Part shown: piece by piece, positions 1-38,929 of the stretch | How positions within the stretch are numbered: the first letter of the stretch is position 1 | Layout of the letters: the number at the start of each line of letters is the position of its first letter | Assembly: GCA_026393865.1 (NCBI GenBank) | Contig: JAPKZI010000231.1 | Location: forward strand, 1 to 38,929 | DNA: 38,929 nucleotides | Direction of reading: 5' to 3' | Source: Candidatus Aminicenantota bacterium | Lineage (GTDB): Bacteria; Acidobacteriota; Aminicenantia; Aminicenantales; UBA4085 | Made by a program: the position numbers and the translations under genes | Notes under the pieces: model-generated | What the model saw: only the letters and a program-made list of their open reading frames with translations | Told to the model about the DNA's origin: nothing | Databases searched by the model: none

Positions 1-284
1 GATTGGCGCAGGCCGCGGAATTTGTCCCGGCGGCCGGTGATGATCTTGTGCGTGTAGCTCTGGTGCCCGACGTCCCAGATGATCTTGTCGCGGGGCGTAT
101 CGAACACATAATGGAGGGCCAGGGTGATCTCGACGACGCCCAGGTTCGCCGACAGATGGCCGCCGTTCTTGGAGACGACCTCGATGATATAGGCCCGGAC
201 CTCCTCCGCCAGCTTCCCGAGGTCCTCGACGGAGAGTTTTTTGAGGTCCTGCGGTCCCGAGATCGCGTCTAAGAGCTTAGCCAT
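1..284 (-). CDS. dxs: 1-deoxy-D-xylulose-5-phosphate synthase, N-terminal part (cut by window edge)
   Basis: This is the N-terminal 94 residues of DXS, the thiamine-diphosphate enzyme that condenses pyruvate and glyceraldehyde-3-phosphate in the first step of the MEP isoprenoid pathway. I translated it from the minus strand; it is absent from the ORF track because the window edge cuts it. Family motifs are clear: [12 protein letters not shown], then [20 protein letters not shown], then the [11 protein letters not shown] segment. In the family these contribute to substrate and cofactor binding. The start is the ATG at 284, preceded by AAAGG. It lies 27 bp downstream of ispA, so the two isoprenoid genes are probably co-transcribed as the tail of the long minus-strand run. 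Everything after about residue 94 lies outside the window. Confidence 0.95.
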
Positions 285-311
285 GATGCCTTTATGAGGT
301 CGATTATACAC

Positions 312-1160
312 CTATTTCTCTAAAAGTCGCCCGGCCAGACGGCGAAGGAGAGGCCCTTTGACGCCCCCCGTCTCGAGGGCCTCGAGGCCGGCTTCGACGA
401 AATGCCGGAGATGGTCACGGGCTCGATCGGCGCCGAACACCCGGGCATAGTTGGGCCCGGCCGGCGCCCCTTTTTTGGGCTTTTCGGCCGCGTCGTAGAT
501 GTCGTCCCGGACCTGGAAGGCCAGGCCGAGGTTCTCGCCGAAGGCCGTCACGGCCTTGAGCCCGGCGGAGGAAGCGCCCCCGAGGAGCGCGCCGGCCCGG
601 ACCGAAGCCGTGATCAAAGCCCCCGTCTTCTTGAGCATCAGTTCGCCGAGGCTCGCTTCGGTCGCGTTTTCGGCGGAGAAGGTGATATCCAGGAGCTGGC
701 CGCCTATCATGCCCTCGGCGCCGGCCAGCTCGGCGGTCTCGCCGATGACCTGGATCTTCCTCGTCAGAAGCCGGCGCGGGACCTCGGCCCGGGCCATGAG
801 TTCGAAGGCCAGGGTCAGCAGGCCGTCGCCCGCGAGAAGGGCGACGTCCTCGCCGAATTCTTTATGGCAGGTCGGCCGGCCGCGCCGGACGTCGTCGTCG
901 TCCATGCAGGGCAGATCGTCGTGGATAAGGGAATAGCTATGGATAAGCTCGACGGCGCAGGCGAAGGGCAGGATGACGGCCGGCTCCGGGGCGAAGGCAT
1001 CCGCGGCGGCCAAACATAGGAGAGGACGGAAACGCTTCCCCCCGCCCAGGACGCTGTGGCGCATGGCCTGGAACAAGATCGTGTTGCTCCGTGAAAGAAC
1101 TCGTTCGAGTTCCCGGTCGACGGTCTTTTTGAATCGGTCAAGTCGTTGTTCGATGGTCAT
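312..1160 (-). CDS. ispA: Polyprenyl (farnesyl/geranylgeranyl) diphosphate synthase
   Basis: This is a trans-isoprenyl diphosphate synthase of the IspA class (282 aa) that elongates DMAPP with IPP to short-chain prenyl diphosphates. The first aspartate-rich motif is HDDLPCMDDDDVRRGRPTCH and the second is FQVRDDIYDAAE; both bind Mg-diphosphate. GGGKRFRPLLCLA is the usual N-terminal basic motif. The ORF track starts at 1199, but its first 13 residues are encoded by a palindromic repeat. The ATG at 1160 (MTIEQRLDRF) matches the family N-terminus, so I use it. It sits between xseB and dxs, a very common bacterial order. Exact product chain length (C15 or C20) cannot be read reliably from the sequence. 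Confidence 0.93.
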   Translation of the reverse strand: MTIEQRLDRFKKTVDRELERVLSRSNTILFQAMRHSVLGGGKRFRPLLCLAAADAFAPEPAVILPFACAVELIHSYSLIHDDLPCMDDDDVRRGRPTCHKEFGEDVALLAGDGLLTLAFELMARAEVPRRLLTRKIQVIGETAELAGAEGMIGGQLLDITFSAENATEASLGELMLKKTGALITASVRAGALLGGASSAGLKAVTAFGENLGLAFQVRDDIYDAAEKPKKGAPAGPNYARVFGADRARDHLRHFVEAGLEALETGGVKGPLLRRLAGRLLEK

Positions 1161-1174
1161 GATATTATCAAATA

Positions 1175-1233
1175 GGGGGACGAGGCACAGTGTCCCCATT
1201 TCTCGGAAATGGGGACACTGTGCCTCGTCCCCC
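1175..1233. repeat. Perfect 59-bp palindrome (family D, REPIN-like)
   Basis: Two inverted 28-bp arms (GGGGGACGAGGCACAGTGTC... and its exact complement) are separated by a 3-nt loop (TCG). It fills the gap between xseB and ispA. It shares the GGGGAC...GTCCCC ends with the palindromes at 1629-1652 and 13391-13462. RNA from either strand would form a very strong hairpin, so it could attenuate transcription or stabilise xseB mRNA upstream of ispA. Such paired REP sequences are known elsewhere to be mobilised by RAYT transposases, but none is present in this window. Confidence 0.9.
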
Positions 1234-1246
1234 TTTATTCCCTTTA

Positions 1247-1606
1247 TTAAAACGGAAGCTTGTCGCCTCCGTCATCGGCGGTTTTCTTTTTCGTTCCGCG
1301 CGCCGCTTTCTTTTCCGGCGCGCCGTCGCCCTCCTCGTCCTTGCCATCCTCTTCGGCGGCCTCACCGGCGTCGGCATCCTCAAGGCTAAAGGGCTCGCGG
1401 CGAATACCGCCTTTATCGTCCTTGAGAAGGATCTCGACTTTTTTCTCCGCCTTCTCCAGTTCGGCCCGGAGATACTTGGCCAGATGGACGCCCTTCTCGA
1501 ACAGCCCAAGCGATTCGTTTAGGCCGAGCCCGCTCTGTTCCAGTTTCTCGACGAGCTTTTCCAGGTCGGCAAGGGCTTTTTCGAAATTCAATTCCTTGTC
1601 TTTCAT
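1247..1606 (-). CDS. xseB: Exodeoxyribonuclease VII small subunit
   Basis: This is the small subunit of exonuclease VII (119 aa), which binds along the XseA coiled coil to form the single-strand-specific nuclease. The N-terminal ~60 residues are the family domain (LNFEKALADLEKLVEKLEQS, then LGLFEKGVHLAKYL). The family is usually 60-85 aa; this one carries an extra ~45-residue charged tail rich in E, D and K, ending DDGGDKLPF. The start is the ATG at 1606, with AAAGGAG upstream. The longer track start at 1654 reads out of the neighbouring repeat and is rejected. It is separated from xseA by a short gap that carries a palindrome. Confidence 0.92.
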   Translation of the reverse strand: MKDKELNFEKALADLEKLVEKLEQSGLGLNESLGLFEKGVHLAKYLRAELEKAEKKVEILLKDDKGGIRREPFSLEDADAGEAAEEDGKDEEGDGAPEKKAARGTKKKTADDGGDKLPF

Positions 1607-1628
1607 GACCGCTCCTTTATCCGGTAAA

Positions 1629-1652
1629 GGGGGACACCATGCGTCGTCCCCC
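1629..1652. repeat. Short palindrome GGGGGACACC...GTCCCCC (family D single unit)
   Basis: A 24-bp imperfect palindrome lies between xseA and xseB. The GGGGGAC and GTCCCCC ends and the ATGCGTCGTCCCC core match one half of the paired repeat at 13391-13462, so it looks like a solitary REP unit. Confidence 0.75.
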
Positions 1653-1660
1653 ATTTCCTC

Positions 1661-2995
1661 CTATTCTTTTTCTTCAACATCCCGGGATTCGATCGGCTTG
1701 TCCGGGTCCACATCCTCGACCCGGCAGCGGAACTCGCCTTTATAGAACGAGACGCGCAGCGAGTCCTCGGCCCGGACGTTCTCGATGGACGTCACAGCCG
1801 TCCGTCCGTCCCCCGTCCAGCACAGCGCGTAGCCCTTTTTGAGGATGCCGAGGGGGCTGTGACCGTGAAGGCCGGCCGAGAGGCGTTCCCAGGCGGCCAA
1901 CCGCTCACGAAGCAGGCGCCGGACGCTGTTGGCCGCGTGTTCCCAAAGCAGGTCGGCCCGGCCCCGCGCCTCGGAGATCTTCCTCTGCTCTCCACGCACG
2001 ACCTCTCGGGCCCGCGATTCGAGCTCGTCGACGTCCTGGGCGATATTCATCAAACGGACCTTGAAATTCTGAAAAATCCGGTGCTGGGCCAGGCTCATGA
2101 CGTCCTGCCTGCGCCCCTGGATGGCGTAGCGCGCGCCCTGGAGCGCCCGGCGCTCCAGGTTCTCAATCCGCTCGGCGAAGGCCGCTTCTTTTTCGACGAC
2201 CATCTCGGCCGCCGCCGTCGGCGTCGAGGCCCGGATGTCCGCGACAAAATCGGCGATGGTGAAGTCGACCTCGTGCCCGACGGCCGAGATGACCGGCACC
2301 GGGCAGCGGGCGATCGCCCGGGCGACCTTCTCCTCGTTGAACGCCCAGAGGTCCTCCATCGAACCGCCGCCCCGCCCGACGATGATCGCGTCGAGGTCGC
2401 CGAGGCTCCCGAGATAATCGAGCCCCGCGGCGATCTGGTCGGCGGCGCCTTCGCCCTGGACGAGGGCCGGATAGATCAGAATCCGCAGTTTCGCGAACCG
2501 CCGCTCCAGCGTCCGCAGGATGTCGACCAGGGCGGCCCCGGTCGGCGAGGTGACGACCCCGATCTTCTTCGGCAGGAGCGGCAGCTTCTTCTTGCGGGCC
2601 TCGTCGAAGAGCCCTTCGGCCCTCAGCTTATCCTTGAGCTGTTCGAAGGCCAGTTGGAGCGCGCCCTTGCCCTTCGGCTCGGCCTGGTCGACGACGATCT
2701 GGTATTCCCCGCGGGCCTCATAGACGTTGATCCGGCCCCGGCAGATGAGTTGGAGTCCGTCCTTGAAGGCGAACTTGATCCGGACCGCGTCGCTCCGCCA
2801 CATGACGGCCTTCAACTGGCATTTTTCGTCCTTGAGCGAGAAATAGACGTGGCCGGAGGCGGCGGGCCGGAGATTGGAGACTTCGCCGGTCACCAGGACG
2901 AGGGGAAAAGCCTCCTCGAGCTTCTCCCGGATCAGTTTGGTGATCTCGCTGACGGAATAAATTTTGACCGGAAGATCGATCATCGCGTTTTTCAT
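1661..2995 (-). CDS. xseA: Exodeoxyribonuclease VII large subunit
   Basis: This is the catalytic large subunit of exonuclease VII (444 aa), which degrades single-stranded DNA to short oligonucleotides in repair and recombination. The N-terminal OB fold (about residues 10-105) contains VTGEVSNLRPAASGHVYFSL. The catalytic domain follows with KKIGVVTSPTGAALVDI, IIVGRGGGSMEDLWAFNEE and PVISAVGHEVDFTIADFVAD, all family signatures. A long coiled-coil region and a C-terminal segment, GHSPLGILKKGYALCW, complete it. Length is normal. The start is taken at ATG 2995; ATG 2983 (MIDLPVKIYSV) is also possible. The upstream leader is a heptamer tandem repeat shared with the end of ymdB. Confidence 0.96.
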   Translation of the reverse strand: MKNAMIDLPVKIYSVSEITKLIREKLEEAFPLVLVTGEVSNLRPAASGHVYFSLKDEKCQLKAVMWRSDAVRIKFAFKDGLQLICRGRINVYEARGEYQIVVDQAEPKGKGALQLAFEQLKDKLRAEGLFDEARKKKLPLLPKKIGVVTSPTGAALVDILRTLERRFAKLRILIYPALVQGEGAADQIAAGLDYLGSLGDLDAIIVGRGGGSMEDLWAFNEEKVARAIARCPVPVISAVGHEVDFTIADFVADIRASTPTAAAEMVVEKEAAFAERIENLERRALQGARYAIQGRRQDVMSLAQHRIFQNFKVRLMNIAQDVDELESRAREVVRGEQRKISEARGRADLLWEHAANSVRRLLRERLAAWERLSAGLHGHSPLGILKKGYALCWTGDGRTAVTSIENVRAEDSLRVSFYKGEFRCRVEDVDPDKPIESRDVEEKE

Positions 2996-2996
2996 C

Positions 2997-3052
2997 GGTC
3001 TTCTATCTTCTGCCTTCTGCCTTATGTCTTCTGTCTTCTATATTCTATCTTA
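2997..3052. repeat. Heptanucleotide tandem repeat, 8 units
   Basis: Read on the minus strand, the tract is TAAGATA GAATATA GAAGACA GAAGACA TAAGGCA GAAGGCA GAAGATA GAAGACC. These are eight imperfect 7-mers with consensus GAAGACA. It spans the ymdB stop codon and the whole leader of xseA. Because it is purine-rich it also supplies the only ribosome-binding-like sequence before xseA, so unit number could alter spacing or translation. Confidence 0.8.
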
Positions 3053-3862
3053 TGTCCCCTTATTTTCGTCTTCGTCCTCCACGACGATCTCGCGAATGAT
3101 GGACAGCGCCCGGCCCGAGGCCGCGTCGATCACGATGAAAACGGCGGAGAGGAAGACGCCTCCCTTTTCCGGCTCGAACCGCTGCGGCCGCGCGGTCAGG
3201 AATTTCTGGATGGCCTGCTCGCGCTTGATGCCGATGACCGAATTCCGGGCGCCGGCCATGCCGACGTCGGTGATAAAGGCCGTCCCGCCCGGCAGGATGC
3301 GCTCATCCGCGGTCGGCACGTGCGTGTGCGTCCCGAGGACGGCCGAGACGCGCCCGTCCAAGTACCAGCCCAAGGCCTGCTTCTCCGAGGTCGCTTCGGC
3401 GTGGAGGTCGACGATGACGATCGGCGTCTCCCGCCGGAGCTTTTCTATCTCCGCGTCGGCCGTCCGAAAAGGGCAGTCGATCGCCTCCATGAAGACGCGG
3501 CCTTGGAGGTTCAGCACGCCGACCTTGATCCCCCCGGCGTCGGTCACGACCACGGCGCCCTTCCCGGGATTCCGGGGAGGATAGTTCGCCGGCCGCAGCA
3601 GCCGCGGCTCCTTGTCGAGGTAGGTCATCGCTTCCTTCTTGTCCCAGACGTGATTGCCCGAGGTCAGCACGTCGACGGACTCGAAGAGGTCCTTGCCGAT
3701 CTCCTCGGTGATGCCGACGCCGCCGGCGGCGTTCTCGCCGTTGACGATGATGAGCGAGGGTTTGTGCTTTTTCGTCAGCGCGGGCAGGGCCTTGGCGAGC
3801 GCGTTGCGGCCCGGCCGGCCGATGAGGTCGCCGACGAAGAGAACCCCGACCTTAGCGGGCAT
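3050..3862 (-). CDS. ymdB: YmdB-family metallophosphoesterase
   Basis: This is a 270-aa calcineurin-like phosphoesterase of the TIGR00282/YmdB family. In Bacillus the family hydrolyses 2',3'-cyclic nucleotides and affects biofilm and sporulation. Metal-binding motifs are visible: VGDLIGRPGR (D), IIVNGENAAGG (N), TSGNHVWD (GNH), VDLHAEATSEK (H) and LGTHTHVPTAD (HTH). Length is typical. It overlaps the 3' end of rny by 11 bp; rny-ymdB is a strongly conserved pair, supporting a shared role in RNA metabolism. The last codons (GGGACATAA) merge into the heptamer repeat. The exact physiological substrate here is not known. Confidence 0.92.
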   Translation of the reverse strand: MPAKVGVLFVGDLIGRPGRNALAKALPALTKKHKPSLIIVNGENAAGGVGITEEIGKDLFESVDVLTSGNHVWDKKEAMTYLDKEPRLLRPANYPPRNPGKGAVVVTDAGGIKVGVLNLQGRVFMEAIDCPFRTADAEIEKLRRETPIVIVDLHAEATSEKQALGWYLDGRVSAVLGTHTHVPTADERILPGGTAFITDVGMAGARNSVIGIKREQAIQKFLTARPQRFEPEKGGVFLSAVFIVIDAASGRALSIIREIVVEDEDENKGT

Positions 3863-5417
3863 ATTCCACGGCCCTCATTTCCCGGATGACGGTGACCTTA
3901 ATCTGCCCCGGGTATTCGAGATCGCTCTTGATCTTCACCGCGATGTCCTTGGCGATCAGGGCCGCCTTGTCGTCGGAGACCTTCTGGGCCTCGACCATGA
4001 TCCGGATCTCGCGGCCGGCCTGGAGGGCGAAGGCCTTGCTCACGCCCTCGAAGCCCTTGGCCAGCCCCTCCAGCTTTTCGAGGCGCTTGATATACGTTTC
4101 GAGGAGTTCCCGGCGGGCGCCCGGCCGGGCGGCCGAGAGCGTGTCCGCGGACTGGATGAGGACGGCCTCGATCGACGGAAAGTCGACGTCGCGGTGGTGG
4201 CTGGCGATCGCCTGGATCACCGCCTCCGCCTCGCCGTACTTGCGGCAGAGCTCGACGCTGAGCTCGGTGTGCGTCCCTTCGACCTCCCGGTCGACCGCCT
4301 TGCCGATGTCGTGGAGGAGCCCGGCCCGGAGGGCGACCTGCGTGTTGAGCCCGAGTTCGGTGGCCATGGCCGCCGCAAGAAAGGATACTTCCTTAGAGTG
4401 CTGGAGGACGTTCTGGCCGTAGCTCGTCCGGTAATGCAGCTTGCCCAGGAGCTTAATCAGCTCGGGGTGGATGTTCTGGACGCGGAGCTCGTAGGCGACC
4501 GCTTCACCCTCCTGGCGGATCTTCTCTTCGAGGTCGGCCCGGACGTTCTCGACGATTTCCTCGATCCGGGCGGGATGGATCCGGCCGTCCACGACGAGCT
4601 TCTGGATGGCCAGCCGCGCGGTTTCCCGGCGGATCGGGTCGAAGCTCGAGAGGATGACGGCTTCGGGCGTGTCGTCGACGATGATGTCGACGCCCGTGGC
4701 CATCTCCAGGGCCCGGATGTTCCGGCCTTCCCGGCCGATGATCCGCCCTTTCATGTCCTCCGACGGCAGGTCGACGACGGACACGGTCGTCTCGACGACG
4801 TGCTCGGCCGCCGAGCGCTGGATGGCCTGGCTGATGATCTCAGCGGCGAGCTGGCGGCTCTTGGCCCGCGTCTCTTCCTCGACCCGGCGCACGACCTGGA
4901 CGGCCTCGATCCGGGCCTCGTCCTCGATCTTCTTGATCAGTTGGCCTTTGGCCTCGTCCTGGGTCAGGCCGGCAACCCGCTCCAGCTCCTCCATCTGCTT
5001 CTTGATCAGGGCGTTGATCTTCTCGTCCTGGAGGTCGAGTTCCCGCTCGCGCTGCTGGATCCGGCGCTCTTTGGCCGAGATCTCCCGCTCCTTGCGGTCG
5101 AGGCCTTGGAACTTCCGCTCCAGGTTCTCCTCCTTGATGATCAGGCGCCGCTCCATCTCGTTGATCTTGCGGTGCTTCTCGCGGGACTTCTGCTCGAACT
5201 CGGCATCGACCGAAGCGAGCTTGTCCTTCGCCTGCTGGAGGGCCTCCTTGGTGATCTTTTCGGACTGGGATTGGGCCTTTTCCAGGACCTCTTTGGCCTC
5301 CTGCCCGGCCCGCATGAGCCCCCGCGCGCCCGCGTTCTTCTTGAGCAGGATGATTATGATCACGGCGGCCAGAACGATGAGAACGGCCAGGCCCGCGTAA
5401 AACATGATGTTGTTCAC
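3852..5417 (-). CDS. rny: Ribonuclease Y
   Basis: This is a membrane-anchored endoribonuclease that starts mRNA decay (521 aa). An N-terminal transmembrane helix (about residues 5-25, FYAGLAVLIVLAAVIIIILL) precedes a long coiled coil (about 30-190). Then come a KH domain with IIGREGRNIRALEMATGVD and an HD domain with LLHDIGKAVDREVEGTH and AIASHHRDVDF. The initiation codon is GTG at 5417, supported by GAGGAGGTGA seven bases upstream; a later in-frame ATG (codon 5) is less well placed. It is followed directly by ymdB. A 111-bp gap separates it from zapA. Confidence 0.97.
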   Translation of the reverse strand: MNNIMFYAGLAVLIVLAAVIIIILLKKNAGARGLMRAGQEAKEVLEKAQSQSEKITKEALQQAKDKLASVDAEFEQKSREKHRKINEMERRLIIKEENLERKFQGLDRKEREISAKERRIQQRERELDLQDEKINALIKKQMEELERVAGLTQDEAKGQLIKKIEDEARIEAVQVVRRVEEETRAKSRQLAAEIISQAIQRSAAEHVVETTVSVVDLPSEDMKGRIIGREGRNIRALEMATGVDIIVDDTPEAVILSSFDPIRRETARLAIQKLVVDGRIHPARIEEIVENVRADLEEKIRQEGEAVAYELRVQNIHPELIKLLGKLHYRTSYGQNVLQHSKEVSFLAAAMATELGLNTQVALRAGLLHDIGKAVDREVEGTHTELSVELCRKYGEAEAVIQAIASHHRDVDFPSIEAVLIQSADTLSAARPGARRELLETYIKRLEKLEGLAKGFEGVSKAFALQAGREIRIMVEAQKVSDDKAALIAKDIAVKIKSDLEYPGQIKVTVIREMRAVEYAR

Positions 5418-5528
5418 GGCAATTCACCTCCTCGAGACAAGGTGAGGCCGAGAGAAGATACCCGAGAGGATTAAGGAGCCGGCGTCCCCGGCGGAGCATC
5501 CCGCACAACGTGGAAGGTTATGTCCATC

Positions 5529-5858
5529 TTAAGATGTCGCTTTTTCGATGTTGGGGTACTCAAGGCCGTCTTGGAACAGACGCTTCTCCAAATCATCCAT
5601 CTCGGTTTCCATCTGGCCGATGACGTCGCCCAGTTGATCGAACTTCTGCTGCGTCAGGAAATATTCATCCGCGATGTTCAAGGCCGCGAGCACCGCGATC
5701 TTGAGCGGGTCCGTGGATTTCGATTTCACCGCGATCTCCTCCATCTTCTGATCAACATAGGACGTCAAATGGCTGATGTACTTCTCGTCTTCTTCGCCCT
5801 TGACTCGTATTTTATAGGTTCGTCCATAAATCTCGATTTCGATGATCTTGTCAATCAT
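5529..5858 (-). CDS. zapA: Cell division protein ZapA
   Basis: This is ZapA (109 aa), which cross-links FtsZ protofilaments and stabilises the Z ring. The N-terminal domain begins with EIEIYGRTYKIRVKGEEDEKYI. The helix with DPLKIAVLAALNIADEYF matches the family (the usual L..AALN.A.E pattern), followed by a C-terminal coiled coil. It overlaps the upstream coiled-coil gene by 4 bp (ATGA), implying translational coupling. Its position downstream of pheT and upstream of rny is common in bacteria. Confidence 0.92.
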   Translation of the reverse strand: MIDKIIEIEIYGRTYKIRVKGEEDEKYISHLTSYVDQKMEEIAVKSKSTDPLKIAVLAALNIADEYFLTQQKFDQLGDVIGQMETEMDDLEKRLFQDGLEYPNIEKATS

Positions 5859-6115
5859 ATGCCGAGCTTGTCGATCTGGCCGATGATCGCCTCGACCTTC
5901 CCCCGGACGAGGTCTCTCTCATTCTCATACCTTTTTAGGTCCTCGTCAAGCTTTCCGGCGCGCTTGGCCAGCTCCTCCATGTCCTTCTTTTCGACGCGGA
6001 GGTCCTTGATCTGCTGTTTCAGTTTCTCGTTCTCGGCGGACAGCTTGGTGATATATTCGAGGACATGGCTGATCTTCGTTTCCAGGATCTTCATCCGGTC
6101 CAGTTCGGTGCTCAC
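5855..6115 (-). CDS. Small coiled-coil protein, possibly ZapB-like
   Basis: An 86-aa protein is predicted to be almost entirely alpha-helical coiled coil: YITKLSAENEKLKQQIKDLRVEKKD, then a charged helix ending GQIDKLGI. It overlaps pheT by 4 bp upstream and zapA by 4 bp downstream. E. coli ZapB is a short coiled-coil protein that binds ZapA, and the gene order here supports an analogous role. That is inference from size, coiled coil and context; coiled coils are too degenerate to prove family membership. An alternative is a generic structural or DivIC-like partner. Confidence 0.8.
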   Translation of the reverse strand: MSTELDRMKILETKISHVLEYITKLSAENEKLKQQIKDLRVEKKDMEELAKRAGKLDEDLKRYENERDLVRGKVEAIIGQIDKLGI

Positions 6116-8166
6116 GACGATCCTCCTCCTTCCCTGAGTTGGATTTTACAAGCGGATATGAGGCTTTTGACGATCTTCTGCTCGGCCTTGTCCACGTCCT
6201 CGGCGACGAGCGTGGCCTTGGGATTGCGGAAAGTGAAACGGAGCGAGAGACTCTTCTTGTCCTTGGGGATGTTCGCTCCGGCGTAATGGTCGATGACCTC
6301 GAAATCCTCGAGATGGGGCAGGCCGAGCTTGTCGATGGCCAGCTTGATCACCTGGTAGGGAACGTCGCGCCCGACGAGGAACGACAGGTCGCGGACGACG
6401 CCCGGAAACCGGGGGAGCGGTACGTATTCGAAGGCCCGGGGCTGTTTGCCGAAGAGGAGCTCTAAATTCAGCTCCGCGGCATAAACGGGGCCCTTGACCG
6501 AATACAGGTCGAGCAGGCGGCCGTGGACTTGTCCCAGCCGGCCGATCGTCTGTCCCTTGAACGAAACCGCCAGCGAATAATCGTCCTCGAAGAAGGCGCA
6601 GGCCGCCTCCTCGAAGACGAGCGGCGCGTAGCGGAGGTTTTCCAGGGCGGCCTCCAAAGCGCCTTTGAGGTGGAAGAGATCGGTCTCCGCCGGCTTCCCC
6701 TTCCAGTGCGGCCCGCCGAGCGGTCCCGCCGTGGACAGGCCCAGGCCCTGTTCCTCGGCCGCGGCGTTCTCGTTCCAGGAATAAACGTTGCCGATCTCGA
6801 AGATGTGGACGCCGTCCTGGCCGCGGTTCCTGTTCCAAGCGGTGTTCTCGAGCAGGCCGCCGAGGAGGGTCGTCCGCAGGACCGAGGCCTTGGTCGAAAT
6901 GGGATTGCGGATCTCGACGGGGGTCTTGCCGCCGCGGAGGACACTCTCCCGTTCGGGATCGGCGAAGCTCTGGTTGATGACCTCATCGAACCCGTAATGG
7001 AAGAGCCCCTCGTTGAGCTTGCGGAGCCTGTCCTTGTCCGAAGGGACCGCCTCAAGAATATCGAACGGAGGGACGACGGCCGGGATCTTGTCGTAGCCGA
7101 AGAAACGGGCGATCTCCTCGATCAGGTCGGCTTCGCGCTCGATGTCGACGCGGAAGAACGGGACCTGGACGCGCCAGAGACCCTGCTGGTTCGCTTTTAG
7201 GGCGAACCCCAGGTCCTCGAGCGTTTTCTCGACGAACGCGTCGCCGACCTCGACGCCGAGAAGATCGGCGATCCGGCGGCTGCGGAGGACGATCTCCTTG
7301 GGCTTGCGCGGCCGGGGATAGACGTCGACAGGCTCCCTCGCCACCTTGCCCCCGAACCGCGTCAGGAGCGAGGCGGCCATGAGCGCGGCCTGCGGGGCGA
7401 AAGAGATGTCCGCGCCCCGTTCAAAGCGGTACGCCGCGTCGGTCTGGATCTCGAGCGCTTTGCGCGTCCTGCGCACGGAGGCGGGATCGAAGGTGGCGCT
7501 CTCGATGAACACGTCCTGGGTCTCGGCCGTCACGGCCGAATCCTCGCCGCCGATGACGCCGGCGATCGCCACGGGCTTTTTCTCGTCGGCGATAACCAGC
7601 ATCTCCGGCGAAAGGGCGACCGTCTTGCCTTCGAGCGTCCGGATGGTCTCGCCCTTCTTGGCCCGGCGGATGAGGATCCGCGGCCCGGCGATCCGGGACA
7701 GGTCGAAGGCGTGGATGGGCTGGGCCGTGGCGAACAGAACATAGTTCGAGACGTCGACGATGTTATTGATGGGTTTGAGGCCCATGGCCTCGATCCTCAC
7801 CCGGAGCCAATCGGGCGAGGGTCCGGTTTTGACGCCCTTGACGACGACGCCGCAGTATCGCGGGCAGAGGTCCTCGTCCAGGATCTGGACGTCGACGAGC
7901 TCGGATGTCCTGACCGGGAGATCGGTCAGAGGCCAGGTCTGGTCCTTGAGCGGCGAATGGAGCATGGCCCCGACCTCCCGGGCCATCCCGAGATGGCCGA
8001 GCGTATCGGGCCGGTTGGCGTAGGTCTCGACGTCGAGGATGACGTCGCCCGCCTTCTCCTCGCGGTCTTCGGCGACAAGCCCGATCATGGTCAGGCGATC
8101 CAGGAGTTCGCGGAGCGGGAGGCCGATGTCCACATAGTCCTTGAGCCAATTCAGACTGATTTTCAT
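6112..8166 (-). CDS. pheT: Phenylalanyl-tRNA synthetase beta subunit, lacking the B2 tRNA-binding domain
   Basis: This is the beta chain of the (alpha-beta)2 PheRS (684 aa; about 790 in E. coli). It begins [18 protein letters not shown], the usual B1 start. It then runs straight from GLVAEDREEKAGDVILDV to YANRPDTLGHLGMARE, so the ~100-residue EMAP/OB (B2) domain normally inserted there is absent. The B3/B4 editing region (RIEAMGLKPINNIVDVSNYV, HAFD) and the B5 domain follow. The C-terminal ferredoxin-fold anticodon-binding domain (PRFPGVVRDLSFLV ... RFTFRNPKATL) is present. It overlaps pheS by 4 bp (ATGA) and the downstream coiled-coil gene by 4 bp. Confidence 0.96.
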   Translation of the reverse strand: MKISLNWLKDYVDIGLPLRELLDRLTMIGLVAEDREEKAGDVILDVETYANRPDTLGHLGMAREVGAMLHSPLKDQTWPLTDLPVRTSELVDVQILDEDLCPRYCGVVVKGVKTGPSPDWLRVRIEAMGLKPINNIVDVSNYVLFATAQPIHAFDLSRIAGPRILIRRAKKGETIRTLEGKTVALSPEMLVIADEKKPVAIAGVIGGEDSAVTAETQDVFIESATFDPASVRRTRKALEIQTDAAYRFERGADISFAPQAALMAASLLTRFGGKVAREPVDVYPRPRKPKEIVLRSRRIADLLGVEVGDAFVEKTLEDLGFALKANQQGLWRVQVPFFRVDIEREADLIEEIARFFGYDKIPAVVPPFDILEAVPSDKDRLRKLNEGLFHYGFDEVINQSFADPERESVLRGGKTPVEIRNPISTKASVLRTTLLGGLLENTAWNRNRGQDGVHIFEIGNVYSWNENAAAEEQGLGLSTAGPLGGPHWKGKPAETDLFHLKGALEAALENLRYAPLVFEEAACAFFEDDYSLAVSFKGQTIGRLGQVHGRLLDLYSVKGPVYAAELNLELLFGKQPRAFEYVPLPRFPGVVRDLSFLVGRDVPYQVIKLAIDKLGLPHLEDFEVIDHYAGANIPKDKKSLSLRFTFRNPKATLVAEDVDKAEQKIVKSLISACKIQLREGGGSS

Positions 8167-9212
8167 TTGAGGTCAAACTGCCGGATGAAGCGGAGGTCGT
8201 TCTCGAAGAAATAGCGCATATCCGAGATCCCGTAGGCGAACATGGCCGTCCGGTCGATGCCCAGGCCGAAAGCCCAGCCGGAATATTTCTCGGGGTCGAT
8301 GTTGACGTTCTTGAACACCTGGGGATCGACCATGCCCGATCCCAGGATTTCCTTCCAGCCCGTCCCGCCGCAGATGCGGCAATCGGGGTCCTTGGCCCCG
8401 CAGGCCAGGCATTCGATGTCCACCTCGGCCGAGGGTTCGGTGAACGGGAAAAAGCTCGGCCGGAAGCGAATCTTGATCTTGTCGCCGAACAGCCGTTTGA
8501 GGAAGAATTCGAGCGTGCCCTTGAGGTGGGCGAAGGTGATCCCCTCGTCCACCACCAGCCCTTCGAGCTGGAAGAACATGGGCAAATGGGTCGGGTCCGG
8601 CACGTCGCGGCGGAAGACCTTGCCGGGGATGACGATCCGGATCGGAGGCTTCTGTTTCTCCATGACCCTGATCTGGACCGGGGACGTGTGCGTCCGGAGG
8701 AGAAGCTTGTCCGTGATGTAGAGCGTGTCCCAGTCGTCGCGCGCCGGATGGTGGGGGGGGAAGTTGAGCGCTTCGAAATTATAATAGTCCGTCTCGATCT
8801 CGGGACCGTCCTCGACCGAAAAGCCCATGGACAGGAAGATGTCCTCGATCTCCCGCTGGAAGAGGCGGATCGGATGGGGCGCGCCCCGGTATCTCTTTTC
8901 GCCCGGGAGGGTCAGGTCGATCTCGCGTTTCGGCTTGGCCGGCGCCTTGAGCCGGGTCTCGAGCCCGGCCAGCGTCTCTTGGATCTCGTTCTTCAGGGCG
9001 TTGACCAGCTGGCCCGCGGCCGGCTTCTCGTCCGGAGCGAAGGCCTTGAGCTCCTCCAGCAGGATCGTGACATAGCCGCGTTTACGGCTCAGAAACTGAT
9101 GGCGCAACTCGTCGAGCGCCTTCAGGTCGTTGATCTGGGCGGACTGCTCCGCCAGTTTCGTTTTATACGCGTCGATCGTATTTTGAAACGTCCTCAGATT
9201 AGGCGATGGCAT
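8163..9212 (-). CDS. pheS: Phenylalanyl-tRNA synthetase alpha subunit
   Basis: This is the catalytic alpha chain of PheRS (349 aa), which charges tRNA-Phe. The N-terminal coiled coil (about residues 1-90) leads into the class II core. Motif 2 lies around [21 protein letters not shown], and motif 3 is [29 protein letters not shown]-like sequence ([18 protein letters not shown]) is the usual substrate loop. A Cys cluster ([18 protein letters not shown]) is common in PheS. The start is the ATG at 9212, overlapping rplT by 14 bp; no other in-frame ATG is near. Confidence 0.97.
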
Positions 9213-9555
9213 CTTTCACTTTCGCGGCGATGCGGCCGAAGGTCTGCGGCTGGTTCACCGCGAGCTCGGCCAGGACCTTCCGGTCGAGTTCGATGTTCAG
9301 TTGCTTGAGGCCTTGGATGAAGCGGCTGTAGGTCAGGCCGTTCAGGTTGGCGGCGGCCTTGACCCGGACGATCCAGAGCCGGCGGAAGTCGCGCTTCCGG
9401 GCGCGGCGGTCGCGGTAAGCGTACGTCAGGGCATGCTCCACCGCCTCCTTGGCTATCCGGTAGTTCGAGCTTCTCGCTCCCCAATAGCCCTTGGCCAGCT
9501 TGAGGACCTTGATCCGCCGGTTTTTCCTTTTAAAACCTCTTTTAACGCGTGGCAT
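9199..9555 (-). CDS. rplT: Ribosomal protein bL20
   Basis: This is bL20 (118 aa), an early-assembling 50S protein that binds 23S rRNA. Diagnostic sequence: [58 protein letters not shown] and [12 protein letters not shown]. The track ORF starts further upstream (9639), but the ATG at 9555 with GGAGTAAAA upstream is the family start. It lies 13 bp downstream of rpmI in the standard infC-rpmI-rplT operon. Confidence 0.97.
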
Positions 9556-9568
9556 TTTTACTCCATTC

Positions 9569-9769
9569 TTAGAACTCGTACGGGAGCATCTTCTTGACGG
9601 TCTTCCGGTCGGCCTGGCTGACGATGGCCTTCCGGCCAAGATTGCGTTTCCGCTTGGACGACTTCTTCGTCAGGATGTGGCTCTTATTGGCCTTCTTGTG
9701 GACGATTTTCTTTTTCGCCGTGACCTGGAACCTCTTTTTCGCTCCCCTGTGGGTTTTTAACTTGGGCAT
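9569..9769 (-). CDS. rpmI: Ribosomal protein bL35
   Basis: This is bL35 (66 aa), a small basic 50S protein: [18 protein letters not shown], then [20 protein letters not shown] and the VKKMLPY ending. AGGAGG lies 5 bp before its ATG, inside the infC reading frame. Its first 86 bases are also coding in another frame as the tail of infC. Confidence 0.97.
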
Positions 9770-10325
9770 CTTTTCCTCCTGATTTCACAGGAACGAGCAG
9801 CGCCGAGACGGCCCAATCCTGTTTTCGAACGTTTCCGTCCGGTTTTCCCTGCCCCTGCACGTCCCCGATCACGCGAGCCAAGACCGCCAAGCCCATCTCC
9901 GGCCGCGATTTCTCGCGGCCCCGGAGCATGATCGTGATCTTGACCTTGTTGCCTTCCTCGAGGAAGCGCTGGACGTGCTTCAGCTTGAACGTGTAGTCGT
10001 GGATGCTGATCTTCGGCCGGAACTTGATCTCCTTGATCTGGATCGTCTTCTGGTGCTTCCGGGCTTCGTGGTCCTTCTTGTGGAGCTCGTAGAGAAACTT
10101 GCCGTAATCCATGATCCGGCAGACCGGCGGGACGGCCGCCGGGGCGATCTCGACCAGGTCCAGCCCTCGCTGCCGGGCGAGAGAGAGGGCGTCGGACGCG
10201 AGCATCACGCCCAACTGGTTCTTCTCCTCGTCGAGGACTCGGATTTCGACGGCGCGTATCATCTCATTGATCTTGTGGGGCTTCGGTCTTCCGCTCGGCG
10301 GAAACGGTTGTCTTCCTCTAAAAAT
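9684..10325 (-). CDS. infC: Translation initiation factor IF-3 with AUU start and C-terminal extension
   Basis: IF-3 (213 aa from the AUU) binds the 30S subunit and proofreads start-codon selection. The track begins at an internal ATG (10262), which cuts off [10 protein letters not shown], part of the conserved N-terminus. Reading upstream, an ATT at 10323-10325 lies 6 bp after a perfect AAAGGAGG and opens the frame, as in the AUU-started infC genes that are autoregulated by IF-3. The core shows [36 protein letters not shown] and [12 protein letters not shown]. The end is unusual: after [11 protein letters not shown] there is no stop. The frame runs 86 nt through rpmI to end ENRPQEGQ, giving a basic tail of roughly 30 residues. 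A frameshift near the end would give RRCSFL and a stop, which resembles IF-3 less. Confidence 0.93.
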
Positions 10326-10331
10326 GATCGG

Positions 10332-10339
10332 CCTCCTTT
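10332..10339 (-). promoter_or_regulatory. Shine-Dalgarno of infC
   Basis: AAAGGAGG on the minus strand overlaps the thrS stop codon (ATGTAAAGGAGG) and sits 6 nt before the ATT start of infC. It is the evidence that decides the non-canonical start and suggests thrS-infC translational coupling. Confidence 0.85.
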
Positions 10340-12122
10340 ACATGCTTACGGTTAAAGATTTATTGTCATTCAATCGTTTGACTTTTGCAAGGAATTCGCC
10401 CGTCTCCACCGGTCCCTTGTCGCCCTGGCCGTGGACGCGGAGCGAGGCGGTGCCGGCCACCACCTCCTTGTCGCCGACGACCAGGATGAGCGGGATCTTG
10501 TGGAGCTCGGCCTCGCGGATCTTGTAATTGACCTTCTCCCGGCGTTCATCGACCTTGGCCCGGAGACCGTTCTCGTCGAAGAAGGCCTCGAGCTTGCGGG
10601 CGTATCCGACGTGCCGGTCGGCGATGGGCAGGATCAGGATCTGGACGGGCGCCAGCCAAAGCGGGAAAGCGCCGTTGTAATGCTCGATGAGGACCCCGAA
10701 GAACCGCTCGAGGGACCCCAGCAGGGCCCGGTGGACCATGTACGGGCGGTGCTCCTTGCCGTCCTCGCCGACGAAGGTCATGTCGAACCGTTCGGGATTG
10801 TTGAAGTCGAACTGGATGGTCGTGCACTGCCAGAGGCGGCCGATGGCGTCCTTGACCTTGATGTCGATCTTCGGGCCGTAAAAGACCGCCTCGCCTTCCT
10901 TCCGCTCATAGCTCAGGCCGCGGATCTCGAGAGCCTTGACCAGGGACGCCTCGGCCTGGCGCCACATGTCGTCGACCCCGCAGTACTTTCCCGGGTTCTT
11001 GGGGTCGCGGACGGAAAGCTCGATCTTGTTGTCGACGAAGCCGAAAGCGGCCAGGATGTCGATCGAAAAGTCCAGGACGCGCAGGATCTCGTCCTCGATC
11101 TGGTCGGGCGTGCAGAAGATGTGGGCGTCGTCCTGGGTGAAGCCGCGGACGCGCAACAGGCCGTGGAGGACGCCGCTCCGCTCATAGCGATAGACCGTCC
11201 CCAGCTCGGCCCAGCGTAGCGGGAGGTCCCGATAGGACCGGCCCCGGGACTTGTAGATGGAGATGTGAAAGGGGCAGTTCATCGGCTTGGCGTAATAGTT
11301 CTGCCCGTCGATGTCCATCGGCGAATACATCGAGTCCTTGTAGAAATCGAGGTGGCCCGATGTCTGCCAGAGCCGTTCCCGGCCGATATGGGGGGTATAA
11401 AGGACGTCGTAGCCGCCCTTCCAATGCCGCTCTCGCCAGTACTGCTCGATGATCGCCCGAATTCGGGCGCCCTTCGGGTGCCAGAGAACGAGCCCGCTGC
11501 CGACGTTCTCGTCGAAGCTGAAGAGATCCAGTTCGGGCCCGAGCCGGCGGTGATCCCTTTTCTTGGCCTCCTCGAGGAGGAGGAGGTAGTCATCAAGCTC
11601 TTTCTGTGTCGGGAAGGCGGTCCCGTAGATGCGCTGGAGCTGCTGGCCTCTCTCATCGCCTTTCCAATAGGCTCCGGAGACGGACAGGAGCTTGAAATGC
11701 CGGATAGCCCCGGTCGAGGCCAGGTGCGGCCCAAGGCAGAAATCGAGGAAACTCCCCTGCCTGTAACAAGTGACGGAGTCGCCTCCCTTATCCCGGATGA
11801 GCTCGACCTTGAGAGTCTGGCCGCCGTCCGCGAAGAGCTTCAAGGCCTCTGCCTTGGTCATGGTCACTTTTTCGATGGGGACATTCTCGGCGGCGAGCCG
11901 GCGCATTTTCTGTTCGATCTCGTCAAGGTCCTGGACGCTGAACGTCTCGGCGCGCAAAAAGTCGTAAAAAAAGCCGTTGTCCACGGCCGGCCCGATGCCG
12001 ACCTGGGTCCCGGGGAAGAGATCGAGAACGGCGTGGGCCAGGAGGTGGGAGGCGCTGTGCCTCAAGACCTCCAGTTCGCTCTCCGCCTCCTTGTCCGCAT
12101 TCCTCTTATTGTCGTTGTCCAT
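10338..12122 (-). CDS. thrS: Threonyl-tRNA synthetase, lacking the TGS domain
   Basis: This class II synthetase (594 aa; about 642 in E. coli) charges tRNA-Thr. It starts almost directly in the N2 editing domain (LRHSASHLLAHAVLDLFPGT, with the HxxxH zinc/editing motif; CLGPHLASTG further on), so the usual N-terminal ~60-residue TGS domain is missing. The catalytic core has MNCPFHISIYKSRGRSYRDLPLR (motif 2 region with its Zn Cys), RVRGFTQDDAHIFC, and motif 3 near MVHRALLGSLERFFGVLIEHY. The C-terminal anticodon-binding domain is complete (PVQILILPIADRHVGYA). It heads the infC-rpmI-rplT-pheST run. A TATGAT -10-like box lies 19 nt upstream of the ATG. Confidence 0.96.
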   Translation of the reverse strand: MDNDNKRNADKEAESELEVLRHSASHLLAHAVLDLFPGTQVGIGPAVDNGFFYDFLRAETFSVQDLDEIEQKMRRLAAENVPIEKVTMTKAEALKLFADGGQTLKVELIRDKGGDSVTCYRQGSFLDFCLGPHLASTGAIRHFKLLSVSGAYWKGDERGQQLQRIYGTAFPTQKELDDYLLLLEEAKKRDHRRLGPELDLFSFDENVGSGLVLWHPKGARIRAIIEQYWRERHWKGGYDVLYTPHIGRERLWQTSGHLDFYKDSMYSPMDIDGQNYYAKPMNCPFHISIYKSRGRSYRDLPLRWAELGTVYRYERSGVLHGLLRVRGFTQDDAHIFCTPDQIEDEILRVLDFSIDILAAFGFVDNKIELSVRDPKNPGKYCGVDDMWRQAEASLVKALEIRGLSYERKEGEAVFYGPKIDIKVKDAIGRLWQCTTIQFDFNNPERFDMTFVGEDGKEHRPYMVHRALLGSLERFFGVLIEHYNGAFPLWLAPVQILILPIADRHVGYARKLEAFFDENGLRAKVDERREKVNYKIREAELHKIPLILVVGDKEVVAGTASLRVHGQGDKGPVETGEFLAKVKRLNDNKSLTVSM

Positions 12123-12141
12123 TTTCGTCGTCCGTTAAAAA

Positions 12142-12147
12142 ATCATA
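12142..12147 (-). promoter_or_regulatory. Candidate -10 box of thrS
   Basis: TATGAT on the minus strand lies 19 nt before the thrS ATG in an AT-rich stretch. No convincing -35 is seen at 16-18 nt upstream, so support is modest. Confidence 0.35.
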
Positions 12148-12167
12148 AAAAACCGCTTTGTTCGTTC

Positions 12168-12272
12168 GACAGCGGCCGGGGCCCCGGGCTTTGCCCGGGG
12201 GTCCACTTCCGCCGTACTCGCCCGTGGATATAAGCCAATGGCGAGTGGCGAGCCGAAGGCTCGTCCCTTGAC
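12168..12272. repeat. Palindromic repeat family B, copy 1
   Basis: A ~105-bp element lies between thrS and the tRNA. It has three hairpin segments (GAGCCTTCGGCTC, CTCGCCCGTGG...GGCGAG, and CCCCGGGC...GCCCGGGG), bounded on both sides by GAC (GTC on the other strand). It is about 95% identical by eye to the copy at 30693-30796, which is nested inside a family A element. The remaining thrS-tRNA gap (12273-12392) contains only a weak inverted pair, CCGGCCG...CGGCCGG. Confidence 0.88.
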
Positions 12273-12392
12273 CAGACCCCTTTTCGCCGTTTGCCGAATC
12301 CGGCCGCCTGGAATTTCACGTGAACACGGCCGGAATAACCATCAAACGATGACCCATATATCCGTCCGAAAAGACGCTCCTTCGTTCGCTAA

Positions 12393-12467
12393 TGGTAGGC
12401 GCGGAGGGGATTGAACCCACGGCCTCTTCCGTGTCAGGGAAGCGCTCTCCCACTGAGCTACGCGCCT
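12393..12467 (-). tRNA. tRNA-Val (anticodon GAC)
   Basis: The minus strand folds as a complete tRNA with encoded CCA. The acceptor stem is AGGCGCG/CGCGCCT (7 perfect pairs), the D arm GCTC-AGTGGGA-GAGC, and the anticodon arm CTTCC-CTGACAC-GGAAG with GAC in the loop. The variable loop is AGGCC and the T arm GTGGG-TTCAATC-CCCTC, followed by A73 and CCA. GAC reads valine codons GUC and GUU. One oddity is a U-U mismatch in the T stem (second pair). Confidence 0.96.
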
Positions 12468-12491
12468 ATAGTTGCCGTTTAGAGCGGATAC

Positions 12492-12520
12492 ATCTTAATG
12501 AAAACACCTTATAGAGTCAA
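12492..12520 (-). promoter_or_regulatory. Promoter of tRNA-Val
   Basis: TTGACT (-35, 12515-12520), a 17-bp spacer and TAAGAT (-10, 12492-12497) on the minus strand lie 24 nt upstream of the mature 5' end of the tRNA. Confidence 0.7.
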
Positions 12521-12533
12521 TTAAAAATCGTTC

Positions 12534-12680
12534 GGGGGAGGCCGCCCGTCACCACGCGGATTTTCCCCAGCGCGGAAAATCCGCTCGGACCTCGCTCTCG
12601 CGCTCTCGGAAAAACTTCGTTTTTCCGAACCGTGCCCGCGCTCGCTCTCGGACGGGCTCCGGGCGGCATTCCCCCTCGCT
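12534..12680. repeat. Palindromic repeat family C, copy 1
   Basis: A ~147-bp structured element. An outer stem (GGCCGCCCG...CGGGCGGCATTCCCCC) encloses inner hairpins GCGGATTTTCC...GGAAAATCCGC and CGGAAAAAC..GTTTTTCCG, plus runs of CGCTCTCG. Its reverse complement is nearly identical to the copy at 13797-13938. It occupies most of the tRNA-to-pseudogene gap together with the family A copy that follows. Confidence 0.88.
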
Positions 12681-12750
12681 CAAACGAAAATAAAGAAATA
12701 AAAAAAAAAGGAGAAACGAATTTCTTTAGCCACTCAATATGTACGGCTTT

Positions 12751-12880
12751 ATAAACCAGGCCGAGATGGCGGGGTCGCCCCCAAGGCTCCCATAGCGGAG
12801 GGGGGTCCCCTCGGCTTAGCCGAGGGGGGAACCGACGGGACTGGTTCCCCAGGGAGCCGGGGGCGACCCTGTCGTCTCGG
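12751..12880. repeat. Palindromic repeat family A, copy 1
   Basis: A ~130-bp element whose outer arms CCGAGA...GGGTCGCCCCC and GGGGGCGACCC...TCTCGG pair with each other. Inside are a perfect hairpin CCCCTCGGCTTAGCCGAGGGG and GGAACC-GACGGGACT-GGTTCC. Other copies are at 13641, 23817 and 30641. Its right end supplies the -35 region of the following pseudogene. Confidence 0.9.
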
Positions 12881-12907
12881 CGACAAGTTCCGTAATTCTG
12901 TTATAAT
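12880..12907 (+). promoter_or_regulatory. Promoter of the metallophosphoesterase pseudogene
   Basis: GCGACA, a 16-bp spacer and a perfect TATAAT (12902-12907), with the ATG only 6 nt after the -10 box and no Shine-Dalgarno. The arrangement predicts a leaderless transcript. The -35 lies at the edge of a family A repeat. Confidence 0.6.
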
Positions 12908-12913
12908 TAGCTT

Positions 12914-13287
12914 ATGATCGGTATCATGGCCGATTCCCACGACAATTTGATCGCCGTCAGGCGAGCGGTCGAACTGTTCAAGAACGCCGGGTGCGACCTC
13001 GTCATTCACGCCGGGGATTTCGTCGCCCCGTTCGCCGCCCGGGAGCTGGCCAAGGCCGGATGCCCGCTCAAAGCGGTCTTCGGGAACTGCGACGGTGAAA
13101 AAAAGGGGCTGGCCGCAGCCATTCAACCCTTCGGCGAGATCAGGGAAGCGCCTCTTAAGTTTAAATATAATCAAATCAATATCCTGGTGACCCATATGAA
13201 CGCGCCCGCGGCGGCTGGCTGACCGGGAAAAGCACGGTCGCTCTGTTCGATCCGGCAACGGGCGACGCGCGCATCATAGGAGTCTGA
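12914..13287 (+). pseudogene. YfcE/MJ0936-type phosphodiesterase, internal deletion and frameshift
   Basis: This is the remnant of a small calcineurin-like phosphodiesterase (TIGR00040-type, normally about 160-180 aa). The N-terminal part is intact: MIGIMADSHDN (metal Asp/His), CDLVIHAGDFV (GD), VFGNCDGE (GNxD) and INILVTHMNAP (first late His). It then jumps, out of frame, to GGWLTGKSTVALFDPATGDARIIGV and a TGA at 13285-13287, which is the usual C-terminus of this family. About 60 codons carrying the GHTH metal motif and the NPGE segment are missing, and the join shifts the frame, so translation of the head stops at 13222. Without GHTH the product should be inactive. The deletion sits in the repeat-rich region. 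Confidence 0.88.
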
Positions 13288-13390
13288 TCTGGCCCATCCG
13301 ATCAATCGGCGGCAGAAACCGACGTGGCGGCCGGTCCGGAAGCCCCTTCCCCCTGTTTCAAAGCTCCGCCCTGACAAAAAGAGATTAAAT

Positions 13391-13462
13391 GGGGACGACG
13401 CATCCTGTCCCCTAAAAAGAAAAGGCTAATTGGAGAATATGGGGACAGGATGCGTCGTCCCC
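13391..13462. repeat. Paired inverted REP (family D, REPIN-like), 72 bp
   Basis: Perfect 22-bp inverted arms, GGGGACGACGCATCCTGTCC(CC) at 13391-13412 and its complement at 13441-13462, are separated by a 28-bp AT-rich loop. This is the classical organisation of a REPIN. It resembles the palindromes at 1175 and 1629. The stretch 13288-13390 upstream of it shows nothing recognisable. Confidence 0.9.
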
Positions 13463-13504
13463 CTTAACCCAGCGTTCGAAGCGAGCGGGGTTCCCCAGAT
13501 GGAT

Positions 13505-13576
13505 GAACGCACTCATAAAATTAGCTGGGGCGAGGGGGTATGCCGCCCGGAACCCGTCCGAGAGCGAGAGCGGGCA
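13505..13576 (+). repeat. Family C partial copy (72-bp left segment)
   Basis: GAACGCACTCATAAAATTAG... through GAGAGCGGGCA is repeated almost identically in direct orientation at 13768-13839. Only the left ~43 bp of the family C core are present. After it come unrelated bases, including GCGAGCGAAGAAACGGGCGAA (13593-13613), which recurs inverted at 30977-30997. Confidence 0.82.
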
Positions 13577-13640
13577 CTTTTCTTGTATGCTTGCGAGCGA
13601 AGAAACGGGCGAATTCTCTTTCGGAAAAACACCAATCAGT

Positions 13641-13768
13641 TTCGAAGATGCGACGGCAGGGCTGGCCCTAAGGCCCCCATAGCGGAGGGGGGTCCCCTCG
13701 GCTTAGCCGAGGGGGGAACCGACGGGACTGGTTCCCCAGGGGGAGCGAATAGGACCCTCACAGCGTCG
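13641..13768. repeat. Palindromic repeat family A, copy 2
   Basis: Same core as the other A copies: GGCCCCCATAGCGGAGGGGG, CCCCTCGGCTTAGCCGAGGGG and GGAACCGACGGGACTGGTTCC. It lies between the two direct copies of the family C left segment. Confidence 0.88.
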
Positions 13769-13938
13769 AACGCACTCAAAAAATTGGCTGGGGCGAGGGG
13801 GTATGCCGCCCGGAACCCGTCCGAGAGCGAGAGCGGGCATGGTTCGGAAAAACAGAGTTTTTCCGAGAGCTCGAGAGCGAGGTCCGAGCGGATTTTCCGC
13901 GCTGGGGAAAATCCGCGTGGTGACGGGCGGCATCCCCC
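13768..13938. repeat. Family C copy 3, complete
   Basis: A complete element in inverted orientation to the copy at 12534-12680. The outer stem is GGGGGTATGCCGCCCG...CGGGCGGCATCCCCC (13797-13938), with inner hairpins CGGAAAAACAGAGTTTTTCCG and GCGGATTTTCC...GGAAAATCCGC. The first 29 bases are the flank shared with 13505. It ends 11 bp before the -35 of the downstream operon. Confidence 0.88.
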
Positions 13939-13949
13939 GAGCCCCCCTC

Positions 13950-13978
13950 TTGAGGAAAGAGGCGTTTTCGGGTATACT
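13950..13978 (+). promoter_or_regulatory. Promoter of the GTPase-arcC-argF operon
   Basis: TTGAGG (13950-13955), a 17-bp spacer and TATACT (13973-13978), followed by an AT-rich start region and a leader of about 50 nt that ends with GGAGGAGAGG before the ATG at 14036. Confidence 0.65.
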
Positions 13979-14035
13979 ATCCTTTTTAATTCTGACAATT
14001 TATCATTTGGACGCGATTCTGGAGGAGAGGTATAT

Positions 14036-15340
14036 ATGAAAAAAGTGATCATCATGGGCGCCGCCGGGCGGGATTTCCACAATTTCAACACCTATTTCCG
14101 GGACAACCCGCACTTCCAGGTCGTCGCCTTCACCGCGACCCAGATCCCGGACATCGCCGGCCGGAAATATCCGGCCGCACTGGCCGGCAAGTTGTACCCC
14201 GAGGGCATTCCGATCTTCGCCGAAGAGGACCTCGACAACCTGATCAAGAAACACGGCGTGACCAAGGTCTATTTCTCCTACAGCGACGTCTCCCATGAGT
14301 ACGTCATGCACAAAGCCTCCCAGGTCCAGGCGGCCGGGGCGAGCTTCGTCCTCCTCGGCCCCCAGGACACGATGATCAAGAGCCGGAAGCCTCTCGTGTC
14401 GGTGTGCGCGGTCCGGACCGGCTGCGGCAAGAGCCAGACGTCCCGCAAGGTCTCCAAGATCCTCAAGGCCAAGGGACATCAGGTGGCGGCCATCCGCCAT
14501 CCCATGCCTTACGGCGACCTCGAGAAACAAAAGGTCCAGCGCTTCGCGACCTACGAGGACCTGGACAGGCACGAGTGCACCATCGAGGAACGCGAAGAGT
14601 ACGAGCCCTACATCAAGAACGGGCTCATCGTCTATGCCGGGGTCGATTACGAGGCCATCCTCCGCGAAGCTGAAAAGGAAGCCGACGTCATCCTCTGGGA
14701 CGGCGGCAACAACGACTTCCCCTTCTATAAATCCGACCTGGAGATCGTGGTCGTCGACCCCCATCGCCCGGGCCACGAGATGCTCTATTACCCCGGCGAA
14801 ACGAACTTCCGCCGCGCGGACGTCCTCGTCGTCAACAAGCTCAACACCGCCTCCCAGGAGAACGTGGACTTGATCATGGCCAACATCCGGAAGATCAATC
14901 CGTCGGCCGCGATCATCCGGGCCAACTCGACGATCATCGTCGAGGACGGCGAGCGGATCCGGGGCAAGCGCGTCCTCGTCATCGAGGACGGCCCGACCGT
15001 GACCCACGGCGGGATGACCTTCGGCGCGGGCTTCGTCGCCGCCCGGCAGTTCGGCGCGGCCCAGATCGTCGACCCGCGGCCCGCGGCCGTGGGCAGCATC
15101 AAAAAGACGTTCGAAAAATACAACCATCTCGAGAAGGTCCTGCCGGCCATGGGCTACGGCGAGACGCAGGTCAAGGAGCTGTCCGAGACCATCGCCCGGA
15201 CCGACTGCGACCTGATCGTTTCCGGCACGCCGATCGACCTCAACCGCCTGGTCAAAACGCGGCAGCCCCTGCTCTCCATCGGCTACGAGCTCGAAGAAAT
15301 CGGGACGCCCACGCTCGAGGACGTGCTCAGGAAGTTCTGA
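14036..15340 (+). CDS. Cyclic 2,3-diphosphoglycerate synthetase-like GTPase
   Basis: A 434-aa P-loop protein that resembles archaeal cyclic-2,3-diphosphoglycerate synthetase and the bacterial GTPases annotated after it. The N-terminal ~115 residues look Rossmann-like (MKKVIIMGAAGRDFHNFNTYF). A Walker A motif follows at about residue 124 (VRTGCGKSQTSRKVSKIL), then ILWDGGNNDFPF and VLVVNKLNTAS, which resembles an NKxD nucleotide-base motif. The start is the ATG at 14036 with GGAGGAGAGG upstream. The track ORF from 13430 reads through repeats and is rejected. It is 13 bp ahead of carbamate kinase and heads the operon. Whether a bacterium makes cyclic diphosphoglycerate with it is doubtful; a role linked to carbamoyl-phosphate metabolism is suggested only by context. 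Confidence 0.85.
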   Translation: MKKVIIMGAAGRDFHNFNTYFRDNPHFQVVAFTATQIPDIAGRKYPAALAGKLYPEGIPIFAEEDLDNLIKKHGVTKVYFSYSDVSHEYVMHKASQVQAAGASFVLLGPQDTMIKSRKPLVSVCAVRTGCGKSQTSRKVSKILKAKGHQVAAIRHPMPYGDLEKQKVQRFATYEDLDRHECTIEEREEYEPYIKNGLIVYAGVDYEAILREAEKEADVILWDGGNNDFPFYKSDLEIVVVDPHRPGHEMLYYPGETNFRRADVLVVNKLNTASQENVDLIMANIRKINPSAAIIRANSTIIVEDGERIRGKRVLVIEDGPTVTHGGMTFGAGFVAARQFGAAQIVDPRPAAVGSIKKTFEKYNHLEKVLPAMGYGETQVKELSETIARTDCDLIVSGTPIDLNRLVKTRQPLLSIGYELEEIGTPTLEDVLRKF

Positions 15341-15353
15341 CGCCCGAGGATCC

Positions 15354-16325
15354 ATGCCGGTCAACCGACGTCTCGCCCTGATCGCCTTCGGCGGCAACGC
15401 CCTGCTCCCCGAGAACCAGCGCGGGGTCCAGGACGAGCAGATGAAGAACGCCGAGAAGGCCGCGGAGCTGATGGTCCACGTCGTCCGCAAGGGCTACGAG
15501 CTCATCATCGTCCACGGCAACGGCCCTCAGGTCGGTAATCTCCTCATCCAGCAGGAAGAGGCCGTGACCAAGGTCCCCCCATACACGCTCGACGTCTGCG
15601 ACGCGATGACCGAGGGCAGCATGGGTTTCATGCTCGAGCGGGCCATCACCAACGAGCTGCGCCGGCATTCGATCGACAAGGACGTCATCACCCTCGTCAC
15701 CCAGGTCCTGGTGGACGTGAACGACCCGGCCTTCGAGAATCCGACCAAGCCCGTCGGGCCGTTCTACACGAAATACCGGGCCCAACAGCTCGTCCGCGAA
15801 AAGAAATGGACGATGGTCGAGGACGCCGGCCGCGGATACCGCAAAGTCGTGCCCTCGCCCAAGCCGATCGATATCGTCCCGAAATGGATCATCAGCGACC
15901 TTGTCCGGGCCGGCCGGATCGTCATCGCCGCCGGCGGCGGAGGGATCCCGGTCATCCTCAACGGCCGGGGACTGTTCGAGGGCGTCGAGGCCGTCATTGA
16001 CAAGGACTACGCGGCCGGCCTGATCGCCCGCGAGGTCAAGGTGGACCTGTTCATCATCCTAACCGGCACCGAGAGGGTCTATCTCGACTTCGGCAAACCG
16101 GAGCAGAAAGAGATGCCGGTGATGACGATTGAGGAGGCCCAAGCCCACTTGGACGGCGGGCAGTTCCCGCCCGGCTCGATGGGGCCGAAGATCCGGGCGG
16201 CCGTCGAATACGTCAAGGCCGGCGGCAAAGAGGTGCTCATCACCGACGCCAATCACCTCAAGGCCGCCCTGATCAACCGCTCGGGAACGCGGATCGTCGA
16301 ATCGCGGCGGGAGAACATCCTTTGA
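15354..16325 (+). CDS. arcC: Carbamate kinase
   Basis: Carbamate kinase (323 aa) transfers the phosphate of carbamoyl phosphate to ADP, making ATP in fermentative arginine/citrulline breakdown. It belongs to the amino-acid kinase fold. AFGGNALLPENQRG is the N-terminal phosphate-binding loop, IIVHGNGPQVGNLLIQQE the carbamate/Gly-rich motif, DVCDAMTEGSMGFML is family-specific, and VIAAGGGGIPVI closes the nucleotide site. PGSMGPKIRAAVEYV near the C-terminus is also conserved. GAGGATCC precedes the ATG. Pairing with OTC downstream supports catabolic ATP formation, but no arginine deiminase is in view. Confidence 0.95.
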   Translation: MPVNRRLALIAFGGNALLPENQRGVQDEQMKNAEKAAELMVHVVRKGYELIIVHGNGPQVGNLLIQQEEAVTKVPPYTLDVCDAMTEGSMGFMLERAITNELRRHSIDKDVITLVTQVLVDVNDPAFENPTKPVGPFYTKYRAQQLVREKKWTMVEDAGRGYRKVVPSPKPIDIVPKWIISDLVRAGRIVIAAGGGGIPVILNGRGLFEGVEAVIDKDYAAGLIAREVKVDLFIILTGTERVYLDFGKPEQKEMPVMTIEEAQAHLDGGQFPPGSMGPKIRAAVEYVKAGGKEVLITDANHLKAALINRSGTRIVESRRENIL

Positions 16326-16386
16326 TGCCGTCGCGAGGAGTCCGGCCTGAAATGTCCGCGATGACCGTCTTTCTTAGGAGATAGCC

Positions 16387-17310
16387 ATGCAAAAGGATTT
16401 TTTGTCCATCCACGACATCACTCCCTATGAATTCCACGAACTTCTGGATATGACCCAGGACATCAAAGAGAACCCGGACAAATACCGCAAACGATTGAAG
16501 GGCCAGGTCCTGGCGATGATCTTCGAGAAGCCCTCCCTCCGGACGCGGATGACCTTCGAGGTCGGGATGCTCGGACTCGGGGGGAAGGCCATCTACCTCA
16601 GCCCGAACGAGATCCAGCTCGGCAAGCGCGAAACGGTCGAGGACGTCGGGCACAACCTCGAACGCTGGGTGGACGGCATCATGATCCGGACCTTCGCCCA
16701 CGAGAACGTCGTCCGGCTGGCCAAAGCCTCCTCCGTCTCCGTCATCAACGCCCTGACCGACCTCAGCCATCCCTGCCAGGGCATGGCCGATTTCTTCACC
16801 CTGCGCGAGAAAAAGGGAGGGCTGTCGCGGACCAAGCTGGCCTACGTCGGCGACGGCAACAATGTCTGCCACAGCCTCATGCTCGCGGCCGCGAAAGCCG
16901 GCACCCGGATGGCCGTGGCCACGCCGAAAGGCTACGAGCCGAACGCCGGGATGGTCAAGGCCGCCCTTGAGGACGGCCGGGACACGGGTTTCTCGCTCCA
17001 AATCACCACCGATGCGCGCGAAGCCGTGAAGGACGCGGACGCCGTTTACACCGACGTCTGGGCCTCCATGGGACAGGAGCAGGAAAAAGAGGCCCGGGCC
17101 AAGATCTTCGCCCCGTACCAGGTGAATCCGGCGCTCATGGCCGCGGCCAAACCGGACGCGGTCTTCATGCACTGCCTCCCGGCCCATCGCGAAGAGGAGG
17201 TCGCGGCCGCCGTGCTCGATTCCCCGCGCTCCGTCGTGTTCGACCAGGCCGAGAACCGGCTGCATATCCAGAAAGCGATCATGCTCCAACTGATGGGGAA
17301 AAAAGGATAA
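16387..17310 (+). CDS. argF: Ornithine carbamoyltransferase
   Basis: OTC (307 aa) interconverts carbamoyl phosphate plus ornithine with citrulline. The carbamoyl-phosphate loop is FEKPSLRTRMTFEVGM, followed by the LSHPCQGMADFFT motif. The ornithine-side motifs are YVGDGNNVCHS and DVWASMGQE, the SMG loop typical of OTC rather than of other carbamoyltransferases. FMHCLPAHREEEV carries the catalytic Cys. An AGGAGATAGCC leader precedes the ATG. With arcC immediately upstream, the catabolic direction (arcB-like) is as likely as an arginine-biosynthetic one; the symbol follows the enzyme, not the direction. Confidence 0.95.
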   Translation: MQKDFLSIHDITPYEFHELLDMTQDIKENPDKYRKRLKGQVLAMIFEKPSLRTRMTFEVGMLGLGGKAIYLSPNEIQLGKRETVEDVGHNLERWVDGIMIRTFAHENVVRLAKASSVSVINALTDLSHPCQGMADFFTLREKKGGLSRTKLAYVGDGNNVCHSLMLAAAKAGTRMAVATPKGYEPNAGMVKAALEDGRDTGFSLQITTDAREAVKDADAVYTDVWASMGQEQEKEARAKIFAPYQVNPALMAAAKPDAVFMHCLPAHREEEVAAAVLDSPRSVVFDQAENRLHIQKAIMLQLMGKKG

Positions 17311-17311
17311 C

Positions 17312-19435
17312 ATGGATAAGGACAACGCCCTCGTCCAGGTGACACCGGACGATATCGCCTTCGTCGAGCAGGAGCTGGCCAAGTCGCGCAAACCCTTCCT
17401 GCTCCGGGAGCTCGTCGAGAAGCTGGCCTTCCTCAAGACCGCCGCTCAGCGCATCCAGGACGTGAAGATCTACGACCCGAACAGCCTCTACGAGGTGGGC
17501 GACTCGATCTACAAAGAGTATGACGAACGCCTGACCGTGAGCAGCAAGACCGTCGAGCCCTTCAAGGGAGTGGTGGTCCTGAATGTCGTGAAGAAGATCG
17601 TCTACAAGGGCTTCGACTGCGAGATGCTCGAGGTCGATTACACGGGCGGAGGGACGTTCCGCAAATATATCGACTACATGAAGAAGACCAAGACGCAGGT
17701 CCTCCTCCCGGCGAACTGCGGCGGCGCGAACCAGCCGGCGAAAATCATGGGCAAGGGCGAGGACCCGCGCCTGACCGAGCTGCCGATGACCGACCGGGAC
17801 CTCAAGACTCTCGAGCGGAGCCTGAAGACCGCCATGGCCAAATCTCCGACGTTCTTCTCCTGGAACGAATTCTGGCAGCTCAGCGCCGACCAGCCCGCCA
17901 TCCCCGAAGAGAAGATCAAGGAGATGGAAACCCACCTGGAGACGACAAAGCTTTCGGCGGCCACCGGCGACCTGATCAAAATGTTCCTGGGGTTCGAGGC
18001 CTCGCACGACCTCTTCGACATCCATTGCCTCGGCCTGAACCATCTGCTCGAGACCAAGTATAAAAAGGAGTTCCTCCAGGTCTCTCCGCTCGTCTGGGGA
18101 AAATGGCACCTCAAGAGCGTGCTCAACGCCCTCCCGGAGAACCTCCCCCTGGCGGCCGGGGAAGCGCCGCTCCCCGAATTCGAAACCTCCGAGCCGGTGC
18201 CGGCCGCGCCGTCCCACGAGTTCCCCCTCAAGGTCTACCTGACCTGGCGGGAGATCCTCTCGGGCGGGGTCCGGATCCCCAAGGCGTTCCACAAGGAGTT
18301 ATCCCACTCGCGGGAATACATTTTCACGGACGCCGACGACAACAAGACCCACACCGTCTATTTCTATCCCCAGCAGGGGATCTTCCTGGGGCTCAAGGAC
18401 TTTTTCGCCGCGCATAACATTCCCCAGGGCACGAGCATGACCCTGGAGCGCAAGGGCCCGGTCCAGTTCCACTTCTGGTTGAAGAAATCCAAGAAGAAAC
18501 TGTCCATCGCCAAGCTGGCCTACGATCCGGCGACCGACATGTTCGCCGACGCGGGAGAAGCCCCGACGCTGGCCCTGCCCAACAAGATCATCTATATCGA
18601 ACGCGAAACGGTGCAGAAGCTCATCGCCCTTTACTCCCAAAGGGACGGCCTCAATCTGAGGGACCTGCTGATCCTCATCTTCAAGAGTTTCGGCCTTCCA
18701 TCGGCGAATCATTCGCTCCACTATATGCGCGCTTATCACCTGGTCGACGTTCTGAAAAAGACGTCCCAAGAGGATGTCGAACGGACCCTGCTGAACACCT
18801 TTGAGTTCTCCCAATCCGACAAGAAGAAGGGCATTTTCAATTATCATGAAGCCGCGCCGGCCAAGGTCCTGATCGAGGAGATGGCGGCGGAAGTCCCGGC
18901 CGAGGCGGAGGAGATCGCCGCGGGCGAGATCCCGGTCCTCGAACTTGTCGAGCAGTTGGGAGAGGATCTCGATCTCGATATCGCGGCCGCCGAGCTCGAG
19001 CAAAAGCCCAAAGCGGAGGCCGGCGGTCCGGCGGCCAAGAAAGAAAAGCCGCACAAGAAGAAAAAACCAACGTCCGAAGGCGAAAAAGCGCCGCACCCGA
19101 AAAAGAGCGAACGCCGGGTCATCGAAGAGCGGATCGCCGAGGAAGAGTCCGAACTCGAAGCTCTCTACGCCGGGAAGGCGGTCGAGGACGAGGAGATCGA
19201 AGGCGCCGAGATCGCGGTCGAAGCCGAGGCCGAGGCCGAAGCCCCGGCCAAAGCGCCGGCCGCGGCCAAGGCCGAGGCTCCGGCGGAAGAAGAACCGGCG
19301 GTCGAGGAGGAAGAGCCGAAGCCCGAAGAGGCCAAGCCCGCGGCGGGGGGATTGTTCGGGGACCTCTTCGCCGAAAAGCTCAAGTCCGCGCTGACCAGGA
19401 AGCGGGCGGAAGACGCGCAGAAAAAAGACGATTAA
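17312..19435 (+). CDS. Large unrecognised protein with possible DNA-binding folds and acidic/basic tail
   Basis: A 707-aa protein I cannot assign. It starts 1 bp after the argF stop (SD AAGGATAAC), so it is in that operon. Residues 1-60 (DIAFVEQELAKSRKPFLLRE...) look like a small winged-helix/HARE-like module. Residues about 80-140 contain a beta-rich segment, KGVVVLNVVKKIVYKGFDCEM. Residues about 303-397 (GGVRIPKAFHKELSHSREYI ... GLKDFFAAHNIPQGTSMTLER) resemble the layout of B3/EcoRII-type pseudobarrel DNA-binding domains. Residues about 410-510 are helical (LNLRDLLILIFKSFGLPSA). The last ~170 residues are low complexity, with lysine-rich and Glu/Ala-rich repeats, ending in a basic helix. 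There is no signal peptide or membrane segment. The domain guesses are by-eye resemblance only. Confidence 0.85.
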   Translation: MDKDNALVQVTPDDIAFVEQELAKSRKPFLLRELVEKLAFLKTAAQRIQDVKIYDPNSLYEVGDSIYKEYDERLTVSSKTVEPFKGVVVLNVVKKIVYKGFDCEMLEVDYTGGGTFRKYIDYMKKTKTQVLLPANCGGANQPAKIMGKGEDPRLTELPMTDRDLKTLERSLKTAMAKSPTFFSWNEFWQLSADQPAIPEEKIKEMETHLETTKLSAATGDLIKMFLGFEASHDLFDIHCLGLNHLLETKYKKEFLQVSPLVWGKWHLKSVLNALPENLPLAAGEAPLPEFETSEPVPAAPSHEFPLKVYLTWREILSGGVRIPKAFHKELSHSREYIFTDADDNKTHTVYFYPQQGIFLGLKDFFAAHNIPQGTSMTLERKGPVQFHFWLKKSKKKLSIAKLAYDPATDMFADAGEAPTLALPNKIIYIERETVQKLIALYSQRDGLNLRDLLILIFKSFGLPSANHSLHYMRAYHLVDVLKKTSQEDVERTLLNTFEFSQSDKKKGIFNYHEAAPAKVLIEEMAAEVPAEAEEIAAGEIPVLELVEQLGEDLDLDIAAAELEQKPKAEAGGPAAKKEKPHKKKKPTSEGEKAPHPKKSERRVIEERIAEEESELEALYAGKAVEDEEIEGAEIAVEAEAEAEAPAKAPAAAKAEAPAEEEPAVEEEEPKPEEAKPAAGGLFGDLFAEKLKSALTRKRAEDAQKKDD

Positions 19436-19451
19436 ACCGGTCCGGCCGATT

Positions 19452-20228
19452 TTAAAGGATCGCCCGCGTCGAACCGTCCCGGCGGGTCACTCCCATCTCG
19501 TCCAGAAATTCGAGGATCGGGATGGCGAACTTGCGGCTGAGGCCGGTCATCGTTTTGAAGTCGGCCACACTCAGCTCTTTCCTGCCCAGACCCCGGATCT
19601 TGGCGATGATCCCGTCCAACCAAGCGGCGGGAAAATAAAAGCCGGCGGGGATCACCACGACCTTCTTCCGCTCGATGAGGATATCGAGCAGGCTCTCGAG
19701 CTTTTGCGGAGTGAGGGGGATTCGCTCGAGGATCTCCTTGGTCGTCAAAGCCTGGAACTCCCCCTCGAAACACGTCGTCTCGAGCTTCCGGAGAAGCTGT
19801 TCCTCCCGGGGGGGGAGCTGACGCCGGAAATCCGCCAGGGCGAACTCTCCGCTCTCCTGCTTGAGCCGGCCGTCATGGACGAGCGTCATCACGGCCAGGA
19901 GGAGGATCTTGGCCGGCGCGTCGAACCTTTTTTTCAGCCGGTCGAGCGAGATGCCGTTCTCTTTCGGATTTTTCTGGTGAAATTGGGAAATGTGCGGCAG
20001 GATCTTTTGCCCGAGGAAATCGACGCTTTCGCGGGAGACGATGAACAGCGGAGCGAAGGAAAGGATCCGGACCTGGCCTTTTTCCTCAAGCGTCCCGGCC
20101 AGCTCCGCCAACTTCGCCGCGTCGAGGGGCAGCCGTTCCTCCGCTTCGCTCTCCCGCAGGCCCTTGAGGCCTTTCTCGCGGGCCAGTTCGAGGAGGATAT
20201 CGGCTTCACCGGCGGGCTTGGTCTTCAT
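19452..20228 (-). CDS. Stand-alone SelB C-terminal winged-helix module
   Basis: 258 aa that align by eye with the C-terminal half of the selenocysteine elongation factor SelB. The C-terminus, LSVADFKTMTGLSRKFAIPILEFLDEMGVTRRDGSTR, is the hallmark of the last SelB winged helix, which grips the SECIS hairpin in selenoprotein mRNAs. LFIVSRESVDFLGQKILPHI and the lysine/leucine helices match the preceding winged helices. The EF-Tu-like GTPase domains 1-3 (~370 residues) are absent: the ORF has its own ATG and promoter-like -10 box, and rnr ends 96 bp upstream. Reading frames are intact, so this looks like a retained orphan module rather than fresh decay. It might bind RNA, pair with a separately encoded GTPase, or have been repurposed. 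It is convergent with the preceding gene, 16 bp apart. Confidence 0.85.
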   Translation of the reverse strand: MKTKPAGEADILLELAREKGLKGLRESEAEERLPLDAAKLAELAGTLEEKGQVRILSFAPLFIVSRESVDFLGQKILPHISQFHQKNPKENGISLDRLKKRFDAPAKILLLAVMTLVHDGRLKQESGEFALADFRRQLPPREEQLLRKLETTCFEGEFQALTTKEILERIPLTPQKLESLLDILIERKKVVVIPAGFYFPAAWLDGIIAKIRGLGRKELSVADFKTMTGLSRKFAIPILEFLDEMGVTRRDGSTRAIL

Positions 20229-20237
20229 GGTTCGCTG

Positions 20238-20243
20238 ATTATA
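20238..20243 (-). promoter_or_regulatory. -10 box of the SelB-like gene
   Basis: A perfect TATAAT lies on the minus strand, 9 nt before the ATG at 20228, with no Shine-Dalgarno between. This suggests an almost leaderless transcript. No good -35 is seen at the expected distance. Confidence 0.5.
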
Positions 20244-20323
20244 TTATCAACTTTTCGAACCTAAGCCTATCTTTATGTGTTTGCCTTGATTAAAGTGACA
20301 TCGCGCGGCGCTAAACAACGCTT

Positions 20324-22408
20324 CTAATCCCCCCTCCCCCCCTTTAGCAAAGGGGGGGACTGCTGGTCGGCGGGGACCAGGCTCATCCGCCGCAGGACGG
20401 GATCCACGGCGGCCAAGATCACATGGAGGGATTGGCCGACCTCGAATGTCTTCCCCGATCGTCTCCCCGACAGGACCCCGCGCGTCCGTTCCTGGAAATA
20501 ATCGCCGCCGAGGTCCTCGTAAGAAACGACGCCCTTGACGAAATAATCGTTGAGCTCCACGGCCAGCCCCGCCCGGGTGATGTCGACGACGATGCCGGTG
20601 AATTCCTCGCCCAGTTTCTCCTTGAGAAAACGGAAGATCCGCCATTCGACGAGGTCCTGCTCCGCGCCGGCCGCCTTTCGCTCCTGCCCGGACGCGTGGA
20701 GGGCGACGGCCGCGAGGGGCTCCGCCGCGGGGGGAAGCCCCGCCAGGACCCGCTTGAGAAGGCGATGGACCGCGAGGTCCGGGTAGCGGCGGATGGGGGA
20801 GGTGAAATGCGTATATTCCTTTTTGGCCAGACCGTAATGCCCGAGGTTCTCTTCGGAATAAACGGCCAGCTTCATCGCCCGCAGAACCTGGACGTTGACG
20901 TATTTTTCGCCGGGCTTGCCTTCGGCCTCTCGAATGGCCCGCTGCAGGTCGGCCGAGCGGATCTTGTCGGGCTTGGGAAGGGCGATCCCGAAATGAAAGA
21001 GGATCTCGCGGAGTTTTTCCAGGTCGGCGGTGGAGGGCGGAGGGTGGACGCGGTAGATCGAGGCGACGTCTTTGCGGTTAAGGAAAGAGGCCACGGCGAC
21101 GTTCGCCGCCACCATGAACTCCTCGATGAGCTTGTGGGCCTCGTTCTGGGCGAAAGTCGCGATCGAGGCGAGACGGCCTTCCTTGTAAACGAGCTCGGGC
21201 TCGAGGAGGTCGAAATCGAGGCTGCCTTCGCCGACGCGCTTCCCCCGGAGGAGCCGGGCCAGGTCCCGCATGATCAGGAGGTCCGGGACGAGGGCGGCCT
21301 GCTTCCGCCGTTCGTCCGCCTCGTTCTCGAAGATCTTGAACACGGAGGTGTAGGTCAGCCGCTCGGCCGTCCGGATGATCGAGGGATGAAAATCGGCGTG
21401 GACGACGCTTCCGTCCGCGTCGATCTCCATCACCGCCGAGACCGTCAGCCGGTCCTCGCGGGGCCTCAGGCTGCAAATGTCGTTCGACAGCTTCTCCGGG
21501 AGCATGGGCAAGGTCAGGTCGGGGAAATAAACGCTCGTCCCGCGGGCGCAGGCGTCCCGGTCGAGGGCCGATCCCGCCTCGACATAATGGGATACGTCGG
21601 CGATGTGGACCCCGAGGAGATAGCGGCCGCCTTCGAGTTTTCTGACGCTCACCGCGTCGTCGAAATCCTGGGCCGTCTCGCCGTCGATGGTGAACGTCGT
21701 CCAGCCGCGGTGATCGACGCGGCCCGCGGCGAGGACGGGGCGGCCGGCGGCCTCATCGGCCTCGGCCAGGGCCGGCCCGGAAAATTCCTCCGCCAGACCG
21801 TATTTCCGGATGACGACCTTGGTGTCCACGCCGGGCGCGTCCGGCATCCCGAAGACCTCGGTGATCGTCAGGCGGCCGCGGTCCGCGGCGATGACCTCCC
21901 CCGGCGCGGGAAAGAACCCGCCCCGCGAAACGAGCCGGATCTCCTCGAGCGAGGGGGCGTCGAACGGAACGAGGACGGGCGCGCCGGAGCGCTCTTCGTA
22001 GAGGCCGATGATGCTCTTCTTTTCCTTTTTGAGGATGCGCACGACCCGGCCTTCGGATTTCCCTTTGAGTCCGCGCTCCGCGAAGAGGATTTCGACGGTG
22101 TCGCCCTGCATCGCTCCTTTGGCGAAACGCCCGGGAACAAAGACATCGGCCGTCGACCGGTCTTCGGGGACGACAAACCCGAAGCCCCGCCCCGAGGTTT
22201 CGAACCGGCCGCGGAGGAGGTCGGACTGGACCGGGAGGAGGTAGCGGTTCTTGACCCGGCGGATGAGCTTTTTGTTCTCCAGGTCGATGAGGCGCCCTTC
22301 GAGCTTGGCTCGTTCCTTGCGGGTGACGCGGAGTTCCTTGAAGATGTGCTGGAGGGTCAACCCCTGCCGGTTCCGGCGGAGAAGCTCGAGGATGCGTTGT
22401 TCTTCCAT
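20324..22408 (-). CDS. rnr: Ribonuclease R (RNB-family 3'-5' exoribonuclease)
   Basis: A 694-aa processive 3'-5' exoribonuclease that degrades structured RNA. It has an N-terminal winged helix (EEQRILELLRRNRQGLTLQ) and then cold-shock/OB domains (GRGFGFVVPEDRSTADVFV). The RNB catalytic domain has DGETAQDFDDAVSVRKLEGG (metal-binding Asps), LLGVHIADVSHYVEAGSALD and FPDLTLPMLPEKLSNDICSL, with TSPIRRYPDLAVHRLL later. A C-terminal S1 domain (FTGIVVDITRAGLAVELNDYFV) follows. The last 11 residues, SPPLLKGGRGD, are encoded by a perfect palindrome and look like an acquired tail. It lies 9 bp downstream of the unknown gene at 22418. Confidence 0.95.
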   Translation of the reverse strand: MEEQRILELLRRNRQGLTLQHIFKELRVTRKERAKLEGRLIDLENKKLIRRVKNRYLLPVQSDLLRGRFETSGRGFGFVVPEDRSTADVFVPGRFAKGAMQGDTVEILFAERGLKGKSEGRVVRILKKEKKSIIGLYEERSGAPVLVPFDAPSLEEIRLVSRGGFFPAPGEVIAADRGRLTITEVFGMPDAPGVDTKVVIRKYGLAEEFSGPALAEADEAAGRPVLAAGRVDHRGWTTFTIDGETAQDFDDAVSVRKLEGGRYLLGVHIADVSHYVEAGSALDRDACARGTSVYFPDLTLPMLPEKLSNDICSLRPREDRLTVSAVMEIDADGSVVHADFHPSIIRTAERLTYTSVFKIFENEADERRKQAALVPDLLIMRDLARLLRGKRVGEGSLDFDLLEPELVYKEGRLASIATFAQNEAHKLIEEFMVAANVAVASFLNRKDVASIYRVHPPPSTADLEKLREILFHFGIALPKPDKIRSADLQRAIREAEGKPGEKYVNVQVLRAMKLAVYSEENLGHYGLAKKEYTHFTSPIRRYPDLAVHRLLKRVLAGLPPAAEPLAAVALHASGQERKAAGAEQDLVEWRIFRFLKEKLGEEFTGIVVDITRAGLAVELNDYFVKGVVSYEDLGGDYFQERTRGVLSGRRSGKTFEVGQSLHVILAAVDPVLRRMSLVPADQQSPPLLKGGRGD
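20336..20358. repeat. Palindrome CCCCCCCTTT-AGC-AAAGGGGGGG at the rnr 3' end
   Basis: Perfect 10-bp arms with an AGC loop. It lies inside the rnr reading frame, just before the TAG, and encodes the SPPLLKGG tail. A palindrome of this type giving a PPLLKGG tail recurs at gene ends in many bacteria. The rest of the rnr-selB gap (20229-20323) shows only the -10 box noted above. Confidence 0.8.
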
Positions 22409-22417
22409 GCCGGTCTC

Positions 22418-23053
22418 TCAATAATAAAATGGCGAAAGATAGGGAATCCTGTGCCGGTCGCGGACGCGCTTGACGAGCTTGAGATCGACCGCAGCCGCCA
22501 GCGCCGCCCCGCGCAGGCTCTTGTGCTCGGCCAGGATCTCCCTTTGGGCGGCCGCCCGTTCTTCCGCGCCGGACCGGGCCGCCAGAATTTTTTCCAGGTC
22601 GGCCTCGAGCCGTTCCAGCGCCTCGTCGGAAACGGCGGACCTGGCCAGTTCCTTCCGCGCCTCAAGAAAGATCGGCTTCAAGGGGCCGATGCCGTTCGGG
22701 AGACTTTTCAAGAAGCCCTCGACCTCGGCCCGGATCCTCGTCCATTTATCGCTCCGGCCGGGAGGCTGTCTCGTCCCGCCGACCTTGCGATCGCGATCGC
22801 GCTCGAACGCGCTTTCGACCTGGGCCCGGCAGAACGAGAGGGCAAGAACCTTCCCCCTCATCAGAGCTCCGGCGCGGCGGGCCGCGAAAGCCTTCTCGAT
22901 CCCCTCCAGGACGATCGGAAGCGGGACGCCGGTCCGTTCCCAGGCGGAGATGAGGTCCAGGTCTTTGGCCGACAGAAAGAAGGGGGCGCCGCGCCGATCC
23001 AGGAAATGCCGGGCGATCTCCTGGAAATAGCGTTCGCTAACGGTTTCGCTCAT
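22418..23053 (-). CDS. Unrecognised 211-aa protein
   Basis: A soluble, mostly helical protein I do not recognise. It begins MSETVSERYFQEIARHFLDR, then RRGAPFFLSAKDLDLISAWE and VPLPIVLEGIEKAFAARRAG, followed by a basic linker (RDRDRKVGGTRQPPGRSDKW) and long charged helices. The track begins at 23215, but that extension runs antiparallel to nothing useful and overlaps coaX by 179 bp. The ATG at 23053 overlaps coaX by only 17 bp and is the likelier start. It lies between coaX and rnr on the same strand. No catalytic motif is visible; a helical DNA- or RNA-binding adaptor is possible but unproven. Confidence 0.8.
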   Translation of the reverse strand: MSETVSERYFQEIARHFLDRRGAPFFLSAKDLDLISAWERTGVPLPIVLEGIEKAFAARRAGALMRGKVLALSFCRAQVESAFERDRDRKVGGTRQPPGRSDKWTRIRAEVEGFLKSLPNGIGPLKPIFLEARKELARSAVSDEALERLEADLEKILAARSGAEERAAAQREILAEHKSLRGAALAAAVDLKLVKRVRDRHRIPYLSPFYY

Positions 23054-23801
23054 AAATGATCCGGAGGCCTTCCAGGACGAGGTTCGGCTCGTAGGCCGTG
23101 ATGGTTTTGAGCTCGGCGCTGATCTGATCGCCGAAACCGCCGGTGGCAATGACCTTGGCCTCTTCGCCCAGCTCCTTGCGGATCTCCCCGATGATGTTAC
23201 GGACGAGGCCGACATAGCCGAAATAGAGGCCCGACTGCATGCTGGCGACCGTCGTTTTTCCGACGGCCTTGGCCGGTTTTTTGATCTCGATCCGGGGCAG
23301 TTTGGCCGTTTTCAGGTACAGGGCTTCCGCGGAGATCTGGATGCCGGGGGCGATCGCGCCGCCCAGGTATTCGCCCTTGGCCGAGACGGCGTCGAAGGTC
23401 GTGGCGGTCCCGAAATCCAGGACGATGCACGGCCCGCCGATCTTTTCGTAGGCGGCCACGGCCGCCACGACCCGGTCGGCGCCCACTTCGAGCGGGGCTT
23501 CGTAAAGGATGGGCATCCCCGTTCGCAAGCCGGGTCCGACAACCAGGGCTTTGAGGCGGAAAAGGTCGTGGCTCAAGGTCTGGAAGATCGGCGTGAGCGG
23601 CGGAACGACGCTCGAGACGATCACGGCCTTGACCGCGGCGGGGTCCAGTCCGGCCGACGCGAGCAGATTCCGAAGGATGATCCCGTACTCATCGCCGGTC
23701 TTGTCCCGGTCCGAACGGACCCGCCAGTGATGGGCCAGGGTCTTGTCCTTGAACAGGCCGATGGCCACCGTGGTGTTGCCTATATCGAGAGCCAAGAGCA
23801 T
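23037..23801 (-). CDS. coaX: Type III pantothenate kinase
   Basis: CoaX (254 aa) phosphorylates pantothenate, the first step of coenzyme A synthesis, and unlike type I enzymes is not feedback-inhibited by CoA. It belongs to the ASKHA fold: LLALDIGNTTVAIGLFKD is the phosphate-1 loop, SSVVPPLTPIF follows, then EVGADRVVAAVAAYEKIGGP (GADR pantothenate motif), IVLDFGTATTFDAVSAKGEY (phosphate-2) and YLGGAIAPGI. VIATGGFGD is the adenosine motif. AAGGAG precedes the ATG at 23801. A family A repeat separates it from birA upstream. Confidence 0.96.
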   Translation of the reverse strand: MLLALDIGNTTVAIGLFKDKTLAHHWRVRSDRDKTGDEYGIILRNLLASAGLDPAAVKAVIVSSVVPPLTPIFQTLSHDLFRLKALVVGPGLRTGMPILYEAPLEVGADRVVAAVAAYEKIGGPCIVLDFGTATTFDAVSAKGEYLGGAIAPGIQISAEALYLKTAKLPRIEIKKPAKAVGKTTVASMQSGLYFGYVGLVRNIIGEIRKELGEEAKVIATGGFGDQISAELKTITAYEPNLVLEGLRIIYERNR

Positions 23802-23816
23802 GGTCGTTCTCCTTAC

Positions 23817-23960
23817 CTTTGGTCGGTCGACGCGTCGACAGCATCGGCCCCCGGCTCCCTGGGGAACCAGTCCCGTCGGTTCCCCCCTCGGCGAAGCCGA
23901 GGGGACCCCCCTCCGCTATGGGAGCCTTGGGGCCAATCCTGCCGGCGCGTCCTTGGATCA
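23817..23960. repeat. Palindromic repeat family A, copy 3 (uninterrupted)
   Basis: A complete A element between birA and coaX, in inverted orientation to copies 1 and 2. It contains GGGGAACCAGTCCCGTCGGT and CCCCTCGGCGAAGCCGAGGGG. It gives the empty-site sequence CCCGTCGGTTCC for comparison with copy 4, which carries a B insertion at that exact place. Confidence 0.9.
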
Positions 23961-23993
23961 TCCACGAAGACAAATGAATGGAAGAAATCCATA

Positions 23994-24731
23994 TTATATT
24001 ATTCCCACGATCTCTGCGCTCGAAAATCGGCGAATCTCATCTCCGACGAGCAGCATGAGCGACCCGTCATGGCCGATCCCTTGATAAACTCCCTGAATCG
24101 TTTTTTCGTCGTCAACGACCTTCACGGAATCGCCTTTTGTAAAAATTGAAAATGCCTCGAACACCCGGACGATTTCGGCCCGGCCCGCCGGGCCGGCCAG
24201 CGCGGTACGCCACTTCTCGAGCTCCGACAGAAGACAGCGGAGAAGTTCTCCGCCGTCGGCCGGACGCCGGGCGGCCAGGTGGACCGAAACGGCCAGGGCC
24301 CGGATGTCTTCCGGGAAATCGTCGAGGTCGTGGTCCACGTTCAGCCCCACACCGAGAATAACATATTCCGGGCGGTTTCCCAAAAATCCGCTCTCGCAGA
24401 GGATGCCGCCCAATTTCTTCCCCTCCCACAGGATATCATTGGGCCAGCGGAGCCGGGCGGACAGCCCGTGCGACCGCTCGACCGCCTCGCGCGCGGCCAG
24501 GCCGGCGGCGAGAGGAAGAAGCGTGATCTCCGCCGCCGCGGGCCGGAGGACCAGGGAAACGTACAGGCCTTTCCCCCGGGGCGAGTGCCACGAGCGGCCT
24601 TTCGTCCCCCGGCCGGCCGTCTGCTCGTCGGCCACGACCGCCGTTCCCTCGGGCGCGCCCCGGAGGGCCATCTCCCTGGCGACGTCATTGGTCGAGGTGC
24701 ACGTCTCGAATTTATGAATATGAAATTTCAT
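23994..24731 (-). CDS. birA: Biotin-[acetyl-CoA-carboxylase] ligase
   Basis: A 245-aa biotin-protein ligase that activates biotin to biotinyl-AMP and attaches it to carrier lysines. Motifs: ETCTSTNDVAREMAL, AGRGTKGRSWHSPRGKGLYVS (biotinyl-AMP loop), LRWPNDILWEGKKLGGILCE (catalytic WPND and Lys), ILGVGLNVDHDL, and a C-terminal SH3-like domain (VKVVDDEKTIQGVYQGIGHDGSL). It lacks the N-terminal helix-turn-helix of E. coli BirA, so it is a ligase without the repressor function. The track start at 24785 lies in a palindrome; the ATG at 24731 (MKFHIHKFETC) fits the family start. Confidence 0.95.
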   Translation of the reverse strand: MKFHIHKFETCTSTNDVAREMALRGAPEGTAVVADEQTAGRGTKGRSWHSPRGKGLYVSLVLRPAAAEITLLPLAAGLAAREAVERSHGLSARLRWPNDILWEGKKLGGILCESGFLGNRPEYVILGVGLNVDHDLDDFPEDIRALAVSVHLAARRPADGGELLRCLLSELEKWRTALAGPAGRAEIVRVFEAFSIFTKGDSVKVVDDEKTIQGVYQGIGHDGSLMLLVGDEIRRFSSAEIVGII

Positions 24732-24751
24732 CTCTTGCAAACGAAACCGAA

Positions 24752-24787
24752 GACACGTACCGAATTCCGGAGAATTCGGATACATGT
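24752..24787. repeat. 36-bp palindrome upstream of birA
   Basis: GACACGTACCGAATTC-CGGA-GAATTCGGATACATGTC: near-perfect 16-bp arms with a 4-nt loop. It lies between the receiver-like gene and birA. Its GACA...TGTC ends, followed by CCCC, resemble family D. Confidence 0.78.
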
Positions 24788-24799
24788 CCCCCTTTTATT

Positions 24800-25429
24800 T
24801 TATATTTTACGCGTGTCGATGCCCTTGAGTTCCTCGACGAGCAGCTTCTTGAACTCGGCGGAAATGATCTCCCGGGCGACGGTCTCCATCTCGGCGCGGC
24901 TGTTCCGGATCTCCTCGCGGACCAGGCCCCGGACCTTTTTGTCCAGGTCGCCCGGCCCATCCGGCCCGGCGAGCACCGCCGCCGTCACGCTCTCCGGAGG
25001 TTTTGGAGGCTCCGCGGCCGTCTCCAGGACCGGCTCTTCCGGCAGCGAGGGGAGCTCCTTTTTCCGGTCGATGGTCTCCCGGACAAGCATGGCCACGGTC
25101 TCGCCGTCGAAGGGCTTCTGGACGACGCCGTCGGGATCCGTTCCGGCGGCCCGGCCCATGTCGATCGGCTCGAACGTTCCCCGCAAATAAAAAAGGGCGA
25201 TCGCCCGGCCTTCCGGCTGGGCCCGGACGAAGGCGGCCACGTCATAACCGTCCTTGGAGGCCGGCGAGAGCGCGGTCAGGACGGCGTCGGGCCGCCCGTC
25301 GCGGATGGCCTCGATGGCCTCAAGGCCGTCGCTGAAGACGGCGATCTCGAATTCCGGCGCCGGAAGGGCCAGCTCGGCCGCTTTCTGACCGTACGGCGAA
25401 CCGTCGGCGATGATCACTTTATAAGACAT
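24800..25429 (-). CDS. Degenerate receiver-domain protein with C-terminal helical region
   Basis: 209 aa. Residues 1-125 have the CheY-like layout (MSYKVIIADGSPYGQKAAEL ... DGYDVAAFVRAQPEGR ... DGVVQKPFDGETVAMLV). The phosphoacceptor Asp normally before the DGYxV segment is replaced (AVLTALSPASKDGYDV), and the switch Thr/Ser position is also unclear, while the Lys of the KPF motif is kept. It is therefore probably a pseudo-receiver that does not take phosphate. A Pro/Glu-rich linker leads to amphipathic helices (GLVREEIRNSRAEMETVARE ... FKKLLVEELKGID). The start is the ATG at 25429 (SD GGAGAGGG); the longer track ORF from 25615 overlaps dnaE and is rejected. It lies just downstream of dnaE. 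Confidence 0.82.
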   Translation of the reverse strand: MSYKVIIADGSPYGQKAAELALPAPEFEIAVFSDGLEAIEAIRDGRPDAVLTALSPASKDGYDVAAFVRAQPEGRAIALFYLRGTFEPIDMGRAAGTDPDGVVQKPFDGETVAMLVRETIDRKKELPSLPEEPVLETAAEPPKPPESVTAAVLAGPDGPGDLDKKVRGLVREEIRNSRAEMETVAREIISAEFKKLLVEELKGIDTRKI

Positions 25430-25467
25430 GCCCTCTCCGCGCTTTGACAGACCCGCTTGCGTCCTCC

Positions 25468-28400
25468 TCAATACTCCACATGCACCGCCTCCTCGCCGAG
25501 CAGGCTCTCGACCGTCCGGGTCAGCTCGTCGGACGGCAGCACCCCGCCGACCTCGGCCGACTGGGCGATCACCCGAAAGGCGTGGGGTGTCTCGAGCTCG
25601 AAGACGACGGGACATTCGCCGGCGTGTTTCTCCAGGACGTCCTTCAGTTCGTCGAGGAGCGATTCTTCAAGGCCCGGGACGAAGACACGGATGACCATCC
25701 GCTTGACCAGCTTCTGGAAGGCCTCGGCCAGCGGCATGACGGCCGTCAGCTGGATCTTTCGGCTTTCGCCTTCGCCCACGAACTTTCCCTTGAGCCAGAC
25801 CAGCTGGTCTTCGTGAAGGAACTCGTAGTTCTTGCGAAACGCGTCCGGGAAGGCGATGACCTCGATCCGGCCGCTCATGTCCTCCAGGAAGAAGGCGGCC
25901 ATGCGCTCGTCCTTTTTCGTCTTGAGCGGCCGGAACATGGTGATGACGCCGGCCAGGCGCACTTCGGCGTTGAAATCCTTTTCCTCGTCGAGGTCGCTGA
26001 CCAGATGCGAGACGAGCCGGCCGAGGTTCTTGAACTGGGCCAGGGGATGGCCGGTGATGTAGAATCCCAGGGCGTCCTTCTCGTACGACAGCATCAAGGA
26101 CTCGTCCCACTCGCGCATGGACCTGACCTCGGTCGGGACCTCGGGTGGTTCGACGTGGTCGCCGCCGAAGAGCAGGTTCTGCCGGGTCGCCTTGGCCTTC
26201 TGGGCCTCGTGCGAGAAATCGATCATCCTGTCGATCAGATGAAAGCACTGGGATCGCGGCCATTTCAGGGAATCGAACGCGCCGGCCTTGATCAGGCTTT
26301 CAAGGACCTTCCGGTTGATGGCCCGGCTGTCGACGTGGGCGACGACGTCGAACGGCGTGGCGAACTTCCCGTGCTCCCGGCGGATCTTGATGATGTCGCG
26401 GGCGGCCGTCTCGCCGACGTTCTTGACCGCCGACAGGCCGTAGCGGACGGAGTTCCCGGCCACGGTGAAATTGAAGTCGCTCTCGTTGATGTCGGGAGGG
26501 AGCACGGCGATGCCCATCTGCTGGCATTCGTTGATGTATTTCTGGACCTGGGCCGTCCCGCCGCGCTCGGCCTCGGAGGTCATCAGGGCGGCCATGAAAT
26601 GGTACGGATAGTGGGCCTTGAGGTAAGCCGTTTGAAAGGCGAGAGCGGCGTAGGCCGCGCTGTGGGACTTGTTGAAACCGTACTCGGCGAAGTTCTTGAT
26701 GTTCTCAAAGAGCTTCTTGGCCTTGTCCGCCGAGATGAGGCCCAACTTCCGGGCCCCCTTGAGGAAATTCTCCTTCTGCGACTTCATGATCTCGGCGACC
26801 TTCTTGCCCATGGCCTTGCGCAGCATGTCGGCCTCGGCCAGGGTGAACCCGGCCAGCTCGGTCGCGATCCGCATGACCTGCTCCTGGTAGACGATGATCC
26901 CGCGCGTTTCGCGGAGGACGGGCTCGAGCTCGGGGATCTCGTAGGCCACCTGGTCGGGATGGTGCTTGCGCTTGACGAACTCGGCCGTCATGCCGCTCTT
27001 GAGAGGACCGGGCCGGTAGAGCGCGTTCAGGGCGATGAGGTCGCGGAACTCGTCGGGCTTGTAGCTCCGCAGCAGCTCTTTCATCCCCCGGCTCTCGAAC
27101 TGGAAGACGCCGTCTGTGTTGCCCGCCTTGAACAGGTCGAACGTCGGCGGGTCGTCGATGGGCAGGTTCTTCATATCGACGCGGACGCCGAAGTCCGTCT
27201 CGATGAGGTCGAGGGCGTCCTGGATGATGGTCAGGTTGCGCAGGCCGAGGAGGTCCATCTTGAGCAGGCCGATGTATTCGACATCCTCCATCGGGAACTG
27301 GGTCGTGATCTCGCCCTTGACCGACTGGTAGAGCGGCAGGAACTCGGTCAGCGGTTTGGGCGTGATGACGAGGCCGGCGGCGTGGGTCGAGGGATGGCGG
27401 ACCTGGCCCTCGACCTTCTGGGCGATGGACAGGAGGTGGGCGATCTTCTGGTTCTTGTCCCGCAACTCGTTGAGTTGCGGGATCGAGGCGATCGCCTTCT
27501 CGATCGTGACGTCGGTGCCGAAGGGGATCATCTTGGCGATCCGGTCCACCTCCGGCAGCGGCACCTCGAGCGCCCGGCCGACGTCGCGGATCGCGGCGCG
27601 CGCGGCCATCGTCCCGAAGGTGATGATCTGGCTGACGTTGTCCCGGCCATATTTCTCCGTGACGTATCTGATGACCTCCTCGCGCCGCCTCGCGCAGAAA
27701 TCGATGTCGATGTCGGGGAGGCTGATGCGGTCCGGGTTCAGGAACCGCTCGAAGAGGAGGTCGTATTCGATCGGGTCGATGTCGGTGATGCCCAGGCTAT
27801 AGGCCAACAGGCTCCCGGCCGCCGAGCCGCGCCCCGGCCCGACGGGGATCTCCTGGGCGCGCGCCTCGCGGATGAGGTCCCAGACGATGAGGAAGTAGCC
27901 CTCGAATCCCATCCGTTCGATGAGCTTGATCTCTCGTTCCAGCCGCTCCTCGTATTCCTCGAGCGGATGGGCGAGCGGTCTTCCCTCCCGCTTTTCGGTC
28001 AGGGCCTGCATGCGCCCGTGGAACCCCTCCCGGACGACCCGCTCGAAGTACTCCTTGAGCTCCATCCCCTCGGGCGGCGTGAAGCGGGGCAGGAAGCGGT
28101 CCGAGGTCGGGAAATGAAAATCGCACTGGCCGGCGATATGAACCGTGTTTTCCAGGGCCTCGGGGACCTCGTGAAAGAGGCGGGCCATCTCCTCGCCGGA
28201 CTTGAAATAGAACTCCGTCGTCCCGAAGCGGATCCGGTCCTGGTCGCTGAGCTTCTTGTTCGTCTGGATGCAGAGAAGGACGTCGTGGCTCTCGGAATCC
28301 TCCTTGCGGTAATAGTGGACGTCGTTGGTGGCCACCAGCGGAAGGCCGAGCTTGCGGGCCAGGCGGACGAGCTTCGGATTGACCTCCCGCTGGGGCGGAA

Positions 28401-28944
28401 GACCGTGGTCCTGGAGCTCGATGTAAAACCGGCCTTTGCCGAAAATGTCGGCATAGATCCCGGCGGCCGCTTCCGCGTCCTCCTCCAGGCCTTTTCCGAG
28501 AAGGAAGGAGACCTCGCCCTTGAGGCAGCCCGACAGGCCGATCAAGCCTTCGCTATGTTGGGCCAAGAGCTCCTTATCGATGCGCGGGCGGTAATAGAAC
28601 CCCTCGGTGTAGGCCTTGGTGAGGAGGCGGCAGAGGTTCGTGTAGCCCTGTTCGTTCGCGACCAGGAGAACGAGGTGGAAATGGATCTGGTCCCGCTCGC
28701 CGGCCTGGCGGTCGAAGCGGCTCTTGGGCGCGACGTATGTCTCGCAGCCGAGGATGGGCTTGATCCCCTTTTTCTTGGCCTCCTTAAAGAAGGGAACGGC
28801 GCCGAAGATATTGCCGTGGTCGGTCAGGGCCACCGCGGGCATATTATTCTGGAAAGCGGCGTCGGCCAGGTCGGCGATGCGGACGGCGCCGTCGAGGATG
28901 CTGAACTCGCTGTGGTTGTGGAGATGGATGAAGTTCTGGGACAT
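25468..28944 (-). CDS. dnaE: DNA polymerase III alpha subunit
   Basis: The replicative polymerase catalytic subunit (1158 aa). An N-terminal PHP domain (FIHLHNHSEFSILDGAVRI, ALTDHGNIFGAVPF) precedes the C-family polymerase core: VGPGRGSAAGSLLAYSLGI, PDIDIDFCARRREEVIRYV with the catalytic aspartates, and the helix-hairpin-helix region near FAEYGFNKSHSAAYAALAFQ. A C-terminal OB domain (VRLAGVITMFRPLKTKKDER, then FFLEDMSGRIEVIAFPD) completes it. The length is usual for DnaE1. It starts 1 bp after the guaA stop, with GGGAGTAAG inside the guaA end as its ribosome-binding site. Confidence 0.97.
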   Translation of the reverse strand: MSQNFIHLHNHSEFSILDGAVRIADLADAAFQNNMPAVALTDHGNIFGAVPFFKEAKKKGIKPILGCETYVAPKSRFDRQAGERDQIHFHLVLLVANEQGYTNLCRLLTKAYTEGFYYRPRIDKELLAQHSEGLIGLSGCLKGEVSFLLGKGLEEDAEAAAGIYADIFGKGRFYIELQDHGLPPQREVNPKLVRLARKLGLPLVATNDVHYYRKEDSESHDVLLCIQTNKKLSDQDRIRFGTTEFYFKSGEEMARLFHEVPEALENTVHIAGQCDFHFPTSDRFLPRFTPPEGMELKEYFERVVREGFHGRMQALTEKREGRPLAHPLEEYEERLEREIKLIERMGFEGYFLIVWDLIREARAQEIPVGPGRGSAAGSLLAYSLGITDIDPIEYDLLFERFLNPDRISLPDIDIDFCARRREEVIRYVTEKYGRDNVSQIITFGTMAARAAIRDVGRALEVPLPEVDRIAKMIPFGTDVTIEKAIASIPQLNELRDKNQKIAHLLSIAQKVEGQVRHPSTHAAGLVITPKPLTEFLPLYQSVKGEITTQFPMEDVEYIGLLKMDLLGLRNLTIIQDALDLIETDFGVRVDMKNLPIDDPPTFDLFKAGNTDGVFQFESRGMKELLRSYKPDEFRDLIALNALYRPGPLKSGMTAEFVKRKHHPDQVAYEIPELEPVLRETRGIIVYQEQVMRIATELAGFTLAEADMLRKAMGKKVAEIMKSQKENFLKGARKLGLISADKAKKLFENIKNFAEYGFNKSHSAAYAALAFQTAYLKAHYPYHFMAALMTSEAERGGTAQVQKYINECQQMGIAVLPPDINESDFNFTVAGNSVRYGLSAVKNVGETAARDIIKIRREHGKFATPFDVVAHVDSRAINRKVLESLIKAGAFDSLKWPRSQCFHLIDRMIDFSHEAQKAKATRQNLLFGGDHVEPPEVPTEVRSMREWDESLMLSYEKDALGFYITGHPLAQFKNLGRLVSHLVSDLDEEKDFNAEVRLAGVITMFRPLKTKKDERMAAFFLEDMSGRIEVIAFPDAFRKNYEFLHEDQLVWLKGKFVGEGESRKIQLTAVMPLAEAFQKLVKRMVIRVFVPGLEESLLDELKDVLEKHAGECPVVFELETPHAFRVIAQSAEVGGVLPSDELTRTVESLLGEEAVHVEY

Positions 28945-28945
28945 C

Positions 28946-30478
28946 TTACTCCCACTCGATCGTTCCCGGCGGTTTGGTCGTCACGTCGTACACGACCCGG
29001 TTGACGCCCTTGACCTCGTTGACGATGCGGGTCGAGATCCGGGAGAGCAGGGCCGGGGTCGCCGGAAACCAGTTGGCCGTCATGCCGTCCACGCTCTCGA
29101 CGAGGCGGATGACGGCCACCCGCTGGTAAGTCCTCCGGTCTCCCATCACGCCGACCGACTTGACCGGGAGCAGAACGGCGAAGGCTTGCCACAACTTGTT
29201 GTAAACGCCTGCTTTGCGGACTTCCTCGAGGACGATCTCGTCGGCTTCGCGGAGGATCTCGAGGCTTTCCTTGTCGACTTCGCCGACGATCCGGACGGCC
29301 AGCCCGGGTCCCGGGAAGGGATGCTGCCGGACGAAATCCTTGTCCACGCCGAGCTCCAGGGCGAGGGCCCGCACTTCGTCCTTGAACAGCTCGCGGAGCG
29401 GCTCGATGAGCTTGAACTTGAGGTCCTTGGGAAGGCCGCCGACGTTGTGATGCGATTTGATGGTCGAGGACGGCCCCTTGACCGGGTTGCTTTCGATGAC
29501 GTCGGGATAAATGGTCCCCTGGGCCAGGAATCTGACCCCGCCGATCTTGGCCGCCTCGCGGTCGAAGATCCGGATGAACAGGCCGCCGATGATCTTCCTC
29601 TTGCGTTCGGGCGAGACAACGCCGCGGAGGGCCGCGACGAACTCGTCGGCCGCGTCCACCCCGTCGACTTTGAGGGCCAGTTTCTTGCGGAACTTATCCA
29701 TGAGGTCGTGGTACTGCCCTTTGCGGAGTAAGCCGTTATCGACGAAGACGCAGGTCAGGCGCCGGCCGATGGCCCGCTGGATGATGAGCGAGGTGACGAG
29801 CGAATCCACGCCGCCGCTCAGGCCGCAGACGACTCGCTCCTTCCCGACCGCGCGCCGGATCTCCCCGGCCTTGAGCTCGATGAACGAGCTCATGTTCCAG
29901 TCGGGCCGGAGGCCGGCGAGCTTGAAAAGGAAATTGCCGAGGATCTTCTTGCCTTCCTTGGTATGAATGACCTCGGGATGGAACTGCACGCCGTAGAACC
30001 GGCGGTCCTTGTTTTCGATGACGGCCGCTTTGGTGTTCGTCGTCCGGCCGGTGATGCGGAAGCCGGGCGGCAGCGTCTCGAGTCGGTCGCCGTGGCTCAT
30101 CCAGACCTGTTTGGAATCCTTGACGCCGGCGAGAAGGCCGCTCCGGTCCATGACCCGGAGCGAAGCGAAGCCGTATTCCCGCTTGGCGTGGGACTTGACG
30201 GCGCCGCCGAGGAGATGGGCGGTGAGCTGCAGGCCGTAGCAGATGCCGAGGATGGGAATCCCCAGGTCGAAGATCCCCGGCGGCGGGAGGGGAGCGCCTT
30301 TCTCATAGACGCTCTGCGGGCCTCCGGACAGAACGAGCGCCTGCGGCCGCATCTTTTTGAGCCGGGCCGAGGTCGTGGCGAAGGGCAGGATCTCCGAATA
30401 GACGCCGAGCTCGCGGATCTTGCGGGCGATGAGTTGGGTGTACTGCGACCCGAAATCGAGGACCAGGACCTTGCCCAT
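28946..30478 (-). CDS. guaA: GMP synthase (glutamine-hydrolysing)
   Basis: GMP synthase (510 aa) converts XMP to GMP using glutamine and ATP. The N-terminal GATase domain has LVLDFGSQYTQLIARKI and the nucleophile elbow PILGICYGLQLTAHLL. The ATP pyrophosphatase domain has the P-loop VCGLSGGVDSLVTSLII. The C-terminal dimerisation domain ends VVYDVTTKPPGTIEWE, the family hallmark. Both catalytic halves are intact. A good promoter sits only 6 nt before the ATG with no Shine-Dalgarno, predicting a leaderless mRNA. It is followed by dnaE with a 1-bp gap. Confidence 0.97.
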   Translation of the reverse strand: MGKVLVLDFGSQYTQLIARKIRELGVYSEILPFATTSARLKKMRPQALVLSGGPQSVYEKGAPLPPPGIFDLGIPILGICYGLQLTAHLLGGAVKSHAKREYGFASLRVMDRSGLLAGVKDSKQVWMSHGDRLETLPPGFRITGRTTNTKAAVIENKDRRFYGVQFHPEVIHTKEGKKILGNFLFKLAGLRPDWNMSSFIELKAGEIRRAVGKERVVCGLSGGVDSLVTSLIIQRAIGRRLTCVFVDNGLLRKGQYHDLMDKFRKKLALKVDGVDAADEFVAALRGVVSPERKRKIIGGLFIRIFDREAAKIGGVRFLAQGTIYPDVIESNPVKGPSSTIKSHHNVGGLPKDLKFKLIEPLRELFKDEVRALALELGVDKDFVRQHPFPGPGLAVRIVGEVDKESLEILREADEIVLEEVRKAGVYNKLWQAFAVLLPVKSVGVMGDRRTYQRVAVIRLVESVDGMTANWFPATPALLSRISTRIVNEVKGVNRVVYDVTTKPPGTIEWE

Positions 30479-30484
30479 GCCGAG

Positions 30485-30513
30485 ATTCTATCACTCGCCC
30501 CAAACGCAGACAA
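30485..30513 (-). promoter_or_regulatory. Promoter of guaA-dnaE
   Basis: TTGTCT (30508-30513), an exact 17-bp spacer and TAGAAT (30485-30490) on the minus strand, 6 nt before the guaA ATG. Transcription would start at or next to the start codon. Confidence 0.7.
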
Positions 30514-30640
30514 GGGGGCTCGCTCGAAGTGGGCGAACGCTCTTATCGTCGCGGGGCCTGGTGACAAGATCGGGAATCGGCCTCGCTCCCGACTCTGGTT
30601 TTAACGCCGTTTTCTCTCCATCTTTTTCGGCTGCGAGGTC

Positions 30641-30880
30641 TTTGGTCGACGCGGCGACAGGGTGGCCCCCGGCCCCCTGGGGAACCAGTCCCGTCAAGGG
30701 ACGAGCCTTCGGCTCGCCACTCGCCCGTGACTTATATCCACGGGCGAGTACGGCGGAAGTGGACCCCCGGGCAAGCCCGGGGCCCCGGCCGCTGTCGGTT
30801 CCCCCCTCGGCCAAGCCGAGGGGACCCCCCTCCGCTATGGGGGCCTTAGGGCCAACCCTGCCGTCGCGGCCTTTGATCAA
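30641..30880. repeat. Palindromic repeat family A, copy 4, interrupted by family B
   Basis: The left half (TTTGGTCGACGCGGCGACAG ... GGGGAACCAGTCCCGTC) and the right half (GGTTCCCCCCTCGGCCAAGC ... CTTTGATCAA) join exactly into the uninterrupted copy 3 sequence when the 101 bp between them is removed. Confidence 0.9.
30693..30796. mobile_element. Family B element inserted in a family A repeat (MITE-like)
   Basis: A 101-bp B element is flanked by GTC at 30693-30695 and 30794-30796, whereas the uninterrupted A copy has a single GTC at this place. It contains a perfect 10-bp inverted pair, CTCGCCCGTG...CACGGGCGAG, and a CCCCCGGGC/GCCCGGGG hairpin. It has no coding capacity. Copy 1 at 12168-12272 is also bounded by GTC (GAC on the + strand). 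A short non-autonomous element with 3-bp target duplication is the simplest reading. Confidence 0.75.
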
Positions 30881-31177
30881 CCGTCGAAAAAACCGAACGG
30901 TAGCGGCGAGATCTCTCCTATTTGTCGCTCAGCCGTATCCCGATCTTGTCGTTCGGCTCAATCCGCGATTAGTGCGTTCGCCCGCTTCTTCGCTCGCGGA
31001 TAATTAAAAACAATCTCTCACTAATGTTGCGTAAATCGAGTGGATCTGCTCTTATCCAATTTTTCCCAAGTCTTGTCCAAGCGAAAACAAAATAGAAGAG
31101 AGCCCAAAAAAATCCGTAACTTTTCCGACTTTTTTCCTGTATATATCAATGAGAAAGACCGCTGGAGGAGGGCGCGC

Positions 31178-33421
31178 ATGCGGAAGAACTGTTTCTGCCT
31201 GATCATGATATTGCTGGCGATCGGATCGGCGGCGCCGGCGGCCGGCCAGCTTCCGCCGCCGGACCGCTTCACCATCACCGCGGCCGCTTCTAAGATCAAA
31301 GTGGACGGAATCCTCGATGAGGAGGCCTGGCGGAAAGCCACAGCGATCAAACTGCCCTACGAACAGCTGCCGGGCGACAACACGCCGGCCCCGGTCGAGA
31401 CCGAGTGTCTCCTCGCTTTCGACGGCGCCCATCTCTACATCGCCTTTCGCTGTTTCGATCCCGAACCGCAGAAGATCCGGGCCCATCTGATGGACCGCGA
31501 TGCCATCGACACGTTCATCCAGGACGATCACGTCTCCGTCATCATCGACTCCTTCAACGATGAGCGGCGGGGCTTTCAGTTCCGGGTGAATCCCCTGGGC
31601 GTGCAGGCCGACGCGAACTTCAGCGAACTCGAGGGCTATGAGGATTTCTCCTGGGACGCCATTTGGGCTTCGGCCGGGAAGATCGCCGACTGGGGTTATG
31701 CCGTGGAAATGGCCATCCCCTTCAACCAGCTTCGTTTCGCCCGGACCAACCAAGCGCGGACCTGGGGCTTCTCGGCCGAGCGCTCCTGGCCCCGCAGCGT
31801 CCGCCACCGCATGGGATCGTACCCGCGCGACCGCAACCGGGCCTGCCTTCTCTGCCAGTTCAATAAGATCAGCGGGTTCGAAGGCATCTCTCCCGGCCGC
31901 AACCTGGAGTTCGACCCGACCCTGACCATGAACCGGACCGACGCCATGGACATGGGGGCCTTCCCCGACGGCGGGCTCGCGACGGGAAAGGTCGCGGCGA
32001 AGCCGGGCATCACGGCCAAGTGGGGACTCACTCCGAACCTGATCCTCAACGGTACGATCAATCCGGATTTTTCCCAGGTCGAGGCCGATGTCGCCCAGCT
32101 CGACGTGAACACGCGCTTCGCCCTCTATTATCCGGAGAAGCGGCCCTTCTTTCTTGAAGGAGCGGATTTCTTCCTCACCCCCGTCCAGGCCGTTTTCACC
32201 CGGACCGTGGCCGATCCGGTGTGGGGGGCGAAGCTGACCGGCAAGACAGGCCGCAGCGCCCTGGGTTTCTTTGCCGCCCAAGACCGGATCAACAACCTCC
32301 TCTTCCCTTCGAATCAAGGCTCGCTCGCGACGTCCATCGATGAGAACGTCCTCGGCGGGGTCCTCCGCTACCGCTACGACGTGGGCCAAGGATCCACCCT
32401 CGGCCTGCTTTATACCGGCAGGGTGGGCAAGGACTACGGCAATCATGTCGGCGGAGCGGACGGGTTCATCCGCTTAGGCCGGAGCGACAGCCTCCGTTTT
32501 CAGTTCCTCGGCTCCGAAACGAAATACCCCGGAGAAATCGCCGGCGATTTCGGCCAGAAACAGGGCCGGTTCGGAGGATTCACCCTTCAAGCCCAGTACG
32601 CCCATCTGACGCGCAATTGGCAGGTCTTGGCGGGCTACACCGATCTCAGCTCCGGCTTCCGGGCCGACTATGGATTCGTGCCCCGCGTGGACGCTCGCAC
32701 CTTCGACGCCGAGGTTTGGCGGATCTTCTGGGGCGACGGCAAAACGTGGTTCGACCGCCTGATGTTCTGGGTCCGCGGCTATCACACGAGCGATCACAGC
32801 GGCCGGATGACCGATTCGCGGATCGCCATGGGAGGAGCTTATCTCGGGCCATGGCAGAGCCAGGTCTCGGTGATCGGCCGGCTGAACCGGGAGTTCTACA
32901 ACGGCCTGACCTATGACGTCAGCGACCTGGTCTTGTCTCTCAGCTTCAAGCCGGCCGGCGGATGGAGCTTGGGTTTCGACAGCAGCCTGGCCAAGGCCAT
33001 CGACTACAACAATTCCCGCCCGGCCGTGGCTTTGCGGCTCGGGCCCTCGATCGAACTCGCGCTGGGCCGCCACATCAACCTGAACGTCTCCCACCTCCTC
33101 GAGCGGCTGTTGAGCGACGGATTACGGACCTATACGGCCAATCTCACTCAGGTCCGGCTCATCTATAATTTCAGCACCCGGGCTTTCATCCGGGCGATCA
33201 TTCAGTACCAGGACCTGGACCGGGTTCCGGAGCGCTATACGTATCCGGTGGACGCTCGAATGAAGGGGATCTTCAGCCAGCTGCTCTTTTCCTACAAGCT
33301 CAATCCCCAGACCGTCCTCTTCCTCGGCTACTCGGACAACTCGCTCGGCCTCCGGGGCATCGATATCACCCGCACCGACCGTACCTTCTTTTTAAAAATC
33401 GGCTATGCCCTGGTCCTCTAG
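31178..33421 (+). CDS. DUF5916 / CBM9-like outer-membrane-associated protein
   Basis: A 747-aa exported protein. The signal peptide is MRKNCFCLIMILLAIGSAAPAAG, cleaved near AAG-Q. Residues about 30-240 form a CBM9-like domain (KVDGILDEEAWRKATAIKLP, CLLAFDGAHLYIAFRCFDPE, DDHVSVIIDSFNDERRGFQF). The DUF5916 region follows, with its signature NPDFSQVEADVAQLDVNTRF and PEKRPFFLEGADFFLTP. The rest alternates aromatic and polar residues in beta strands, as in an outer-membrane barrel, ending FFLKIGYALVL. The start is the ATG at 31178 after TGGAGGAGGG; the track start at 31040 lacks a ribosome site and would bury the signal peptide. The family occurs widely in Bacteroidota and Acidobacteriota; its substrate is unknown, though carbohydrate binding is suggested by the CBM9-like part. 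Confidence 0.9.
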   Translation: MRKNCFCLIMILLAIGSAAPAAGQLPPPDRFTITAAASKIKVDGILDEEAWRKATAIKLPYEQLPGDNTPAPVETECLLAFDGAHLYIAFRCFDPEPQKIRAHLMDRDAIDTFIQDDHVSVIIDSFNDERRGFQFRVNPLGVQADANFSELEGYEDFSWDAIWASAGKIADWGYAVEMAIPFNQLRFARTNQARTWGFSAERSWPRSVRHRMGSYPRDRNRACLLCQFNKISGFEGISPGRNLEFDPTLTMNRTDAMDMGAFPDGGLATGKVAAKPGITAKWGLTPNLILNGTINPDFSQVEADVAQLDVNTRFALYYPEKRPFFLEGADFFLTPVQAVFTRTVADPVWGAKLTGKTGRSALGFFAAQDRINNLLFPSNQGSLATSIDENVLGGVLRYRYDVGQGSTLGLLYTGRVGKDYGNHVGGADGFIRLGRSDSLRFQFLGSETKYPGEIAGDFGQKQGRFGGFTLQAQYAHLTRNWQVLAGYTDLSSGFRADYGFVPRVDARTFDAEVWRIFWGDGKTWFDRLMFWVRGYHTSDHSGRMTDSRIAMGGAYLGPWQSQVSVIGRLNREFYNGLTYDVSDLVLSLSFKPAGGWSLGFDSSLAKAIDYNNSRPAVALRLGPSIELALGRHINLNVSHLLERLLSDGLRTYTANLTQVRLIYNFSTRAFIRAIIQYQDLDRVPERYTYPVDARMKGIFSQLLFSYKLNPQTVLFLGYSDNSLGLRGIDITRTDRTFFLKIGYALVL

Positions 33422-33495
33422 GGTGATGGATCGGCCGCGACTTTAGTCCGCTATTATAGACATCAGGCTGAATCTGAAATATTTTCATTATTATA

Positions 33496-33522
33496 TTGAC
33501 AATATATATTATATAGTATAAT
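33496..33522 (+). promoter_or_regulatory. Promoter of the 79-aa protein gene
   Basis: TTGACA (33496-33501), a 15-bp spacer and TATAAT (33517-33522) lie in a very AT-rich pocket (33480-33560). Both hexamers are perfect, but the spacing is 2 bp short of optimal. Confidence 0.55.
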
Positions 33523-33553
33523 AGTAGAAGTAGAATAATAAGAGTAGAAATAT

Positions 33554-33793
33554 ATGACTAGATTTATATTGAGAAAAAACGCCTATGAATATACAAAGGA
33601 GGACTTCGAGAGAGAGCTCATCGGCCTCGAGCCCGAGATCATCAGGCTGTATTACGTCGAGATCAACGGCAAGAAATTCCCGCCCAAACAGGTCATCGCC
33701 CATGTCCTTCGTCTGGGCAAGGTCGAATTCACGACCATGGACGCGGCCAATATCCTGCGGAGATTGGGATTTCGGCTGAGACATCTCGAATAA
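33554..33793 (+). CDS. Small 79-aa protein, KFPPKQV motif
   Basis: MTRFILRKNAYEYTKEDFER, then IIRLYYVEINGKKFPPKQVI and FTTMDAANILRRLGFRLRHL. The INGKKFPPKQV...TTMDAxxILRRLGF pattern resembles short stand-alone proteins and the N-terminal head of some McrA-type restriction enzymes, where a similar (V)(D/N)GK.(Y/F)PPK motif occurs. No nuclease or catalytic motif is present here. The first ~40 bases of the gene are AT-rich and the rest GC-rich, so the AT-rich pocket upstream may be a later insertion carrying the promoter. It sits alone between the DUF5916 gene and apgM. Confidence 0.78.
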   Translation: MTRFILRKNAYEYTKEDFERELIGLEPEIIRLYYVEINGKKFPPKQVIAHVLRLGKVEFTTMDAANILRRLGFRLRHLE

Positions 33794-33814
33794 ACCGTCC
33801 GCCGGCCTCTTTTA

Positions 33815-33843
33815 TTGACACGTCGAGCCGGTTCTTCTATAGT
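33815..33843 (+). promoter_or_regulatory. Promoter of apgM
   Basis: TTGACA (33815-33820), a 17-bp spacer and TATAGT (33838-33843), 9 nt before the ATG at 33853 with no Shine-Dalgarno (GAACTCGCT). This is a near-consensus sigma70-type promoter predicting a leaderless or near-leaderless mRNA. Confidence 0.78.
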
Positions 33844-33852
33844 GAACTCGCT

Positions 33853-35055
33853 ATGAATTGGGAAGATATCGCCAGAGAATTAGCGGTTCAAACGGATTCG
33901 AAGATCGTCCTGCTCGTCATCGACGGCCTGGGCGGGCTGCCCGTCCAGGGCAAGACCGAGCTCGAGACGGCCCAGACGCACAACCTCGACCGGTTGGCCA
34001 TGCGCGGCTGCTGCGGCCTGACCGATCCCGTCCTCATGGGGATCACGCCGGGCAGCGGCCCGGCCCACCTGGCCCTCTTCGGCTACGATCCGCTCCGCCA
34101 TCAGCTCGGCCGGGGCATCCTCGAGGCGCTCGGCTCGGACGTCGAGGTCCGGCAGGGCGACCTCGTTGCGCGCGGCAACTTCGCCACGCTCCGGGGCGGC
34201 CTCATCGTCGACCGGCGCGCCGGCCGCATCCCGACGAGCGAATGCGAGCGCCTCTGCACCGCCCTGAACGCGGCTTTCGCGGCTCAAGCCGATCCCGAGA
34301 TCGCCTTGTTCCCGGGCAAGGAGCACCGCTTCGTCGCCCGCTTCCGGACGCCGGGCCTGGCCGACGCTCTGGCCGACGCCGACCCGCAGAAAGACCACAA
34401 GCCGCCCGTCCCGACGGCCGCCCTCGCTCCCGAAGCGGCCAAGGCCGCCGCCATCGTCAACCGCTTCCTGGCCGACGTCGTCGCGATCCTTAAAAACGAG
34501 CCGGTGGCCAACGCGGCCCTCCTCCGCGGCTTTTCGGTTCAACCCTCGATCCCCCCGATGCAGGACCTGTTCAAGCTCCGCCCCGCGGCCATCGCCAACT
34601 ACCCCATGTACAAGGGCTTGGCCAAGCTCCTCGGCATGGCGACCTATACGGTCGGCGCCGAGACGGCGGACCTTTTCGAAACGCTCGAGGCCCATTACCG
34701 GGAGCACGACTTTTTCTACATCCATTTCAAAAAGACGGACGCCGCCGGCGAAGACGGAAATTTCCAGGCCAAGGTCAGGGCGATCGAGGAGATCGACGCC
34801 TTCATCCCCCGGCTCGAGGCCCTCAAGCCCGACGTCCTCGTCGTCACGGCCGATCATTCGACGCCGTCGCTTATGAAAGGCCACTCCTTCCATCCGAATC
34901 CGTTCCTGCTTTTCGCCCCGACGGCCCTCCCCGACGAGACCGGTTCTTTCACCGAACGCGAATGCGCCAAGGGCCTCCTCGGCCGGTTCCGCTCGCTCTA
35001 CGCCATGCCCCTTATGCTCGGCCACGCCGGCAAGCTGAAGAAGTTCGGAGCCTAA
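33853..35055 (+). CDS. apgM: 2,3-bisphosphoglycerate-independent phosphoglycerate mutase, archaeal type
   Basis: A 400-aa metal-dependent phosphoglycerate mutase of the archaeal (ApgM) branch of the alkaline-phosphatase superfamily, interconverting 3- and 2-phosphoglycerate in glycolysis. KIVLLVIDGLGGLPV holds the first metal Asp, MGITPGSGPAHLALFGYDPL the catalytic Ser, HFKKTDAAGEDGNFQAKVRA the metal-binding His/Asp stretch, and DVLVVTADHSTPSLMKGHSFH the last metal cluster. The length matches this branch (about 400 aa), not the ~510-aa GpmI type. The start at 33853 is the first ATG after the promoter and matches the expected N-terminus. Confidence 0.94.
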   Translation: MNWEDIARELAVQTDSKIVLLVIDGLGGLPVQGKTELETAQTHNLDRLAMRGCCGLTDPVLMGITPGSGPAHLALFGYDPLRHQLGRGILEALGSDVEVRQGDLVARGNFATLRGGLIVDRRAGRIPTSECERLCTALNAAFAAQADPEIALFPGKEHRFVARFRTPGLADALADADPQKDHKPPVPTAALAPEAAKAAAIVNRFLADVVAILKNEPVANAALLRGFSVQPSIPPMQDLFKLRPAAIANYPMYKGLAKLLGMATYTVGAETADLFETLEAHYREHDFFYIHFKKTDAAGEDGNFQAKVRAIEEIDAFIPRLEALKPDVLVVTADHSTPSLMKGHSFHPNPFLLFAPTALPDETGSFTERECAKGLLGRFRSLYAMPLMLGHAGKLKKFGA

Positions 35056-35086
35056 GGCCGAGATTTTATTTATTTTATAGATTTAG

Positions 35087-35092
35087 TATAAT
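35087..35092 (+). promoter_or_regulatory. -10 box of the amidase gene
   Basis: A perfect TATAAT in an AT-rich intergenic stretch, 9 nt before the candidate TTG start. The AAAAGGA that follows ends 1 nt before the TTG. No clear -35 at 16-18 nt (TTTTAT at 17). Confidence 0.5.
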
Positions 35093-35101
35093 TAAAAGGA
35101 A

Positions 35102-36292
35102 TTGAGGCAGATACGATTTCCCTGGGGCGCGGCGCTTCTGGCCGTCATCCTCCTCGCCGGCCCTCTCTCCCCCGGCCAGGATTCGACCGTCGAGGTCTAT
35201 AACCTCCGCCACTTCACCCACCCCAACTTCACTCGGATCGTCGTCGACGTCGGAACGCTCCGGGAATACGCTCCTATGGAGAACCACGAGCCCGGCTCCA
35301 TCTATGTCGATATTTTCCAAGCGCGTCTGAACCCGATCGTCCGCGAGGATGCGATCCCGTCCAAGTGCGACTATATCAACCTCATCCGGATCACCCAGAA
35401 ATCGCCGGGGACGGTGCGGGTGACGGCCGAGGTGGATTTCAGCCGCATCCGGCGCTACCAGGTCTATCACGTCTTCGACCCGTTCCGGATCGTCATCGAC
35501 ATCTTCCCGCAGGACAAGACGGCGGCGCCTTATTCCACGCCGGCCGCGAAAAAAACGCCCCAGCCTCCCCAGCCGGCCAAGTCCGGATACAGCATGGCCC
35601 GCCAGCTCGGGCTGGGCATCAAGACGGTCATCATCGACCCCGGGCACGGCGGCTTCGACCCGGGCTGCCTGGACTCCTCGGGCCTGAAGGAAAAGGACCT
35701 GACCCTGGACATCTCGCTCCGCCTCAAAGCCCTTCTCAAGGCCAACACCAAGCTCGACGTCATCCTGACCCGGGAAAGCGACATCCTCGTCCCGCTCGAG
35801 AACCGGACCGTGGTCGCCAACCAGAAGAAGGCCGACCTGTTCATCTCCATCCATGTCAACGCCTTCCCGGACAAAAAGCGGCGGGGGATCGAGAGCTTCT
35901 ACCTCAATTTCAGCTCCGACCCGAGCGTCAACGCCACGGCCGCCCGGGAGAACGCCACGACGACCAAGACCATCGGCGAGATGGACAAGATCATCCGGAA
36001 GATCGTCCAGAACAGCAAGATCATCGAGTCCAAGGAGCTGGCTGAACAAATCCAGCAGAATCTGGTAAAATCTCTCTCCCGCCAGTACCCGGATATCAGG
36101 AATCTGGGGACGCGGGGCGGGCCTTTCTGGACGCTCATCGGCTGCGAGATGCCCTCGATCCTGGTCGAGGTTTCGCACATCTCCAATGCCCAGGAAGCGC
36201 AGCGGTTGAAGACCGAAGCCTACCGCCAGCAGGCGGCCCGGGGGATCTACGAGGGCATCCTGGCCTACATGCAATCGCTCGGAAAAGGATGA
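35102..36292 (+). CDS. N-acetylmuramoyl-L-alanine amidase (AMIN + amidase_3)
   Basis: A 396-aa exported cell-wall amidase that cleaves the amide bond between muramic acid and the stem peptide, used in daughter-cell separation and septal remodelling. The N-terminus FPWGAALLAVILLAGPLSPG is a signal peptide. An AMIN domain (about residues 28-130: VEVYNLRHFTHPNFTRIVVD, FRIVIDIFPQD) targets it to the envelope. The amidase_3 domain has VIIDPGHGGFDPGC (Zn His), LFISIHVNAFPDKKRRGIES (Zn His) and PSILVEVSHISNAQEAQRLK (catalytic Glu). The start is uncertain: an in-frame TAA at 35093 rules out anything earlier, and the only conventional option is the TTG at 35102. Confidence 0.9.
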   Translation: MRQIRFPWGAALLAVILLAGPLSPGQDSTVEVYNLRHFTHPNFTRIVVDVGTLREYAPMENHEPGSIYVDIFQARLNPIVREDAIPSKCDYINLIRITQKSPGTVRVTAEVDFSRIRRYQVYHVFDPFRIVIDIFPQDKTAAPYSTPAAKKTPQPPQPAKSGYSMARQLGLGIKTVIIDPGHGGFDPGCLDSSGLKEKDLTLDISLRLKALLKANTKLDVILTRESDILVPLENRTVVANQKKADLFISIHVNAFPDKKRRGIESFYLNFSSDPSVNATAARENATTTKTIGEMDKIIRKIVQNSKIIESKELAEQIQQNLVKSLSRQYPDIRNLGTRGGPFWTLIGCEMPSILVEVSHISNAQEAQRLKTEAYRQQAARGIYEGILAYMQSLGKG

Positions 36293-36296
36293 CGAC

Positions 36297-37193
36297 ATGG
36301 ACCGAAGGGACTTTCTCAAAGATATGGCCCTCGGCGGCCTTGTCGCCGGGCTGGGGCCGAGGCTCATGGCCCAGGCCCCGAAGCCAGCCGGCGGGCCGGA
36401 CCTGGCCTTCGTTCAAGGGGATTCGCCGGCCAAGATCACCAAGGAGGCCGTCGCTGTCCTGGGCGGCATGACCAGGTTCGTGGCCAAAGGCGACGTGGTC
36501 ATGATCAAGCCCAACATCGGCTGGGACCGGACCCCGGAGATGGCGGCCTGCACCAACCCCGAGGTGGTCAAAGCGCTCGTCGAAATGTGCCTCAACGCGG
36601 GGGCGAAGAAAGTGGTCGTCATGGACAACACGACCAATCAGGCCCAGCGCTGCTATATGCGGTCCGGCATCCAGGCCGCGGCCAAGGAGGCCGGCGCGGA
36701 CGTGCCCTACGTCAACGAACGCCGGATCAAGAAGATGGCGATCAAGGGCGAATGGCTCAAGGACTGGGACGTCATCCAGGACTTCGTCGAGGCGGATAAG
36801 CTCATCAACGTGCCCATCGCCAAGCACCACAGCCTGTGCCGGGTGACGATCGGGATGAAGAACTGGCTGGGAGCGATCGGCGACCCGCGCAACCAGCTTC
36901 ATCAAAAACTCGATCAGGCCGAGGTCGACCTGTCGGCCTTCTTCAAACCGACCCTGACCGTCCTCGACGCGTACCGGATCCTCGTCCGGAACGGCCCGCA
37001 GGGCGGCCGGTTGAGCGACACCAGGCTCCTCAAGACGATCGTGGCCGGCACGGACTACGTCGCCATCGACGCCCTCGGCGCTTCGTTCTTCGACATCCCT
37101 CCCGCGGAGCTGCCCTTCCTGAAGCTCGCCAATCAAAGAGGTCTCGGCGAGATCAACCCGGAGAAGCTGCGCATTGAAAAAAGAACGGTCTAG
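36297..37193 (+). CDS. DUF362 domain protein with Tat signal
   Basis: A 298-aa protein with a twin-arginine signal (MDRRDFLKDMALGGLVAGLG, cleavage after LMAQA). The DUF362 body has VMIKPNIGWDRTPEMAACTN, the TTNQAQRCYMRSGIQAAAKE stretch and VPIAKHHSLCRVTIGMKNW, a conserved His/Cys-containing region, then DYVAIDALGASFF. DUF362 proteins are often found beside iron-sulfur or respiratory genes, and here the next gene, overlapping by 20 bp, is a polyferredoxin. The Tat signal implies export in a folded, possibly cofactor-containing state. The molecular function is not established. AAGGATG precedes the ATG. Confidence 0.88.
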   Translation: MDRRDFLKDMALGGLVAGLGPRLMAQAPKPAGGPDLAFVQGDSPAKITKEAVAVLGGMTRFVAKGDVVMIKPNIGWDRTPEMAACTNPEVVKALVEMCLNAGAKKVVVMDNTTNQAQRCYMRSGIQAAAKEAGADVPYVNERRIKKMAIKGEWLKDWDVIQDFVEADKLINVPIAKHHSLCRVTIGMKNWLGAIGDPRNQLHQKLDQAEVDLSAFFKPTLTVLDAYRILVRNGPQGGRLSDTRLLKTIVAGTDYVAIDALGASFFDIPPAELPFLKLANQRGLGEINPEKLRIEKRTV

Positions 37194-38769
37194 GAAATAC
37201 AGGGCCCTCCAGCTCGTCCGGGTCGGGGTCCAAGCCGCCTTCTTCGCCCTGTTCCTTTATCTATTGTTCAGGACGCATTTCACCGGCCAGGATTACATCG
37301 GCAGCGTCGAGGTCTACTTCCATTTCGATCCGCTCCTGGCGGTCGCGACGGCCGTCGCCTCGCGCGCCGTCTTCACCGCTTTCGCCCTGGCCGCGATTAC
37401 GATCGCCGTGACCTTCATCCTGGGCCGCGTCGTCTGCGGCTGGGTCTGCCCGCTCGGCGCCGTCCATCAGTTCTTTTCGTGGCTGTTCAAAAAGACCAAG
37501 CTCCTCCGGCCGAAGAAGATCGTCACCGGGGGATTGAGCTGGAAGTATTTCGTCCTCATCTTCATCCTGGTCAGCGCCGTCTTCACTTTGGACGTCGTCG
37601 GGATCGTCGATCCTCTGTCCTTCCTCTACCGGACCATCGTCACGAGCGTCCTGCCCGCGTTCGGGCAGGGCTTCATGATGCTCACGGGATTCACCTACAA
37701 CCTGGGGCTGGCCGGGCTCGGCGACAAGTTGACCCAATTCTTCGAAACATTGACCATCAACGCCACGTTCCGGCAGGGTTTTCTCATCGGGCTGATCTTT
37801 CTCGGGTTCGTCCTCCTCAACATGTTCCGGGAGCGGTTCTGGTGCCGCACCATCTGCCCGCTGGGGGCCTTCCTGGGGCTCGCCTCGCGCTGGAACCTGT
37901 TCAAGCTGAAGGTCGACGAAAACAAATGCATCAAGTGCAACCTCTGCACGCTCCACTGCGAGACCCAGGCCCACCCCTGGCCGGACGAGAAATGGAAAAG
38001 TTCGGAGTGCGTCTATTGCGAGACGTGCGCCGCGATCTGCCCGACCGCGGCCATCACCTTCCCGGCCAAGGGCGCGCCGGAGAAGCTCCCGGCCGTCGAT
38101 CTCTCCCGGCGGAAGGTCCTGACGGCCACGTTCCTGGCCTTCTTTTCCGTGCCGTTCTTCCGCATCTCGCAGGCCGCCAAGCGGGCCAGCGAGAAGCTCA
38201 TCCGGCCGCCGGGAGCGCTGCCCGAAAAGGCCTTCCTCCAGAAATGCATCAAGTGCGGCGAGTGCATGAAAGCCTGCCCGACGAACGCCCTCCAGCCGGC
38301 TTTGACCGAGGCGGGACCGGAGGGGCTGTGGACGCCGGTCCTGGTGCCGAAGATCGGATACTGTGAATACTACTGCTCGCTCTGCTCGCAGGTCTGCCCG
38401 ACGGGCGCGATCAAGGAGCTGACCGTCCCGGAAAAGCTCAATGTCCGGATCGGCACGGCCTGGATCAACAAGAACCGCTGCATCCCCTACTTCCTGGGCC
38501 GGCCGTGCATCGTCTGCGAGGAGCACTGCCCGACATCGCCCAAGGCCATCAAATTCGTCATGGTCGAGGCCAAGCTCCCCGATGGGACGGTCGCGACGCA
38601 GAAGGCGCCGGTCATGGACCTCGACCTGTGCATCGGCTGCGGCATCTGCGAGAACAAGTGCCCGGTCATGGACGATCCGGCGATCTACGTCACAAGCGTC
38701 GGCGAGCAGAGGTCGGAGAAGAACCGGCTTCTCTTACAGATCGGCCCGGACCAACCCCCCATCAAATAG
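37174..38769 (+). CDS. NapH/NapG-like polyferredoxin membrane protein
   Basis: A 531-aa protein. The N-terminal half is a NapH-like membrane part: several transmembrane helices with RVVCGWVCPLGAVHQFF and RFWCRTICPLGAFLGLA. The cytoplasmic part carries six candidate 4Fe-4S motifs: CIKCNLCTLHC, CVYCETCAAICP, CIKCGECMKACP, CEYYCSLCSQVCP, CIPYFLGRPCIVCEEHCP and CIGCGICENKCP. In the middle, LSRRKVLTATFLAFF looks like a NapG/MauM Tat signal retained inside the chain, so this seems to be a NapH-NapG fusion. The start is TTG (37174) with GGAGAAG seven bases upstream, overlapping the DUF362 gene by 20 bp. It probably passes electrons from the quinone pool to an exported partner, perhaps the DUF362 protein. 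Confidence 0.9.
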   Translation: MKKERSRKYRALQLVRVGVQAAFFALFLYLLFRTHFTGQDYIGSVEVYFHFDPLLAVATAVASRAVFTAFALAAITIAVTFILGRVVCGWVCPLGAVHQFFSWLFKKTKLLRPKKIVTGGLSWKYFVLIFILVSAVFTLDVVGIVDPLSFLYRTIVTSVLPAFGQGFMMLTGFTYNLGLAGLGDKLTQFFETLTINATFRQGFLIGLIFLGFVLLNMFRERFWCRTICPLGAFLGLASRWNLFKLKVDENKCIKCNLCTLHCETQAHPWPDEKWKSSECVYCETCAAICPTAAITFPAKGAPEKLPAVDLSRRKVLTATFLAFFSVPFFRISQAAKRASEKLIRPPGALPEKAFLQKCIKCGECMKACPTNALQPALTEAGPEGLWTPVLVPKIGYCEYYCSLCSQVCPTGAIKELTVPEKLNVRIGTAWINKNRCIPYFLGRPCIVCEEHCPTSPKAIKFVMVEAKLPDGTVATQKAPVMDLDLCIGCGICENKCPVMDDPAIYVTSVGEQRSEKNRLLLQIGPDQPPIK

Positions 38770-38834
38770 CCGGAGCGTGAAAGCAGCTCACCCCCCCCGA
38801 TTTCCGAATTCCCGTTGTTCGTTTATTTAGATAA

Positions 38835-38929
38835 TCAGCGTTCGGCGAAAAGCTTTTTGAATTCTTCCTTGAGGGCCGGGACGACCTGAAAGAGATCGCC
38901 GACGATGCCGTAGTCGGCGATCTTGAAGA
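38835..38929 (-). CDS. etfA: Electron transfer flavoprotein alpha subunit, C-terminal end (cut by window edge)
   Basis: Thirty codons plus a stop, translated from the minus strand: [20 protein letters not shown] then [10 protein letters not shown]. The [15 protein letters not shown] ending is the well-known C-terminus of EtfA, whose C-terminal domain binds FAD. It is too short for the ORF track. It converges with the polyferredoxin gene, leaving a 65-bp gap in which I see no clear terminator. Confidence 0.9.

Follow-up and report, generated by a model that had tools for sequence, protein, structure and literature searches.

A GTPase-free derivative of the selenocysteine factor SelB, retained across the class Aminicenantia and probably working outside selenocysteine decoding

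Results

A SelB-derived protein without a GTPase

The window (the whole 38,929-nucleotide stretch of DNA that we analysed) carries on its minus strand a gene for a 258-amino acid (aa) protein, the frame of which starts with ATG and, as the original prediction had stated, is unbroken. The product consists of four winged helices (WH1-4) like those of the RNA-binding, C-terminal half of SelB (Table 1). In Pfam it matches SelB-wing_3 (3e-18) and SelB-wing_2 (2.9e-7), both above cut-off, and its residues 12-257 align with nearly the entire 1LVA, the crystallised C-terminal fragment of Moorella SelB (phmmer, 9.4e-21). An AlphaFold model built from a 44-sequence alignment has a mean pLDDT of 92.4 and displays four winged helices; in Foldseek (2.9e-16) all of the top five places go to structures of SelB-C, four of which have SECIS RNA bound, and the SelB-C complexes 2UWM, 2PLY, 1WSU and 2PJP are among the matches. 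Alignment, model and Foldseek thus agree on a complete four-winged-helix SelB half, and the structure prediction proposed as a check on this claim returned the SelB-C fold. The signature GLSRKFAIPILEFLDEMGVTRR is present too, with WH4 residues as in SelB.

Table 1. Features of the SelB-C-like gene and its surroundings in the window
Feature	Position	Strand	Basis or remark
Stand-alone SelB-C-like gene (258 aa; WH1-WH4; no GTPase, no domains II/III)	19452..20228	-	
Winged helix 1, residues ~8-65	20034..20207	-	model secondary structure and 1LVA alignment
Winged helix 2, residues ~66-131 (SelB-wing_2)	19836..20033	-	Pfam and model
Winged helix 3, residues ~140-200	19629..19811	-	1LVA alignment and model
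Winged helix 4, residues ~201-258 (SelB-wing_3; SelB's SECIS-binding domain)	19455..19628	-	Pfam, model, Foldseek
Signature GLSRKFAIPILEFLDEMGVTRR, residues 229-250	19479..19544	-	sequence, alignment
Likely -10 box TATAAT	20238..20243	-	9 nt before ATG; promoter function predicted
rnr (RNase R), conserved upstream neighbour in Aminicenantales	20324..22408	-	

What marks a bacterial SelB is found here only in part. The C-terminal four-winged-helix array and the conserved SECIS-binding residues of WH4 are there; an EF-Tu-like GTPase domain is absent from the 258-aa protein (no GTP_EFTU match in Pfam), as are domains II and III, and the SelB model TIGR00475 covers the protein only with its own C-terminal part (36 bits vs a cut-off of 242). 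The protein is SelB-derived by fold and descent but is not a SelB, because we tested for a GTPase domain and for a tie to the selenocysteine (Sec) trait (see below) and found neither.

Neighbouring genes and a likely promoter

In the window, 95 nt separate the end of rnr from the SelB-C-like gene, and no GTPase is fused to the latter. The -10 box of its own that had been claimed for the gene does exist as a TATAAT, and the hexamer recurs 8 nt ahead of the ATG in two relatives (L055, L056). Placement and recurrence suggest that the gene may, in the window's family, be transcribed on its own with a very short leader or none, although its promoter function is read from position and motif. In 14 other loci rnr and the stand-alone gene share a 4-nt start-stop overlap, which is best read as frequent translational coupling to the RNase R gene. 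Two further genes, both conserved in Aminicenantales and both without a Pfam match at 0.001, lie on either side: one of 707 aa (17312-19435, plus strand) is convergent to the SelB-C-like gene and one of 265 aa (22418-23215, minus strand) is upstream of rnr. An Rfam scan of the whole window returned tRNA-Val alone.

Most relatives keep domain III

Most relatives are ~360 aa long, and their extra N-terminal ~100 aa align with domain III of SelB. Thus, the family profile aligns to residues 270-636 of the resident SelB (domain III plus WH1-4; 2e-32), one relative (L089) matches Beta-barrel_SelB above the Pfam cut-off, and a 361-aa member, when modelled, aligns along 367 columns to the whole SelB 5LZB and also to EF-Tu in its third domain. 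Members of family f11 are longer still (~470 aa) with a further N-terminal segment collinear with, albeit weakly supported as (E 0.054), domain II. Domain III is gone from the window's own family (f1) and from a separate locus (L070), both of which keep WH1-4; f12, a more divergent branch of ~350 aa, belongs to the same stand-alone family. In one f8 genome (G097; L087:4057-6732) a phosphoglucose isomerase-like protein is joined to the SelB-derived protein by a charged linker within a single open frame.

The gene is near-universal in a class that mostly lacks selA

The family profile matches 135 of 142 Aminicenantia genomes, including all 64 of high quality, and all 51 genera, with intact frames. 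Since two of these genomes (G088, G028) are matched solely via a SelB-sized ORF, the stand-alone gene as such is present in ~133 of the 142. By comparison, selA occurs in 35 of 141 Aminicenantia genomes, so that about three quarters of the class have the stand-alone gene without selA; in the genus Saccharicenans (f6/g33) all 19 sampled genomes carry the former and none the latter (threshold 1e-40). Co-occurrence with selA and tRNA-Sec, as is typical of bacterial SelB, is consequently not seen class-wide for the stand-alone gene. In 18 selA-less genomes, each at least 90% complete, we found no SelB above the TIGR00475 cut-off and no separate SelB-type GTPase half: matches to this model were EF-Tu-sized (~400 aa) and larger translational-GTPase-sized proteins as well as the stand-alone protein itself. 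Nor was a tRNA-Sec recognisable in these 18 genomes, the best RF01852 matches being tRNA-Ser or tRNA-Leu by ARAGORN. Among the best 80 of 192 relatives nearly all come from Aminicenantes, Saccharicenans or Acidobacteria/Acidobacteriota. One single-contig genome (G004, locus L104) has two SelB-sized matches (C1:4053256-4054299 and C1:1215767-1216660) beside its stand-alone gene.

The window's own genome (a MAG) is one of the Sec-bearing minority, and the label 'orphan' given to the gene in the original prediction, correct as regards the missing GTPase fusion, needs qualifying in this respect. The search for Sec genes proposed there turned up a selA-selD-selB cluster on another contig (C139) and, on separate contigs (L017, L018), two genes for tRNA-Sec (tca), be they a genuine pair or one gene duplicated by the assembly. 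While selA and selD appear intact, the resident selB (L113, ~9155-10875) is broken in this assembly: compared with the SelB of its relative it lacks the segment of residues 286-348, and it is frameshifted, which may be real or a fault of assembly. In G086, the closest relative, the stand-alone gene occurs beside an intact SelB of 638 aa.

Tree and gene order point to an eroded ancestral selB

A comparison of stand-alone and fused forms had been proposed as well. In an unrooted tree of 76 sequences (~370 columns), the stand-alone proteins form a single clan apart from all SelBs (support 100/100); SelB from those Aminicenantia that use Sec falls beside E. coli SelB (100/93) and not with most of the remaining acidobacterial SelBs. 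The tree rules out that the stand-alone gene is a recent copy of the resident SelB; from it we infer that the second, selA-selD-selB set of Sec-using Aminicenantia would be of other origin.

Gene order gives a clue to where the stand-alone gene comes from. In Aminicenantales it follows rnr; f9-f11 have it behind pgi, with or without rnr ahead (rnr-pgi-gene, pgi-gene), and f8 also has pgi-gene; the rnr link is missing in f12. In other Acidobacteriota it is full-length selB that sits directly behind pgi (L195, L204, L215) or rnr (L221), albeit at only four of the 37 outside selB loci examined. With these neighbours common to both, the stand-alone gene looks like the ancestral selB, and a loss of the GTPase in place would explain it best. 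The class-wide range, the domain III of most members and the neighbours that mark an eroded ancestral selB all go beyond what the original prediction had in view.

Selection and conservation of WH4

Against the closest relative dN/dS is ~0.18, and it stays at or below ~0.40 in other pairs with unsaturated dS. The most conserved domain is WH4, partly favoured by the search patterns used to collect the relatives. Across 49 stand-alone proteins and 27 SelBs, R232, E240, D243 and T248 are identical, L239 is so with the exception of f12, and K233 and R250 vary between K and R only. A scan for synonymous-codon conservation, which covered rnr, the stand-alone gene, coaX, an ornithine carbamoyltransferase-like gene and the unknown gene upstream of rnr, gave no signal of an embedded RNA target above control genes.

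Discussion

SelB is the factor that delivers selenocysteine, the 21st amino acid; its presence is usually read as a sign of Sec use, and it is regarded as an elongation factor with one purpose. We find its RNA-binding half to be near-universal in a bacterial class where most genomes are without selA, and we think it reasonably probable that the gene has arisen from an ancestral acidobacterial selB by erosion but is still functional, and that its product works outside Sec decoding and probably through stem-loop RNA. The scenario we envisage is that, in the ancestor of Aminicenantia, the selB beside rnr/pgi lost its GTPase domain and retained the RNA-binding half; domain II would have been lost in later lineages, as would domain III in the window's family, leaving WH1-4. 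The product would be a stand-alone protein with a role outside Sec, in which WH4 most likely binds one or more stem-loop RNAs with the residues that SelB uses on SECIS hairpins; in so doing, it may control the fate or translation of the bound RNAs, perhaps together with RNase R. That hairpin RNA outside Sec is the best-supported reading owes to the WH4 residues held in common with SelB, whose WH4 binds a hairpin marked by a bulged U and by GU in the loop (PMC8704476). Of the 'new RNA or DNA target' allowed for in the original prediction it is the RNA that fits best, with no DNA-regulator family above cut-off. As for RNase R, the link is speculative: it stems from gene coupling, and adjacency is not interaction. 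To our minds, the wider proposal that Aminicenantia employ a GTPase-free SelB derivative as a core RNA-hairpin-binding regulator, possibly as an RNA adaptor of RNase R, can be put forward only tentatively.

Several other readings have to be weighed against an RNA-binding selB remnant. RNase R takes part in the quality control of RNA and ribosomes, and with this frequent neighbour, with an EF-Tu-like barrel domain III retained in most members and with SelB itself acting on the ribosome (5LZB), the protein could be a ribosome- or tRNA-associated factor (in rescue, hibernation or a delivery-like step) that docks domain III and the winged helices on the translation machinery rather than on a specific mRNA hairpin. 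We regard this as rather doubtful, in that f1 and L070 dispense with domain III yet keep WH1-4, WH4 above all, and no GTPase remains to power delivery. Winged helices frequently bind DNA, and the window protein has a MarR_2 match, albeit a weak one (14.5 bits vs a cut-off of 27); a DNA-binding transcription regulator that uses its winged helices in MarR fashion is unlikely, however, given that regulator matches fall below cut-off in the relatives as well, that the conserved surface is the one with which SelB contacts RNA, and that the four-domain arrangement agrees with SelB-C.

Even less probable, we feel, is a helper or antagonist of Sec decoding that would bind SECIS hairpins and tune or repress selenoprotein messages, or else partner a split SelB GTPase. 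Both options had been raised by the original prediction, and WH4 residues identical to those of SelB, as well as a window genome with selA, selD, tRNA-Sec and a selB broken in the assembly, are in keeping with them. Against this, most carriers keep the gene without selA, the 18 genomes checked have neither SelB nor recognisable tRNA-Sec nor a GTPase half to pair with, and G086 carries the gene despite its intact SelB; a split-GTPase partner thus finds no support, and repression of SECIS messages cannot be what the family does in general. Decay into a functionless fragment, in line as it may be with the stepwise loss of N-terminal domains across lineages, can be dismissed in view of purifying selection, a confident fold and intact frames throughout the class, rather than in a single strain.

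If Aminicenantia do rely on the protein as a core RNA-hairpin-binding regulator, an RNA role independent of Sec would have been present in bacterial SelB already, or would come to it readily, and would be strong enough to outlast the loss of Sec class-wide. The stepwise domain loss can be traced over related lineages at a locus marked by neighbouring genes, and whether any targets of SECIS-type hairpin recognition lie outside Sec becomes a testable question. For annotation, winged-helix matches alone are no basis for calling a SelB or for inferring the Sec trait.

How does the stand-alone family compare with known systems? With bacterial SelB (TIGR00475; 1LVA, 2UWM, 2PLY, 5LZB) it shares the order of the four winged helices, the WH4 residues, domain III in most relatives, and the pgi/rnr neighbours of full-length selB in four other Acidobacteriota. 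It differs in having no GTPase domain, at best a possible trace of domain II (in f11 only) and, in the window, no domain III, and in being found also in genomes without selA, SelB and tRNA-Sec. In eukaryotes, SECISBP2 (SBP2) has a role in Sec decoding and an RNA-binding domain of the L7Ae type. There, too, RNA is recognised by a protein apart from the elongation GTPase, but the domain is unrelated and the role is in Sec, whereas the stand-alone family exists without it. A GTPase-less SelB-C family we did not find described in the open-licence literature, and the consulted passages of a survey of translational GTPases name no such SelB remnant (PMC4342817), which is no surprise given that the protein has no GTPase domain. 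Closest among published proteins comes archaeal aSelBL, in which the GTPase half, though often disrupted, is retained (G domain with domains II and III) and the C-terminal domain is missing (PMC3037878): it likewise is a SelB derivative that ranges wider than Sec use, yet it is archaeal and has kept the opposite half, so that the window protein falls outside the definition of aSelBL.
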